A program made the translations under genes and the position numbers. The notes under the pieces are model-generated. The model searched no databases, had not been told where the DNA came from, and was given only the letters and a program-made list of their open reading frames with translations. A DNA stretch of 64,000 bases from Acidobacteriaceae bacterium (GTDB taxonomy: Bacteria; Acidobacteriota; Terriglobia; Terriglobales; Acidobacteriaceae), in NCBI GenBank assembly GCA_031296325.1, contig JARLFY010000030.1:1-64000 (forward strand), read 5' to 3'. Every line of letters begins with the position of its first letter. Positions within the stretch are counted from its first letter, which is position 1. This document shows positions 1-64,000 of this stretch, piece after piece.

Positions 1-741
1 GTCAGGACTTCGGCCAAACGGCTGCGGGAACCCGACGTGCTCTCACCAGCCGAGCTGGCAGCTCTTCTGGCCCAGTTGGATCTTCGGGAACGGGCCATGG
101 TGATGCTGGCAGGGAGCACGGGACTCAGGAGGTCCGAGCTGGTCGCGCTAACCTGGCGCGATATAGATCTCGAACTCCTACAGGTGAACGTCCGCCGTTC
201 CTGCGTACGCAATCACTTCGGAGATACCAAAACCGAGGCGAGCCGCAAACCGGTCCCATTACACTCGTCTGTCATTGAATGCCTCGAAGTCTGGCGGAAG
301 GAATCGCCGTACAACAGCGACGAAGACTTCCTTTTCCCGTCGATCCGGCTTGGAGGTAAGCAACCGCTCTCGCCGGACACGTTGCTCAAGAAGGTCATCC
401 GTCCCGCACTGTTGCGGGCCGAGATCAAGGGCAAGGCAATCGGCTGGCATAGTTTTCGCCATTCGCTTGCTACGAATCTACGGGCGGCAGGAGTGGACCT
501 CAAAACGGCGCAGGAGCTTCTGCGCCATGCCAATTCGCGGATCACGCTCGACGTTTACACGCGAGCCATCTCCGCGACAAAAAGGGAGGCGAACAATCTG
601 GTAATGGAAATGGTATTTGAGGCGGGAAAGAAGGCGCTTTCAGCACCCTCATCTGCACCCTCGCGGGGTGCGCAACCACAAAAGAAAAAAGGTGCGGATC
701 GCTCCGGCACCCTCGTCAGCACCCTCAAAGGTGCCCCTTAA
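1..741 (+). CDS. Tyrosine recombinase/phage-type integrase, C-terminal catalytic part (5' truncated by window edge)
   Basis: Translation has GLRRSELVALTWRDID, HSFRHSLATNLRAAGVDLKTAQELLRHANSRITLDVYTR (R..HxxR..H..Y core). Frame is open to base 1 (VRTSAKRLREPDVLSPAEL), so the listed GTG at 37 is probably not the true start. Confidence 0.93.
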   Translation, partial: VRTSAKRLREPDVLSPAELAALLAQLDLRERAMVMLAGSTGLRRSELVALTWRDIDLELLQVNVRRSCVRNHFGDTKTEASRKPVPLHSSVIECLEVWRKESPYNSDEDFLFPSIRLGGKQPLSPDTLLKKVIRPALLRAEIKGKAIGWHSFRHSLATNLRAAGVDLKTAQELLRHANSRITLDVYTRAISATKREANNLVMEMVFEAGKKALSAPSSAPSRGAQPQKKKGADRSGTLVSTLKGAP

Positions 742-752
742 TCTTGCCACTT

Positions 753-782
753 GCCATAAAACCTTTGTTTTCTTAGGTTTTA

Positions 783-786
<4 letters not shown>
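753..786. repeat. Perfect 12-bp inverted repeat GCCATAAAACCT-N10-AGGTTTTATGGC between integrase and tRNA; right arm overlaps the tRNA 3' CCA
   Basis: Read directly; possible tRNA terminator or attachment-site arm. Confidence 0.75.
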
Positions 787-859
<73 letters not shown>

Positions 860-1213
860 TCTGTATTTAGAGCAACTTCTCTCAAGCCTCAGAGTTTACT
901 GGCTTTCCTACCGTGCGCTCTTCCTCCTGACACCATCTCCCCGAATCGAACCTTGCATCCGGCGAATCAAATGGGCAGAAAGAAACTCCACACGTCTGTC
1001 TATCCAACACTCATATTGAATGCGCTTTTAGACAACGAAACTGTCACCGTCTCGCAAATCAATTGTAGCAAAGATTCCGCCTCTATTACGACTCGCACCA
1101 AGAAGTCAGAAAAACAATTGCGTCCGTAGATCGAAAGGGCCGCTTCGTTCAAGGCGACTTGTCTTCTATACTTATCCAATCCCGTATAAAAATCTGGTGC
1201 GCAAGGAGTCCCT

Positions 1214-2599
1214 ATGCTGGAAAAGTCGCTCGAAGCTCTGGAAATGACCGGAATCATGGCGTGGGAGATTCTCTGGGCTCTCTGCCTAGGCTTTCTACTC
1301 TCGTCGATCGTCGAGTCGGCCGTCTCCAAGGCACAGCTCTCCAGGCTTCTGCCTGACTCCTCGCCGCGCACCATTCTGAAGGCCACCGGACTCGGCGCGG
1401 CTTCGTCCTCCTGCTCCTATGCGGCGACGGCTCTGGCGCGCACCCTCTTCCGCAAGGGCGCGGACTTCATCGCCGCAATGGCCTTCCAGTTTGCCTCAAC
1501 CAATCTGGTCGTTGAGTTGAGCGTTCTGCTCTGCGTAATGCTCGGCTGGCAGTTCATGGCGGCGGAGTTCATCGGCGGGCCGATCATGATTACGCTGCTG
1601 GTCGTTCTGCTGCGCGCCACACTGCGCCCGCGCGTCATCGAAGCCGCGCGCGTCTACGCCAATCGCGGCATCGCCGGTCGCATGGAGGGCCACGCCGCTA
1701 TGGACATGAGCCTGCACGAGGGAACCTTCCTGCAAAAACTGCGCTCGCCCGCCGGACTGACCGCAACCAGCCACTACTACTGGATGGACTGGTACTGTCT
1801 GGTGCCGGACATCGCTCTCGGACTGCTGCTCTCCGGCATCATCGCTGCGTTTGTGCCCACCAGCTTCTGGCAGGCCTTCTTCCTGACCGGCCATCCGCTG
1901 CTGGCCAAGATCTGGGGGCCGCTGGTCGGGCCGCTGGTCGCGGTTCTCTCGTTCGTCTGCTCGGTCGGCAATGTTCCTCTGGCCGCCGTGCTGTGGAACG
2001 GAGGCATCAGCTTTGGCGGAGTCATCAGCTTCCTCTTCGCCGACCTGCTGATCTTCCCCATACTCAACATCTACCGCAAGTATTACGGACTGAAGATCGC
2101 CGCTCTGCTCGCCATCGTCTTCTACATTGCGATGGCGGGAGCCGCGCTGATCGTCGAAGCCCTGTTCTCCGCGCTGCACCTGATTCCCGCGCACACACAG
2201 CTCCACATCATGCACGACGCAATCCGCTGGAACTATACCTCAGTGCTGAACCTCTTCTTCCTGTTGCTGAGCGTCCTGCTGATGATCCGCTTCCTGCGCA
2301 CCGGCGGTCCCGCCATGATGCGCGAGATGGACAACACCGTCGCCGACCCCGACGCCGCGCCTCACTCCTGCTGCCAGCCCGAGCCAGTCCAGAGTTGCTG
2401 TCAGCCTGAGCCAGAACCCACGCACTCCTGCTGCCACGCAAAACCAGCGCATGTGCCGGAGCCAGTTCACAGTTGCTGCCACGCCGAGCCAAAAGCTGCT
2501 CCAGAGCCGACGCACAGTTGTTGCCACAAGGCCGAGCCTGAACCAGAGCCTGCGCACTCCTGCTGTCATTCCAATAGCTCTGGCACAAAATTGTTGTAG
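1214..2599 (+). CDS. Permease (DUF318/UPF0718, ArsP-like family) with Cys/His/Pro-rich C-terminal tail
   Basis: Multi-TM protein with two similar permease halves (LGAASSSCSYAATALARTLFRKG; VGNVPLAAVLWNGGISFGGVISF); C-term has repeated HSCC motifs. Confidence 0.8.
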   Translation: MLEKSLEALEMTGIMAWEILWALCLGFLLSSIVESAVSKAQLSRLLPDSSPRTILKATGLGAASSSCSYAATALARTLFRKGADFIAAMAFQFASTNLVVELSVLLCVMLGWQFMAAEFIGGPIMITLLVVLLRATLRPRVIEAARVYANRGIAGRMEGHAAMDMSLHEGTFLQKLRSPAGLTATSHYYWMDWYCLVPDIALGLLLSGIIAAFVPTSFWQAFFLTGHPLLAKIWGPLVGPLVAVLSFVCSVGNVPLAAVLWNGGISFGGVISFLFADLLIFPILNIYRKYYGLKIAALLAIVFYIAMAGAALIVEALFSALHLIPAHTQLHIMHDAIRWNYTSVLNLFFLLLSVLLMIRFLRTGGPAMMREMDNTVADPDAAPHSCCQPEPVQSCCQPEPEPTHSCCHAKPAHVPEPVHSCCHAEPKAAPEPTHSCCHKAEPEPEPAHSCCHSNSSGTKLL

Positions 2600-2608
2600 A
2601 CCAATTTG

Positions 2609-2690
2609 TCTGTCATTCTGAGCGGAGCGAAGAATCCCCGCATTTCGCTCGCGCCGCGACGGTCTACGCCATTACCTAAACGGTTCCTGA
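2609..2690 (+). repeat. Type-A dispersed repeat
   Basis: TGTCATTCTGAGCGGAGCGAAGAATCCCCGCATTTCGCTCGCGCCGCGACGGTCTACGCCATTACC. Confidence 0.85.
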
Positions 2691-2705
2691 CAGGATCTAA
2701 GACAC

Positions 2706-3347
2706 ATGCATCTATACGCAGCGACCACCAATCCGGGCAAACTCCGCGACTTTGCCCGTGCCGCCGAAGGCTCAGCCTCCATCCGCATCGAAGCGCTTCC
2801 CTCGCTCGCCAGCATTCCCGCGCCGCCCGAGGACGAGCCAACCTTTGAGGGAAACGCTCGTCTGAAGGCCGTCTACTATTCCCTGCGCGCGCCGGGGCTG
2901 CTGGTTCTGGCCGACGACTCAGGTCTGGAGGTCGACGCCCTCGATGGAGCGCCCGGAGTTCGCAGCGCACGCTTTGCCGCCGATCTGGCTGCCGCAAATG
3001 CAGCTCAAGCCACGCCCTTCCCTGCTCCTCATGACGACCCCGACCATCGCAATAACGCCGCGCTGCTGGCCTCGCTCGCAGGCGTTGCCGAGGAGCGTAG
3101 GCAGGCGCGTTATCGCTGCGTTCTGGCGCTGGCCCGCGACGGCCAGGTTCTTCTGACTGCCGAGGGGAGCGTCGAAGGGATCATCCTGAGCGCGCCACGC
3201 GGCGCGGGCGGCTTTGGATACGACCCGCTTTTTCTGGTTCCCCAGCTTGGCCACACAATGGCGGAACTGCCCGCCGCAGACCGCCTCGCCCTGAACCACC
3301 GCGGCCGCGCACTCAAAGCTTTGCTGGCTCAGTTAGCAGCTCAGTGA
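2706..3347 (+). CDS. rdgB: Non-canonical purine NTP pyrophosphatase (RdgB/HAM1 family)
   Basis: ATTNPGKLRDF, LVLADDSGLEVDALDGAPGVRSARFA, GFGYDPLF, AELPAADRLALNHRGRALKAL. Confidence 0.93.
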   Translation: MHLYAATTNPGKLRDFARAAEGSASIRIEALPSLASIPAPPEDEPTFEGNARLKAVYYSLRAPGLLVLADDSGLEVDALDGAPGVRSARFAADLAAANAAQATPFPAPHDDPDHRNNAALLASLAGVAEERRQARYRCVLALARDGQVLLTAEGSVEGIILSAPRGAGGFGYDPLFLVPQLGHTMAELPAADRLALNHRGRALKALLAQLAAQ

Positions 3348-3380
3348 ATCCGCAAAAAACTCCGGGATTTTATTACGAGT

Positions 3381-3436
3381 GAGGAGCGAGCAAAAGCAGA
3401 TTCCTCCGCTACACTGCGGAATGACAAGCAAATTGC
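3381..3436 (-). repeat. Type-B dispersed repeat
   Basis: GAGCGAGCAAAAGCAGATTCCTCCGCTACACTGCGGAATGACAAGCAAATTG. Confidence 0.85.
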
Positions 3437-3460
3437 GCTATAGCGACTCTGAACCGTGAT

Positions 3461-4126
3461 TTATCGCGCTGAAGGAAATTGCAGCTTCAGGCCGTCCGAG
3501 GTTGCCGTCACGGAGACCACTTCGAGCGACCGGGTGATCCACGAGGCGGCGTGCAGCTTCTCCGCCGTGTGCGTTCCCAACACGCCGAGTACGCGGCACC
3601 CCGCAGCCACTCCCGCGCCCACTCCGGACGGAGCATCTTCGACCACCACGCACTCGCTGGGGGCAAAGCCCAGCAGTTCTGCGCCGCGTCGATAGGGTTC
3701 TGGATCGGGCTTGCCGTGGACGACCATGTCTCCGCTGATGAACTGCGCGGGAATTGGCAGGCCAGCCGCCTTCAGGCGCCCGATCAGAAGCCGACTCGTC
3801 GCCGAGGTGACGATCACCCAACGCTCCGGCGGAAGGCCTGCGAGCAGATCCTTCACTCCCGGAAATACCGTCAGGTCGGCGGTGTCCTCGACCTCCATGT
3901 CCTCGATGACGCGCAGCCCTTCGGCTACCTGCGCCTCGTCGAACTCCGGCTTCAGCAGACGCACGATGTCCACCGCGCGAGTGCCGTGGGGAACGTGAAA
4001 CTGCTCGGCATTGACGACGTTGTACAGCTTGCACCAACGCTGCCAGCAGCGCACCACCGAGCCAATGGAGCTGATGAGAACACCGTCCATGTCAAAGAGC
4101 AGAGCTTTGGTTTCAACCGTCAACAT
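3461..4126 (-). CDS. HAD-superfamily phosphatase (beta-phosphoglucomutase/sugar phosphatase-like)
   Basis: LLFDMDGVLISSIGSVVRCW, VTSATSRLLIGRLKAAGLP, KPDPEPYRRGAELLG, VVVEDAPSGVGAG; start chosen at MLTVETK, preceded by AGAGGAA. Confidence 0.88.
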   Translation of the reverse strand: MLTVETKALLFDMDGVLISSIGSVVRCWQRWCKLYNVVNAEQFHVPHGTRAVDIVRLLKPEFDEAQVAEGLRVIEDMEVEDTADLTVFPGVKDLLAGLPPERWVIVTSATSRLLIGRLKAAGLPIPAQFISGDMVVHGKPDPEPYRRGAELLGFAPSECVVVEDAPSGVGAGVAAGCRVLGVLGTHTAEKLHAASWITRSLEVVSVTATSDGLKLQFPSAR

Positions 4127-4146
4127 TTCCTCTTCCGCAGTCTCGA

Positions 4147-5595
4147 TCACGCGACGCTCCCTGCCAGCACGAAGGCTCGTGCGGCTTCCAGAATCTCCGT
4201 GACCGACTCGGTCGAACAGCTCTCGCAGTAGACGCGCAGCAGCGGTTCGGTGCCGGAGGCGCGCAGCAACAGCCACGTCTCCGCCGCATTCTTCTTGGTT
4301 GCGGCGACCGGATTATCGAGGAAGAACTTGATGCCGTCCATCGTCTCCACGCGCAGAATCTTCATTCCGGCCATGGTGTCGCCAGCGGTCAGAGCGCGCG
4401 CTCGCGTTATGGCGGACTGCTTCAACTGCTCGTCGATGTGCATGTCGATGCGTCCGTACTGATGCTCACCAAACTCCTCCTGCAACGCCGCGACGAGTTG
4501 GCCCAGCGTCTTATGCTCGTCTGCCATGACGTTGGCCAACAGCAGCGAGTTCAGCAGCCCATCGCGCTCTGGCAGGTGACGGCTGATGCCGACTCCGCCG
4601 GATTCCTCGCCGCCGATCAGGATCTCACGCTCCAGCATCAGGTCGCAGACGTACTTGAAGCCGATGCCGTGCTCGTGCAGGGTTCGTCCGTACTTTGCCG
4701 CAATGCGGTCGAGCATCTTGGTGGTATTGAAGGCGCGGGTGACATCGCCCGGCCAGCCCTTGCGCGTCAGCAGCCAGTGCAGCAGAACCGCGTAGACCTT
4801 GTGCGCATCGACGACGTTGCCGTTCTCATCGACTGCGCCGATGCGGTCGGCATCGCCGTCGGTGATGAAGCCCGCGTCGCACTTCTCCGCGACCACGGCC
4901 AACTGCGAGGCATGAATGTGGGGCAGAATCGGCTCGGGGTTGATGCCGGGAAAGAGCGGATTCAACTCGCTGCGAATCTCTACGAAGGGAATATCGGCGC
5001 GAGTAAAGATTCCCGCGATGATGCCGCGCCCGCAGCCGTACATGCAGTCGATGAGGAACTTGTAGCCGGAGTTGCGAATCGCGGTGAGGTCGACGAACTT
5101 GGCAATCGCCGTGATGTATTCCGGGTTGAAGTTGACCTCTTCGATCGTGGCCGGCGTCGCGGCATCGGGCAGCGGTTCGCCCAGATAGCTCTCAATCGCG
5201 CTGATGATCGACGGCTTGCCCGATCCACCGTAGCTGGCCTTGTACTTCACGCCGTTCCACTCGGCTGGATTGTGGCTGGAGGTAATCATCACTCCACCGG
5301 CGGCCTTGCGTCCGCGCACAGCAAAGGAGAGCGCCGGGGTCGGCGTAATCTCCGTGCCCAGAGCGACCGGAATTCCCGCCTTGGCCAGTACCTCGGCGAC
5401 GACTTTGGCAAAGGATCGCGAGCCGAAGCGCGTGTCGTAGCCTATGCAGACTCCGCGCGTGGCATCCTCCTGCTGCAACACATAGTGCGCAATCGCCCGC
5501 GCCGCCACACGCACGTTGGCGAAGGTAAAGTCGTCCGCAATAATGCCGCGCCATCCGTCCGTGCCAAACTTCACTGCCGCCGTAGTCTCTGCCAT
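4147..5595 (-). CDS. Phosphoglucomutase/phosphomannomutase family protein
   Basis: KFGTDGWRGIIADDFTFANV, TSSHNPAEWNGVKYK, DGDADRIGAVDENG, GGEESGGVGI. Confidence 0.92.
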   Translation of the reverse strand: MAETTAAVKFGTDGWRGIIADDFTFANVRVAARAIAHYVLQQEDATRGVCIGYDTRFGSRSFAKVVAEVLAKAGIPVALGTEITPTPALSFAVRGRKAAGGVMITSSHNPAEWNGVKYKASYGGSGKPSIISAIESYLGEPLPDAATPATIEEVNFNPEYITAIAKFVDLTAIRNSGYKFLIDCMYGCGRGIIAGIFTRADIPFVEIRSELNPLFPGINPEPILPHIHASQLAVVAEKCDAGFITDGDADRIGAVDENGNVVDAHKVYAVLLHWLLTRKGWPGDVTRAFNTTKMLDRIAAKYGRTLHEHGIGFKYVCDLMLEREILIGGEESGGVGISRHLPERDGLLNSLLLANVMADEHKTLGQLVAALQEEFGEHQYGRIDMHIDEQLKQSAITRARALTAGDTMAGMKILRVETMDGIKFFLDNPVAATKKNAAETWLLLRASGTEPLLRVYCESCSTESVTEILEAARAFVLAGSVA

Positions 5596-5647
5596 CTGCT
5601 TGTTTGATTCTCCCTTGATGCTGCGTTTGAAAGCTACTGCGGTAAGG

Positions 5648-6817
5648 CTAGATCAGATCGTAACGGCCACGCGCCTTGAGTTCTTCGACCACCTTGGAGG
5701 TGTCCTGCGAACGCTCGCGCGTGGTAATCAAGAGCGCGTCCGGCGTTTCGACCACCACCAGATTGTTGACGCCGACCAGCGCCACGGTCTTGCCCTGCGC
5801 GAAGACGTAGTTGCCCTTCGCATCGATGATAATGCTCTGCGTATTGGCTCCGTCGCAGACGTTCACCAACGCAGCCTCCTCCGGCGAACAGTTTGCAATG
5901 TGTTCGTGCAGCGAGGTCCATGTGCCAAGATCGTTCCAGGCAAAGTCCGCCGGAAGGCAGTAGATCTCCGAGGCCATCTCGCCCTTGGCCGAACGCGGTT
6001 CCAGCACTGCGTAGTCGATGCTGATGTTCTGACACAGCGGATAGACCTCGGCGAAGAGGCTCTCGAAGTTTGCGCGCTGATCCAGCTTGTGAGCCGCAGC
6101 AATCTTCTCCAGCAGCGGAGCCATCTGCGGACAGTGCTCGCGAATGGCATTGGCCAGCGTGCGCGCACTCCACAGGAACATTCCGCTGTTCCATATGTAG
6201 TTTCCTGAAGCGACAAACTGCTCTGCCCGCGCCTTGTCGGGCTTCTCGGTGAACCGCTTGACGCGCCGCACCGGAAGATCGCCACAGGGGACGGTGGACG
6301 CATCGAGCGTCTCGCCCAGTTCGATGTAGCCATAGCCCGTCTCAGCGCGCGTCGGAGGCACGCCCAGCACGACGATTCGCTCGCCGCTGGCAGCCAGAGC
6401 GACTCCCGCGCGAATCACCTCGTCGAAGCGAGCCTGATCCTTGATGACATGGTCGGAGGGAAAGATTCCGATGATAGTGTCCGGCTCGGTCGGTTCCAGC
6501 AGAAACGCCGCCAGAGCGCAGGCCGGAGCGGTATTGCGCGCCGCCGGCTCGCTCAGAATGTTGCCGCGCGGAACCGGCAAAAGCTGTTCCGCAATCACCT
6601 TATCCAGCAAGTGGTTTGTGACAACCCAGATGTTTTTCGCCGAGGCCAGCGGAAGAAGACGATCCATCGTCTGCTGGATCATCGTCCGATTGCCATCGAG
6701 CGCCAACACCTGCTTGGCGTGAGCGCGTCGGCTCCTCGGCCAGAATCGCGTTCCGCTGCCGCCCGCCAGAATCACCGGAGCAAACCGTGGCCCCGTCTTA
6801 CCGTCCGTAGAATTCAT
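5648..6817 (-). CDS. manC: Mannose-1-phosphate guanylyltransferase
   Basis: VILAGGSGTRFWPRSRRAHAKQVLALDG, FPSDHVIKD, FTEKPDKARAEQFVASGNYIWNSGMFLW; start at MNSTDGKTGPRF with GAGGGG upstream. Confidence 0.92.
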   Translation of the reverse strand: MNSTDGKTGPRFAPVILAGGSGTRFWPRSRRAHAKQVLALDGNRTMIQQTMDRLLPLASAKNIWVVTNHLLDKVIAEQLLPVPRGNILSEPAARNTAPACALAAFLLEPTEPDTIIGIFPSDHVIKDQARFDEVIRAGVALAASGERIVVLGVPPTRAETGYGYIELGETLDASTVPCGDLPVRRVKRFTEKPDKARAEQFVASGNYIWNSGMFLWSARTLANAIREHCPQMAPLLEKIAAAHKLDQRANFESLFAEVYPLCQNISIDYAVLEPRSAKGEMASEIYCLPADFAWNDLGTWTSLHEHIANCSPEEAALVNVCDGANTQSIIIDAKGNYVFAQGKTVALVGVNNLVVVETPDALLITTRERSQDTSKVVEELKARGRYDLI

Positions 6818-6912
6818 TGACCCCTCGTGTTCGTGGAAAATGACTCTGCCTGATATGAAATATAGCCGACTTTCCCCATTCACCAGCTCATTTTCAGCAA
6901 CAGTGTAATGGT

Positions 6913-6975
6913 TCGCGCTGCGAACATAATGTGGGGATTCTTCCCCGGCATTTCGTGTAGTGTCAGAATGACAAT
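6913..6975 (-). repeat. Type-A dispersed repeat (degenerate)
   Basis: GCGCTGCGAACATAATGTGGGGATTCTTCCCCGGCATTTCGTGTAGTGTCAGAATGACA. Confidence 0.75.
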
Positions 6976-7008
6976 ATCATTCTGCATTACAGTAACCGTG
7001 AAAATGCT

Positions 7009-8205
7009 CTAGCTCAACCTGGCAAAGAACTCGCGCATCCGCTTCACGCCCTCGTCGACCACGTCGGACGAGACCGCGTAGGAGAGACGAATGTGTTCGC
7101 TGGTTCCGAAGGGTTCGCTGGGAACCACCACCACACCGGCCTCGCTCAGAAGTCGGGAAGCCACGTCGGTGGCCGTGTTCAGCCCGCCCCTGCCGAAGAA
7201 TGCACTGACGTTGGGATAGACGTAGAACGCGCCCTGCGGCACCGTGCAAGTGAGTCCGGGAATCGTCTTGAACCCGGCCAGAATGCGGTCGCGCAGCTTC
7301 AGATAATCCGTCCGCATATCGACCACGCACTGCTGCGAGCCGGTGAGCGCCGCAATCGACGCCTTCTGCACAAAGCTGGTCGTGTTCGAGGTGCTCTGCG
7401 ACTGTAGCTTGCTCATCGCCGCGATCACCTGCTTCGCCCCCAACGCAAAGCCAGCGCGCCAACCGGTCATCGCATAGGTCTTCGAGAGCGATCCCAGAAC
7501 GACGATATGTTCTTTGCAATCCGTGAAACTGCCGCCGCTGACCGGGACTCCGGCGTAGGTCAGATAGGTGTAGCACTCGTCCAGCAGCACAAAGATTCCG
7601 CGCGCATGAGCCAGACGCACAATGGCTTCCAGATCGGCGGGAGAGACGACGGCTCCCGATGGATTCGACGGCGTATTCAGAATGATGGCCTTGGTCTTCG
7701 GCGTAATGGCGGCCTCAATCATCTTGGCGGTGACGCGGAAGTTCTCGCGCTCGTCGCTCTTGACCAGCACGACCTTGCCCCCGGCGTACTGAATGATGTC
7801 CTTGAACGAGACCCAGAAGGGAGCCGGAAGAATCACCTCGTCGCCGTGATCGACCAGCACCTGCATGACGTTGAAGAGCGCCTGCTTGCCGCCCGTGGTG
7901 AAGACGCACTCCTCGACCGCGTAGTTCGAGCCAAAGTCTGTGGCGTGGCGCTCGACCACCGCCTTGCGCACCTCGGGAGTTCCAGAGACTGCCGTGTAGC
8001 GCGTGAAGTTCGCCGTAATCGCCGCGATCGCCGCGTCCTTGATGTGCTGCGGCGTCGCAAAGTGCGGCTCGCCAGCGCCAAAATCCGACAGGCTGATCCC
8101 ACTCGCCTTCATTCTCAGTGCCTCGGCCGAGATGGCCATTGTCGCTGAGAGCTCAATCCGGTTGATCCGGTCCGATAAAATCTTGTTGCTTATTGTTGTG
8201 CTCAC
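7009..8205 (-). CDS. Pyridoxal-phosphate aspartate aminotransferase (class I/II)
   Basis: GEPHFATPQHI, NTPSNPSGAV, LDECYTYLTY, VVLGSLSKTYAMTGWRAGF. Confidence 0.93.
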   Translation of the reverse strand: MSTTISNKILSDRINRIELSATMAISAEALRMKASGISLSDFGAGEPHFATPQHIKDAAIAAITANFTRYTAVSGTPEVRKAVVERHATDFGSNYAVEECVFTTGGKQALFNVMQVLVDHGDEVILPAPFWVSFKDIIQYAGGKVVLVKSDERENFRVTAKMIEAAITPKTKAIILNTPSNPSGAVVSPADLEAIVRLAHARGIFVLLDECYTYLTYAGVPVSGGSFTDCKEHIVVLGSLSKTYAMTGWRAGFALGAKQVIAAMSKLQSQSTSNTTSFVQKASIAALTGSQQCVVDMRTDYLKLRDRILAGFKTIPGLTCTVPQGAFYVYPNVSAFFGRGGLNTATDVASRLLSEAGVVVVPSEPFGTSEHIRLSYAVSSDVVDEGVKRMREFFARLS

Positions 8206-8330
8206 ACTATCCAGTCTCGCAGATTTTCCGGGGGATATAAAGCAGGAAAACTTGCGACAACGATGCGGATGGCAATCTAGTGCATTTTTGCCCAGGAGTA
8301 GAGCAACGTGGCGCGGAAAAAAACAGGCCG

Positions 8331-8395
8331 CCGTGGAGCGAGCAAAAGCAGATTCCTACGCTTCGCTGCGGAATGACAAATAAAGTGGTTTAGCG
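8331..8395 (-). repeat. Type-B dispersed repeat
   Basis: CCGTGGAGCGAGCAAAAGCAGATTCCTACGCTTCGCTGCGGAATGACAAATAAAGTGG. Confidence 0.88.
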
Positions 8396-8409
8396 GCTCC
8401 GAAGTGGTT

Positions 8410-8910
8410 CTAACTCTTGATCGGCATTCTGGCGCGCATCAGTTCCATCACCGACGGCGGCACCAGATCGGTCACATCGCCGCCTAGCTGGAAGACCTCC
8501 TTGATCAGCCGCGAGCTGACGTAGGTGTACTGCTCGGTCGGCATCATGAACAACGTCTCCAGTTCAGGGTCGAGCTTGCGATTCATCATCGCCATGGGAA
8601 ACTCGTACTCGTAGTCGGTGATGGCGCGAATCCCGCGCAAGACCGCCTTCGCCCCCTGCTGGCGCGCGAAGTTAACCATCAGCCCGTCGAAGGTCGTCAC
8701 CGTGACGTTCTCGAAGCCCGCCTCGGCGATTGCCGCCGCGATCATCTCCATCCGCTCCTCCACCGTAAACAGCGGAGCGCCCTTGCCCGAGTTGCGCAGA
8801 ATCGCCACAACCAGCTCGTCTACAATTCTCGACCCACGCTCAATCAGGTCCAGATGTCCATTGGTCAGCGGATCGAAGGTTCCCGGATAAATCGCCTTAA
8901 CTTTTTTCAT
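8410..8910 (-). CDS. coaD: Phosphopantetheine adenylyltransferase
   Basis: AIYPGTFDPLTNGHLDLIERGSRIVDELVVAIL, VLRGIRAITDYEYEFPMAMMNRKL, YTYVSSRLIKEVFQLGGDV. Confidence 0.96.
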   Translation of the reverse strand: MKKVKAIYPGTFDPLTNGHLDLIERGSRIVDELVVAILRNSGKGAPLFTVEERMEMIAAAIAEAGFENVTVTTFDGLMVNFARQQGAKAVLRGIRAITDYEYEFPMAMMNRKLDPELETLFMMPTEQYTYVSSRLIKEVFQLGGDVTDLVPPSVMELMRARMPIKS

Positions 8911-9028
8911 GCGTACTAGCAGAATACCCTCTTCCCCGGCCAGAGGGAAAAATCTTCCCCGATAAAATATTCTGCGCCGGTGTAGACTTCCCGGCACTGG
9001 CCTCCGTCTGTTCTAGTAGCCGCACGAA

Positions 9029-9787
9029 ATGGCCGACGGTAGCCGTTTCGCAAAAGAAGTGGCAAGAGAAGCAGCCGTCCAGATTTTGCAATTGCAGGAT
9101 TGGAACCACATGGCACCTGAAGAAACACAGAGCTTTTCAGCGACGGATCTCACCCTCGGCAGCGTCCCTCTCGACGACCTTGCCTCGGGCGAAAAGTACC
9201 GATCCACCGCGCTGGACGACCTGAACGGCATCGTCGCACTCTACCAGCCGCGCGTCTTCCGCTTTCTGCTGGCTACTTTGCGCGACCGCGACTCCGCCGA
9301 GACGCTGACGCAGGAGACTTTTCTTCGCGCCTGGAACGCCCGAGACAGCTTCCGCGAGGACTGCTCGATCGCTACCTGGCTGATTCGAATCGCGCTGAAT
9401 CTGGCGCGAGATCACACCCGCACCGGACGCTTTCGCTTCTGGAAACGCGTCTCGGCCAGCGCGGTCGATGTCGCCGATGTCGCCACCAGCGTTCCCAATC
9501 ACGAATGCTCGGCTGAGACACAGTTGATCGCGCAACAACAGGTCGCCGGAATCTGGAAGACCGTCGACGGCCTCTCCGAACGACAGCGCAGCATCTTTCT
9601 GCTGCGCTTCCTCGAAGAGATGGAGATCGCCGAGATCGCCACCGTCACCGGCCTGCCCGTGAGCACGGTCAAGAGCCACCTTTACCGCGCACTTGCCATC
9701 GTTCGCGCGCAACACAACCCACCGCCTCGCGACCTTACGCCGCGCAGGTCCAACTCTCACAGCCTCACGTCCAAGGAGACGCTATGA
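9029..9787 (+). CDS. ECF-type RNA polymerase sigma factor
   Basis: Sigma region 2 (RDRDSAETLTQETFLRAWNARDSFR) and region 4 (LSERQRSIFLLRFLEEMEIAEIATVTGLPVSTVKSHLYRAL); true start may be 9110. Confidence 0.9.
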   Translation: MADGSRFAKEVAREAAVQILQLQDWNHMAPEETQSFSATDLTLGSVPLDDLASGEKYRSTALDDLNGIVALYQPRVFRFLLATLRDRDSAETLTQETFLRAWNARDSFREDCSIATWLIRIALNLARDHTRTGRFRFWKRVSASAVDVADVATSVPNHECSAETQLIAQQQVAGIWKTVDGLSERQRSIFLLRFLEEMEIAEIATVTGLPVSTVKSHLYRALAIVRAQHNPPPRDLTPRRSNSHSLTSKETL

Positions 9788-10395
9788 CTCCTCAACTCGT
9801 ACCACAGCAACACGTTGACCTCGGCGCCACAAGCCCGAGCGGTTCGCAATCCGCCAGCTCGCACCTGAGCGAAGAGCAGATCGACCAGCTACTTGCCCGT
9901 CGCGACGGAGCCATCGCCCCAGAACTGGCCCTCGCCGAGGCCCATCTGCTGGTCTGCGAGTCCTGCGCCGCCGAGTTGGCCAGCCTGCGCACCTCGCTCG
10001 TCCTCTTCCGCGAGGCCAGCGACGCCTACGCCGAGAGCCAGTTTCTGCATCAGCCGAACCTGATTCGTCCGCGATGGGCGGCTCCGTCGCGCCGTCCCGC
10101 GTTCTCGCACCTCTTTGCTCCGGCCTACTGGTTCGCCGCCGCAGCCATGCTTATGACCACGTTTCTGCCTATGCAGGTTTTGCATCGGCATACTCTTCCG
10201 ACGCCGCAACCAGCGGCTGTCGCCAGCGTATCAGCCTCCCCCGTCCAATCCGACGAGGCGCTGCTGAACGATGTCAACAGCGAGATCTCCGCATCGGTTC
10301 CCAGCTCGATGCAGGCGCTTGCTGATCCCTCGACCGACGAATCTACCGTTTCCACCGAACCAAACGAGACCACTTCACCCCAAAGGAAGAACTAA
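9784..10395 (+). CDS. Putative anti-sigma factor with zinc-finger-like N-terminus and one TM segment
   Basis: Overlaps the sigma-factor stop by 4 nt (ATGA); HLSEEQIDQLLARRDG...AEAHLLVCESCAAEL; hydrophobic AYWFAAAAMLMTTF. Confidence 0.72.
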   Translation: MTPQLVPQQHVDLGATSPSGSQSASSHLSEEQIDQLLARRDGAIAPELALAEAHLLVCESCAAELASLRTSLVLFREASDAYAESQFLHQPNLIRPRWAAPSRRPAFSHLFAPAYWFAAAAMLMTTFLPMQVLHRHTLPTPQPAAVASVSASPVQSDEALLNDVNSEISASVPSSMQALADPSTDESTVSTEPNETTSPQRKN

Positions 10396-10399
10396 AACT

Positions 10400-11083
10400 A
10401 TGACCCCCAAATCAACCTTCACATCGCTATTTTCTGTGGCCGCACTCGCGCTCTGCGGCTCCATCGCCCTCGCCCAGCAGCCTCCGGCTCCGGCACCAGC
10501 CGACGATGCAACCACACAAGCCGCTCCCGTTGAGCGCCAGACCCCTCCGGATGGCGCGATGCAGCCCGGCACAATGCACCACCCCGGCATGATGCAGCAC
10601 GGCAAGATGCAGGCTCAGGCGCAGCACAAGGATGCGGGCATGCAGGCCAAGGGACACGAGGGATTCAAGCCCGAGGGCATGTGGTGGAAGAACCCCATGG
10701 TCGTGCAGAAGCTCGCTCTGACGCCCGACCAGATCACGCGCATCAACGGAGTCTTTGAGAAGAGCCGCCTCGAACTCATCGACCTGAAGGCAAATCTGGA
10801 GAAGCAGGATCTCTTCCTTGAGCCGCTGATGAGCGCCAACCCGGTTGATACCACCAAGGCTCTCGCCCAGATCCACAAGGTTGCAGAGGCCCGCGCCGAA
10901 CTCGAAGAGGCACACGCCAGAATGCTTCTCGGCATCCGCGGCGTTCTCACCCCTGAGCAGTGGACCAAACTCAGCTCCCATGTTGGCCCTGGCGCACCCG
11001 GCCCCGGAGGCCCTGGAGCGCCCGTCGGATTCGACGGCGGACGCGGTCGCAACCCGCATGTCGATGGCCCGGAAGTAAACTAG
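10400..11083 (+). CDS. Periplasmic Spy/CpxP-like (LTxxQ) protein with Met/His-rich segment
   Basis: Signal peptide; MHHPGMMQHGKMQAQAQHKDAGMQAKGHEG; LALTPDQITRINGVFEKSRLELIDLKANLEKQDLFLEPLM; LTPEQWTKL. Confidence 0.78.
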   Translation: MTPKSTFTSLFSVAALALCGSIALAQQPPAPAPADDATTQAAPVERQTPPDGAMQPGTMHHPGMMQHGKMQAQAQHKDAGMQAKGHEGFKPEGMWWKNPMVVQKLALTPDQITRINGVFEKSRLELIDLKANLEKQDLFLEPLMSANPVDTTKALAQIHKVAEARAELEEAHARMLLGIRGVLTPEQWTKLSSHVGPGAPGPGGPGAPVGFDGGRGRNPHVDGPEVN

Positions 11084-11156
11084 CTCCGACTCACGTCGGA
11101 CTCAAGCAGCGGCAGGCGCTGCCACAAGCAGCAAACCTTACCGCATCCAGCAAAAA

Positions 11157-11190
11157 GGGGTACCCGCAACACTCGGGTACCCCTTCTTTT
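11157..11190. terminator. Rho-independent, probably bidirectional terminator between the Spy-like gene and the convergent GntR gene
   Basis: GGGGTACCCG-caacact-CGGGTACCCC followed by TTCTTTT, with an A tract on the other side. Confidence 0.85.
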
Positions 11191-11203
11191 GCATGTCTCT
11201 CGC

Positions 11204-12001
11204 CTATCTTTCCATCGCCTGCAAAAACGACTTCAGGTGTCGTCTATCCTGAGCGGGCAGAATGGGCAGGTAGAACTCTCGCAGATGGCTGCGCACGGCG
11301 CAGGCGGCCTGATGCGCCTCGCCCTTCTGAATCGCCTCCACGATGGCGGCATGCTGCTGTAGCGTCTCCTCGCGACTGCGCGGCTCGGAGGAGCGAAGAG
11401 TGTTCTCGATCATCGTGCGGATGGGCTCATTCAGCGCTTGAAAGACGAGGTGGAAGATTCGGTTTCCGCTGGCCACAATCACCGCCTCGTGGAAGTTCGC
11501 ATCCTGCTCGGCAAAGCTGTGCAGATCGGTCGTCGCCTGCATCTTGCGCAGCGCCTCGTGCAGGCCGCTCAGATGGCTCTTCGGCTGTGTGCTGGCCAAT
11601 GCCGCGGCGGAGGAATCCAACACAACCCGCATCTCCAGCAACTCCAGAGCCGAGGTACAGCCTGTCTGTAGCAGGCTGTCGAAGACGCGCGCGATTCCAA
11701 CGCTCGGCGTTCCCAGCACCTTCGATCCTCCCGGATCGCCGGGGCGCACCGAGATCAGCCCAATGTTTTCCGCCACGCGCAGAGCCTCGCGAACCGTCGG
11801 ACGGCTGACCTGAAACTCAACCATCATCGCTCGCTCCGACGGCAGACGCGATCCGGGAGCCAGCTTTCCGCTCAAAATCGCATGCTGTAGCTGCTCTACA
11901 ATCTGCTCGTGCGCCCGCGTCGAGCGGACGATAGAAAAGGGAGAGACCTTTGCGCCAGAAGTTAGCGGATCCATTTCTAAATAGTAGCACCGCGTATACA
12001 C
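11204..12001 (-). CDS. GntR-family transcriptional regulator, FadR/FCD subfamily
   Basis: wHTH IVEQLQHAILSGKLAPGSRLPSERAMMVEFQVSRPTVREALRVAENIGLI; all-alpha effector domain LLEMRVVLDSSAAALA...DANFHEAVIVASGNRI; start could be 11974 (MDPLTSG). Confidence 0.9.
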   Translation of the reverse strand: MYTRCYYLEMDPLTSGAKVSPFSIVRSTRAHEQIVEQLQHAILSGKLAPGSRLPSERAMMVEFQVSRPTVREALRVAENIGLISVRPGDPGGSKVLGTPSVGIARVFDSLLQTGCTSALELLEMRVVLDSSAAALASTQPKSHLSGLHEALRKMQATTDLHSFAEQDANFHEAVIVASGNRIFHLVFQALNEPIRTMIENTLRSSEPRSREETLQQHAAIVEAIQKGEAHQAACAVRSHLREFYLPILPAQDRRHLKSFLQAMER

Positions 12002-12006
12002 GGTTG

Positions 12007-12021
12007 ACTGGTAAGGCCAGT
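12007..12021. promoter_or_regulatory. Candidate FCD/GntR operator ACTGGTAAGGCCAGT in the gntR-lrgA intergenic region
   Basis: Imperfect palindrome just upstream of the gntR start; resembles the TNGT-N3-ACNA style of FadR-subfamily sites. Confidence 0.45.
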
Positions 12022-12074
12022 AATGTTAGGCTTGATTTCGGATGAAAAGAATCGCCAAATCGCAACGACTGGCC

Positions 12075-12185
12075 AGATTAGAGCAGTTCCGATAATGATG
12101 GAGACCGTTGCGGAGTGAGCAAAAGCAGATTCCTTCGCTTTGCTACGGAATGACAAACAAATTGGTCGATAGCAATTCCGAAAGG
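12075..12185 (-). repeat. Near full-length type-B dispersed repeat in the gntR-lrgA intergenic region
   Basis: TTAGAGCAGTTCCGATAATGATGGAGACCGTTGCGGAGTGAGCAAAAGCAGATTCCTTCGCTTTGCTACGGAATGACAAACAAATTGGTCGATAGCAATTCCGAA. Confidence 0.88.
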
Positions 12186-12228
12186 GTTTCACCTCCGATT
12201 CTCTACAGTCGTCGCCACAAACAAAACC

Positions 12229-12612
12229 ATGAAAACTTTCAAAGTCATCCTCGGATTCAGCATCCTCATCGGCTTTCAACTCGCTGGGATGGGGCTTCAC
12301 AAAGTCGGAGTGCCGCTGCCTGCGGGCGTTCTGGGCCTGCTCCTGTTCACCACGGCGCTGGCGATCGAGATCGTCAAAGTCGAGTGGGTAGAGACCACCG
12401 CCGACTTTCTAGTTCGCCACATGCTGCTTCTGTTTATCCCGCTGATGGCGGGCCTGACCCAGATGTCCGCCGAGTTGCGCCGCGACGGAGTGGCTCTGCT
12501 GGCCAGTCTCATCGCCAGCCTCATCGCCGTGCTGCTGACCACGGGCGGCCTGGCCCACTTCCTGTTGCGCGATGTTGTTCCTGCCGCCGCCACGGAGCCG
12601 GAAGACAAATGA
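12229..12612 (+). CDS. lrgA: CidA/LrgA family membrane protein
   Basis: GFQLAGMGLHKVGVPLPAGVLGLLLFTTAL, LLFIPLMAGLTQ. Confidence 0.88.
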   Translation: MKTFKVILGFSILIGFQLAGMGLHKVGVPLPAGVLGLLLFTTALAIEIVKVEWVETTADFLVRHMLLLFIPLMAGLTQMSAELRRDGVALLASLIASLIAVLLTTGGLAHFLLRDVVPAAATEPEDK

Positions 12613-13304
12613 GAGCGCTGACCGAGGTCTTCAACTCACCCGCCTTTGCCATCGGCATGACCCTCGTTCTGTACTGGGCTTCGTTGCGCGTGCAGAAGCG
12701 TTATATGTGGGCAAGCCCCCTGGTCACAGCCTCCCTTGCATTGGTGCTTCTGCTCTACGTTCTCCGCATCCCGTATGCGGACTATCGCATCGGCGGAAAC
12801 GTCTTCACCTATCTGCTGGGGCCGGCGACCGTCGCGCTCGGCGTGCCGATGTACAAGCAGGGAATCAAACTGAAAGGATCGCTGCGACGCTTGCTGGTGG
12901 TCGTGCTGGCCGGATCCATCGTCGGAATGTTCACCGCCGGAATCGTGGCATGGCTCTTCGGAGCCTCGCATGAGGTCATCATGTCGACCCTGCCCAAGTC
13001 CGTGACCACGCCGATTGCGATTCAGGTTTCGGCAGAATTGCATGGCAACCCAGCGATTACCGCAGCGATGGTTCTGGTCACCGGAGTTCTGGGCAGCATC
13101 GTTGGCCCGTCGGTTCTGCGCATGTCGCACATCTTTCACGACAACGCTCACGGCGCGGCGATTGGAACCTCGTCCCACGCCGTCGGAACCGCTTCCCTGC
13201 TTCGCACCTCCGAGGTGCAAGGCTCTGTGTCTTCGCTGGCGATGGCGATGGCGGGAGTCATCACCTCGATTCTAGCAATGCTGCTCACCTGGTACTGGCA
13301 CTAA
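12609..13304 (+). CDS. lrgB: LrgB/CidB family membrane protein
   Basis: ATG at 12609 overlaps the lrgA stop; LLGPATVALGVPMYKQ, LPKSVTTPIAIQVSAELHGNPAITA, GTSSHAVGTASLL. Confidence 0.93.
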   Translation: MRALTEVFNSPAFAIGMTLVLYWASLRVQKRYMWASPLVTASLALVLLLYVLRIPYADYRIGGNVFTYLLGPATVALGVPMYKQGIKLKGSLRRLLVVVLAGSIVGMFTAGIVAWLFGASHEVIMSTLPKSVTTPIAIQVSAELHGNPAITAAMVLVTGVLGSIVGPSVLRMSHIFHDNAHGAAIGTSSHAVGTASLLRTSEVQGSVSSLAMAMAGVITSILAMLLTWYWH

Positions 13305-13318
13305 ACTTCCAAGAGCAA

Positions 13319-13372
13319 AAATCGTTACGAAAAGGAATTCAATCCCCTTTCCGTAACGATTCTCTTTTCTTC
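13319..13372 (+). terminator. Rho-independent terminator between lrgB and recA
   Basis: ATCGTTACGaAAAGG-N-CCTTTcCGTAACGAT followed by TCTCTTTTCTT. Confidence 0.8.
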
Positions 13373-13414
13373 ACAAGCCAATGTTCTGCAACGCAGCGCT
13401 GTTGCCTGTGCGGA

Positions 13415-14491
13415 CTACTTCTTGCCCTTGACCACTTCCGCTGCGAGCGATACCGCTCCAGCCGGAACCGCAGGAATCTCCGATGCAGCGACCAGAGCTG
13501 CGCCGATGCCGAGCTTCTTGCGCAGTTCGCTATCGACCCGTGCGAAGACGTCCTTGTTCTCCTTCAGGAAGCCGCGCACATTCTCGCGTCCCTGTCCGAT
13601 GCGTTCGCCCTGAAAGCTGTACCACGCGCCGCTCTTGTCGACGATGCCGTTGGCCACTGCAAGGTCCAGCGCATCGCCCTCGCGCGAGATTCCCTCGCCG
13701 TAGAGAATGTCGAACTCGGCGTCGCGGAACGGAGCCGCGACCTTGTTCTTCACAATCTTGACCTTGGTGCGCGAGCCAACCACCACGTCGCCCTCTTTGA
13801 CCGCGCCGATGCGGCGAATGTCGATGCGCATGGACGAGTAGAACTTCAGCGCCTTGCCGCCGGTCGTCGTCTCCGGATTGCCGAACATGACGCCAATCTT
13901 GTCGCGAATCTGATTAATGAAGATCAGGCAGGTGCGCGACTTCGAGACCGTTCCGGTCAGTTTGCGCAGAGCCTGCGACATCAACCGCGCCTGCAAGCCC
14001 ATATGCGAATCGCCCATCTCGCCGTCGAGTTCGGCCTTGGGAACCAGCGCGGCGACCGAATCGACCACCAGAACGTCAATCGCGCCCGAACGCACCAGCG
14101 CCTCGACGATCTCCAACGCCTGCTCGCCATAGTCCGGCTGCGAGATCAGCAGGTTGTCGATGTCCACGCCCAGTTTCCTCGCATAGGCCGGGTCGAGCGC
14201 GTGCTCTGCATCGACGAAGGCCGCGAGACCGCCCGCCTTCTGCGCTTCGGCGATGATCTGCAACGTAATCGTCGTCTTGCCCGAGGACTCCGGCCCGAAG
14301 ATCTCGATGACGCGTCCGCGCGGCACTCCGCCCACACCCAGCGCGGAGTCGAAGGAGATCGAGCCGGTCGAGATGACCGCGATCGGAACCACCGCTTCCT
14401 TTGACCCGAGACGCATCACCGAGCCTTTGCCAAACTGCTTTTCCAGTGCTGCGAGTGCGGTCTCTATTGCTCTGTTGCGATCATCGGCCAC
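13415..14491 (-). CDS. recA: Recombinase RecA
   Basis: [118 protein letters not shown]. Confidence 0.99.
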
Positions 14492-14676
14492 GGCTTAATT
14501 CTCCTGATTGGAAGGTCAAGACGAATTCTAGCATCCAAATCGGGAACAAGCGAATAAAAAACGAACTGTTCGCCAGATTGTTTTCCTTCCAGTCCGCTGA
14601 GCCGCTGAATTCCGGGCATTACAGCGAAATTTCGCCACGTTCCCCCGTAAGCGTATATCCTAGTTTCAATAGGTAT

Positions 14677-14801
14677 ACGTCTTCAGGGCGGGGTGCGATT
14701 CCCCACCGGCGGTGATAGCCCGCAAGCGCCTGCGCAAGCAGGGTCAGCAGATCTGGTCAGATTCCAGAGCCGACGGTAACAGTCCGGATGAAAGAAGATG
14801 T
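14677..14801 (+). promoter_or_regulatory. FMN riboswitch (RFN element)
   Basis: TCTTCAGGGCGGGGTGCGATTCCCCACCGGCGGTGATAGCCCGCAAGCGCC...GGTCAGCAGATCTGGTCAGATTCCAGAGCCGACGGTAACAGTCCGGATGAAAGAAGA: conserved RFN core immediately upstream of ribB. Confidence 0.96.
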
Positions 14802-14900
14802 ACCAGTCGACCATGGGCCACAGAGATCGCGGCCAGTTTGCTCTGCTTGGGATGTTCGCGCCCTGAAACGCCTGCCTCTGATCCTGCGAGGAGCGTCAAA

Positions 14901-15593
14901 TTGTCCGCCTTTACCAGCCTTCCCGATTCAGCCATCGCCGTTGCCCATACCCCCGCCGCGTACTCTCCCAATGCCCCCGTCGAAGAGCGTTTTGCTCAGG
15001 CTATGAACGACATGCGCCGTGGGCATCCGGTGGTTCTGGTGGACGATTTCGACCGCGAGAATGAGGCCGACCTGATTCTCGCCGCCGAAAAGATTACCCC
15101 CAAAACCATGGCTCTGCTGATCCGCGAGTGCAGCGGAATCGTCTGTCTGTGTCTGGACAACGCGACCGCCGACCGTCTCGAACTGCCTATGATGGTGGCC
15201 AGCAACGAGAGCCGCTTCCAGACCGCCTTCACGGTGACCATCGAGGCTCGCCACGGCGTCACCACCGGAGTCTCGGCGCAGGATCGCGTTACCACAATTC
15301 GCGCGGCCATCGCCGACAACGCGCGCCCGGAGGACATCGTCCGTCCCGGTCACGTCTTCCCCCTGCGCGCGGCGGAGAACGGCGTTCTGGGCCGCGAGGG
15401 CCACACCGAGGGCTCGATCGATCTGGCGATCATGGCTGGCTTCAAGCCCGCTGCGATCCTGAGCGAGTTGACCAACCCCGACGGCACCATGACCAAGGGC
15501 GAGCAGATCCAGCAGTTCGCCGAGAAGCATCGGATGGTGATCCTCAGCATTCAGGAATTGATCGAGCGCCGCCGCTCTGCACAGAAGAATTAG
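14901..15593 (+). CDS. ribB: 3,4-dihydroxy-2-butanone 4-phosphate synthase; likely TTG start
   Basis: [85 protein letters not shown] at 14901 preceded by GAGGAG. The listed ORF start at 14712 lies inside the riboswitch. Confidence 0.93.
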
Positions 15594-15675
15594 AGCATTT
15601 TGCCTAATGGTCTAGACCGTCGCGACGCAACGAGCGAAGCAGAGTCGTCTGCTTCGCTGCGGAATGACAAAAAAT
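15594..15675 (-). repeat. Type-B dispersed repeat
   Basis: TAGAGCATTTTGCCTAATGGTCTAGACCGTCGCGACG...CTGCTTCGCTGCGGAATGACAAA. Confidence 0.82.
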
Positions 15676-15896
15676 CATGGCCGTCCTGAGCGACTCAGCC
15701 AATCCGCCCGTCAATAATCTGAGATGCTACCCTGAACAGAATGAATTTTGTCGCGAGCAAAGCATTTTGGTCGCAAACAAACAACATTTAACGTAGCCTT
15801 ACAGTTACAACTTCCGCGAGACGTCTGGAGCCTTTATGGGACGTGGTGTCAGGCGAGCGCGAACGCATAACTTCTGGCATGGGTGCATGAGGGTGA

Positions 15897-18800
15897 ATGG
15901 GCATACAAGTTGCTTTAAATCACCGGACAACGTACCGGTACGACAAGGCTGTATCTCTGGGTCCGCAGGTGATCCAGTTGCGTCCTGCGCCGCACTGTCG
16001 GACTCCGATTCTCAGCTACTCGCTTAGCGTCACGCCCTCCGATCATCTGCTCAACTGGCAGCTTGATCCGCACTCCAACTATCTGGCGCGCTTTCTCTTT
16101 CCCCACAAGACGAATGAGTTTGTGGTGGAAGTAACTCTGGTCGCGGATCTGTCTCCATACAATCCCTTCAACTTCTTTCTGGAGCCGGGGATCGAGGAGT
16201 TTCCCCTCTCGTATGCGCCGGAGCTGGTCAAGGATCTTGAGCCGTATCGCACGCCCGAGACGGCTGGGCCTCGGCTGAGGGATTTTCTCAGCAGCATTCC
16301 GAGCCAGAGATGCGGGACGATCAGCTTTCTGAACGATCTCAATCGCAGGGTGAGCGGCGAGATTGGCTATGGAACGCGCATGGAGCCGGGCGTACAGAGT
16401 TGCGAAGAGACGCTCGAACGGCGCATGGGATCCTGTCGCGATTCGGCATGGTTACTGGTGCAGGTTCTTCGCCATCTGGGACTGGCGGCGCGCTTTGTCT
16501 CCGGCTATCTGATCCAGTTGGCCGCAGACGAGGCAGCGCTGGACGGGGCAAGCGGGCCGATCCACGACTCCGCCGATCTACATGCGTGGGCCGAGGTCTA
16601 TCTGCCCGGAGCGGGATGGATCGGGATGGATTCCACCTCGGGACTCTTCGCCGGCGAGGGACACATTCCGCTGGTCTGCACGCCGAACGCCTCGCAGGCC
16701 GCGCCGATTGGCGGCACGGTCGAGCCAGCGCAGGTGGACTTCAACTTCTCCATGTCTGTGCGTCGCATGAACGAAACGCCCCGCCTCTCCAAGCCCTTCA
16801 GCGACGAGGAGTGGGCGAAGGTTGAAGCGGTTGCGCACCGTGTCGATGCGGAGTTGGAGGAGCAGGACGTGCGCCTGACCATGGGCGGCGAACCGACCTT
16901 CGTCGGACTCGACGAGCCGGAGAGCGCACAGTGGAACATCGAGGCGCATGGCCCGATCAAGCGGAGTCGCGGTCTGGCTCTGATTCAGTCCATTAGCAAG
17001 AAGACTGCGCCCGGAGCCATGCTGCACTACGGGCAGGGTAAGTGGTATCCCGGCGAGCCGCTGCCGCGCTGGGCGCTGAGTTGCTATTGGCGCAGCGACA
17101 GCGTCCCGGTGTGGGAGAACTGCGACCTCATTGCGCGCGAGGACGTGGACTATGGCTACGGCGTGGCCGAGGCTCTGCGCTTTGGCAAGGCGCTGACGCA
17201 ACGGCTACAGGTCAGCAGCGAGAACCTGCTGCCCGCCTACAATCCAGAAGAAGACTCGACCGAGCCTGCGGGATACATTCTGCCACTGCGCCGCCGCCAG
17301 CCGGAGGGACGACTGGGCTGGTCGAGCCAGTTGTGGTTCCCGCGACCGGAGCGGCTGGTGTTGATGGCGGGAGATTCTCCAATTGGCTTTCGCATTCCTA
17401 CCGAGACGATTCCGTGGGTCGCACCGGATGAGATTGCATACGAGTTTGACGCGGCTCCGTTTGAAGAGCGGGTCAAACTTCCCTCGTCTCCGGTTCGCTG
17501 CATGGAGTACTTCGATGTAGACCCGATTGCCGATCCGCTTCCCCCGCAATCGAGTACGGCGGAGACGGCGACGGAGCTGATCCGCCCCTCGCTGTGCGTG
17601 CAGGTGCGCGAGGGACGTCTCCACATCTTCCTGCCCTATGCGTCCAAGCTGGCGGACTATCTCGATCTGGTCGCGGCGGTCGAGGATACGTGCGCTTATC
17701 TACAGATGCCGGTGTGGCTGGAAGGCTACACTCCGCCCCACGATCCGAGGCTGCGATTCTTCAGCGTTACGCCCGACCCCGGCGTTCTGGAGATCAATCT
17801 TCCTCCCGCAAGTACGTGGGATGAGCTTGTATCCATCAACACGCTGCTCTTCGATGAGGTGCGCAAGAATCGTCTGACCGCCGAGAAGTTCAACTACGAT
17901 GGAGGCCACGTCGCAACCGGCGGAGGCAGTCACATCGTCATCGGCGGAGCGACGGTGCTGGATAGCCCGTTGCTGCGTCGTCCGAATCTTCTGCGCAGCA
18001 TGGTGTCCTTCTGGCAGAATCATCCGTCGCTGTCGTACCTGTTCTCTGGAATGTATGTTGGCCCGACCAGCCAGTATCCGCGCGTCGACGAGGCGCGCAT
18101 GGATGCCTTGTACGAGTTGGAGGTCGCCTTCCGCAATCTGCCGACCGGCGAGTGTCCCGCGTGGATCGTCGATGGACTCTTCCGCAATCTTCTGGTCGAT
18201 ATGACCGGGAACTCGCATCGGGCGGAGTTCTGCGTCGACAAACTCTTTCCTCCAGAGGGCTTCGGTCTGCAACTCGGCTTGCTGGAGTTGCGCGCCTTCG
18301 AGATGGCTCCCCACGTCCGCATGGAACTGTTGCAACTGCTCCTGGTGCGCGCGCTGGTCAGTGTGTTCTGGAAGCGACCCTTTGTAGGCAGCCTGATTCG
18401 CTGGGGAATGACGCTGCACGACCGCTTCATGCTGCCGTACTTTATCGAGCAGGACTTCTCCGACGTACTCGGTCAGTTGCGCGCGGCGGGCTACAACTTC
18501 GAGGAGCAGTGGTTTGCCGCGCATCGCGAGTTTCGTCTTCCGAAGATCGGGACGATCTCCGCGCAGGGAGTTGAACTGGAGCTGCGTCAGGCGCTGGAGC
18601 CATGGAACGTACTCGCCGAAGAGACGGCCTCTGGCGGAAAGGTTCGCACCGTGGACTCCTCGCTGGAGCGGATTCAGGTGAAGCTCTCCGGTCTGACGAC
18701 CGACTCTCGCTACGTAGTGACGTGCAATGGTCGCAAGGTTCCGCTAAGCGCCGTCGATGAGCCAGGAGTGGCCATCGCAGGCGTACGCTATCGCGCGCGG

Positions 18801-19124
18801 AAGCTGTCTGCGACCTTGCATCCCACGGTTCCGGTTCATGCGCCGCTGGTCTTCGATCTGATCGACAGTTGGAGCGAGCGGCTGATTGGCCGATGCATCT
18901 ACTATGTGGGACGACCCGACGGAACTCTGTACGCGGCCCGGCCCGCCAACGCTGCCGAGGCCAAAGAGCGGCGCAAGGAACGCTTTCAGCAGGTCGATTG
19001 TGCGTCCGGTACGGTGACGCTGCCAGAAGAGGAGGTGAATCCGATCTTCCCGATGACGCTCGATCTACGCCTGCCGTCCGGGGTGCAGGAGACACTGCTC
19101 AACAGGTCGGGAATTGCCCTATGA
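15897..19124 (+). CDS. Transglutaminase-like protein fused to DUF2126 (COG4196-type)
   Basis: N-term bacterial transglutaminase region (NHRTTYRYDKAVSLGPQVIQLRPAPHCRTPILSYSLSVTP), catalytic GSCRDSAWLLVQVLRHLGLAARFVSGYL...DLHAWAEVYLPGAGWIGMDSTSGL; long DUF2126-like C-terminal part (RLTMGGEPTFVGLDEPESAQWNIEA). Confidence 0.93.
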   Translation: MGIQVALNHRTTYRYDKAVSLGPQVIQLRPAPHCRTPILSYSLSVTPSDHLLNWQLDPHSNYLARFLFPHKTNEFVVEVTLVADLSPYNPFNFFLEPGIEEFPLSYAPELVKDLEPYRTPETAGPRLRDFLSSIPSQRCGTISFLNDLNRRVSGEIGYGTRMEPGVQSCEETLERRMGSCRDSAWLLVQVLRHLGLAARFVSGYLIQLAADEAALDGASGPIHDSADLHAWAEVYLPGAGWIGMDSTSGLFAGEGHIPLVCTPNASQAAPIGGTVEPAQVDFNFSMSVRRMNETPRLSKPFSDEEWAKVEAVAHRVDAELEEQDVRLTMGGEPTFVGLDEPESAQWNIEAHGPIKRSRGLALIQSISKKTAPGAMLHYGQGKWYPGEPLPRWALSCYWRSDSVPVWENCDLIAREDVDYGYGVAEALRFGKALTQRLQVSSENLLPAYNPEEDSTEPAGYILPLRRRQPEGRLGWSSQLWFPRPERLVLMAGDSPIGFRIPTETIPWVAPDEIAYEFDAAPFEERVKLPSSPVRCMEYFDVDPIADPLPPQSSTAETATELIRPSLCVQVREGRLHIFLPYASKLADYLDLVAAVEDTCAYLQMPVWLEGYTPPHDPRLRFFSVTPDPGVLEINLPPASTWDELVSINTLLFDEVRKNRLTAEKFNYDGGHVATGGGSHIVIGGATVLDSPLLRRPNLLRSMVSFWQNHPSLSYLFSGMYVGPTSQYPRVDEARMDALYELEVAFRNLPTGECPAWIVDGLFRNLLVDMTGNSHRAEFCVDKLFPPEGFGLQLGLLELRAFEMAPHVRMELLQLLLVRALVSVFWKRPFVGSLIRWGMTLHDRFMLPYFIEQDFSDVLGQLRAAGYNFEEQWFAAHREFRLPKIGTISAQGVELELRQALEPWNVLAEETASGGKVRTVDSSLERIQVKLSGLTTDSRYVVTCNGRKVPLSAVDEPGVAIAGVRYRARKLSATLHPTVPVHAPLVFDLIDSWSERLIGRCIYYVGRPDGTLYAARPANAAEAKERRKERFQQVDCASGTVTLPEEEVNPIFPMTLDLRLPSGVQETLLNRSGIAL

Positions 19125-21634
19125 CGATCGATCTCTATCAGCCACCGTTGCGCTATGGATCGGCCTATGACGAGCTATCGTCCGATGGGGTGACTCCGCG
19201 TACGCACTGGGCGCACCTGATGGACTCGCTCGAAGAGATTGGCCCCGATGAGTTGGGCCGACGCTGGAGCCGCGCCGAGCGCCGCATCCGCGAGAACGGA
19301 ATCACCTACAACATCTACGACGATCCTCTCGGAGCCAATCGCCCGTGGAAGATCGACATTCTTCCCTTCCTGATTCCGGCCAAGGAGTGGCGCCACATCG
19401 AAGCGGGAATTATTCAGCGGGCGCAGTTGCTGAACCTGATTCTGCAAGATCTATATGGCTCACAGAGTCTGGTTGCGAGCGGACATCTTCCCGCCGAACT
19501 GCTCTATGCCAACCCTGCGTTTCTCCGTCCGCTGGTCGGGGTAAAGGTTCCTGCGCAGAGCTATCTCCATATGCTGGCGGTTGATCTGGCGCGTTCTCCA
19601 GACGGCCAGTGGTGGGTGATGGCCGATCGCACGCAGGCTCCTTCGGGCAGCGGATACGCGCTGGAGAATCGCACCATCGTCTCCGATGTTCTGCCCGAAG
19701 TCTTCCGCACCTCGAATGTGTTGCGGCTCGCTCCGTTCTTCCGCGCGCAACGCGAGGCGCTCATCAACCTGACGCAGAGCAGCAATCCGCGCATCGTCCT
19801 GCTGACCCCCGGCCCGCATAACGAGACCTACTTCGAACACTCCTACATCGCGCGCTACCTTGGATTCACGCTGGTTGAGGGAGCCGATCTCACAGTGCGC
19901 GACCGCTGCGTCTTTCTCAAGACGGTCAACGGACTGGAGAAGATCGACGTCATCCTGCGCCGCGTTGACGACAGCTTCTGCGATCCGCTGGAGTTGCGCG
20001 GAGACTCGCTGCTCGGCGTTCCCGGACTGGTGGACGCCGTGGTTGCGGGCAACGTGAAGGTGGCCAACGCACTGGGCAGTGGCCTGATCGAGAGCGCGGC
20101 GGTCATGCCCTTTCTTCCCGGCCTGTCGAAACTTCTGCTGGGCAAGAACCTCAAACTGCCCTCCGTCGCAACCTGGTGGTGCGGACAGCCCTACGCGCTT
20201 GATTGGGTGCTGAACCATCTCGACTCCGTAGTCGTAAAGCCAGCCTTTCCCGCGCGTGGAATCGAGCCAGTCTTCGGCGCAGACATATCGCAGGACGAGA
20301 AGCAACGCATCGCCGACCAGCTTCGCGCCCGTCCCTGCGAGTATGTCGCGCAGGAGCAGGTTGCCTTGTCCACCGCGCCGGTCTGGGAGGACGGGCATAT
20401 CATCTCGCGCAGCATCGTTCTGCGCGCCTACGTCCTCAATACGGGCAACGGATGGGTTGCAATTCCCGGAGGTCTCACCCGCGTTGCAGAGTCGGAGGGT
20501 TCCGTCGTCTCGATGCAGCGCGGAGGTCACAGCAAGGACGTATGGGTACTCTGGGACAGCCCGGTGGACACCTTCAGCCTGCTGCGTCCGCGCAATGCTC
20601 CGCTGGAGCTGAGCCGCGGCGAGCGAGCCGTGCCCAGCAGCGTCGCCGACAATGTCTTCTGGCTCGGTCGCTACGTCGAGAGGTCGGAGAATATCGCGCG
20701 CATCGTGCGCTCCATCCTCACGCGCATTCGTCAGGCCGACCCGTTGGAGTTTCGCTGTCTGCTCCGCCTGCATCGTTGTCTTGATTCGCAGTTCAGCAAG
20801 CTGCCCAAGACGAAAAAAGCTCGCAGACCAACCCCGGCAGTATTTGAAAAGGAACTGGTTGGAGTCCTGACGGATAGCAATCGTCCAGACAGTCTGGTCT
20901 GTACTCTGGCAGAACTCTCGCGCGTTGGCGGCAATGTTCGCGAGCGGCTCTCCGCCGACATGAACTACCTCATCGTTCAACTGCGAGACTCCATTCCAGT
21001 CGAGCAGATTCCACCGTTTCTCGAACTGCCCGCCATGCTGACGGCCAGCCTTGAACTGCTCTCCGCCTTCTCCGGCATGGAGCGCGAAAACATTATTCGC
21101 GGCTCGGGGTGGTTGTTCATGAGCATCGGCCGACGTCTGGAGCGCGCAGTCTATCTGACCCGGCAACTGCGCGAGATCACCGCGCCTCTTGCCGAAGAGG
21201 AATGGTCTTTTCTCGAATATCTGCTTGAGGTCGACGATAGCTCGATGACCTATCGAACACGCTACTACACCACGCTACAGCCGTTGGCCGTGCTGGATGT
21301 ACTCATGGCCGACGAGACTAATCCCCGCTCCCTGAGCTTTCAGTTGAAACATCTCGCCGATCTCTATCAACAACTGCCGCGCCACCTGTCGGACGACCTA
21401 CAAGCAATGCAGATGGCTCTGGCCATGTTGCGCAGCTTTAATCTGCAAGAGATGAGATACCCTTCATCCAGCGCGACAACGTCCAGCACGGCAACGCCCG
21501 TCAGTTCCGAGGGCATCACCAATCTACAGCGTTTTCTTGGAGATCTGGAGGGCTTGCTCCTCTCCTGGTCGAACAACGTATCGCACCGCTACTTCAGCCA
21601 CGCCCGCACTCTGCCAATCACCATAAGCCAATGA
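19121..21634 (+). CDS. Circularly permuted ATP-grasp (COG2308-type) fused to Alpha-E/DUF403 (COG2307-type) domain
   Basis: ATG overlaps the previous stop; NGITYNIYDDPLGANRPWKIDILPFLIPAKEW, LLTPGPHNETYFEHSYIARYLGFTLVEGADLTV, VVKPAFPARGIEPVFG then LSRGERAVPSSVADNVFWLGRYVERSENIARIVR. Confidence 0.93.
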   Translation: MTIDLYQPPLRYGSAYDELSSDGVTPRTHWAHLMDSLEEIGPDELGRRWSRAERRIRENGITYNIYDDPLGANRPWKIDILPFLIPAKEWRHIEAGIIQRAQLLNLILQDLYGSQSLVASGHLPAELLYANPAFLRPLVGVKVPAQSYLHMLAVDLARSPDGQWWVMADRTQAPSGSGYALENRTIVSDVLPEVFRTSNVLRLAPFFRAQREALINLTQSSNPRIVLLTPGPHNETYFEHSYIARYLGFTLVEGADLTVRDRCVFLKTVNGLEKIDVILRRVDDSFCDPLELRGDSLLGVPGLVDAVVAGNVKVANALGSGLIESAAVMPFLPGLSKLLLGKNLKLPSVATWWCGQPYALDWVLNHLDSVVVKPAFPARGIEPVFGADISQDEKQRIADQLRARPCEYVAQEQVALSTAPVWEDGHIISRSIVLRAYVLNTGNGWVAIPGGLTRVAESEGSVVSMQRGGHSKDVWVLWDSPVDTFSLLRPRNAPLELSRGERAVPSSVADNVFWLGRYVERSENIARIVRSILTRIRQADPLEFRCLLRLHRCLDSQFSKLPKTKKARRPTPAVFEKELVGVLTDSNRPDSLVCTLAELSRVGGNVRERLSADMNYLIVQLRDSIPVEQIPPFLELPAMLTASLELLSAFSGMERENIIRGSGWLFMSIGRRLERAVYLTRQLREITAPLAEEEWSFLEYLLEVDDSSMTYRTRYYTTLQPLAVLDVLMADETNPRSLSFQLKHLADLYQQLPRHLSDDLQAMQMALAMLRSFNLQEMRYPSSSATTSSTATPVSSEGITNLQRFLGDLEGLLLSWSNNVSHRYFSHARTLPITISQ

Positions 21635-21647
21635 GCCGATCACAACC

Positions 21648-22544
21648 ATGATCTATCGAATCGTTCACAAGAATACGTACAAATACGACTTTCCGGTCTC
21701 GGTCGGCAGCCATGTAGCCTGCCTGGAACCTCGCTCCCTGCCGCACCAAAAGCTGCTGTCGAGCGAGTTGCGCATCACTCCGCGTCCGGCAACCAGCACC
21801 GAGCGAATCGATTACTTCGGCAACCGCCTCTGCATCTTTACCGTTCAGGAGCCGCACACAGAGTTGCTGGTCGAGGCGCGCAGCGAGGTCGCCCTTGACG
21901 TCGCGCCGCCGTTGTCGCGCAAAGCCGATCTTCCCTGGGAGTTGGTCGCCAAGTCGCTGCCCGAAGACCGCAGCCCCGCCGGACTCGATGCCTACCAGTT
22001 CGCGTTTGAGTCGCCGCGCATCCGCACCCATCCCGATTTCGCCGACTATGCGCTGCAATCCTTCACTCCCGGACGCCCACTCTCGCAGGCTCTGCTCGAT
22101 CTGACCTCGCGCATTCACAAGGACTTTCGCTTCGATCCAAAGGTGACCAACGTCCGCACTCCTCCCGAAGAGGTCTTTCGCAAGCGACACGGCGTATGTC
22201 AGGACTTCGCGCAGGTACAGATCGCCTGCCTCCGCTCGCTGCATCTTGCCGCCCGCTACGTCAGCGGATACCTGCGCACCTATCCACACCCCAACAAGCC
22301 AAGACTGGTTGGAGCCGACGCCTCGCACGCATGGGTCTCTGTCTACTCGCCGGGCAACGGCTGGCTCGACGTCGATCCCACCAACAACGTCGTCCCCTCG
22401 ACCGACCATGTCACGCTCGCCTGGGGACGCGACTTCGGCGACGTTAGCCCACTGCACGGTCTGGTGATTGGCGGAGGAGGCCATACCCTCAAAGTCGGCG
22501 TCGATATGGAACCACTCGACTCCGCGCAATCCAACCGAGCGTAG
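21648..22544 (+). CDS. Transglutaminase-like family protein (COG1305-type)
   Basis: MIYRIVHKNTYKYDFPVSVGSHVACLEPR, KRHGVCQDFAQVQIACLRSLHLAARYVSGYLRT, GADASHAWVSVYSPGNGWLDVDPTNN. Confidence 0.93.
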   Translation: MIYRIVHKNTYKYDFPVSVGSHVACLEPRSLPHQKLLSSELRITPRPATSTERIDYFGNRLCIFTVQEPHTELLVEARSEVALDVAPPLSRKADLPWELVAKSLPEDRSPAGLDAYQFAFESPRIRTHPDFADYALQSFTPGRPLSQALLDLTSRIHKDFRFDPKVTNVRTPPEEVFRKRHGVCQDFAQVQIACLRSLHLAARYVSGYLRTYPHPNKPRLVGADASHAWVSVYSPGNGWLDVDPTNNVVPSTDHVTLAWGRDFGDVSPLHGLVIGGGGHTLKVGVDMEPLDSAQSNRA

Positions 22545-22604
22545 AGCATTTCTTTTGTTGAAGAGCCAGATCGCATTGCCATACTGAGATCGTCATGCAT
22601 GGCC

Positions 22605-22675
22605 ATACTGAGATTGTCATTCTGAGCGCAGCGAAGAATCCCCGTATTTTGCTCGCAGTGCGACACATTACCGTC
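22605..22675 (+). repeat. Type-A dispersed repeat
   Basis: GATTGTCATTCTGAGCGCAGCGAAGAATCCCCGTATTTTGCTCGCAGTGCGAC. Confidence 0.88.
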
Positions 22676-22727
22676 ATCGCTGAAAATTTTGTAGTAGCCA
22701 GAACGACTATTCTTCGAGCTGCAATAG

Positions 22728-22757
22728 AAAGACGGATCACAGGAGAGTGATCCGTCT
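22728..22757 (-). terminator. Rho-independent terminator downstream of infC
   Basis: AGACGGATCAC-loop-GTGATCCGTCT; on the minus strand followed by TTTCTATT. Confidence 0.8.
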
Positions 22758-22809
22758 GAACTGTGCGATGGCATCGCAAAGTTGAGCCACGCGTCAAAAC
22801 GTTGAAGCT

Positions 22810-23439
22810 CTATGCTTGCGGTTCCGAAGTCGCCACTGGAGCAACCGGAGCCGCCACGGGAGCGGGCTTTGCATCGACCACAGGCTTTTTCACCACGACC
22901 TCGGCCTTCTTGGTCGGAGCGATGATCGCGTGCAGCGTGGTGCCTTCCATGCGCGGCATGAACTCGACCTGTCCGGCGTCGCCGATGTCCATAATCAGGC
23001 GATTGACGATCTTGTATCCCAGATCGCGATGGGCCATCTGCCGTCCCTTGAAGCGCAGCGAAGCCTTGACCTTGTCGCCGTCTCCGAGGAAGCGGATGGC
23101 CATATTCTTCTTGGTCTGGTAGTCGTGTTCATCCACCGTCACCGAGAACTTGACTTCCTTGATGGTGATGACCTTCTGCTTCTTGCGCGCGGCGCGTTCG
23201 CCCTTGTCCTTCTCGTAGAGGAACTTGCCGTAGTCCTGAATCTTGCAGACGGGTGGCACGGCGTTGGGCGAGATCTCGACTAGATCGAGCATCCGCTCAC
23301 GGGCCATCTTGAGGGCCTCAAACGGGATCATGACGCCGAGTTGCTCGCCGTTCTCGTCGATGACGCGAATTTCACGCGCGCGAATTCTTTCGTTGGTACG
23401 GATGAAGCTCTTTGCGGAACGCTTATCAATCGGTGGAAT
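22810..23439 (-). CDS. infC: Translation initiation factor IF-3, apparently with an AUU start codon
   Basis: ORF-track start (23331) is internal: upstream frame encodes PPIDKRSAKSFIRTNERIRAREIRVIDENGEQLGV-MIPFEALKMA, the conserved IF-3 N-terminus; ATT at 23439-23437 is 6 nt after GGAGG. Confidence 0.9.
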   Translation of the reverse strand: MPPIDKRSAKSFIRTNERIRAREIRVIDENGEQLGVMIPFEALKMARERMLDLVEISPNAVPPVCKIQDYGKFLYEKDKGERAARKKQKVITIKEVKFSVTVDEHDYQTKKNMAIRFLGDGDKVKASLRFKGRQMAHRDLGYKIVNRLIMDIGDAGQVEFMPRMEGTTLHAIIAPTKKAEVVVKKPVVDAKPAPVAAPVAPVATSEPQA

Positions 23440-23644
23440 AGGTCGCCTCCACAGCGAACCTGTCCGGTCGCCATGTCTTGTTCAAATTGGATTGCATACC
23501 TCTACAAAAGGTTGCGCGTATACCAGAAAGTATAGCATTACGCTGCCCTAAAGCGACTGGGCGGCCCCTCCTGCTCGAAGAACCTGTTCAATAACTCGAC
23601 CGTTCTCTCTATTCCGCAATGGTTTGCCGAACAAAGGTCGTATC

Positions 23645-23708
23645 CCGGGGGCTAAAGCCCCTTGTTCCTGTACCGATTCTGGAGTCAGGGCTAAAGCCCT
23701 GACCTATC
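23645..23708. repeat. Pair of short palindromic GGGCTAAAGCCC-type motifs
   Basis: GGGGCTAAAGCCCC and AGGGCTAAAGCCCT about 45 bp apart; related degenerate motifs at ~58925-58980 and ~60510. Confidence 0.75.
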
Positions 23709-23799
23709 TCAGAAACAACAGCTTCAAACTACTGGCTTCTGAAGTTATTAAACAGGTTCTAAAGGCCACCCCAGGATGGAACAGTTCAACCCTCCGTAG

Positions 23800-25437
23800 C
23801 TACTTCGCAGCCATCTCCATCTGCTGCTTATACTCCGAGTACGGCCCCTTGAAATCTTCAATGCGGAAGTCGTCCGGGCCGCCCTCGAAGTGCCAGATGC
23901 GCGTGGCCACCTCGTCGATCAGGTCGAGATCGTGCGTGACCAACAGCACCGTTCCCTCGTACTTCTGCAACGCCAGATTCAGCGCATTGATGGCTTCGAG
24001 ATCGAGATGGTTTGAAGGCTCGTCCAACACCAGCACGTTGGGCTTCTGCAACATCAGCTTGCAGAAGAGCAGTCGCGCCGCCTCGCCGCCAGAGAGAGCG
24101 TCCGTCATCTTCAAGCCCTCTTCGCCCTTGAAGAGCATCTGGCCGAGAATCCCGCGAATATCTTCCTTGGTCGCGTCCTCGTCGAACTGGTGCAGCCAGT
24201 CGTTGACCGTCATGCCCAGCTCAATCGAGCTTTTGAAGTCCTGCGCAAAGTACCCGACCTGCGCCTCGTGTCCCCACTTCACCTCACCCGAATCGATCGA
24301 CAGATCGGTCTCGGTGACGCCCGGCGCATTGGCCAGCAGAGCCTTCAGCATCGTCGTCTTGCCCTGTCCGTTGCGTCCCATCAGCACAATCTTGTCGCCA
24401 CGCATGCACGACGACGTGAACTCCTTGATGACCTGCAACGGCGAGCCGTCCTTCTGCTCATACGCCTTCGACACGCCCTCAATCTCCAGAACGTGCTTGC
24501 CCGAAGGCCGTTTCTGCTCGAAGCGAATATAAGGCCGCTGAATGTTGGAGCGCGCCATCTCGGTGGTCGCCAGCCGCTCAACCTCCTTCTTGCGCGAGTT
24601 CACCTGACTCGAACGCGTACCGGCGGAGAAGCGTGCGATGAAGTCGTTCAACTGCGCAATCTTCTTCTCGCGCTGCTCGTTCTGGCTCTCGATGCGCGAA
24701 CGGATGGCGGTCTTCTGCTCCACCATGTCGTCGTATCCGCCGTTGTAGGTGATGATGGTCTCGTAGTCGATGTCGGCGATATGCGTGCAGACCGAGTTCA
24801 AGAAATGCCGATCGTGCGAGATGGTAATCAGCGTCCCGTTGTAGCGGACGAGGAAGTCCTGTAGCCACAGGATCGAATCCAGATCGAGATAGTTGGTCGG
24901 CTCGTCCAGCAGCAACGCCTGCGGCTCGCCGAAGAGCGCCTGACAGAGCAGCACACGAACCTTCTGTCCGCCCTGTAGCTCGGACATTTTTCGCTCGTGC
25001 AACTCGTCGGGAATGTCCAGCCCCTGTAGCAGAATCGCCGCATTGGACTCGGCCTCGTAGCCGTCCTCTTCACCGACGATGCCCTCAAGCTCGCCCAAAC
25101 GGCTTCCGTCCGCGTCGGTCAACTCGGGCTTGTTGTAGATGATTTCGCGCTCTTCCAGCGCCGCCCACAAGGGCTTATTGCCCATGATGACCGTATCGAT
25201 GACGCGATAGGCGTCGAAGGCATACTGATCCTGCGAGAGTACACCGATCTTCTTCGGGCGCACGACCGTTCCCTTCTGTGCGTCAATCTCTCCGGTCAAC
25301 ACCTTCATAAAAGTGGATTTGCCCGCGCCATTCGGCCCCGTCAATCCATACCGCCGACCGCTCGTAAACGTGACCGAGACGTCCTCGAAGAGGAGCTTCT
25401 GGCCATACCGCATCGTGACATTCGAAACTGAGATCAT
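23800..25437 (-). CDS. ABC-F family ATPase (YbiT-like)
   Basis: Two ABC cassettes: GLTGPNGAGKSTFMKVLTGE/LLLDEPTNYLDLDSI and LMGRNGQGKTTMLKAL/LVLDEPSNHLDLEAI; no TM domains. Confidence 0.94.
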   Translation of the reverse strand: MISVSNVTMRYGQKLLFEDVSVTFTSGRRYGLTGPNGAGKSTFMKVLTGEIDAQKGTVVRPKKIGVLSQDQYAFDAYRVIDTVIMGNKPLWAALEEREIIYNKPELTDADGSRLGELEGIVGEEDGYEAESNAAILLQGLDIPDELHERKMSELQGGQKVRVLLCQALFGEPQALLLDEPTNYLDLDSILWLQDFLVRYNGTLITISHDRHFLNSVCTHIADIDYETIITYNGGYDDMVEQKTAIRSRIESQNEQREKKIAQLNDFIARFSAGTRSSQVNSRKKEVERLATTEMARSNIQRPYIRFEQKRPSGKHVLEIEGVSKAYEQKDGSPLQVIKEFTSSCMRGDKIVLMGRNGQGKTTMLKALLANAPGVTETDLSIDSGEVKWGHEAQVGYFAQDFKSSIELGMTVNDWLHQFDEDATKEDIRGILGQMLFKGEEGLKMTDALSGGEAARLLFCKLMLQKPNVLVLDEPSNHLDLEAINALNLALQKYEGTVLLVTHDLDLIDEVATRIWHFEGGPDDFRIEDFKGPYSEYKQQMEMAAK

Positions 25438-25612
25438 AAGATTACTTCCATTTTACAGGTTTCAGTGGATTCTTTTGTGAATCCCAGGTAAGTCAACGCG
25501 CCACCCCGACGCACGACAGCTTCGCTCAACGGCTGGTTAGCGCGCCAAACGAAGCTGCAAAGCGTGAAGGTTCGACCGATCCGTTTGACCGATCGAACCA
25601 TCCGCAACGGGA

Positions 25613-27244
25613 CTATTGTCCGCGACGAGCTGGACCCGATCGGCTGCTGCCGGGACGGCTGCTGTTGGAACGACCGCCGCCACCGGGGCCGCGTCCGCCA
25701 GAGAAGCCGCCACCGCCACCCGGACGACTACGGAATCCGCTGTTGGTTTTGCCCTTATACGGGCTGCTGCCGTTGTTGCGAACCTGCGTTTGAGCAGAGG
25801 CATCGCCCGACTTCCAGGCCCGAGTTTCCAGCGAGAGCAGGTCGCTGCCCTTGCTGGATACATCGAGAGGCTTGTTACGCTCCTCTTTTTCAAGGTTCTT
25901 ATCGGCCTCGCGCCAGAGGAACTTGACCTTCAACTCGCGCTCCATGCGCCGCGCGTCAGATCGCTCCTGCGGCATGACGAAGGTCGTCGCAACGCCAGAG
26001 GCTCCAGCGCGTCCCGTACGACCAATGCGATGCACAAAGTCGTCAGTGCCATTGGGCAGATCGTAGTTCACTACATGGGCAATGTCGTGTACGTCGATGC
26101 CGCGCGCGGCCACATCGGTCGCCACCAACACGCGATGCTTGCCGCTGGAGAAGCCCTTCAGCGCGGCGGTACGCTGCGACTGCGAGCGGTCTCCGTGAAT
26201 CACGTCAACATCGTGACCCAGCCGTTCCAGCTTCTTCGAGATACGATCCGCACCGTGCTTGGTGCGCGAAAAGACCAGGAACGAGCCTGTCTCTTCCTTC
26301 AGCATCTGATCCAGCAGACCCAGCTTCTGATCCTGCATCACGGTACAGGCGCGCAGTTCAACCTGCTCGCAGGGATGCGATGTCTGGCCGATCTCCACCC
26401 GCACCGGCTTGTTCACGTAGTCGCGAACCACCTCGCGCACATTGGCGTCCAGCGTGGCCGAGTAGCACATCGTCTGCCGCGTACGAGGCAGCGCGCCAAC
26501 GATGCGACGGATCGCGGGCAGGAAGCCCATATCCAACATGCGATCCACTTCGTCGAGAACCAGCATCTCGACCGAGTTGATGTTGATCGCGCGGCGGCGA
26601 AGGAAGTCTTCCAACCGTCCCGGAGTCGCCACCACAAGCCTTGGCCCGCGGCCCAACTGATCGAGCTGCGTATGTTCGCTCAACCCGCCAACCACCAGCA
26701 CTGCGTCGTTCTTCGAACTGGGCACAAGCTTGGCGTAGACCTCCATCACCTGCATCGCCAGCTCGCGAGTCGGCAGCAGGATCAGCGAGCGGATCGGCCC
26801 ACGCTTGCCCTTGGTCGAGGGCACTGAATTCGCATCCATCTTCTCGATCATCGGGATCAGGAAGCTCAGCGTCTTGCCGGTTCCGGTCGATGCCGTCGCC
26901 AGAATATCCGCGCCATCGAGAGCCGGAGGAATTGCCTTGGCCTGCACCGGAGTCGGAGTCTTGAAGCCGGCGTTGCTCAACCGTCCCTTCAACCCATCGG
27001 AGATGTTGAAGTCGTTGAATTCGATGCCCTTCAGAAAGGGAAGGTGGGTCGCCGGATCGATCTCGATCTCGCCTGACTCGACAACGCTGTCGCGCTTGTC
27101 CTTGTCGTTTGCGCTGGTCGGAGTGGCGAAGTTGACCGCAGGGATCGTGTTGTTGGTATTTGTGAAATTGGGTTTGTTTGTTGCAGAAGTGTTGCTTGTA
27201 AATTCTTCCGTCATAGCCTCAGGCTCAAGAGTTGCGGTAGTCAA
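25613..27244 (-). CDS. DEAD-box RNA helicase with Gly/Arg-rich C-terminal tail (RhlE/DeaD-like)
   Basis: Q-motif GFKTPTPVQAKAIP, ATASTGTGKT, VLDEVDRMLDMGF, SATL, HRIGRTGRAG; tail FRSRPGGGGGFSGGRGPGGGGRSNSSRPG. Confidence 0.94.
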   Translation of the reverse strand: MTTATLEPEAMTEEFTSNTSATNKPNFTNTNNTIPAVNFATPTSANDKDKRDSVVESGEIEIDPATHLPFLKGIEFNDFNISDGLKGRLSNAGFKTPTPVQAKAIPPALDGADILATASTGTGKTLSFLIPMIEKMDANSVPSTKGKRGPIRSLILLPTRELAMQVMEVYAKLVPSSKNDAVLVVGGLSEHTQLDQLGRGPRLVVATPGRLEDFLRRRAININSVEMLVLDEVDRMLDMGFLPAIRRIVGALPRTRQTMCYSATLDANVREVVRDYVNKPVRVEIGQTSHPCEQVELRACTVMQDQKLGLLDQMLKEETGSFLVFSRTKHGADRISKKLERLGHDVDVIHGDRSQSQRTAALKGFSSGKHRVLVATDVAARGIDVHDIAHVVNYDLPNGTDDFVHRIGRTGRAGASGVATTFVMPQERSDARRMERELKVKFLWREADKNLEKEERNKPLDVSSKGSDLLSLETRAWKSGDASAQTQVRNNGSSPYKGKTNSGFRSRPGGGGGFSGGRGPGGGGRSNSSRPGSSRSGPARRGQ

Positions 27245-27675
27245 AATATTTCCTTATTCAATCGGTGTAGATGAAGCGGCAAAAGGGTGCAGAGGCGCCA
27301 AAGCACCTTGGAATTCCTTTAGTCAGCATTGCTACCTGAGTTCGAAGCGCTGCTGCTGCACGGCGAGACGCGTCCAGTGACGCATCTTCCAGCCAGAGCA
27401 TCCAGCGCAACTTCTTCCCTTGCTTTCCGACTCATCTGCTTCTGCGTCTTTCATTACGCGGAAGCCCAATGGCCGAGGTGTGGAAGATCTGCGGTGGCAG
27501 AGGCAGATCGCAGTCTCTGGCCAGACTACAGTCAGCAACTCAAAAGTTGCAGCCCGGAAGTCTTTGCCTGCGATGCCTACACTCGTTTAAGTCGAGCGCA
27601 AAACCAGTCTACCACATCCAGACGAGGAATAGGAAGACGGGATTAGTTCAGCAGTTGTTCCCGGTGAGAACAAGA

Positions 27676-27727
27676 ACCGACCACGGATAAACACGAATGA
27701 ACACGGATTAAAGACAGAACGATCTTG
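27676..27727. repeat. Left arm of ATCCGTG-type inverted repeat (interrupted copy)
   Basis: ACCGACCACGGATAAACACGAATGAACACGGATTAAAGACAGAACGATCTTG. Confidence 0.8.
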
Positions 27728-27857
27728 TTAGATATTTCCTGTATTGCGATAGACCATAATTATTTGTCATTCCGCAGCCATTATTTGTCATTCCACAGCG
27801 AAGCGGAGAAATCTGTTTTTTTCGTTGCACCACGTCCACGCCATTTAGGTGAAATGC
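27728..27857 (+). repeat. Type-B dispersed repeat nested in the ATCCGTG repeat
   Basis: GCGATAGACCATAATTATTTGTCATTCCGCAG...TTTGTCATTCCACAGCGAAGCGGAGAAATCTG...GCCATTTAGGTGAAATGCT. Confidence 0.75.
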
Positions 27858-27895
27858 TCTTATCCGTGAAGATCCGTGTTTATCCGTGGTCGGTT
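27858..27895. repeat. Right arm of ATCCGTG-type inverted repeat
   Basis: TCTTATCCGTGAAGATCCGTGTTTATCCGTGGTCGGTT. Confidence 0.8.
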
Positions 27896-27996
27896 TTGTG
27901 CGATCTCCGCTACGCTAACTTCTACTCCGCAGCGCGAGTTTGCCCGCACCTCATCATCTCCACTATGAAACAATAGCTCCAGTTACAAGGAGCCGC

Positions 27997-29310
27997 ATGA
28001 CCGTAGCCTGCACCCCATTTGCCGCAACCAAATCCCCCTCCCGCAACATCCGCCGCACCGTGCTCCCCAACGGCTTGCTGGTTCTCACCGAGAGCATCCC
28101 GCACGTCCGCTCGGTCTCGATGGGCGTCTGGATTCGCTCCGGCTCACGCGACGAATCGCTGGAGTTGAACGGCATCTCGCACTTCGTCGAGCACATGGTC
28201 TTCAAGGGAACCACGACGCGCGACGCTCAGCAGTTTGCCCGCGAGGTGGATTCAATCGGCGGCAATCTGGACGCCTTCACCGGCAAGGAAGCAATCTGTT
28301 TCAATATCAAAGTCCTCGACGAGAACGTATCCCGCGCGCTTGACCTGCTCACCGATCTGGTTCTCCATCCCACCTTTACCCCCGAAGACATCGTCCGCGA
28401 ACAGGGAGTCATTCTGGAGGAGATCAAGATGGACGAGGATTCGCCCGACTACCTCGTCCACGAGACCTTCACCCAGAACTTCTGGAAGGGCGATGCGCTG
28501 GGGCGTCCCATTCTCGGCACCGTCAAGTCCGTCTCCAGCTTCACCCAGCAGATCGTCTTCGACTTCTACCGCTCCTGCTTTACGCCGCGCAACATGGTCT
28601 TCTCCGCCGCGGGAAATCTCGACCACGACCGTTTTGTAGCGCAGGTCGCCGAACGCTTCCGCGATCTCGCCGCCAGCCCCGAAGGCGACATCGCCAAACC
28701 CACCTCGCCAGCCACCTTCCCGCACATCACGCTTAAGCGCAAGAAGTCGTTGGAGCAGGTGCAGCTCTGTATGGGAATGCCCGCGCCGCCGGTTGATTCG
28801 CCCGCGCGCTACGGGGTCTATCTGCTGAACACCATGCTGGGCGGAGGCATGAGTTCGCGCCTCTTCCAGACCATCCGCGAGGAACGCGGTCTGGCCTACT
28901 CCATCTACTCGGAGACCAGCCCCTTCCGCGACACCGGCTCGCTCAGCATCTACGCCGGAACCTCCGTCGAGAAGACCGGCGAGGTCATTCGGCTCACCAT
29001 CGCCGAGTTGCGCCGTCTCAAAGAGGAGCCCGTTCAGGAGGCAGAGTTGAAGCGCGCCAAGGATCAGTTGAAGAGCAACATCGTCCTCGGCCTGGAAAGC
29101 TCGTCGAGCCGCATGTCGAACCTCGCTCGTCAGGAGATGTACTTCGGGCGTTTTTACTCGATCGACGAGATCGTCGCCGCCGTCGAAACTATAACCTCCG
29201 CCGACATTCAGGAGCTGGCGCAGCAACTCTTCCAACCCGAGCAAATCGCCGTAACCGTCCTCGGCAATCTCGGCAATCTGGTTATTAATCGCGAAGCCCT
29301 CGCATGTTAA
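27997..29310 (+). CDS. M16-family zinc metalloprotease (insulinase/processing-peptidase-like)
   Basis: HxxEH motif in GISHFVEHMVFKGT; NIDAFT-like NLDAFTGKEAICF; GGGMSSRLFQTIREERGLAYSIYS; ATG preceded by AAGGAG. Confidence 0.94.
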   Translation: MTVACTPFAATKSPSRNIRRTVLPNGLLVLTESIPHVRSVSMGVWIRSGSRDESLELNGISHFVEHMVFKGTTTRDAQQFAREVDSIGGNLDAFTGKEAICFNIKVLDENVSRALDLLTDLVLHPTFTPEDIVREQGVILEEIKMDEDSPDYLVHETFTQNFWKGDALGRPILGTVKSVSSFTQQIVFDFYRSCFTPRNMVFSAAGNLDHDRFVAQVAERFRDLAASPEGDIAKPTSPATFPHITLKRKKSLEQVQLCMGMPAPPVDSPARYGVYLLNTMLGGGMSSRLFQTIREERGLAYSIYSETSPFRDTGSLSIYAGTSVEKTGEVIRLTIAELRRLKEEPVQEAELKRAKDQLKSNIVLGLESSSSRMSNLARQEMYFGRFYSIDEIVAAVETITSADIQELAQQLFQPEQIAVTVLGNLGNLVINREALAC

Positions 29311-29369
29311 GCCGCGCCCTGTTACAGTTTCTATCGGAACCGAAGCGCTCATTCTGCTTCAGAGGAAAT

Positions 29370-29906
29370 ATGACGACCATCGAATCCACCGCCTCGAACC
29401 TTGAACCTCGAACCTCGAACCTCGAATCCGGCTTCACCCTCATCGAATTGCTGATCGTCATGTCGATCATGCTGATCATCATGGCCTTCGCCGTGCCGCA
29501 GATGTTGAAGGTGAAGAAGACAGCCGACGAGACCTCCGCCATTCAGACCCTGCGCACCATCAGTTCGGCCGAGGCCAGCTACAACTCTGCGTACCCGGCC
29601 ACCGGCTACGCCTGCCCGCTCTCCGGCCTCGGCGGCGATCCCAAGTCCGGCGCGCCCTCGGCTCAGGCGTCCCAGTTGATCGACCCAGGACTAGCCTCCA
29701 GTGGTCAGAAGTCCGGCTACACCTTCACCGTCACCTGCGGCAATAAAGTTACGGTCAACAATCAGGATATGTATACCTCCTACACCGTCACCGCCGTTCC
29801 GCAGACGGTCGGCAAGACCGGCGACCGAGGCTTCTGCTCCGACGAGAACAACATCATCAAGTTCGATCCGACCGGAGCCACCAACTGCACCCAGCCCATC
29901 CAGTAG
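29370..29906 (+). CDS. Type IV pilin/type II secretion pseudopilin-like protein
   Basis: Prepilin peptidase motif SGFTLIELLIVMSIMLIIMAFAVPQM after a short hydrophilic leader; ATG preceded by AGAGGA. Confidence 0.88.
   Translation: MTTIESTASNLEPRTSNLESGFTLIELLIVMSIMLIIMAFAVPQMLKVKKTADETSAIQTLRTISSAEASYNSAYPATGYACPLSGLGGDPKSGAPSAQASQLIDPGLASSGQKSGYTFTVTCGNKVTVNNQDMYTSYTVTAVPQTVGKTGDRGFCSDENNIIKFDPTGATNCTQPIQ
29393..29427. repeat. 7-bp tandem repeat CTYGAAC x5 inside the pseudopilin leader
   Basis: CTCGAAC CTTGAAC CTCGAAC CTCGAAC CTCGAAT read directly. Confidence 0.92.
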
Positions 29907-29943
29907 GCGCTGGTTCGTCGTTGTAATTCTGGAGTGACTTCCC

Positions 29944-30069
29944 GTACTGAATTGTCGTTCCGTATTGGATTGTCATTCCGTATTGGATTGCCATTCCGTA
30001 TTGGATTGCCATTCCGTATTGGATTGCCATTCCGTATTGGATTGCCATTCCGTATTGGATTGTCATTCC
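29944..30069. repeat. 18-bp tandem repeat x7, consensus GTATTGGATTGYCATTCC
   Basis: Seven contiguous 18-bp units, inner four identical; the array continues directly into a type-B dispersed repeat. Confidence 0.97.
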
Positions 30070-30129
30070 GTAGCGAAGCGGAGGAATCTGCTTTAGCCTT
30101 TGCCTGTTTTGATTGTCATTCTGAACGAA

Positions 30130-30777
30130 GTGAAGAATCCCCGCATCTCGCTCGCACTTCCCCTACTGCTCGTGCTTCTGTGCGTCCTGCCATCCCGTGC
30201 GCAGGACGCCGCTCTCGTCCGCCGCGTGGACGACCACTACAACCACCTCCGCACCCTGCGCGCCCGATACACCGAGCGTTACACCGGCATGGGCATGAAT
30301 CGCACCGAGAGCGGCACGCTCACCCTGAAGAAGCCCGGCCTGATGCGTTGGAGCTACGACGCGCCCACCGGCAAGATATTCGTTCTGGACGGTCGTTACG
30401 CCTGGTTCTATACCCCCGGCGATGCGCAGGTCTCGCGCGCCCCCGCCAAACAGCTCGACGACCTGCGCTCTCCGCTGCGTCTCCTGCTCGGCCACACCCA
30501 ACTCGCCAAAGAACTGGACAATCTAGCCACCGCGCCCGATGGCTCCAACTTCCGCATCTCGGGCGTTCCCAAGGGCATGGCGCAGCGCGTCCATCTTCTC
30601 ACCCTGACCGTCACCTCCAGCGGAGCCATCGCCCGCATGAGGCTGGAAGAGACCGATGGAGCGACGACCGAGTTCACCTTTACTGGACTCGAAGAGAACG
30701 TCCCGGTTCCCGCCGCCGACTTCAGCTTCGCCCCGCCACGGGGCATTCCCATCGTCAACGCGCAGGCTCCGCTCTAA
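30130..30777 (+). CDS. LolA-like outer-membrane lipoprotein carrier protein (GTG start at 30130 proposed; ORF track uses TTG at 30100)
   Basis: Signal peptide MKNPRISLALPLLLVLLCVLPSRAQ; HLRTLRARYTERYTGMGMNRTESGTLTLKKPGLMRWSYDAPTGKIFVLDGRYAWFYTP. Confidence 0.8.
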   Translation: MKNPRISLALPLLLVLLCVLPSRAQDAALVRRVDDHYNHLRTLRARYTERYTGMGMNRTESGTLTLKKPGLMRWSYDAPTGKIFVLDGRYAWFYTPGDAQVSRAPAKQLDDLRSPLRLLLGHTQLAKELDNLATAPDGSNFRISGVPKGMAQRVHLLTLTVTSSGAIARMRLEETDGATTEFTFTGLEENVPVPAADFSFAPPRGIPIVNAQAPL

Positions 30778-30849
30778 ACCGCTGTAACAATCCATTCCTC
30801 GTCGCCATGTACAATGGTTGCTTAAAACCATTACAGCGCGCATTGAGCC

Positions 30850-31599
30850 GTGCAGAAGAGCAGCCTACCCGTGAGTACAGCTACTAATTCCAATATTCTG
30901 ACCACCTCCGAGTTTCACGCCTCCGTCCTGAACCTCTCCCCCGCCGTTGCGGTCTTCGATTGCGACGGCACCCTCTGGTCGGGCGACGCCGGCTCCGGCT
31001 TCATGACCTGGACCATCCGGCATGGCCTGCTCTCGCGTCATGCCATCGACCAGCTTGATGCGCGCTATCGCGGCTACCTCAGCGGTCAGGTCTCCGAGCT
31101 GGCCATCTGCGGCGAGATGGTGCAGATCTATCAAGGACTGCGCGATAGCGAGATGCGCGCCGCCGCCGCCGAGTTCTTTGCAGCCAGCATCGAGCGCAAC
31201 ATCTTTCCCGAGATGCTGACGCTGGTTCGTCAGCTCCAGTCTCGCGGCACCGAGATCTGGGCTGTCAGCTCCACCTGCGACTGGGTCATCGAAGAGGGGA
31301 TGCGTCGCTTCGACATCGCCCCCGAGCGCATTCTCTCCGCCCGCGTAGCCATTGCCAACGGCGTAGTCACCAACCAGTTGCTGGACGTCCCCACCGATGA
31401 GGGCAAGGTCGCCTCCTTAGCCCGCGTCGGTCTCACCGCTCCCGACGTCGTCTTCGGCAACTCCGTGCATGACGCGGCGATGCTCTCCATCGCTCGACGC
31501 GCCTTCCCGGTCAATCCCTCCCCCGATCTACTCACTCGCAGCGCCGAGAAAAACTGGCCCGTCTACTACCCCGCCAGCGTCGCTCCGGCGCATTCATAG
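30850..31599 (+). CDS. HAD-superfamily hydrolase, SerB-like (HAD-IB)
   Basis: AVFDCDGTLWSGDAGSGFM, WAVSSTCDWVIEEGMRRF, VVFGNSVHDAAMLSIARRAFPVNP; start may be the GTG at VSTATNS. Confidence 0.85.
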   Translation: MQKSSLPVSTATNSNILTTSEFHASVLNLSPAVAVFDCDGTLWSGDAGSGFMTWTIRHGLLSRHAIDQLDARYRGYLSGQVSELAICGEMVQIYQGLRDSEMRAAAAEFFAASIERNIFPEMLTLVRQLQSRGTEIWAVSSTCDWVIEEGMRRFDIAPERILSARVAIANGVVTNQLLDVPTDEGKVASLARVGLTAPDVVFGNSVHDAAMLSIARRAFPVNPSPDLLTRSAEKNWPVYYPASVAPAHS

Positions 31600-31637
31600 C
31601 CCTTCTCTCAAACCTTGTACCTCGAATCTGGAGAACT

Positions 31638-32681
31638 ATGCTCCTCGAAGGCCTGCAAATCCCGGTGACAACGCCCTTCTACCCAGACGGGCGTCTGAAC
31701 CTGCCCAAGCTGGACGCGAACGTTGCGCGCACCTCGAAGTCCTCTGCCGCTGGCCTCATCCTCCTTGGTCCAACCGGCGAGCCGACGCTGCTCTCCGACG
31801 AGGAGACGCGCGAGGTTCTTCGCGTCGCAGCGCAGGCCGCAGCGACGGAGAAGGTTCTCATCGCTGGAATCAGCCGCGACAGCGTGCGCGCCACCCTAGA
31901 CCTTGCCGACTTCGCAGCCGAGCAGGCCTACGATACCGTCCTCGTCTCCGCACCATCAATTTTCACTTCGGAAGATGAAGCCCACGGTCGTGAGGTGCTC
32001 ACCTACTTCCAGACCGTCGCCGACCGCTCGCCTCTTCCCGTCGTTCTACTCAGCACGATCAGCAGCGCTCTCTCGTCTGATATGGTCGTCGAACTCGCCG
32101 CGCATCCCAACATCATCGGCCTGATCACGCATCGCTCCCCTGCGGCCATCGCCGAGTTTCTCTCCCGCACCACAGTCGTCGAGCGCGAGGTTCCCGTTAC
32201 GATGGTCTTCGCCGCCGTCACCGAGCGCATGAGGCGAGCCGCAGCACAGTGCGCTACCCGCAGTCTCGTCTCTGCCGCCAGCCTGGCCGGAACAGCAATC
32301 GTCGAAGCCCCGCCCGCCGTCCGGCCTCTGCGTACCCGCAGCAAGACGGTCGGCTTCCAGATCCTCAGCAGTTCCACGCAGTCCATCCTGAAAGCTCTCC
32401 GCGCCGGAGCCGTTGGAGCTGCGCCCAGCCTCGCCGCCGCCGCTCCGCAGGCCTGCTACGAGGTCTACGCTGCATGGAAGGACGACGACCAGCCGCTCGC
32501 CGAAGAGAAGCAGGCTCGCCTGCGCGAGGCCGCAGTCCTCGCCGAGTCCAGCGTCGGCAGCCTGAAGTTCGCCTGCGAACTCAACGGCTACTTCGGAGGC
32601 CTGCCGCGCCTTCCCCTGCTCCCTCCCACCGGCGACCAGCGCGCCGCTCTGAAACCGCTCCTACAACAACTTCACAACTAG
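31638..32681 (+). CDS. DapA/DHDPS-family protein (dihydrodipicolinate synthase / N-acetylneuraminate lyase superfamily)
   Basis: GLQIPVTTPFYPDGRLNLPKLDANVARTSKSSAAGLILLGPTGEPTLLSDEETREVLR; conserved N-terminal half, divergent C-terminal half. Confidence 0.78.
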   Translation: MLLEGLQIPVTTPFYPDGRLNLPKLDANVARTSKSSAAGLILLGPTGEPTLLSDEETREVLRVAAQAAATEKVLIAGISRDSVRATLDLADFAAEQAYDTVLVSAPSIFTSEDEAHGREVLTYFQTVADRSPLPVVLLSTISSALSSDMVVELAAHPNIIGLITHRSPAAIAEFLSRTTVVEREVPVTMVFAAVTERMRRAAAQCATRSLVSAASLAGTAIVEAPPAVRPLRTRSKTVGFQILSSSTQSILKALRAGAVGAAPSLAAAAPQACYEVYAAWKDDDQPLAEEKQARLREAAVLAESSVGSLKFACELNGYFGGLPRLPLLPPTGDQRAALKPLLQQLHN

Positions 32682-32701
32682 CAGTCCAGACGAGACAAGC
32701 G

Positions 32702-32779
32702 CCGACCACGGATTGACACGGATTAAAGACAGAACGGTCTTGCTTTTATCCGTGAAGATCCGTGTTGATCCGTGGTTGC
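32702..32779. repeat. Intact ATCCGTG-type inverted repeat (hairpin-forming)
   Basis: CCGACCACGGATTGACACGGATTAAAGACAGAACGGTCTTGCTTTTATCCGTGAAGATCCGTGTTGATCCGTGGTT; same family as 27676-27895. Confidence 0.85.
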
Positions 32780-32889
32780 TTCCGCTTTCGATTCTGAACT
32801 GTTCCCGCGTAGAATTTGCGAGAAAAAATTGCGAGAAAAATCGACACCCCTTGCAACCAATCTTCTTCCGATGTAGTCTTACTGGCAGG

Positions 32890-32988
32890 ATGAAAAAGCG
32901 CTCGCTCCAGTCCGGCTACTTTACCTACCCCTGCCTTTGGTGGCAGGGAGCGGGTCAGCTAGGCTTGCGAGCACCTCTGAATCGATAA
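32890..32988 (+). CDS. Candidate 32-aa leader peptide upstream of aroK (MKKRSLQSGYFTYPCLWWQGAGQLGLRAPLNR)
   Basis: Short ORF with clustered aromatic codons TAC TTT ACC TAC CCC TGC CTT TGG TGG, followed by a terminator; weak SD. Confidence 0.4.
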   Translation: MKKRSLQSGYFTYPCLWWQGAGQLGLRAPLNR

Positions 32989-33028
32989 AAAAAGATCGAA
33001 CTTCAGAGCATCCGCTATATTAGCTGAG

Positions 33029-33056
33029 CCGCGACCCTAACATGGTCGCGGTTTTT
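33029..33056 (+). terminator. Strong Rho-independent terminator between the leader ORF and aroK
   Basis: CCGCGACC-ctaacat-GGTCGCGG-TTTTT. Confidence 0.9.
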
Positions 33057-33127
33057 CTTTGCTCCACAGTTGTCTCTTCAGCAACTAAGCGATTGCAGTT
33101 AGCGTTACACCTTACAAGGAGCCGTTT

Positions 33128-33736
33128 ATGAACGTCCAGTCCGCCATCGAGTCCCACACTAACGCGACCGCGCCCGCGCATCTTCGTCGCCTCGTCCTCT
33201 CCGGCTTCATGGGTGCGGGCAAGACCACGGTCGGACGCCTGCTTGCCGCTCGCCTCAACTGGGAGTTCCTTGATCTGGACGCCTACATCGAGGCGCGCAC
33301 CGGCCTCACCATTCCCTCGCTCTTTTCGCTGCACGGCGAGCCGCGCTTCCGCCAGCTTGAGTCGCAGGCTCTGGCCTCCGCCCTCGGTCGCTCGCAGCTC
33401 GTTCTGGCTCTGGGAGGAGGAGCGCCCGAGGTCCTCACCAACCGCCTGCTTCTGGAGCAGACTCCTGCCACCGCGACGATCTTTCTCAACGCGCCCTTCC
33501 CTGCTCTCTTCGACCGCTGCATGTTACAGGCCTTGAACCCCGCAGTTACATCGCCCGACCAGGCCAACTCTGCCCAGCCCGAACAGATCCGCCCCTTGCT
33601 CGCCGACCCCGCCATCGCCGAGGCGCGCTTCCTCGCCCGCCAGCCCATCTACCGCCGTCTTGCCCGCCTGACCATCGACACCGCCGACCTTACCCCGGAC
33701 GAGACCGTCGCCACGCTGCTCGCTCGCCTCATCTAG
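33128..33736 (+). CDS. aroK: Shikimate kinase
   Basis: LVLSGFMGAGKTTVGRLLAARLNWEFLDLDAYIEARTGLTIPSLFSLHGEPRFRQLESQAL, LALGGGAP. Confidence 0.9.
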   Translation: MNVQSAIESHTNATAPAHLRRLVLSGFMGAGKTTVGRLLAARLNWEFLDLDAYIEARTGLTIPSLFSLHGEPRFRQLESQALASALGRSQLVLALGGGAPEVLTNRLLLEQTPATATIFLNAPFPALFDRCMLQALNPAVTSPDQANSAQPEQIRPLLADPAIAEARFLARQPIYRRLARLTIDTADLTPDETVATLLARLI

Positions 33737-33828
33737 CGAGCCGTTCTCAACCATTCCGAATACCGTGTCTCACTTTTATTCTTGTCATTATTTCTTCTAC
33801 CCATCAACCGTCGCATGATGCAAACTAG

Positions 33829-34926
33829 ATGCATCATAGTCTCAGCACCGAGGAGGAGACGCTGTCAACGCCGATTCAATCCGAGAGTTCGACCAGAGAG
33901 ATTCGCAGCCATATTCTCTTCACCATCGCGATCCTACTGGCGCTGGCGCTGGTCTGGAGACTGCGCGAGGTCTTGATCCTCATCTATGTCAGCGCGCTCT
34001 TCGCCGTAGTCCTCAGACCCATGGTCAACTCCATCATGAACCTGCGCGTGCGCGGCAGGCAGCCGATCACGCGTCCCGTTGCCATGCTGCTTTTGTTCAG
34101 TGCAGTCGTCATCGTGCTCACTCTGTTTCTGGTCGCTGGACTTCCCCCCGTCATCAACAACCTGCACCAGTTTGCCGATGACCTTCCCAACCGTATTCCT
34201 CCGATCGTCGCGCAACTCAAGCATCTTCCTCTGGCCGACAAGATTGGCGTCGACAACCTCACTCTGCGAGCCGAAAACGCACTCGACTCCACCGCAGCCT
34301 ATCTGTTCGCCTCCTTCCCCGATTGCATGGTGCGCCTGCTCGACCTGCTCACCGCGCTGGTTCTCTGCGTCTACTTCATGCTGGAGGGAGACAGCGCCTA
34401 TCGCTGGATACTCTCGCTCTTCTCTCCCGGATGTCGTCAGCGCCTCGACGCCACGCTACAGACCGCCGAGTTGCGCGTCAGCAAGTGGCTGCTTGGCCAG
34501 ACGCTTCTGATGCTGATTCTCGGCGTCTCCAGCACCATCGCCTTTGGCCTGCTGCACGTGCGCTACTTCTTTCTGCTCGGCGTACTCATGGGCCTGATGA
34601 ACATCATTCCCATCGCTGGAGGAATCGTCACCATCCTTCTGGTCGGGCTGGTCGCCGCACTCGACTCCTGGACCAAGATGGCTGGAGTCTTTGCCTTCTA
34701 CTTCCTCTACGTCAACGTGGAGAATGCCTATCTGACGCCGCGCATCATGAGCCACAGCGTCAACCTGATGGGACTCACGGTGCTGATCTCCTTCCTCGTC
34801 AGCACGGATCTGGCCGGAGTCACCGGAGCGCTGGTCGCCGTCCCCACAGCAGCCCTCCTCGTCGTCCTGATGGACGAGTACATCGTCCAGAAAGACCTGC
34901 CTGAACCGACTTCCCCTCCCGACTGA
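33829..34926 (+). CDS. AI-2E family transporter (PerM-like)
   Basis: LILIYVSALFAVVLRPMVN, ALVLCVYFMLEGD, GVLMGLMNIIPIAGGIVTI, VENAYLTPRIMSHSVNLMGLTVLIS. Confidence 0.92.
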   Translation: MHHSLSTEEETLSTPIQSESSTREIRSHILFTIAILLALALVWRLREVLILIYVSALFAVVLRPMVNSIMNLRVRGRQPITRPVAMLLLFSAVVIVLTLFLVAGLPPVINNLHQFADDLPNRIPPIVAQLKHLPLADKIGVDNLTLRAENALDSTAAYLFASFPDCMVRLLDLLTALVLCVYFMLEGDSAYRWILSLFSPGCRQRLDATLQTAELRVSKWLLGQTLLMLILGVSSTIAFGLLHVRYFFLLGVLMGLMNIIPIAGGIVTILLVGLVAALDSWTKMAGVFAFYFLYVNVENAYLTPRIMSHSVNLMGLTVLISFLVSTDLAGVTGALVAVPTAALLVVLMDEYIVQKDLPEPTSPPD

Positions 34927-35195
34927 TCTCTGCTTCGTCCATGGTTCCTTGCTATCCTTAACGATGAATAGTCATTCTGAGCAAAGCGCGAGTCGAAGGA
35001 TCTGCGTTTTTCTTGGCACAGCTAAACTCTACCCATATAGAGCGGCTCCCAAATTCATGTAGACTGTTTTTTGTCATTCCGTAGCGCGAGCGGAGGAATC
35101 TGCTTATTCTCGTTCGACGATGAAATACACCATTACGAAAATTGCTCAAACCGCAATGCCCTAACCGCACCTCTTCGCAGCAACAGAATATTTTC

Positions 35196-35930
35196 ATGAC
35201 ACGACGCCGCTGGATCGCCAACGCCTGGTCCCCACAAACCGCCCATCCCACCGAAGCCTCGCTGACCGGCGAGCAGGCGCAGCACCTCGCCCGCGTTCTG
35301 CGCGCCGAGCCGGGGCAGATCTACGACGTCGTCGCCAACGGCTTCCTGCACCGCGCCGAGATCGTCTCCGTCTCCGAGCAGGAGGTTCGCTTCCTTCTGC
35401 ATGAGGAGTTGGAGACAGACGCGGCTCTGCCCATCCATCTGCTGCTGGCCGTCTTCAAGTTCGATCACTTTGAATGGGCCATCGAGAAGGCAACCGAGTT
35501 GGGCGTCGCGCGCATCACGCCGATTCTCGCTCGCCGCACCGAAAAGCATCTCGCTCTCGCCGCGCCCAAGCGCGTGGAACGCTGGCGGCGCATCGCTCTG
35601 GAGAGTTCCAAACAATCTCGCCGCACCGACATTCCCGATATCGACGACCCTATCACGCTGGCCGCCGCGCTCGCCCGCGAGTCCGCTGCAACGCGCATCC
35701 TGCTCAGCGAGACCGAGCAGAGCCTTACGCTTGTCTCGACGTTGAAGAGCAGTGCAGATCAGAGCAACGCCGACCTCGCTCTGGCCATCGGCCCCGAAGG
35801 CGGTTGGACGCCGGAGGAGATGGCTCTGTTCACCACGCACAACTGGACGCACGTCACATTGGGCCCACGCATCCTGCGCGCCGAGACCGCCGCCATCGCC
35901 GCTATCGCCATCGCATCCGCCCAAATGTAA
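35196..35930 (+). CDS. rsmE: 16S rRNA (uracil-1498-N3)-methyltransferase
   Basis: HLARVLRAEPGQIYDVV, FDHFEWAIEKATELGVARITPILARRTEKH, ALAIGPEGGWTPEEMALF, LGPRILRAETAAIAAI. Confidence 0.92.
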   Translation: MTRRRWIANAWSPQTAHPTEASLTGEQAQHLARVLRAEPGQIYDVVANGFLHRAEIVSVSEQEVRFLLHEELETDAALPIHLLLAVFKFDHFEWAIEKATELGVARITPILARRTEKHLALAAPKRVERWRRIALESSKQSRRTDIPDIDDPITLAAALARESAATRILLSETEQSLTLVSTLKSSADQSNADLALAIGPEGGWTPEEMALFTTHNWTHVTLGPRILRAETAAIAAIAIASAQM

Positions 35931-35931
35931 A

Positions 35932-35955
35932 CGGCCACGAATCTCTTCGTGGCCG
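35932..35955. terminator. Convergent-gene hairpin between rsmE and dnaJ
   Basis: CGGCCACGAA-tctc-TTCGTGGCCG perfect stem; weak T tract. Confidence 0.65.
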
Positions 35956-35992
35956 CTGTGTTTGTCTTTGCGTCGAAGACGCTCCGCACAGG

Positions 35993-37144
35993 CTAGCTGA
36001 ACATGTCCTTCATCTTGGAGAAGAGGCTGTGGCTGGTCGGCGTATTCTCCACCGTCATCGTCTCGCCGAGCTGGCGCAACAACTCCCTCTGCGTCTTGTT
36101 CAGTTTGGACGGCGTCTGCACGCGCACCTCGACGATGAGGTCTCCCTTGCCGTGCGAGTTCAGGTGCGGAACGCCCTTGTTGCGCAGCTTGAACTGGTGT
36201 CCGCTCTGCGTTCCTTCAGGAATCTTGATCGTCACCGGGCCTTCCATGCTCTCGATCTGTAGCTCGGCGCCAAGCGCGGCCTGCGGAAACGAGATTGGCA
36301 TGACGCAGTGCAGATCGTCGCCATCGCGCTCGAAGAACTCGTGCGCCTTGACGCTGAGCACGACGTAAAGATCTCCCGCCGGCCCGCCGAATCGTCCCGC
36401 CTCGCCCTCGCCCTGATAGCGAATGCGCGTGTCCTGCTCGACTCCTGCGGGAACCTTGACCAGAATTTCGTGCTTCCTGGCCTGTACCCCTTCGCCGCGA
36501 CAGCCCGTGCAGGGATCGGCGATCGTCGAACCCGTCCCATTGCAGCGCGCGCAGGTCTTGGCCATGGTGAAGAAACCCTGCTGGAATCGCACCTGTCCGC
36601 GACCGCCACACTGGGTACAAGTCACCGGAGCCTTGCCCTTGGCGCTGCCCGTTCCGCTGCACTGCTCGCACGGCTCCAGCCTACGAATTTCGATCATCTT
36701 CTCAACGCCGAAGACGGCCTGCTCGAACTCCAGCGTCAGATCGTAGCGCAGATCGCGTCCACGCTGCGCCCGCGAGGCTCGCCGCCCGCCGCCAGCGTTG
36801 CCGCCAAACATCTCGCCAAAGAGATCGCCGAAGATGTCTCCCAGATCGCCCTGAAAGCCCTGCGCACCGGCAAAGGGATTGCCCGCCGCCGGCCCGCCGT
36901 TCTGGAAGGCTGCATGGCCGTAGCGATCGTAAGCGGCGCGTTTCTCCGCGTCGCTCAGAATCTGGTAGGCCTCGCTGCACTCCTTGAACTTCTCCTCGGC
37001 CTCGGGATTGTTCGGATTGCGATCCGGGTGATACTGCATCGCCAGCCTGCGATAGCTGGACTTCAACTCCTGATCGTTCGCATCGCGCGAGACCTGCAAC
37101 ACCTCATAAAAATCTACTTTAGTCACGTTAGCCGTAGCACTCAT
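35993..37144 (-). CDS. dnaJ: Chaperone DnaJ
   Basis: J domain with HPD (LAMQYHPDRNPNNPEAEEKFKECSEAYQILSD), four CxxCxGxG-type motifs, G/F region. Confidence 0.97.
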   Translation of the reverse strand: MSATANVTKVDFYEVLQVSRDANDQELKSSYRRLAMQYHPDRNPNNPEAEEKFKECSEAYQILSDAEKRAAYDRYGHAAFQNGGPAAGNPFAGAQGFQGDLGDIFGDLFGEMFGGNAGGGRRASRAQRGRDLRYDLTLEFEQAVFGVEKMIEIRRLEPCEQCSGTGSAKGKAPVTCTQCGGRGQVRFQQGFFTMAKTCARCNGTGSTIADPCTGCRGEGVQARKHEILVKVPAGVEQDTRIRYQGEGEAGRFGGPAGDLYVVLSVKAHEFFERDGDDLHCVMPISFPQAALGAELQIESMEGPVTIKIPEGTQSGHQFKLRNKGVPHLNSHGKGDLIVEVRVQTPSKLNKTQRELLRQLGETMTVENTPTSHSLFSKMKDMFS

Positions 37145-37254
37145 CTCTTGAAATTTCCCGCCAAAGTCTATGTCGTCATTGCGACGCAGTTGCTGTTATC
37201 GTTCCCGAATCTATATTTCCTGGAGCGGTTCTCCTATTGCTGTACTCCGTTGCC

Positions 37255-37305
37255 ACTGCGAACAAAATGCGGGGATTCTTCGCTTTGCTCAGAATGACAA
37301 ACGAA
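37255..37305 (-). repeat. Type-A dispersed repeat
   Basis: CACTGCGAACAAAATGCGGGGATTCTTCGCTTTGCTCAGAATGACAAAC. Confidence 0.88.
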
Positions 37306-37346
37306 TTTTGATGCACACCATTGAGAGAACTGCCCGAACCGCTGTC

Positions 37347-37955
37347 TTACTCGCTGACCACGGAGGCATTGCTGGCGATTCGCACCAGAGCCGGACGCAG
37401 CAGCTTCTCGCGGATGCGATAGCCTCGGCGAATCTCCTCCATCACCTGATGGTCGGGGAACTCCACTGTTTCGATGCTTCCCAGAGCCTCGTGGACTCGT
37501 GGGTCGAACTGCGTCCCGACCGACTCAACCGGCTGCACCTGTAGGCCCTTGAGCGCCTCTTCCATCTGCTTCAGAATCAGCTCGATTCCGGCGCGCAACT
37601 GCTCGACCGAACCATCGGCCTTCAGAGCGAGTTGAAAGTTATCCATCACGGCAAGAAACGGCTCGACCGCGCCCTGCACCGCGTAGTCGCGCAGATCCGC
37701 GCGCTCTTTGACCTCGCGCCGCCGCGCGTTCTCAAACTCCGCCTGTAGACGCGCCAGACGATCCATCAACTGATCGCGCTCCTCGCGCACCGTGTCCAAC
37801 TCCGTCGGCAACGCGGCGATTGGATCTCCCGCGCTCTCCGCACCAGCCTCCGCCGTCTCCACTCCGTCCTTCAAATCCTTCTCATCCACTGCCGGCAACG
37901 CTGTCTCCACGGCCTGCGTCTCTGTCTCTACTGCCATCTTGTGCTTGCTCCTCAT
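37347..37955 (-). CDS. grpE: Nucleotide exchange factor GrpE
   Basis: RLQAEFENARRREVKERADLRDYAVQGAVEPFLAVMDNFQLAL, LQVQPVESVGTQFDPRVHEALGSIETVEFPDHQVMEEIRRGYRIREKLLRPALVRIA. Confidence 0.95.
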   Translation of the reverse strand: MRSKHKMAVETETQAVETALPAVDEKDLKDGVETAEAGAESAGDPIAALPTELDTVREERDQLMDRLARLQAEFENARRREVKERADLRDYAVQGAVEPFLAVMDNFQLALKADGSVEQLRAGIELILKQMEEALKGLQVQPVESVGTQFDPRVHEALGSIETVEFPDHQVMEEIRRGYRIREKLLRPALVRIASNASVVSE

Positions 37956-38091
37956 CGAAATACCGTCCTCTCTATTGTTGCCGATTCCGGCCCATCGCGC
38001 GACTTTTTCCCACTCACCCGCCATCTCACCCTCTCAATTCAAGCTTCATCCGCACGATTCTGTTATTCCAAACCACGCACCACTAGAAGCA

Positions 38092-38132
38092 CTGTCATTC
38101 CAAGCAAAGGGGAAGAATCCCTGCATCTCCTA
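38092..38132 (+). repeat. Type-A dispersed repeat (degenerate, at hrcA 3' end)
   Basis: TGTCATTCCAAGCAAAGGGGAAGAATCCCTGCATCTCC. Confidence 0.7.
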
Positions 38133-39239
38133 CCCTATTGGATGCAACATTCGCTCGAAGACCTGCGCAATATAGCTTACGGCGTTCATTGTGTTCTCAT
38201 AATGAATTCGCTTCGGGCCAATCACTCCGACGGCCCCGTGTCCTTCGCCGACCATCCGTGCCGGAGCCGCGATCAGCACCAGCCCAGCCATCTCCGGCGC
38301 ATGCTCCTCCAGATCGAAGATCACGCGCACCGACTCCTGCCGTGCGTCGATGTAGGCGTCCAGCAACTCGACCAGCCGCTGTTTGGCCTCCAGCGCGGCC
38401 AACACCTCGCGTAGCCGAGCCATGTCTTCGGCATTGCCCAGGGCATGTCCGCCCAGCAGATTGGCCACGCCCTCGACGTAGACCGTCTGTACTCCCGCAT
38501 CGTCGACGGGAACCGCTCCGGCCCAGAGTTGCTCAACCGAGCCGAGCAACCGCTGATACTCGCTACGTTCGCGCTCTACCAGCTTGCCGATCTCGGCCCG
38601 CACCCGCTCAATGCTCCAGCCGCGGAAGTGCTCGTTGAGAAAGTTGGCCGCAGCCTCCAGTTCGCGCGCCGAGACGTCAACCTCCATCGTCAACATGCGA
38701 TCCCGCACCAGTCCGGAACTGGTCACCACCACGGCCAGTACGCGGGCCTTGCCCAGCCGCGAGAAGTGAACGTGCTCCAACGTATCGCCACCGGCGACCA
38801 TCGCCACAGCCACGCCTACGCCGCTTGAAACCGTCGCCAGCACATGGCTGGTGCGCTCCAACATGGCCTGCGTTCCGGAGATTCCGGCGAAACTGGAGTC
38901 GATCTGCGACTCCAGACTCATCCGCTGCGGCCCACCTATCAACCGCGCTCCGGCGCTGCCTGCGCCGCCCAGCCGCTCCACATAGAGGCGAAAGGCACGC
39001 GCCGTGGGAACCCGTCCCGCCGAGGTGTGCGGCTGCTCCAACAAGCCCATGCTAGCCAACTCGGCCATCTCGTTGCGTACCGTCGCCGAACTCATTCCGG
39101 CCCCGGAAACTCCCCCGCCGACGGCCCGCAGCCGTGCAATCGTCCCCGAACCCACCGGCTCGCCCGTCTCGATGTAGCACTCGACGATGGCCGTCAGGAT
39201 CGCCCGCTGCCGCGCCGTTATCCGATCCTCCCCCGCCAT
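38130..39239 (-). CDS. hrcA: Heat-inducible transcription repressor HrcA
   Basis: LTAIVECYIETGEPVGSGTIAR, SATVRNEMAELASMGLLEQPHTSAGRVPTARAFRLYVE, IGPKRIHYENTMNAVSYIAQVFERML. Confidence 0.95.
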   Translation of the reverse strand: MAGEDRITARQRAILTAIVECYIETGEPVGSGTIARLRAVGGGVSGAGMSSATVRNEMAELASMGLLEQPHTSAGRVPTARAFRLYVERLGGAGSAGARLIGGPQRMSLESQIDSSFAGISGTQAMLERTSHVLATVSSGVGVAVAMVAGGDTLEHVHFSRLGKARVLAVVVTSSGLVRDRMLTMEVDVSARELEAAANFLNEHFRGWSIERVRAEIGKLVERERSEYQRLLGSVEQLWAGAVPVDDAGVQTVYVEGVANLLGGHALGNAEDMARLREVLAALEAKQRLVELLDAYIDARQESVRVIFDLEEHAPEMAGLVLIAAPARMVGEGHGAVGVIGPKRIHYENTMNAVSYIAQVFERMLHPIG

Positions 39240-39338
39240 CGCATACCACCTCTCTATTCAGTTTATTCCATGTGTCAATCCGCAGAGAGGCTTTCAACGG
39301 AGACAGAGTCGATTCAAAGAAATCGCGAGACCGTGCGC

Positions 39339-39728
39339 CTACTTTGCCAGCAGGAAGACTCCGGCGCAGACAAAGATTGCGGCCATCCAGCGACGCCGGT
39401 CTACATTTTCCTTGAGGAAGATCTTGGCGGCAAAGGCGTTGCCCAGAAAAGTCAGCGAGGCGCTGGCCGGAGCCGCCAGCGAGACCTCCACGTTTGAGAG
39501 CGTGAAGAGCAGCGAGAAGAAGCTGGCCGCCATCGACAAGACGCCGAGCAGAAACATCGGGCTCGACACGACCGCGCTGATCGCACCGCCCAGCCCGGAC
39601 TTCGCGCGAATCTCGTCCAGATCGCCGATGCGGCGCATGGCTCCGGCGGTCAGCACGTCTCCCGCAACCGCCGTCGCCGCGACCGTAACGATCGTCGCCC
39701 ATGTCTCAATCGGGCTTATGGGCGTCAT
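39339..39728 (-). CDS. Half-size DMT-superfamily transporter subunit (EamA/SMR-like)
   Basis: 129 aa, about 4 hydrophobic segments; overlaps next ORF by 4 nt. Confidence 0.7.
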   Translation of the reverse strand: MTPISPIETWATIVTVAATAVAGDVLTAGAMRRIGDLDEIRAKSGLGGAISAVVSSPMFLLGVLSMAASFFSLLFTLSNVEVSLAAPASASLTFLGNAFAAKIFLKENVDRRRWMAAIFVCAGVFLLAK

Positions 39729-40201
39729 CGCACACCGTCCGTTGCAGCGCTCTCGCCAGCGCCAGCAAGAGCTTCCTCGGCAGAATCCGCCCCCGCAATC
39801 TCATCCGGCGCGTGCTCGGTCAGCGATGGCCCATTGGCGACGAAGCCCACCCCGCAGACAATCAGCAGAATCCCCGCCCAGCGATAGAGCGAGATCGTCT
39901 CATGCAGCCAGAACTTCGACAGCAGCGCGACGACGACGTATCCGAAGGCCGTCGAAGGCAGCACAAACGTGAGATCGGCCCAGGAGAGCGCGGTCAGATA
40001 GCTCGCAAAGAACCCCAGCAAGCAGAGAATTCCAGAGACCACCCAGAGATTGCGCATCGCCGACAACAGCATCCCCAGATGCGCCATCGAGACCGACCCA
40101 ACCTGCGTCATGCCGTGCGACAGCAGCGTGTCGCCGACCGAGGCGGTCAGCATCACGGCCAGCAAGATCAAATATCGCTGCGGACTGAGGGTGTGCTTCA
40201 T
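39725..40201 (-). CDS. Half-size DMT-superfamily transporter subunit (EamA-like)
   Basis: YLILLAVMLTASVGDTLLSHGMTQVG, LTFVLPSTAFGYVVVALLSKFWLHETISLYRWAGILLIVCGVGFV. Confidence 0.78.
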   Translation of the reverse strand: MKHTLSPQRYLILLAVMLTASVGDTLLSHGMTQVGSVSMAHLGMLLSAMRNLWVVSGILCLLGFFASYLTALSWADLTFVLPSTAFGYVVVALLSKFWLHETISLYRWAGILLIVCGVGFVANGPSLTEHAPDEIAGADSAEEALAGAGESAATDGVR

Positions 40202-40279
40202 TTTTTAGTTACCGAATCTCCCTTGCGCGTCTCACACATACATTAAGGATACCTTACAGCTAATACCAGAACGCTTGTC

Positions 40280-40345
40280 ATTCTGGCCCTCGAGCGTAGC
40301 GAAGGGGAAGAATCCCCGCATTTCGTTCGCGGCTGCAATACACTC
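40280..40345 (+). repeat. Type-A dispersed repeat, left flank of the GIY-YIG gene
   Basis: CTTGTCATTCTGGCCCTCGAGCGTAGCGAAGGGGAAGAATCCCCGCATTTCGTTCGCGGC. Confidence 0.88.
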
Positions 40346-40366
40346 GGAGAGAAGCCGCAAAAGCAC

Positions 40367-40711
40367 ATGCGCAAACACTGCTACTACGTCTATATTCTCG
40401 CCAACAGCTTTCATCGCATCTACACTGGCGTAACGAATGACATGATGGTTCGAGTCAAACAGCATAAGAGCGCAGACGACCCGAAGTCCTTCACCGCACA
40501 ATACGGCATTGACAAACTCGTCTACTTCGAGCGGTTTCAATATATCGATACTGCAATTGCCCGCGAGAAAGAGATCAAGGGTTGGTTGCGTTCGAAAAAA
40601 ATCGCGTTGATTGTTCAGCACAATCCGACTTGGCAGGATTTGAGCGAGGACTGGGGTAAGCCGATGGAGCCGTTCGATGAGACAAAGATGAAGCCGCCCG
40701 TTACTTTTTGA
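40367..40711 (+). CDS. Solo GIY-YIG nuclease domain protein
   Basis: YYVYILANSFHRIYTGVTNDMMVRVKQHKSADDPKSFTAQYGIDKLVYFERFQYIDTAIAREKEIKGWLRSKKIALI. Confidence 0.92.
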   Translation: MRKHCYYVYILANSFHRIYTGVTNDMMVRVKQHKSADDPKSFTAQYGIDKLVYFERFQYIDTAIAREKEIKGWLRSKKIALIVQHNPTWQDLSEDWGKPMEPFDETKMKPPVTF

Positions 40712-40728
40712 AGAGTACGGGCGGCTTT
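40691..40728 (+). terminator. Terminator-like hairpin overlapping the GIY-YIG stop codon
   Basis: AAGCCGCCCGT-N15-ACGGGCGGCTTT; stop codon TGA (40709-40711) lies in the loop. Confidence 0.7.
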
Positions 40729-40735
40729 GACGTTG

Positions 40736-40785
40736 CCGAAAAAATGCGGGGATTCTTCGCTGCGCTCAGAATGACAATCCTGAAA
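40736..40785 (-). repeat. Type-A dispersed repeat, right flank of the GIY-YIG gene (inverted relative to the left copy)
   Basis: GCCGAAAAAATGCGGGGATTCTTCGCTGCGCTCAGAATGACAAT. Confidence 0.88.
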
Positions 40786-40828
40786 GTTGAATGACAGCCA
40801 GAAAAGCCAGAATGACAACCTGAGAAAA

Positions 40829-42328
40829 TTAGTTGGAGGACTCCTGCGCCTTCAGTGCGTTGGCGTCCTTGGTGGCTTTGGCGGACTTGTTGCGTTGGCC
40901 GCGCAGCTTCATGAACGAGCGCGCCTCGGAGTAGAGTCGAGCCACGTCGCGGTTTACAATCGCCTTCCAGATGACGCGTGCTGCGGCCTTGGGACGGAAG
41001 AAGTACTCGTCGTAGAACTTGCTCACCATCTCCAGAACGTACTCGGCGGGAAGGCCGGGGTACTCGATGTGCGCCATCTGGTGGCCCTCATCATCGCTCA
41101 TGGCGAGGTTGGTGATGAAGCCGTTCTCCTTGGCGTAGTCGTAGAGTTCGGTGCCGGGGAAGGCGTGCGCCATCGAGACCTGAATCGTCTCGCAGTCGAG
41201 CTGCTTGGCGAACTCGATGGTGTTGCGGATCGACTCCTTGGTCTCGCCGGGGAGGCCGAGGACGAAGTCGCCATGAACCACCAGACCCAGCTTGTGGCAG
41301 TCGCGAGTGAAGTCCAGCGCGCGCTGCACGGTTGCACCCTTCTTGATGTTCTTCAGAATCTGCGCATCGCCCGACTCATAGCCCACGATCAGCAGGCGGC
41401 AACCCGCCTCCTTCATCGCCTTCAGCGTCTCGTAATCGGTGGTCACGCGCGAGGTGCAGGACCAAGTCAGGCCGAGCGGCTTCAGCTTCTCACATAGCTC
41501 AATCGTGCGCGCCTTCTGGATGTTGAAGGTGTCGTCGTCGAAGAAGAACTCCTTGACGTGGGGGAAGAGCTTCTTGGCGTTGGCCATCTCGGCGGCAACA
41601 TCATCGGTCGAGCGCTTGCGCCATGCGTGTCCGCTAAGCGTCTGCGGCCAGAGGCAGAAGGTACACTGCGCCGGACAGCCACGCGTCGAGTAGAGACTGA
41701 CAAACGGGTGCAGAAGGAAGGGCACGTTGTACTTGGTGACGTCCAGATCGCGGTTGTAGATTTCGGTCGCCCAGGGCATCTCGTCGAGCTGCTCCGGCGT
41801 AACCTGCGGACGGTCGGGGTTGTGCTGAATAACGCCGTTCTCATCCTTGTAGCTGACGCCCAGAATCTCGTTCAACGGCTTGCCGTTGGCGTACTCCACA
41901 ACGGTGAAGTCGAACTCGCGGCGGCAGACGAAATCGATCGCGGGACACTCGTTCAGCGCGCGGTCGGTCGAGGTGGTCACCGGAGGTCCGACAAAGGCAA
42001 TCTTGATATTGGGGTAGGTCTGCTTGATGACCGTGGCCATCTTCTGATCGCCTTCCCAGCCCATCGTGCTGGTGAAGAGGACGAGGAACTCATAGTCCTT
42101 CAGAATAGTGACAACCTCGGCCCACTTGATATGGTGTGGAGGAGCGTCCAGAAGACGCGATCCTTCCAACATGCCTGCCGGGTAGGTCAGCCACACGGGA
42201 TACCAGTAGGACTCGATCTCGCGGGTTGCAGGCCAGCGGCTGCTTGCGCCACCATCAAACTTTTCAAAGGAGGGAGGGTTGAGAAAAAGTGTCTTCAGCG
42301 GGGTAGTCATTACTGTCAAGTTTAGCAT
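40829..42328 (-). CDS. B12-binding-domain radical SAM protein, HpnJ-like (hopanoid-associated)
   Basis: TLFLNPPSFEKFDGGASSRWPATREIESYWYPVWLTYPAG; CxxxCxxC in STRGCPAQCTFCLWPQTLSGHAWRKRS; GLPGETKESIRNTIEFAKQL; start may be the internal MTTPLKTLF. Confidence 0.85.
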   Translation of the reverse strand: MLNLTVMTTPLKTLFLNPPSFEKFDGGASSRWPATREIESYWYPVWLTYPAGMLEGSRLLDAPPHHIKWAEVVTILKDYEFLVLFTSTMGWEGDQKMATVIKQTYPNIKIAFVGPPVTTSTDRALNECPAIDFVCRREFDFTVVEYANGKPLNEILGVSYKDENGVIQHNPDRPQVTPEQLDEMPWATEIYNRDLDVTKYNVPFLLHPFVSLYSTRGCPAQCTFCLWPQTLSGHAWRKRSTDDVAAEMANAKKLFPHVKEFFFDDDTFNIQKARTIELCEKLKPLGLTWSCTSRVTTDYETLKAMKEAGCRLLIVGYESGDAQILKNIKKGATVQRALDFTRDCHKLGLVVHGDFVLGLPGETKESIRNTIEFAKQLDCETIQVSMAHAFPGTELYDYAKENGFITNLAMSDDEGHQMAHIEYPGLPAEYVLEMVSKFYDEYFFRPKAAARVIWKAIVNRDVARLYSEARSFMKLRGQRNKSAKATKDANALKAQESSN

Positions 42329-42477
42329 TCGCAGCCATTAATTGCTGTGCCGAAGAATGCATATTCGCAGCAATTGCGTGAGTCTATTTATTATCAATCC
42401 CGCTCAGGTCCGGAGGAGATGCTGCTGGGATGGCCCATCAACCTGCGCCGTCGGGCAAAAGGCACTAGACTGGAGCT

Positions 42478-43089
42478 ATGCGACTGACTCCCGTATTTCT
42501 TCTCTCCGCCACCGACGCCGCTCACTTTCCCACTCCGGCGAAGACCTTCAATGCTCCCGAGATTGCGTTTCTCGGACGCTCCAACGTCGGCAAGTCGTCG
42601 CTTATCAACGCCCTGCTGGGATCGAAACAGGCGCACACCTCGTCTACTCCAGGACGCACCCGCGCCATCAACTTTTTCGCTCTGCACGAGGGCGCGGGAG
42701 AGAAGAAGAAGATTCGTCCCACGCTGATCTTCGCCGACCTTCCCGGCTATGGCTACGCCAAGATCTCGCGGTCGATCTCCGCCGAGTGGCCCAGCTTCAT
42801 CGAGCCGTACATCGCCGAACGCGAGACGCTCGCCCTCGGCATCTGTCTGGTCGACACCAACATCCCACCCCAACCCAGCGACAAGCAGCTCATCGACTTC
42901 TTCAAGCAGACCGGACGGCCCTTCCTCGTCGTGGGAACCAAGAGCGACCGGCTCTCCGGCAACACGCTGGCCAAGAGCCTCGCCGCCCTGCGACGCGAGC
43001 ACGAGATCGACGAAGTCCTCGCCGTCTCCACCAAGACCGAGACCGGAACCAAAGCTCTGTGGCCGCGCCTGATGGCCGTCGCCGAGTAG
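42478..43089 (+). CDS. engB: Ribosome biogenesis GTP-binding protein EngB/YihA/YsxC
   Basis: EIAFLGRSNVGKSSLINALLGSKQAHTSSTPGRTRAINFF, DLPGYGYAKISR, VVGTKSDRLSGN. Confidence 0.95.
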   Translation: MRLTPVFLLSATDAAHFPTPAKTFNAPEIAFLGRSNVGKSSLINALLGSKQAHTSSTPGRTRAINFFALHEGAGEKKKIRPTLIFADLPGYGYAKISRSISAEWPSFIEPYIAERETLALGICLVDTNIPPQPSDKQLIDFFKQTGRPFLVVGTKSDRLSGNTLAKSLAALRREHEIDEVLAVSTKTETGTKALWPRLMAVAE

Positions 43090-43109
43090 CCTTTTCAGCA
43101 GCGCAAACA

Positions 43110-43145
43110 GCAACGCGGAGAGCCGAAGCCCTCCGCGCTGCTCGT
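43110..43145. terminator. Convergent hairpin between engB and the inositol-phosphate synthase gene
   Basis: AGCAaCGCGGAG-loop-CTCCGCGcTGCT then CGTTT. Confidence 0.6.
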
Positions 43146-43161
43146 TTATCGGATGCGACGC

Positions 43162-44502
43162 TTATTCGCCGTAGTAGTCCAAGCCGAGGTGAGTGATGAG
43201 ATCCTCGCCCATAATGTGGCGCAGCGTGTTCTTCATCTTCATCGACTGGATGAAGAGGTCATGCTCGGGATAGACGCCGGGGGCGCTATCGGGAGCCTTG
43301 AAGTAGAAGCTGAGCCACTCCTGAATTCCCAGCCCGCGCAGGCTGGGCGTGCGTGCGGCCAAGTCCATGAACAAGCAGAGGTCGAGCGCCAGAGGTGCGG
43401 CCAGAATCGAGTCGCGGCAGAGGAAGTCCACCTTGAGCTGCATCGGGTAGCCGAGCCATCCGAAGATGTCGATGTTGTCCCAGCCCTCTTTGTTGTCGCC
43501 ACGCGGCGGATAGTAGTTGATGCGCACCTTGTGGAAGATGTCCTTGTACAGATCGGGATACAGCTCCGGCTGCAGGATCATATCCAGCAGGCCCAGCTTG
43601 GACTCTTCCTTGGTCTTGAACGACTCTGGATCGTCCAGCACCTCGCCATCGCGGTTGCCCAGGATGTTGGTGGAGAACCAGCCGGAGAGGCCGAGCATGC
43701 GAACCTTGAAAGCCGGAGCAAGAACACTCTTAATCATCGTCTGGCCGGTCTTGAAGTCCCGACCACAGATCGGCGCATTCATCTTGCGCGAGAGTTCATA
43801 CATCGCCGGAATGTCCACCGCCATGTTGGGCGATCCGTTGATGAAGGGAATTCCCTCCTTCAGCGCGGCCCATGCATACATCTGCGAGGGAGCAATGTTG
43901 GGATCGCTCTCGTCGAGACCCTTCTCGAAGGCGGCCAGCGACATGTGAACGGCGGACGGCTTCTGGAAGACCTCAGTCGAGCCGGTCCAGATCATCACCT
44001 GGCGGTCGGTCTTGGTCTTGAACTCGGCAATGTCGTTGCGAATCTGGCTGGCCAGATCGCACTTGTTCTTGCCGGTCTTGAACTTCTTGGGGGTCAGGCG
44101 CTTGACGTAGTCCTGATCGAAGACGGCGGGCATCGGCTCGATGGATTCGAGGAAGGGACGAATCTTCTCAATCGTCTCGTTGTCGAGAACCTGCGCGGTC
44201 TTTGCCGCGTCATAGAGGTTGCCGCCGAAGATGTCCCATCCGGTGAAGACCAGATCTTCGAGCTTTGAGATTGGCGCAAAATCTCGAATCAGCGGGCTAT
44301 TGGCTTCGGTGCGCTTGCCCAGACGAATGGTTCCCATCTGCGTGATTGAGCCGATTGGCTTGGCGAGTCCCTGGCGGACCGCCTCTACGCCGGCGATGAG
44401 CGTGGTACAGACCGCTCCCATGCCGACCGTCATGATGCCGAGTTTTCCTGTAGCTGGCTTGATGCTGGCCGCGTCGAGCGTGGCGGCTCCGGGTGTAGAC
44501 AT
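43162..44502 (-). CDS. Inositol-3-phosphate synthase
   Basis: GKLGIMTVGMGAVCTTLIAGVEAVRQGLAKPIGSITQMGTIRLGKRTEANSPLIRDFAPI; GRDFKTGQTMIKSVLAPAFK; GWFSTNILGNRDGEVLDDPESFKTKEESKL; VDFLCRDSILAAPLALDL. Confidence 0.94.
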   Translation of the reverse strand: MSTPGAATLDAASIKPATGKLGIMTVGMGAVCTTLIAGVEAVRQGLAKPIGSITQMGTIRLGKRTEANSPLIRDFAPISKLEDLVFTGWDIFGGNLYDAAKTAQVLDNETIEKIRPFLESIEPMPAVFDQDYVKRLTPKKFKTGKNKCDLASQIRNDIAEFKTKTDRQVMIWTGSTEVFQKPSAVHMSLAAFEKGLDESDPNIAPSQMYAWAALKEGIPFINGSPNMAVDIPAMYELSRKMNAPICGRDFKTGQTMIKSVLAPAFKVRMLGLSGWFSTNILGNRDGEVLDDPESFKTKEESKLGLLDMILQPELYPDLYKDIFHKVRINYYPPRGDNKEGWDNIDIFGWLGYPMQLKVDFLCRDSILAAPLALDLCLFMDLAARTPSLRGLGIQEWLSFYFKAPDSAPGVYPEHDLFIQSMKMKNTLRHIMGEDLITHLGLDYYGE

Positions 44503-44707
44503 GCTTAGCGTTACCCTTCTGTGCTGCAATTTGGTTGCACTGCTACCGACTGGACGGATCGCACTTCCTCCGACAAGACGGAAAGTTCAGTATAGTCCTC
44601 TGAGCTTACCACTGTATCGCACCCTGATTATTTTGTGACAAAGAGGCCTGATTTCTGCGATTAGAGGGGGATGGCTTCAGATGCACCATATAGCCCAGCC
44701 ATGAATC

Positions 44708-45355
44708 TTAGGCCTCGACGCGGATGCGATTCTTCCAGTGCGAGACGATAAACCAGACAAAGGCTGCAAGGATAAAGACCTCAACGCTCAGGTGGAAGCG
44801 GTGGAAGATCGCCTTGAACTGCGGATTGCTGTTCCACGATGCGCCCAGCTTCATGCCAACGTAGGCCAACACATAGCACCACGGCCACGAGCCGATGAAG
44901 GTGTAGATGTGGAAGCGAACCTGATTCATCTTGGCCACGCCCGCCGGAAACGCGATGAAGGTGCGCACGATGGGCAACATTCTTCCCACCAGCACGGTGA
45001 TCGAGCCATAGTGGTCGAAGAAATGATCGACGCGGTCGAGGTCGCGCCGACTCAGCAGCATCCATCGCCCATAGCGCTCGACCATCGGACGTCCGCCGCG
45101 CGCGCCGACCCAGTAGGCTGGAATCGAACCCAGATTCGACGCCAGCGAGGCCACCGTCGCCAGCAGAAAGAGCTGCATCTGGATCTGCATCGGCGACATG
45201 CCCAGCGTATGCACCAGAGCGACGCCCGCCAGCGGCATAATTACCTCGCTGGGAATAGGAATACACGCCGACTGAATTGCCATCAGCACAACGACGCTGG
45301 CGTATCCGCCCGTCGCAATCAACCCCACCAGTAACGCGATAATTTTTTCAGACAT
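44708..45355 (-). CDS. DedA family membrane protein
   Basis: IPSEVIMPLAGVAL, LGSIPAYWVGARGGRPMVERYGRWMLL, VLVGRMLPIVRTFIAFPAGVAKMNQVRFHIYTFIGSWPW. Confidence 0.92.
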   Translation of the reverse strand: MSEKIIALLVGLIATGGYASVVVLMAIQSACIPIPSEVIMPLAGVALVHTLGMSPMQIQMQLFLLATVASLASNLGSIPAYWVGARGGRPMVERYGRWMLLSRRDLDRVDHFFDHYGSITVLVGRMLPIVRTFIAFPAGVAKMNQVRFHIYTFIGSWPWCYVLAYVGMKLGASWNSNPQFKAIFHRFHLSVEVFILAAFVWFIVSHWKNRIRVEA

Positions 45356-45436
45356 GCAGTAGCAGTATACCCGCCCCGTATTTTTCTTCGTGCGTCCTTG
45401 GCCGGCGGCGAAGGATTACGCTCCGCCGCCACACCG

Positions 45437-47605
45437 CTAAGGACGCGTTCCCAGGTTGCTGCTCCCGTCCGTAGTTGGCGTAGCCGGAAGGCCAGCCGCA
45501 ATCGGAGTAATCACCGGAGTTGCAATCCCAAGCAATTCGACGACGCCAGAGCCATTCCCCGTTGCCACCCATACATTTCCCGCCCCGTCGACGGCTAGAC
45601 CACCGGAGGAACCCACTATTGTGCCAGAAGCAAACCCGTAGAATCCGGAGCCGACTACGGAAAGGATTAGACCGTCACTCGAGCACTCGATGATACCGTT
45701 GCCATTGCTTGCTACCCATGCATTGCCAGAGCCGTCAATGGCGATACCTGTGGGGTTATTTGGCACTAAAGCGCCGTAACTGCCAAGGATGTACCCCCCG
45801 GTAGCAATCTTCATAACACCATATCGGTATGGCACCCAAGCATTGCCCGCACTATCAATCGCTATTGCCCCAACGTTGACACCACCGGTGGCACTCAGAG
45901 AGCGCCCTGGTCCACCATAAAAAGAAGACCCTGTCCTCAAAATCTTGGCGATGGATAGAGGGGATCCTCCATATAATATCCATGCACTGCCAGAGCCGTC
46001 GACGGCGATTCCAACATTGTATGGCGTCACTCCTCCAGCCGCGTAACCACTAGATCCAGAAAGAATGGAGCCCAAGCCAGAGAACTCGGTGACGATCGAG
46101 GTGATGTTTGCGGCCCAAGCATTTCCAATACCATCGATAGCAATAGGGTTAGGAGTACTCAGGCCGCCACCGGTATAGCCATTCGTACCGGAGAGGACAG
46201 CACCCGAGGTCGAGAGTTTGGTAATGCTATTCCCGCTAGAGTTTGAAATCCATGCATTACCAGAACCGTCAATAGCAACTCCGTCGGGATTATTTAGCGC
46301 TCCACCAGTAAAACCACTGGAACCAGATAGGATTGCACCTGTGCTGGAAAATTTGGTAACGCTGTTGCCGCTGTAGTTTGCAACCCACGCGTTGCCAGAT
46401 CCGTCAATCGCCATGCTATATCCCTCACTTAGACCGCCCCCCGTGAAGGTTAGTGCCATTGTGAAGTCGCTGGTAGCTATCCAGCTAGACATGCTGGGAG
46501 TGTAGTCAGTCGAGGTTGCCAAAGCATAGAGGGCTGCGCCATTCGATCCGGGATGATGCGCGATGTTGATCGCTGCCGTCGCCGTTTCGGTTGGCTGTCC
46601 GCCAGCGGTCGTTCCATCCGATGTTGCGGTCGTGAACAGCGTTGTGCAAGAGGCTGTCTCCACACATCTAGCCAGTATATTTGCCAGCGTGTTGATCTCC
46701 GTCTGCGGAACCGTACCGTTGCCCGCCGGAGTTGTCGCCAACGCCACGCCGGTCGAGAGCGTTGCCAGATTTGCCGCGTTTGCGAAGGCATTTGCGACCC
46801 CAACCTTTGCCAGCGCCGTCCCCGAACTCGCCACATGAATCGCATCCGTGGCGAAGCCCGCGATGGCATAGGCCGTAGCCACGGTCGTAACCTCGTTGAC
46901 CGTCGCATAGATTGCACTCGACCCGCTGGCTGGACAACTCCCAATGGCCGCAAGCAGTCCTGAGGATGCGTTTATGATCCCCGAGCCAGCGAGTCGACCG
47001 CCCAGCGCGTACAAGTAAAGTTGCTGCCCGCTGACACAAGCGTAATCCCCGGTCAGACTAAAGTTACCGTTCCAGTCTGTCGTCACATACGCTCCCAGTG
47101 AATCCGAAGTGCCCGTTTGCGCGGCACTCAACAACGAGGCAGAAATCGCCCCATATCCTGTGGTGTTCGCAGCCAGCAGATATACCTTCGCAGCAGCAAT
47201 CGGCGTCAGTCCGCTAGTCACTACGCCGGTCAGCGCCGCACTCGTCAGCGGAGCCACTGCAATCGTCACCCCGACACCCGTCGTGTTGCTCAAATTGCTG
47301 GTGTCGGTAACAGTCAGCTTAGCGGTGTAATAGCCCGCTGTGGCATAAGTATGCGTTGGGCTCGCACCCGTCCCGGTCGAGCTATCGCCAAAGTCCCATG
47401 CGTAGGTCAACGTCTGCCCTTGCGGATCCGTCGAGTTAGATCCGTTGAAGCTGACCGCCACCCCAGAAGCGCCGGTGTATGGCCCTGCTGCATTTGCCAC
47501 CGGAGTCTGTACAGTCGAAGAAGTAGAAGTCGAGTTGGAGGTTCCGCTGCCACAACCCACAAGTAAAACAAGACCGCAAGCTAGAATCGCAAGGCTTGAA
47601 CGCAT
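45437..47605 (-). CDS. Predicted lipoprotein with PKD domain and NHL-like beta-propeller repeats
   Basis: Lipobox LLVGCGSG; PKD YAWDFGDSSTGTGASPTHTYATAGYYTAKLTVTD; repeated AIDGSGNAWVANYSGNSVTKFSSTGAILSGSSGFTGG. Confidence 0.85.
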   Translation of the reverse strand: MRSSLAILACGLVLLVGCGSGTSNSTSTSSTVQTPVANAAGPYTGASGVAVSFNGSNSTDPQGQTLTYAWDFGDSSTGTGASPTHTYATAGYYTAKLTVTDTSNLSNTTGVGVTIAVAPLTSAALTGVVTSGLTPIAAAKVYLLAANTTGYGAISASLLSAAQTGTSDSLGAYVTTDWNGNFSLTGDYACVSGQQLYLYALGGRLAGSGIINASSGLLAAIGSCPASGSSAIYATVNEVTTVATAYAIAGFATDAIHVASSGTALAKVGVANAFANAANLATLSTGVALATTPAGNGTVPQTEINTLANILARCVETASCTTLFTTATSDGTTAGGQPTETATAAINIAHHPGSNGAALYALATSTDYTPSMSSWIATSDFTMALTFTGGGLSEGYSMAIDGSGNAWVANYSGNSVTKFSSTGAILSGSSGFTGGALNNPDGVAIDGSGNAWISNSSGNSITKLSTSGAVLSGTNGYTGGGLSTPNPIAIDGIGNAWAANITSIVTEFSGLGSILSGSSGYAAGGVTPYNVGIAVDGSGSAWILYGGSPLSIAKILRTGSSFYGGPGRSLSATGGVNVGAIAIDSAGNAWVPYRYGVMKIATGGYILGSYGALVPNNPTGIAIDGSGNAWVASNGNGIIECSSDGLILSVVGSGFYGFASGTIVGSSGGLAVDGAGNVWVATGNGSGVVELLGIATPVITPIAAGLPATPTTDGSSNLGTRP

Positions 47606-47768
47606 AAGATCTCCTGAAAAATTCGTGCACCAAGAGTACTACAGGTTTTTACAGGCCCTCTGAAAAATACGAACAAAATGCTACAAACGGATGAATATCG
47701 ATTCGTCATTCCATTCCAGAACCCTCTGCGCTTCCCACAAAGGCCTTGCGGGTGAAATACTGTTAGTC

Positions 47769-48539
47769 ATGCCTAAAGTTACGCGTAAACCCCTGATCGC
47801 AGCCAATTGGAAGATGTTCAAGACGCCGGACGAAGCCGTTGCCTTTGTTCGCGCCTTCATCCCCCTCGTCGCCACCTATAGCCACGCCGAGATCGTTCTC
47901 AGCGCCTCGCCCACGCTTCTTCCCACCGTCGTCGCGGCGGCCAAGGGCACGGCCATCCACATCGCCGCACAGGATATGCATTGGAAGGAGAGCGGAGCCT
48001 ACACCGGCGAGACCTCTCCCCTGCAGCTCAAGGCCATCGCCGTCACCCATGTACTGATCGGCCACAGCGAGCGTCGCCAATACTTCAACGAGACCGACGA
48101 GACGGTCAACCTGAAGCTGAAGGCTGCGCTGGCTCACGGACTGGTTCCCATCGTCTGCGTTGGCGAGTTGCTGAGCGAGCGCGAGGCGGGCAAGACCGCC
48201 TCTGTGCTGGAGAGCCAGACCGCAGCTGCGCTGGTCGGAATCGATCCCGCCATCGCCGGCCCTCTGGTCATCGCCTACGAGCCCGTCTGGGCCATCGGAA
48301 CCGGCAAGACTGCAACTCCCGAGATGGCCGACGAGGCGCACAAGATCATCCGTGCGCAGATCGCCAAGTCGCTCTCGCCGGAGATCGCCGCCAGCACCCG
48401 CATCCTCTACGGCGGTTCGGTCAAGCCAGCCAGCACCGCCGCCCTGCTCGCTCTTGAGGACATCGACGGAGCCTTGGTCGGAGGAGCAAGCCTCGAACCC
48501 GAGTCCTTCTCCCAGATCGTTGCCAACTCCGCAGTCTAA
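47769..48539 (+). CDS. tpiA: Triosephosphate isomerase
   Basis: KPLIAANWKMFKTPDEAV, GHSERRQYFNETDETVNLKLKAAL, IVCVGELLSERE, VIAYEPVWAIGTGKTATPEMADEAH, RILYGGSVKPAST. Confidence 0.96.
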   Translation: MPKVTRKPLIAANWKMFKTPDEAVAFVRAFIPLVATYSHAEIVLSASPTLLPTVVAAAKGTAIHIAAQDMHWKESGAYTGETSPLQLKAIAVTHVLIGHSERRQYFNETDETVNLKLKAALAHGLVPIVCVGELLSEREAGKTASVLESQTAAALVGIDPAIAGPLVIAYEPVWAIGTGKTATPEMADEAHKIIRAQIAKSLSPEIAASTRILYGGSVKPASTAALLALEDIDGALVGGASLEPESFSQIVANSAV

Positions 48540-48553
48540 TCGCGGCGCAATTC

Positions 48554-48587
48554 GAGCGGACGGCGTTGCAGTAAACGTCGTCCGCTC
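48554..48587 (+). terminator. Hairpin downstream of tpiA
   Basis: GAGCGGACGGCGTT-gcagta-AACGTCGTCCGCTC; no strong T run. Confidence 0.55.
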
Positions 48588-48604
48588 AAAAGTATCAGGA
48601 TCGG

Positions 48605-48902
48605 CCGCAGATAATTGCAGATGAACCCGGATTAGAACCGTTTCTGGAATGGTATAGACCAGAGATAATTGTCATTCTGAGCGTAGCGAAGAATCCCCGT
48701 ATTTTGCTCGCGGTGTCACGGTCTATCCCTGCTCTAATGAGGCAGACCATCGCGCTGCGAGCAGAAGCAGATTCCTCCGCTTCGCTGCGGAATGGCAAGC
48801 AAATTGAACTACAGCAATTCGGAAGATACTCTAATGCAGAGTCCGCCCGTCTTTGCCTTATCCGCGTTGATCCGGGCTTCTATCCGCGTCATCCGTGTTA
48901 AG
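48605..48902. repeat. ATCCG-type inverted repeat (arms 48605-48638 and 48857-48902) interrupted by a type-A plus type-B composite
   Basis: Inner composite: TATAGACCAGAGATAATTGTCATTCTGAGCGTAGCGAAGAATCCCCGTATTTTGCTCGC ... GCGAGCAGAAGCAGATTCCTCCGCTTCGCTGCGGAATGGCAAGCAAATTGAACTACAGCAATTCGGAA. Confidence 0.75.
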
Positions 48903-48950
48903 TTTCCCTCTTCCCTCGCTGCAATATCTCAGATCGAAGAACGCAGAATG

Positions 48951-48983
48951 AAAGAGGCCGCCCCATTCGGGACGGCCTCTTTG
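48951..48983 (-). terminator. Rho-independent terminator downstream of rpsA
   Basis: AAAGAGGCCGTCCC/GGGGCGGCCTCTTT on the minus strand, then CATT. Confidence 0.75.
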
Positions 48984-49004
48984 TTGCTTGCGTGAAACCC
49001 TGAA

Positions 49005-50972
49005 CTATTCGCGTTCGGAGCGTTTCCAGTTGATGAGATCGCCGAGCGTGGTGCTGCTCGATGAGGAGGACGAGGACTTCTGATCCTTGTGGCCCTTCTC
49101 GCCGCTGCGTTCCTTGTAGCTCTCGACCTCGGCGCGGCTTGCCTCTTCGCCAACAGCGCGAATGCTCAGACCGACCTTCTTCTCTTCCTGGCTCATCTTG
49201 ACGATCTTGAACTCGAACTCGGCATCTGTATCCAGCTTGACCGGAACGTTGTTCTGATCGACCGCCTCGGAGATGTGGCAGAGTCCTTCGACTCCTTCTG
49301 CAATCTCCACGAACGCGCCGAACTGAGCCGTGCGCAGAACCTTGCCCTTGATGACATCGCCGACGCGGTGCTGTGCGAAGAAGGTGTCCCAGACATCGGG
49401 CTGTAGCTGCTTGACTCCGAGCGACAGGCGACGATTCTCCGGCTCTACGCCAAGAACAATCGCGCGAACCTTCTCGCCCTTCTTCAGAACCTCAGAGGGA
49501 TGCTTGATGCGCTTGGTCCAGCTCAGATTCGAGACATGCACCAATCCGTCGATGCCGTCCTCGATCTCGATGAACGCGCCGAAGTCAGTGAGGTTACGCA
49601 CACGGCCTTCGATGATTGCGCCGATCGGGTACTTCTCTTCGAGCTGCTCCCAGGGATTGTCCTGTAGCTGCTTCATGCCCAGAGAGATGCGACGGTCGTT
49701 GGGGTTGACGCTGAGGATGATCGTGTCGACCTCATCGCCCGGCTTGACCATCTTCGACGGGTGCTTCATGCGCTTGGACCAGGTCATCTCAGAGACGTGT
49801 ACCAGTCCTTCAATTCCCTGCTCCAACTCGACGAACGCGCCGTAGTCGGTGACGGAGAGAACGCGTCCACGAACCTGTGCGCCAATCGGATAACGCTCGA
49901 TCGCGTCCAGCCATGGGTCAGGCGTCAACTGCTTGAAGCCGAGCGAGACGCGCTGCTTCTCCTTGTCGAACTTCAACACCTTCACCTGAATCTCGTCGCC
50001 GACGTTGACTAGGTCGCGCGGATGCGTCAGGCGCCCCCAGCTCATGTCGGTGATGTGCAGCAGACCATCCAGTCCGCCCATGTCAACGAACGCGCCGTAG
50101 TCGGTCAGATTCTTGACGGTTCCGGTCAGGATGCTTCCCTCGTCGAGAGTTGCGAGCGTGACCGCCTTCTTGGCGTTCTGCTCCTCTTCGAGAATCTCCT
50201 TGCGGCTGATAACGACGTTGCCACGCTTCTTGTTCAGCTTGATGACGCGGACTTCGATCTCGGTGCCGATGTATCCGTCCAGATTGCGAACGGGGCGAAC
50301 CTCAATCTGCGATCCGGGCAGAAATGCTTTAATGCCGATGTCGACGGTAAGTCCGCCCTTGACCCGGCTGACGACCATTCCCTTGACGGGAACCTTGTCG
50401 TTGGCGGCCTGTTCCAGCTTGTCCCAGACCTTGTGACGCAGAGCCTTCTCATGGCTGACCAGATAGCCGCCTTCGGGCTCCTCGCGCTCAACAACAACCT
50501 CGACCGCATCGCCGACGTTAAACTTCGGCTTGCCCTCAAGATCCAGCACTTGATCCAGCGGGATCAGACCCTCGGACTTCAGTCCGATGTCGATCACCAC
50601 ATGCTTGTCGGTGATCTTGACCACGGTTCCCGTAACGATGACCTCTTCGGCGGTCAGGTTCTGGGCGGCGGCCGATTCGGCGGCCTGTTCGCGATCAAAG
50701 TTCGCCAACGCTGCAGCAAAGTCCGCCGCATCGTAGTCCGGCTCGGACTGCGAGTCAGAGTCTTCGACGCTTGCATTCGGAGCTTCGTTGCTGCTGGATG
50801 CAGACACGCTGGAAATCTCAAGCGGGGTCTCGACGACCGGCTCTTGCGTGGTTGAGGTGGTTTCGGTTGACAGCTCGGCATTCTCCGCTGTCGCTTCGGG
50901 CACTAGGGCTTCCATTTCGGTGGTCAGGGGTTTACTCTCGGTTTGGTCAGGATTGGGGACGTCTACGGTCAT
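49005..50972 (-). CDS. rpsA: 30S ribosomal protein S1
   Basis: Multiple S1 motifs (VTDYGAFVELEQGIEGLVHVSEMTW; LTDFGAFIEIEDGIDGLVHVSNLSW). Confidence 0.95.
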   Translation of the reverse strand: MTVDVPNPDQTESKPLTTEMEALVPEATAENAELSTETTSTTQEPVVETPLEISSVSASSSNEAPNASVEDSDSQSEPDYDAADFAAALANFDREQAAESAAAQNLTAEEVIVTGTVVKITDKHVVIDIGLKSEGLIPLDQVLDLEGKPKFNVGDAVEVVVEREEPEGGYLVSHEKALRHKVWDKLEQAANDKVPVKGMVVSRVKGGLTVDIGIKAFLPGSQIEVRPVRNLDGYIGTEIEVRVIKLNKKRGNVVISRKEILEEEQNAKKAVTLATLDEGSILTGTVKNLTDYGAFVDMGGLDGLLHITDMSWGRLTHPRDLVNVGDEIQVKVLKFDKEKQRVSLGFKQLTPDPWLDAIERYPIGAQVRGRVLSVTDYGAFVELEQGIEGLVHVSEMTWSKRMKHPSKMVKPGDEVDTIILSVNPNDRRISLGMKQLQDNPWEQLEEKYPIGAIIEGRVRNLTDFGAFIEIEDGIDGLVHVSNLSWTKRIKHPSEVLKKGEKVRAIVLGVEPENRRLSLGVKQLQPDVWDTFFAQHRVGDVIKGKVLRTAQFGAFVEIAEGVEGLCHISEAVDQNNVPVKLDTDAEFEFKIVKMSQEEKKVGLSIRAVGEEASRAEVESYKERSGEKGHKDQKSSSSSSSSTTLGDLINWKRSERE

Positions 50973-51300
50973 CGTTCGGCTACTCCGGGACCCAAGATTT
51001 CATTCCATTTGTGCTGCACTCTCGGCGTACCAAGCAACATCTCCCGTGAGAGGGGTGCTTGATTCATCCGATCGATTTGGCAGGTGGGAATGATATTGCC
51101 TTGCAGAGGAGCTGCTGCACTTGGATCCCACACGCAGTTGCTCACCTAAAGCATATCGCCTTGCGAGGGCAGCGTCAATGCATGCGCATACCTTCACAGT
51201 GCGCATTCCCGAAAAATCGCCGTTCTGAAGCAGTCGAAACCAGCGCAAGCCTGTCTTCTTCGTGCCCGACGAGTGCGCGCACACTGTTATACTTTGCCCC

Positions 51301-51888
51301 ATGGAACGTCTTTGGACCCCGTGGCGCTACGCCTATATCACCCGCGACAAAGTTGCCTCTCGCCCCGGCGTCCCGCCCGAACTCGATGCATGGCCCGGCC
51401 CGACCGCAGACGCGGATTCCGCCGTCTGCTCCTGCGTCTTCTGCAACATGATCGCCTCAGTCAACTACGCCATCGCGCAAGGAATGGCCATCGAAACCGC
51501 CGAGAAGGCAGCGCACATCGTGGCTCGCGACTCCTCCTGCTACGTCTGCCTCAATGCCTTCCCCTACTCCACCGGCCACCTGCTGATCGTTCCCTACCGC
51601 CATCTGGACTCGCTCGCCGCTCTGCCCACAGACGAGGCGCAGGAGGTGATGGCCCTCGCCCAACGCGCAGAGTCCGTGCTGCGCGCCGTCTACAACCCCG
51701 GCGGACTCAACTTCGGACTCAACCTCGGAGAGGCGGGAGGAGCGGGCATCGCCGCCCACATCCACATGCACGTGCTTCCGCGCTGGATCGGCGACACCAA
51801 CTTCATGACCGTCACCGCCGGGACTCGCATCCTGCCCGAGGATCTCGACACCACCTGGGAGCGCATTCGCCAAGCCTGGAAACCCTGA
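51301..51888 (+). CDS. HIT family hydrolase (Ap4A phosphorylase/hydrolase-like)
   Basis: MERLWTPWRYAYI, CVFCNMI, VCLNAFPYSTGHLLIVPYRHLDSL, HIT motif AAHIHMHVLPRW. Confidence 0.93.
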   Translation: MERLWTPWRYAYITRDKVASRPGVPPELDAWPGPTADADSAVCSCVFCNMIASVNYAIAQGMAIETAEKAAHIVARDSSCYVCLNAFPYSTGHLLIVPYRHLDSLAALPTDEAQEVMALAQRAESVLRAVYNPGGLNFGLNLGEAGGAGIAAHIHMHVLPRWIGDTNFMTVTAGTRILPEDLDTTWERIRQAWKP

Positions 51889-51920
51889 ACCGGCCAGACC
51901 AAATTTAGAGCGCTTAGCCA

Positions 51921-51996
51921 ATGGTGTAGGCCATCGCGCAGTGAGCGAAATGATGGGATTCTGAGACTGAACACGCGTTCAGTCTCAGAATGACAC
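51921..51996 (-). repeat. Variant type-A dispersed repeat whose core is a perfect 15-bp hairpin
   Basis: ATTCTGAGACTGAAC-acgc-GTTCAGTCTCAGAAT at 51958-51991, followed by the family terminus TGACA. Confidence 0.85.
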
Positions 51997-52254
51997 TTCA
52001 TTCTTGGTTCATATCAATTACTAAAATTGTCTAAATCGCGTTACCCATTAGTTGTTTTTATCCAAAGAAATAAAACAAAGCACAGCCTCCACGAAGCGAC
52101 AACTCCCGTTCTTCCCCCTAAAAAAACAGATTCGCGAAAAATTATTTGAGTATTCAATCAATTTCGGCTCATCTTGAGCAACACTACTGTCGATAGAAAC
52201 ATCTGACCGAGTTATAGAGATTGATGGGAAGAAAACAAGTTCTGCGGAGGGATT

Positions 52255-52521
52255 ATGGCATCCACTCAGAGTACATTCGCCAGTTTCAAGCCACTCCCGC
52301 TCGTTTCCCCAGTTGAACGAGGAAAACCGGTAGCGTCGGTAACGGCTCTGCGCGCGATTCCAAATCCCCCAACCGCACAGCTAATCTCTACCATGCGTGC
52401 GTTGGCGAGGGAGTCCGAGGACGCGCACATCACCGGCGGAACCAGATCGCTTGACCGTCGCCTGCTCGCTTTGAATCTTTCTCCAGCAGGTTCGGCAGAG
52501 TCCGCGCCCGTCCAGAACTAA
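52255..52521 (+). CDS. Hypothetical 88-aa protein
   Basis: ORF preceded by GGAGGG at suitable spacing; no recognised domain. Confidence 0.5.
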   Translation: MASTQSTFASFKPLPLVSPVERGKPVASVTALRAIPNPPTAQLISTMRALARESEDAHITGGTRSLDRRLLALNLSPAGSAESAPVQN

Positions 52522-52628
52522 GCGCGGTCGCCCCGACGAAGAACGCGTCCGACGGCAGGCGCGCCCGAGGATTTGTGTAGCCTACCGGCATGAACCTGCG
52601 CTGCAAGCAGGATAGGATTTTCAGCGGA

Positions 52629-53183
52629 TCATTCCGGCTTTGCATCCTCGGTGCGCGGGTGTCGTCTCTCTTCCGGAGGCGGCGGGGGGCCTACGCGAGT
52701 GGCCTCGTAGTTAGTGATCTTCCACGTCCCGGAGAACTGCCGCGCATAGACTCTGGTGTAGCGAAAGACGCCATGAATCGGCGCGCCGTCGTTGGTTCCC
52801 TCGACCTCGGCCAGCGAGGTGACGATCGCGGTCGAACCAATCAGCTTCACCTTCATGTCCGTCAGGTCGATTCGGGTCAGAACCATCTTCTGGCTCCTCA
52901 TGCGATCCAACTGCTGCGTCTTGGTCACCACCTGACCGGTCATACTGATGCCGACGAAGTCGTCCGAGAGCAGCTTTGCCATGGCGTCGGCGTCGCCGTT
53001 TAGTTCGGCGGTGCGCCACGCCTCTTCCAACTTCTCCACCTGATGCTTGAACTGATCGTGCCGCTTGGGATGCTGTCCGCTGGCCGACGCGCACAGAACA
53101 AACGCCACCGCCGCGAGGGCGATCCACGCAATTGCGCTGATGTCGCGCCGAACCACTCGATGCTGATTTCTATGCTCCGCCAT
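52629..53183 (-). CDS. SnoaL/NTF2-like (DUF4440-type) secreted protein
   Basis: Signal-like N-term; VEKLEEAWRTAELNGDADAMAKLLSDDFVGISMTGQVVTKTQ, VYARQFSGTWKITNYEATRV. Confidence 0.75.
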   Translation of the reverse strand: MAEHRNQHRVVRRDISAIAWIALAAVAFVLCASASGQHPKRHDQFKHQVEKLEEAWRTAELNGDADAMAKLLSDDFVGISMTGQVVTKTQQLDRMRSQKMVLTRIDLTDMKVKLIGSTAIVTSLAEVEGTNDGAPIHGVFRYTRVYARQFSGTWKITNYEATRVGPPPPPEERRHPRTEDAKPE

Positions 53184-53288
53184 AGGACAAGCCACCCCTT
53201 CCCCCGTGTGACGGATAGTATTCCGCATCTCACTGCGAAGTCAAAACAAAGTCGCATGAATGCGTTTTACCCGCGCGCAGAGCAGCTT

Positions 53289-53576
53289 TTAGACGACCGC
53301 GTCGAGTTGCTCAATCTGTTGTGCGAGCATCAGTTTGTAGAAGCCATCCGTCGCGTACTGCTGAAAGTGGGGCGTTGCGGCGTGAAAATCCAGCGCCGCC
53401 TGATCCGCATACTGCTCGTAGATCAGCACCGTCGAAGGATCGCCCTGATCGAAGTGCGCAACATAGTTCACGCAGCCAGCCTCTTGCCGCGAGGCCAGCG
53501 TCAGTTTGCGCAACATCTCCGCCACCGCATCATGATCCTTATCTTCAAACCGCATCCGAACCGTAAAACTAATCAT
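53289..53576 (-). CDS. Antibiotic biosynthesis monooxygenase (ABM)-domain protein, YgiN-like
   Basis: FTVRMRFEDKDHDAVAEMLRKLTLASRQEAGCVNYVAHFDQGDPSTVLIYEQYADQAALDFHAATPHFQQY. Confidence 0.88.
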   Translation of the reverse strand: MISFTVRMRFEDKDHDAVAEMLRKLTLASRQEAGCVNYVAHFDQGDPSTVLIYEQYADQAALDFHAATPHFQQYATDGFYKLMLAQQIEQLDAVV

Positions 53577-53605
53577 TATTTCCCTCGAATACTCCAGTAG
53601 AAAAT

Positions 53606-54916
53606 CTACGCCTTCAACTCAGCATCGAATTCTGGCAGGGTCATGGTCTGGCTGCGATCCGGCCCGGTGGAGACCATGCCGATCTTTGCCCCCGACTCAC
53701 GCTCCAGAAACTGCAGGTACTCCTGCGCCCGCTTGGGCAGCTTGTCGAACTCGGTGATCCCTTCGGTGGTTGCATTCCAACCCGGCAGCTTGGTGTAGAC
53801 CGGCTGGATCGACTCGTATCCGCGCATGTCGGCTGGAATCGTGTCGGTCAGCTTGCCGTTGATCCGGTAGCCGGTACAGACGGGAATCTCCACGCACTCG
53901 TCCATCACGTCCATCTTGGTGACCACCAGCCACTCGGTTCCGTTGATCATGTTGGAGTAGCGCAGCAGCGGCAGATCGAGCCATCCGCAGCGTCGCGGAC
54001 GTCCCGTCACCGCGCCATACTCCTGGCCACGCGCGCGCAGCAGGGTCGCCGAATCGTCATGAATCTCGGTCGGGAACGGCCCCTCGCCGACGCGCGTTAC
54101 ATAGGCCTTGGTCACGCCAATGACGGTGCCGATGGAGGTCGGCCCAACGCCAGTTCCGGTCACCGCTCCGCCCGCCGTGGACGACGAGCTGGTGACGAAG
54201 GGATAGGTTCCGTGGTCGATGTCCAACAGCGCTCCCTGCGCTCCCTCGAACATCACCTTCTCGCCCGAACGCAGAGCCTCGTTCAGCATGACCGCCGTGT
54301 CGGTGACGAAAGGCGCAACCTGCTCGGCCGCGCGCGCATACTCCTCGTACATCGCCTTGGGGTCGAGCGGCGCCGTGCCAAACAGAGCTGCGGCAATCGT
54401 ATTCTTCTCGTGGCAGGCATTTTCAATGTGCGTGCGCAGCAGCGCCGAGTTCAGCAGATCGACCACGCGCAGCCCACTGCGGTGCATCTTATCCTCGTAG
54501 GCCGGCCCGATGCCGCGGCTGGTTGTGCCAATCTTGGTTCGCCCCGGCGCGTTCTCCGCCGCCAGCTCGATCATCCGGTGATAGGGCAGAATGACCTGCG
54601 CGCGGTTCGACACAAAGAGCTGGCCATCAATCGGCAGCCCCGCATCGCGCAGCTTCTTCACCTCGCTGAGGAAGGCCATCGGATCCAGCACCACGCCGTT
54701 GCCGATGACGCCCTTGCACTCCGGCCGCAAGACTCCGCAGGGAATCAATTGCAGCACGAACTTCTTTCCGCCAATGATGACGGTGTGTCCAGCATTATGT
54801 CCGCCCGCATAGCGAGCCACTACGGAGAACTTCTCCGACAACACATCGACGATCTTGCCCTTGCCCTCATCGCCCCACTGCGCGCCGAGGATCACTGCTG
54901 ATTTACGTTGACTCAC
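53606..54916 (-). CDS. purA: Adenylosuccinate synthetase
   Basis: VILGAQWGDEGKGKIVDVLSEKFSVVARYAGGHNAGHTV, IGTTSRGIGPAYEDK, VMFEGAQGALLDIDHGTYPFVTSSS. Confidence 0.98.
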   Translation of the reverse strand: MSQRKSAVILGAQWGDEGKGKIVDVLSEKFSVVARYAGGHNAGHTVIIGGKKFVLQLIPCGVLRPECKGVIGNGVVLDPMAFLSEVKKLRDAGLPIDGQLFVSNRAQVILPYHRMIELAAENAPGRTKIGTTSRGIGPAYEDKMHRSGLRVVDLLNSALLRTHIENACHEKNTIAAALFGTAPLDPKAMYEEYARAAEQVAPFVTDTAVMLNEALRSGEKVMFEGAQGALLDIDHGTYPFVTSSSSTAGGAVTGTGVGPTSIGTVIGVTKAYVTRVGEGPFPTEIHDDSATLLRARGQEYGAVTGRPRRCGWLDLPLLRYSNMINGTEWLVVTKMDVMDECVEIPVCTGYRINGKLTDTIPADMRGYESIQPVYTKLPGWNATTEGITEFDKLPKRAQEYLQFLERESGAKIGMVSTGPDRSQTMTLPEFDAELKA

Positions 54917-55046
54917 GAGAAGTTTGCTCCGGAATGGTAGGTACGCATCAGGCGAATCCGCCCGCCACGTCCATGATCCATTCTATACTGCCAGTCAGTC
55001 GGAAGCAGAATCGGATTGAGTCTGCTTCCGAACTGCCGCGCCCGGC

Positions 55047-55847
55047 TTATGGATAGAGCAGGACAGCGATGTTGTAGGAGCTGAAGGAGCCGGTGTTGCT
55101 GGCCGCGCAGGCTCCGATGGCGGCCTCGCGGTAGCGACCTGAGGCGAGGCGCGTCTTGAGCTGGGCGGGAAGCTCGGTCAGGCTATCCGAGGTGAAGCGC
55201 ATGACGAACCACGGCTTGCGCTGGCCCGCGTATCCGCTGGACATGGAGCAGGTGCGGCGCGCATCGGAGATAGCCTCGGACTGGGTCGTCAGCGTGATCG
55301 GGCTGGTCTGCGCGACCAGCGCTCCGATGGCCGACTCCTGCTCTTCGAGTGTGACGGAGCGAACGGTTTTGGCGAAGTCCTCGACCGCATAAAGCTCGCC
55401 GCCACGCGCGATGACGCGGATGCCGACCGCGTCGACCGCCGGATCGAGCAGGTTGGCGCGGTGATGTTCGGAGTGCATCCATAGGTCTTGAATCTGCACC
55501 GCGCTGGGAGCCTCGCCGACGTTCTCGCTGATGACGCTGAAGGCGACTCCCGCCCCGGCTCCACGACTCGTCAGCTCCGGCTCGCCCGCAAACTGATGGG
55601 AGATGGATCCGTGCTGAGCCATTACAAGCGCGTGCTGCGCGGCAGCGCGGGCAAGCTGAGAGTCGCGGTATAGCAGAGGCAGCCCACGCGCCGCACGCTC
55701 CTGATTGGCCGCGGCCAGCAGATACTGCTCGGCGACCGTGGTGGAGTCACTTGATCTAGCGGACTGCTGCGCATGAGCGCAAGGAAGCAGAGCCAGCGCA
55801 GATCCCATTGCAAGCAGAAGAAACGATCGTGAGCGCAACTGCGTCAT
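55047..55847 (-). CDS. CAP/SCP-domain secreted protein
   Basis: Signal peptide; [88 protein letters not shown]. Confidence 0.88.
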
Positions 55848-56809
55848 GCGCGGAAGTTCTCGAAGGCGCGGCGGATTCCCTCATCGAGACTGGTTGTGTG
55901 CCGCCAGCCGAGCGAGTGCAACAGGCTGACGTCGAGCAGCTTGCGCGGGGTTCCGTCGGGCTTGCTGGCGTCGAAGACCAACTCGCCGTCAAAGCCAAGA
56001 ACGCGCGCGATGATCTCGGCCAGTTCGCGAATGGTGACGTCCTCGCCGGTACCGATATTGACCAGCGGCGGCACGTCGTTCGTCAGCAGAGCGCCGTAGC
56101 GAGCCTCGTCGAGGTTCATCAGAAAGCAGCAGGCCTGGGCCAGATCGTCCGAGTAGAGAAACTCGCGGCGCGGCGTTCCCGATCCCCAGACGACAAGTTC
56201 GCGCGCACCCGCAGCCTTGGCCTCGCTGGTCTTGCGAATCAGCGCGGGAAGGACGTGCGAGCTATTCAGGTCGTAGTTGTCGCCTGGGCCGTAGAGATTG
56301 GTCGGCATCGCCGCCAGATAGCGCGTGCCGTACTGCCGGTTGTAGCTCCAACACATCTCGATGCCGCAGATCTTGGCCAGCGCGTAGGCGCGGTTGGTCG
56401 GCTCCAGCGGGCCGGTCAGCAGATACTCTTCCTTGATCGGCTGCGGGCAGAGCTTGGGATAGATACACGACGATCCGAGGAAGAGTAATCGCTTGACCGC
56501 CACTGCGCGACTGGCCTCAATGACGTTGGTCTGAATAATCAGATTGTCGCGAATAAAGTCGGCGGGGTAGGTGTTGTTGGCCAGAATTCCGCCGACCTTG
56601 GCCGCAGCGAGGAAAACGTACTCGGGCCGCTCGGCGGCGAAGAAGGCATCGACGGCGAGCTTGTCCATCAGGTCAAGCTCAGCGTGGGTGCGCATCAGAA
56701 GATTGCGATAGCCCAGACGCACAAGCTCGCGATGAATCGCCGAACCAACCAGGCCACGATGTCCGGCAATGTAGATGCGACTGTCGAGATTCATAAATGG
56801 CGCGATCAT
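55844..56809 (-). CDS. fcl: GDP-L-fucose synthase
   Basis: [89 protein letters not shown]. Confidence 0.95.
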
Positions 56810-56822
56810 AAGACTGCCCCTA

Positions 56823-56872
56823 CGAGAAGTGCAGAAGCAGATTCCTCCGCTTCGCTACGGAATGACAAATAA
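56823..56872 (-). repeat. Type-B dispersed repeat
   Basis: GAAGTGCAGAAGCAGATTCCTCCGCTTCGCTACGGAATGACAAATAAG. Confidence 0.85.
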
Positions 56873-56896
56873 GACAGAAACTTGTGCAGAGCTTTC

Positions 56897-57982
56897 CTAG
56901 GTCTCGTGGACGTTGTAGGCGTCGTAGCCGTGGCGCATCACGAGGGCGTCGCGCTGAGCAGCCTTCAGGTCGCACTCGACCATCTCTCGGACGAGTTCGT
57001 CGAAGCTGGTGCGTGGCGTCCAGCCAAGCTCACGCTGCGCCTTGCTTGCGTCTCCCAGCAGCGTTTCGACCTCGGTGGGACGGAAGTAGCGCGGATCGAC
57101 GGCGACAACGACCTTGCCGTCCTTGTCGAGGGCCTTCTCGTCGATGCCCGAACCCTGCCAGGTCAGATCCAAATCCAACAGTTTGGCGCAGCGCTGCACG
57201 AACTCGCGCACACTGTACTGCTGACCGGTGGCGATGACGAAGTCCTGCGGCTTTTCCTGTTGCAGCATCAACCACTGCATCTCGATGTAGTCTCTCGCGT
57301 GTCCCCAGTCGCGCTTGGAGTCGAGGTTGCCGAGATAAAGCTCCGTCTGCAGGCCGACCTTGATGCGCGCCAACCCGCGAGTAATCTTGCGGGTGACAAA
57401 CGTTTCGCCGCGCATCGGAGACTCGTGATTGAAGAGAATTCCGTTGCAGGCGTACATTCCGTAGGCCTCGCGATAGTTCACCACGATCCAGTAGCCGTAG
57501 AGTTTGGCGACGGCGTAGGGCGAGCGCGGATAGAACGGCGTAGTCTCGCGCTGCGGCGTCTCCTGCACCAGTCCATAGAGTTCGGAGGTGCTGGCCTGAT
57601 AGAACTTCGTCTTCTTCTCCAGACCGAGGATGCGGATGGCTTCCAGCAGGCGCAGAACGCCGAGCGCGTCGGAGTTGGCCGTGTACTCCGGCTCCTCGAA
57701 TGAGACCTGCACATGCGACTGCGCGGCAAGGTTGTAGATCTCGTCCGGCTGCACCTGCTGCACGATGCGAATCAGCGAGGACGAGTCGGTCATGTCGCCG
57801 TAGTGCAGGATGAAGTGGCGCGAGGGCAGGTGCGGATCCTCGTAGATGTGGTCGATACGCGCCGTATTGAAGAGCGAACTGCGGCGCTTGATGCCGTGAA
57901 CCTCATACCCCTTAGCAAGCAGAAATTCTGCAAGATAAGCCCCATCCTGCCCAGTAACTCCAGTAATCAGCGCCTTCTTCAA
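56897..57982 (-). CDS. gmd: GDP-mannose 4,6-dehydratase
   Basis: [82 protein letters not shown]. Confidence 0.97.
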
Positions 57983-58048
57983 AACGTCTCTCTCCTCAAA
58001 ATCATCGCGTAAGATCGTTGACCCAGCGTTCCGCTCGGCACTTCCATA

Positions 58049-58519
58049 CTATAGGAGCTTGCCTTCGGCGAGGTCGCGGATGAGGTTGTGATCTGCCGCT
58101 AGAAAGTCAAAGGCGGGCAGAGCACTCAACGGAGTCCACTGCATCTTATTAAAGATGCGGTTGTCGAGCTCACAACTAAACTCGTTGACCACGAAGAACT
58201 GTAGGTCGATGGTGCCGCCGTTGCGATAGCGGTGTTGCAACTGCGCGATCCTGCGGCCGATCGTGGCATGGATGCCAAGTTCTTCGTCCAGTTCGCGAGC
58301 CAGAGCCTCTTCGGCAGTCTCGCCGGCCTCGATCTTGCCCCCGGGAAACTCCCATTTCAGGCTCATCGGCTGATCCGGCCGACGCTGACAGACCAGCACT
58401 TCGGTCTGGTCGCCGTTCGCGCCGGGGACTGTGCGCAGGATCAGCGCCGCAACCACCAGCCGAATCGGCCTATCGTTTGCATTGCCATGTCCGTCCAGTT
58501 TGCGAATGCGTTCTTTCAC
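58049..58519 (-). CDS. NUDIX hydrolase, MutT-like (8-oxo-dGTP diphosphatase)
   Basis: CQRRPDQPMSLKWEFPGGKIEAGETAEEALARELDEELGI = Nudix box. Confidence 0.92.
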   Translation of the reverse strand: MKERIRKLDGHGNANDRPIRLVVAALILRTVPGANGDQTEVLVCQRRPDQPMSLKWEFPGGKIEAGETAEEALARELDEELGIHATIGRRIAQLQHRYRNGGTIDLQFFVVNEFSCELDNRIFNKMQWTPLSALPAFDFLAADHNLIRDLAEGKLL

Positions 58520-58600
58520 AGCGGGGTCTATCTCTTTCCAACTTGATCTGATCGGCGTCCATGCGACACTCGATCTCTCTAGCTTAGACGCATTTCTCGA

Positions 58601-58873
58601 ATGCTGTACTGTGTGGTTCAGCCCTCATGGATTGACGGGGGGTGGCATACATATCGATCTTGCGGAGAAATCTTTTGGAATCAACCTGTTACGTCAAGGG
58701 TGTACCTGCAAGGTATTCATTACAAAATACTTACAGATAATATTGATTATGAATGGCTTGTTGGAATTGGGCGACGCAGAGGTTTAGACGTTTTCGGGAT
58801 GCCAATTCTTTATCCATACTTCTATTTTACGGGAATGGAGGATAACTACTATGCCAACTATTTTTATTGGTAA
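58601..58873 (+). CDS. Hypothetical protein or gene remnant in an AT-richer patch
   Basis: 90-aa ORF rich in Tyr/Trp/Phe, locally AT-rich; no recognised domain. Confidence 0.3.
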   Translation: MLYCVVQPSWIDGGWHTYRSCGEIFWNQPVTSRVYLQGIHYKILTDNIDYEWLVGIGRRRGLDVFGMPILYPYFYFTGMEDNYYANYFYW

Positions 58874-59107
58874 ATGATTGATGTGTTGATGGTTATATTG
58901 ATTGGGGCTTGGCAGCAAAAGGCCCGGAGCTAAAGCCCATTGAAGTAAGGGCGTTTATTCAGAGGGCTGAAGCCCGCTGCTCTCTCCGAGAGGAAAAAAC
59001 ATTCCCTCAGATCTAAAGCGGTCAAAGTAATGGGGTAGAGTGTTGCGGTGCGAACGGAATGCGGGATTCTTCTATCCCCTGATATAACGGATACGGAGAG
59101 TTATTCG

Positions 59108-60463
59108 ATGAAGAAGTTTTTTGGAACCGACGGCATTCGTGGCGTCGCAGGTCAGTCGCCCCTCGATCCCGCCACCATCTACGCCGTCGGCCTCGCCTTG
59201 GCACACCATCTGGGCGATACCCCCAGAATCCTCATTGGACAGGACACGCGAGAGAGTTCCAACTGGATCGCGGCTACGCTGACCGCTGGCCTGACCGCTG
59301 GCGGTGCAACTGTTGAGAGTGCGGGCGTTATCACCACCCCGGCGGTTGCGCTGCTGACCCGTGCGCACGGCTTCAGCGCAGGCGTCGTCATCTCCGCCTC
59401 GCACAATCCTTGGCAGGACAACGGCATCAAGCTCTTTGGCCCGGACGGCTACAAGCTGCCCGACTCGACCGAGATGGCCATTGAGGACGAGATTCTGCGT
59501 CGTCTGGAATTCTCCTCGAACCTCGAACCTCGAACCTTGAACCTTGAACCTCTCGTCAATGAGAGCGACCGCGCCGAGTACGTTCGCTTTCTGCTGGAAG
59601 CTGTTCCAGACCTCTCGCTGGATGGTCGGAGTCTGGTCGTCGACTGCGCCAACGGAGCCGCCAGTTCGGTCGCTCCAGAGGTCTTTGCTGCGCTCAACGC
59701 CAATGGCGGCGGGAAGGTTATCCTCACTCACGTCAGCCCCAACGGACGCAACATCAACGAGAACTGCGGTGCGCTGCACCCCAAGGTTGTGGCCGCAGAG
59801 GTCGTCGCACAAGGGGCCTCGATGGGCATTACCTTCGACGGCGACGCGGATCGTGCGTTATTTGCCGACGAGCATGGACAGGTGGTCAACGGCGACGCGG
59901 TTTTGCTGCTGGCTGCGCGCGATCTGGCCGCTCGTGGACTGCTGACCAACTTCACAGTGGTCGCCACGACGATGTCCAACATGGGCCTGGAGGCCGCGCT
60001 CAACCGCTCTGGAATCAAGATGCTGCGCGCTCCCGTCGGCGACAAGTACGTTCTTGAAGAGATGCTGGCGACCGGCGCAGCTCTGGGCGGCGAGCAGTCG
60101 GGACACATCCTCTTCACGGGCCGCTCCACCACTGGGGACGGGCTGCTGACCGCGCTTCTGCTGCTGGACATCGTACACCGCAGCGGGAAAACGCTGGCCC
60201 AGCTTACCGCAGACCTGAAGACCTTTCCGCAGGTGATTGTGAACGTGCGTGTGCGCGAGAAGCGTCCGCTGGAGACGATTCCTGCGGTCGTGGCCGCCAT
60301 CGCCGCCGCCGAGCTTGCACTGGCGGATTCGGGCCGCGTCGTCATTCGCTACTCCGGCACGGAGGCTCTGGCGCGCGTCATGATCGAGGCCGAGTCCGAT
60401 GCCCTCATGCAGCAGCACTCCGAAGCAATTGCCAACGCCATTCGCAGCGAACTCGGCGTATAG
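59108..60463 (+). CDS. glmM: Phosphoglucosamine mutase
   Basis: KKFFGTDGIRGVAGQSPLDPATIYAVGLALAHHLG, VISASHNPWQDNGIKLFGPDGYKL, FDGDADRALFADEHG, GGEQSGHILFTGRSTTGDGLLTAL. Confidence 0.96.
   Translation: MKKFFGTDGIRGVAGQSPLDPATIYAVGLALAHHLGDTPRILIGQDTRESSNWIAATLTAGLTAGGATVESAGVITTPAVALLTRAHGFSAGVVISASHNPWQDNGIKLFGPDGYKLPDSTEMAIEDEILRRLEFSSNLEPRTLNLEPLVNESDRAEYVRFLLEAVPDLSLDGRSLVVDCANGAASSVAPEVFAALNANGGGKVILTHVSPNGRNINENCGALHPKVVAAEVVAQGASMGITFDGDADRALFADEHGQVVNGDAVLLLAARDLAARGLLTNFTVVATTMSNMGLEAALNRSGIKMLRAPVGDKYVLEEMLATGAALGGEQSGHILFTGRSTTGDGLLTALLLLDIVHRSGKTLAQLTADLKTFPQVIVNVRVREKRPLETIPAVVAAIAAAELALADSGRVVIRYSGTEALARVMIEAESDALMQQHSEAIANAIRSELGV
59515..59549. repeat. 7-bp tandem repeat CTYGAAC x5 inside glmM
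   Basis: CTCGAAC CTCGAAC CTCGAAC CTTGAAC CTTGAAC, encoding SNLEPRTLNLEP. Confidence 0.92.
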
Positions 60464-60550
60464 CGCTGGATGGGGAAGAACTCGTTTTTGGCACGGAGAG
60501 AAGAAGGCTCGGGGGCTAAAGTAGTTCCCGTAATGGGGTGCGTCGTCCAA

Positions 60551-60613
60551 CGAGCCTAAGCAGATTCCTCCGCTTCGCTACGGAATGACAACCAAAGTGG
60601 TCTACAGTAATTT
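60551..60613 (-). repeat. Type-B dispersed repeat
   Basis: CTAAGCAGATTCCTCCGCTTCGCTACGGAATGACAACCAAAGTGGTCTACAGTAATTTGAG. Confidence 0.87.
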
Positions 60614-60642
60614 GAGAAACATCTAGCCGCTCCGAAGAGACT

Positions 60643-61050
60643 TTATCTGGCTGATAATTTAGGCACAGCAGGCAGCAGAGAGGCTACACGCGTCTGAATC
60701 TGTTCCAGCGAGAAGGGCTTTATGAGGAAGGACTGCGCGCCAGCCTGCATGGATTGGAGCAACTGCGGGTAGTCGGATTCTGCGGTGAGGATTACGACCG
60801 GAACGCCTTGTGCAAGGTTGCGCAACTGTTTCTCCAACAAAAATTGAAGCCCATCCATGATTGGCATGTGAAGGTCGCAGAGGATGATGTCGATCGGCTG
60901 GTTGTTGGCGACAGAATCTTCGATTGCGGAGAGTCCCTCCACTCCGTTAGAGGCGTACAGCACATCGGTCAAACCCAGATCGCTCTGGCCCAACGCATGC
61001 TTCAGAAGCGTTCTCATTACTGCTGAGTCGTCAAGGATCAGGACTCTCAT
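60643..61050 (-). CDS. Stand-alone response regulator (CheY-like receiver)
   Basis: MRVLILDDSAVMRTLLKHAL, DIILCDLHMPIMDGLQFL, VVILTAESDYPQLLQSMQAGAQSFLIKPFSLEQI; no output domain. Confidence 0.92.
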   Translation of the reverse strand: MRVLILDDSAVMRTLLKHALGQSDLGLTDVLYASNGVEGLSAIEDSVANNQPIDIILCDLHMPIMDGLQFLLEKQLRNLAQGVPVVILTAESDYPQLLQSMQAGAQSFLIKPFSLEQIQTRVASLLPAVPKLSAR

Positions 61051-61146
61051 CTTGTGCTCCTCGAATCGCGTTGTAGAGTGTCTATCGGCACATTCGCCCC
61101 GCGCTTGAGTTTGGCCCGCAGCGGAGGCAGAGCCTTTTAGTCTACG

Positions 61147-61222
61147 GGGTTGACCGCCGTGGAGCGAGCGAAAGCAGATTCCTTCGCTACGGAATGACAA
61201 ATTGATCTATAGCAACTCCGAA
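61147..61222 (-). repeat. Type-B dispersed repeat
   Basis: GACCGCCGTGGAGCGAGCGAAAGCAGATTCCTTCGCTACGGAATGACAAATTGATCTATAGCAACTCCGAAAAAG. Confidence 0.87.
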
Positions 61223-61228
61223 AAAGCG

Positions 61229-62647
61229 CTAAGGCGCGGGAAAAGGGACGAAATTGGCGGCGCAGGCGGGCAGAGATCCGGGACGCTGCTTGCCGAGGAT
61301 GGTGGAGTCGTCTCCGGTGAAGACGGGGTTTGCAGGGCCGGGGCCGAAGGTGAGATCGGTGTGAATGGCCTGCGCCTTGTAGCGGGATGCTCCGTCAAGC
61401 AACAGAACTCCGTCAAGGGTTACACCGATGCGGTGCGCATGGTCGAAGCCGTTGAACTGTAGCTTGCCGCCGCCGCTGATGCGGACGTTGCGCAGGGTGA
61501 TGTTTTTGTAGACCGGGTAGAGCGCGACGCCCTTGCCGGGGAAGGAATAGGCAGTATCGAAGACGATGGGATTCTTGGAGTCGCGGATGCAGACGTCGTC
61601 GTAGAGAACGTCCTCCACCAGCCCGCCGCGAGTGGGGTTGGACTTGATGCGCAGTCCGTTGTCTGGGCCGTCGAGGGTGAGGCTGCGGACGAGGATCTGG
61701 CTGACTCCGCCGTTGGTCTCGCTGCCGATCGACATGCCGTGGCCGGAGTAGAAGTGGTTGTCGAGGACGGAGACGTTGGTGGTAGGGCCGTCTCCCGCCT
61801 TGATGGCGATGTCGTCGTCTCCGGTGCGGATGTAGGTGTGGGTGATGGTAATGTTTCGCGACTGTGAGGGGTCGATGCCGTCGGTGTTGCGCGCCGTTCT
61901 GGGCGTGTCGATTTTAACGCCCCAGACGGTGAGGCCGTCGCCGCGATGGTAGGAGACGTGGAAGTTGGGCGAGTTGCGCAGGGTGATGCGGTAGAGCGTG
62001 AAGTCGTCGGTGAGGTCGGTCTCGATGAGGCGGGGAACCTGCTGGCGACCGGCGGTGCGTGCCTCCTCGGCCAGATCCCACCAGCTCTTGGCCGAGGGCT
62101 TGCCGTCGGCGATGATGGTGGCTCCGCCCTGACCGTCGATGACGCCATCGCCCATGATCGCCGAGCCAGTGGCGTTCTTCGCGGTAATCAGCGGGTGACA
62201 GCCGGAGGGTGCGTCCGAGACCAGGCCGCAGGAACTGTTGGAGATCTCGTAGTCCTGCGGATTGCGCGAGGCGAAGAGGGTGACGCTCTTGTCGATCAGC
62301 AGGGTAACTCCGGCGCGAAGCTGGATGGGGCCGGAGAGGAAGGCGGTCTTCGCTGCGGCGTTCGCGGGGTCTGGAGCCAGTTCGACGGCGTGGCCCTTGG
62401 CGCAGTGATCGAGAGCCTGCTGGATGCGTCGGGTGTCCTCCGCAACGGAGCGGGTGGTGCGCGACTCAATCTCTCCGCTGGTGGCGCTGGCCGGAGTGAA
62501 GACGGACGTCAACGTGACGCAGGTGGGCGGAAGGACCGGCTCGACGACCTTGCGCGTGTCCTGCGCGGACGAGGCTGCGCAGACGAGCAGGACAGCGAGA
62601 GAAGCGACAAATATACGAAGGACTGAGGGTTGCTGCGCTGAACTCAT
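61229..62647 (-). CDS. Glycoside hydrolase family 28 (polygalacturonase-like), secreted
   Basis: Signal peptide; NTDGIDPSQSRNITITHTYIRTGDDDIAIKAGDG, GHGMSIGSETNGGVSQI, GLRIKSNPTRGG. Confidence 0.92.
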   Translation of the reverse strand: MSSAQQPSVLRIFVASLAVLLVCAASSAQDTRKVVEPVLPPTCVTLTSVFTPASATSGEIESRTTRSVAEDTRRIQQALDHCAKGHAVELAPDPANAAAKTAFLSGPIQLRAGVTLLIDKSVTLFASRNPQDYEISNSSCGLVSDAPSGCHPLITAKNATGSAIMGDGVIDGQGGATIIADGKPSAKSWWDLAEEARTAGRQQVPRLIETDLTDDFTLYRITLRNSPNFHVSYHRGDGLTVWGVKIDTPRTARNTDGIDPSQSRNITITHTYIRTGDDDIAIKAGDGPTTNVSVLDNHFYSGHGMSIGSETNGGVSQILVRSLTLDGPDNGLRIKSNPTRGGLVEDVLYDDVCIRDSKNPIVFDTAYSFPGKGVALYPVYKNITLRNVRISGGGKLQFNGFDHAHRIGVTLDGVLLLDGASRYKAQAIHTDLTFGPGPANPVFTGDDSTILGKQRPGSLPACAANFVPFPAP

Positions 62648-62742
62648 GATGACGGTCTCCGGTTTTAGTGTAGATCGAAATGGCAACGACGCGAGCGATG
62701 GGAGGGATGGTCTGGCGCGTCGTCCTATAATCGGGAACGAGG

Positions 62743-62982
62743 GTGTGCGCAATGATCGCTGGGCTGATTTTTTTGTGGAACGCAACGCGGGGATATCGGC
62801 TGAGGCCGTGGCGGAGCGAGTGTCTCAAGTGGCGGATCGAGACCTTTACCGGCAAGCAGGCCGAAGCGGTCAGATTGCGCGACTTCCTGCACTTTCTCTA
62901 TGCCGAGCGCAGACAGTTGCTGCGGTTTCTGCGTTGGCTCGCGGAGATGCGTTCGTATGCGCAGGCGACAGAGAGAGTATGA
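62743..62982 (+). CDS. Hypothetical small protein with N-terminal hydrophobic segment
   Basis: MCAMIAGLIFLWNATRGYRLRPWRSECLKWRIETFTGKQAEAVRLRDFLHFLY; low complexity absent. Confidence 0.45.
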   Translation: MCAMIAGLIFLWNATRGYRLRPWRSECLKWRIETFTGKQAEAVRLRDFLHFLYAERRQLLRFLRWLAEMRSYAQATERV

Positions 62983-63195
62983 TGCGGGCGGACTCCCGTC
63001 GAAGAGCGAGATTATTTTCCCTCTAGTCTGCTCTCTATCTTGTTTTAATCTGGATTGAATTGGTGGTCATCGAAGCAAATCGGGATTAAACCTTTTTTCC
63101 GTAGTCGCTGCATTGCCGCTTTCCCGCTTCCAGTGCTATTCTTTACCAAGACACTATCGACCAAAGTGGACTAGAGATCAGGAGCAACAAAAGCT

Positions 63196-63462
63196 GTGTT
63201 GGAATCGTTGAAAAAGACAGGCATTATCGAGAAGTTTCGTACGCACGAGTCGGACACCGGCAGCCCCGAGGTTCAGATCGCGCTGTTGAGCGAGCGCATC
63301 GGCGAGTTGACCGAGCACTTCAAAACGCACAAGAAGGATCATGGCTCTCGCCGTGGACTCTTGATGCTGGTAAGCAAGCGTCGCGGCCTTCTGGACTATC
63401 TGAAGAAGTGCGACTCGGATCGCTACCGCGAAGTCATCGGGAAACTGGGCATTCGCAAGTAA
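63196..63462 (+). CDS. rpsO: 30S ribosomal protein S15 (GTG start)
   Basis: [74 protein letters not shown]. Confidence 0.98.
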
Positions 63463-63687
63463 GCCGGGACTGGGACAAGCCCTCATCATGGACGCAAGCA
63501 AGTTTCGCCATGCTACGACATTCAATCTCTCGCAGAGCTGTTTCGGCACTTGCCGATGGAGTTGCTGACGATGGGAGAGTCTTTCTACGCATGCGCCTCC
63601 GAGGCCCGGAACACGGGTCGGTTGCGTTGCTCTCAATCCATGGGCTCCCAATTTGCGGGCTTTCAGGTTATCTCACAGATTTCAGCT

Positions 63688-63736
63688 ATGCACTCCGCTG
63701 GCGAGCGTAAGGCTCGCACAGCCGGAGTGCATTTTT
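63688..63736 (+). terminator. Long hairpin plus T run in the rpsO-pnp intergenic region
   Basis: ATGCACTCCG-ctgg-CGAGC-gtaag-GCTCG-cacagc-CGGAGTGCAT-TTTT. Confidence 0.8.
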
Positions 63737-63824
63737 GCGCGCATAGGGCTTGTTGTTGACCAGCCACTCCGCGCACTCACAAGTTCCATTACTGATAGAA
63801 GAAAAAACAGAGAAGAGGCAAAAC

Positions 63825-64000
63825 ATGAAGCAGGAAGTTACAGTTGAGCTTGCCGGCGGCAAGCGAATTACATTCGAGACCGGACGGATGGCCAAGCAGG
63901 CCTCCGGCGCCGCGTTCACCACTTGCGGAGACAATGCAGTTCTGGCGACGGCCGTGGCCTCGCCCGACCCCAAGGAAGGCATCGACTTCTTCCCTCTGAC
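63825..64000 (+). CDS. pnp: Polyribonucleotide nucleotidyltransferase (PNPase), N-terminus, truncated by window end
   Basis: [58 protein letters not shown]; position after rpsO. Confidence 0.95.

Follow-up and report, generated by a model that had tools for sequence, protein, structure and literature searches.

Attenuators such as thrL and ilvL respond, through a single leader, to two or more end products of a branched pathway. The ilvBNC attenuator is a multi-amino-acid leader (PMC11857589), and the aroR leader of Corynebacterium glutamicum, which precedes the aroF operon and carries Phe-Tyr-Phe, is reported to respond to limitation for Phe and not for Tyr, as summarised in PMC11802643. In Sinorhizobium meliloti, the leader ORF of rnTrpL/peTrpL, which controls trpE(G) and concerns Trp, starts at the 5′ end of its RNA and also acts in trans (PMC7298713). 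Acidobacterial attenuators were left almost entirely unassigned in a 2010 survey (PMC2965389), and no attenuator of aroK or from an acidobacterium was found described in the open-access full text searched, the nearest being this survey and the aroR leader, with subscription journals outside the search.

The DNA analyzed here, called the window throughout, is a stretch of 64,000 nucleotides from an Acidobacteriaceae bacterium whose GTDB genus includes records named Edaphobacter and Granulicella. Our main reading, to which we give a probability of roughly 0.88, is that the leader upstream of the shikimate kinase gene aroK in this window is a ribosome-mediated transcription attenuator that senses shortage of Phe, Tyr, and Trp. 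Computation supports it through conservation of the aromatic codons, helices that exclude one another, covariation, the spacing between promoter and ORF, and pathway-matched codons in related leaders; a start site, leader translation, termination, and a dependence on tRNA charging are what we infer from it.

The leader upstream of aroK and its predicted folds

The aroK gene (33128-33736, plus strand; PF01202, E 1.3e-35) has its own Shine-Dalgarno sequence, AAGGAG, before the ATG, and the gene upstream of the leader encodes a DHDPS-family protein and ends at 32681, ~345 bp ahead of the terminator stem. The leader peptide ORF of 32 codons (32890-32988, plus strand) encodes MKKRSLQSGYFTYPCLWWQGAGQLGLRAPLNR, the aromatic core of which is kept in relatives. 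Its aromatic residues, Tyr10, Phe11, Tyr13, Trp17, and Trp18, are specified within the control codons TAC TTT ACC TAC CCC TGC CTT TGG TGG (32917-32943, plus strand), so the short ORF 5′ of the gene carries codons for end products of the pathway; this core, Y-F-T-Y-P-C-L-W-W, is a variant belonging to a sub-lineage. A predicted intrinsic terminator, GAGCCGCGACC-7 nt-GGTCGCGGTTT with a U-tract (33026-33058, plus strand; stem 33026-33054), lies between the leader ORF and the structural gene, and its stem covaries in relatives. The aromatic leader of 32 codons, the hairpins, and the terminator reported in a first-pass annotation of this DNA were all found where it had placed them.

On folding, the RNA from 32886 to 33060 was far more stable than shuffled versions of itself (z = -6.3). 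An outer helix, P0, supported by the MFE structure and by a partner test, joins GCTCGC (32900-32905) to GCGAGC (32967-32972) and, over 32900-32972, encloses the P1 hairpin CCCTGCC/GGCAGGG (32929-32948), which represents the pairing of segments 1 and 2 and, in the fold, is lengthened so as to tie up part of the antiterminator strand. That strand, segment 2 (GCGG-G-TCAGCTA, 32950-32961), pairs with segment 3 (TAGCTGA-G-CCGC, 33021-33032), which is common to the antiterminator and the terminator, through 11 pairs with one G-G mismatch, and cognate pairing exceeded permuted pairing. An intervening hairpin, CTCTGAATCGAT...GATCGAACTTCAGAG (CTCTGAA/TTCAGAG, 32975-33008), is also predicted by folding and holds the leader stop codon, TAA, in its loop. 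The TCAGCTA/TAGCTGA pairing had been put forward earlier with the reservation that it abuts the terminator stem; the pairing is present, but the reservation no longer holds, since GCGG/CCGC (32950-32953 with 33029-33032) extends it so that it shares seven bases with the 5′ arm of the terminator (33026-33036). By prediction, the antiterminator excludes both the terminator and the hairpin containing the control codons, and in the full-length leader RNA of the window, the terminator fold is more stable than the antiterminator fold by ~6 kcal/mol.

A structured 5′ region and a terminator preceding a biosynthetic gene would also be expected of a riboswitch, a T-box, or a protein-binding attenuator with a fortuitous ORF. 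No Rfam family reached threshold in this region of the window, with Rfam leader families unmatched at the gathering threshold in the window and also at E <= 5 in 32690-33130, and no Rfam leader, riboswitch, or T-box was present in 16 related loci, where a single unrelated match lay on the minus strand. Conservation of frame and codons, as found among the relatives below, plays no role in such switches, and we regard this reading as extremely improbable. Among other candidates, known RNA families including 6S RNA were ruled out for want of Rfam support at the locus, and weak matches to Burkholderia sRNA and microRNA families (E 0.0075-3.6) were judged to be chance. A MIR4380 match marks a palindromic dispersed repeat, rich in ATCCGTG, that lies just 5′ of the leader promoter (32700-32785), has 34 matches in the source genome, and has further copies in the window (27692-27727 and 27855-27890).

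Other features of the window include an FMN riboswitch aptamer (14675-14803; Rfam RF00050, E 1e-25) and a tandem array of an 18-bp unit in 7.3 copies (CCGTATTGGATTGCCATT, 29942-30072) in the gap that follows a pilin-like gene. The aroK gene is followed by a gene for an AI-2E family transporter (33829-34926; PF01594), and in other loci (L216, L229, L267, and L270), too, aroK precedes a gene for a similar membrane protein.

Conservation of the leader, its helices, and its promoter

Sister species have DNA similar to the window leader upstream of aroK, and ~64 distinct aroK leaders, all Edaphobacter/Granulicella/Terriglobus-type sequences, were gathered from the upstream DNA of same-genus genomes and 80 named loci. 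No such leader was seen upstream of aroK in family f2, in other families of the class, or in Acidobacterium/Silvibacterium/Acidicapsa-type loci. Typical peptides are MSSRFQSAFFTFSYWRHPAASGVLACISENT and MSFRPTTGRFSYCYWYPPAARRRCALP. Conservation of the aromatic codons in relatives had been proposed as a check on the first-pass annotation, and it was borne out, with Phe, Tyr, and Trp codons occurring together in the core of 63/64 leaders and an aromatic fraction of 0.42 in the 12-codon core versus 0.05 elsewhere in the leaders. Fifty of them have a regular core, F-T/S-F/Y-x-Y-W; all 50 begin it with Phe and carry Trp, and 47/50 have Tyr at the Tyr position (TAT 25, TAC 22). Indels 3′ of the core shift the peptide frame (L064, L088, and L127), with the core and the segment-2 region kept, and the intervening CUCUGAA/UUCAGAG hairpin recurs in many leaders. 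As a separate observation, TTT encodes the first Phe of the core in all 50 regular leaders, as it does at 32920-32922 in the window, though TTC would serve, possibly as a result of selection for a slow codon or of an unrecognised RNA constraint.

The order F-T/S-F/Y-x-Y-W is conserved beyond mere composition, as it would be if the nascent peptide itself arrested the ribosome in response to a small ligand such as an aromatic metabolite, with no part for codon starvation. The exchanges between Phe and Tyr and the insertions within the core are more easily reconciled with codon sensing than with a fixed arrest sequence, and leaders of the Phe/Tyr branch that lack Trp, described below, also fit codon sensing better; arrest by the peptide thus appears very unlikely.

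In the general layout, segment 2 contains GCGGC, segment 3, the terminator 5′ arm, contains GCCGC, and segment 4 contains GCGGC again, and P1 in relatives pairs the region of the Tyr-Trp codons with segment 2, as in CCGCUACUGG...CCAGUAGCGG. Because the register of the outer helix varies, RNAalifold on a MAFFT alignment recovered nothing beyond the terminator and a helix of 3 bp, and duplex energies of cognate and permuted partners were therefore compared among representatives of the aroK leaders (40 for P0). Cognate partners were favored for P0 (z = -7.1), the antiterminator (z = -4.7), and the terminator (z = -7.5), compared to z of about -1 to -2 for control segment pairs; P1 alone was not significant in this permutation test of aroK leaders with strict representatives. 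In an alignment of 41 sequences across genes, P1 and the terminator had 93% of cells paired and covariation above all 500 shuffles, and the equivalent of P1, CCGCUAC/GUAGCGG, covaries. The antiterminator core GCGGC:GCCGC showed no covariation in the same alignment because it is nearly invariant.

The predicted promoter in the window (32851-32879, plus strand) is sigma-70-like and consists of TTGCAA (32851-32856), a 17-nt spacer, and TAGTCT (32874-32879), with the leader ATG 10 nt past the -10 box, so that the transcript is predicted to start at ~32886 with a 5′ UTR of ~4 nt. The same TTG...TANNNT layout was found in 62/62 scored aroK leaders compared to 5.3 expected from shuffles, and the distance from the end of the -10 box to the leader ATG is 7-12 nt in 59/62. 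A promoter is also present in 20/21 leaders of trpB, described below, with a spacing to the ATG of mostly 10 nt. Sequences resembling a Shine-Dalgarno are rare before the leader ORFs (2/62 aroK, 2/21 trpB), and the predicted 5′ UTRs of about 1-6 nt would make these ORFs near-leaderless. The poor Shine-Dalgarno of the window ORF, once listed as a weakness, is to be expected of an almost leaderless ORF with a promoter this close to the ATG in nearly all relatives, and drops out as an objection, given that a leaderless attenuator ORF is known in trpL of S. meliloti (PMC7298713). Taken together, the similarity in sister species, the core in ~64 aroK leaders, and the near-fixed spacing of the promoter indicate that the leader is not a product of chance.

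Related leaders before other aromatic-pathway genes

Covariance models were built from the aroK leaders and searched in genomes of the genus and the family. Nearly every genome of the genus gave a second full-length match, followed by trpB (TIGR00263), with leader peptides, e.g., MTTFSSRFWFTFRYWSSVAASAE, that end just past segment 2. The second copy in the source genome (G000:C8:6519-6691, L171) lies before trpB, and its leader, MTANFSRFSFTFRYWRTVAGSAE, stops right after segment 2. Across the Acidobacteriaceae, matches at E <= 0.001 were found in 70/161 genomes and 36/80 genera, and the genes that follow related leaders are those for DAHP synthase, prephenate dehydratase (alone or then DAHP synthase), chorismate mutase, trpB, and aroK. 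A second covariance model reached two further acidobacterial families, before prephenate dehydratase, which DAHP synthase adjoins in several cases. These full-length matches, rather than a tree, suggest that all copies may descend from one cassette.

The codon content of the core follows the downstream gene. Trp codons are present in 61/62 aroK, 21/21 trpB, and 26/35 DAHP synthase leaders and in 1/16 leaders of prephenate dehydratase or chorismate mutase, of which MFVDDRSRFYFYFYFPPSRGRG and MSRTRFSYAFTYRYFFGSGG are examples. By sequence, the contrast is 82/83 aroK/trpB cores versus 1/16 Phe/Tyr-branch cores (Fisher 1e-15), and by genus, 10/10 versus 1/8 (Fisher 2.5e-4); these 16 Phe/Tyr-branch leaders and the counts per genus were compiled manually, and the L220 leader was read by eye. 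This branch-matched content is the strongest evidence that the codons are read, and not merely the shape of the RNA.

A promoter-like site, a compact fold, and a terminator together describe a discrete transcript, and a free-standing, trans-acting small RNA of ~170 nt that ends at the terminator, its place before aroK being incidental, would account for these; a small RNA would, in any case, arise from a terminated leader. A conserved aromatic reading frame would not be expected of such an RNA, nor would codon content that tracks the downstream gene or homologues beside aromatic-pathway genes, and we give this explanation very little weight. The attenuation proposed in the first-pass annotation is supported in outline by the conserved codons, the exclusive structures with their covariation, and the homologues before other aromatic genes. 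On balance, we favor a wider picture in which Acidobacteriota coordinate the aromatic pathway by a dispersed, homologous attenuator cassette in which the proportions of Phe, Tyr, and Trp codons are adjusted to the branch of the gene. It seems similarly plausible that this cassette comprises a promoter, a near-leaderless aromatic leader, an antiterminator, and a terminator, and that it stands before the genes for DAHP synthase, chorismate mutase, and prephenate dehydratase and before aroK and trpB.

A distinct, cysteine-rich leader ORF (MITRFANSCMCCCRCCCCGPVRVCE; MTIMSMSTCTCCCCSRGWVRVYG) was observed at L265:374-545 (G188:C1:5169873-5170044) and L215:331-481 (G113:C14:7230-7380), where it is followed by a terminator-like hairpin and then a peroxiredoxin-type gene, and is a candidate cysteine-sensing attenuator comparable to the mycobacterial polycysteine leaders.

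Modelled switching and relation to known attenuators

In the mechanism that we propose for aroK, transcription would start a few nt before the leader ATG. With ample charged tRNA-Phe, tRNA-Tyr, and tRNA-Trp, the ribosome would pass the aromatic core, segment 2 (GCGG...) would be kept within P0/P1 or masked close to the stop codon, and segment 3 would be free to pair with segment 4, halting RNA polymerase at 33026-33058. Once the supply of an aromatic amino acid runs low, the ribosome would stall on the Phe, Tyr, or Trp codons and open P0/P1, and segment 2 would then pair with segment 3, block the terminator, and allow aroK to be transcribed.

Stalling was modelled with the ribosome as a blocked stretch, and the probability of the antiterminator was calculated in transcripts truncated ahead of the 3′ arm of the terminator. 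A stall at the third-last aromatic codon raised this probability from 0.41 to 0.72 for aroK, from 0.55 to 0.91-0.93 for trpB, and from 0.32 to 0.75 for DAHP synthase, and a ribosome at the trpB leader stop lowered it to 0.09. In family averages, modelled stalling favors the antiterminator for most aromatic codons; for the last one, the outcome varies with the assumed footprint edge. The last Trp codon lies 12 nt from GCGG in 40/62 aroK and 19/21 trpB leaders, which is about the downstream reach of a ribosome. In the window, modelled stalls at Tyr10, Phe11, or Tyr13 gave full antitermination, and those at Trp17 and Trp18 gave partial antitermination (0.47 and 0.11), the latter with a footprint edge of +13, at which a ribosome on Trp18 masks part of segment 2. 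A stall on the second Trp codon may thus partly cover segment 2, and the window may be weaker in this respect than its relatives. The truncated window transcript already favors the antiterminator at equilibrium in the absence of a ribosome (0.96, or 0.56 by another measure), and the off state must therefore rely on earlier, co-transcriptional folding of P0/P1.

These results predict a function for an entire family of acidobacterial attenuators, with what appears to be a three-amino-acid aromatic sensor on shikimate kinase, and make the control of aromatic synthesis in abundant soil bacteria directly testable. They also provide a natural series in which one RNA architecture is kept and the codon content changes with the pathway branch, as well as a large set of near-leaderless leader ORFs.

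The proposed mechanism is of the classical type and works like trpL/pheL, in a family absent from Rfam. With the E. coli trpL/pheL systems (trp, pheA, and pheST), the acidobacterial leader shares a short ORF with control codons, the alternative 1:2, 2:3, and 3:4 pairings, and a predicted intrinsic terminator ahead of the biosynthetic gene; it differs in that it controls shikimate kinase, combines Phe, Tyr, and Trp in one core, has a near-leaderless ORF and a stop codon 3′ of segment 2 in an extra hairpin, and has no Rfam match. The thrL and ilvL leaders differ in sensing threonine/isoleucine or branched-chain amino acids and not aromatic ones. An attenuator ORF at the 5′ end of the RNA is shared with rnTrpL/peTrpL of S. 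meliloti (PMC7298713). The aroR leader of C. glutamicum is alike in placing an aromatic leader peptide before a common-pathway gene, that for DAHP synthase, but it belongs to another phylum, its summary mentions no Trp codons, and the likeness is one of function only (PMC11802643).
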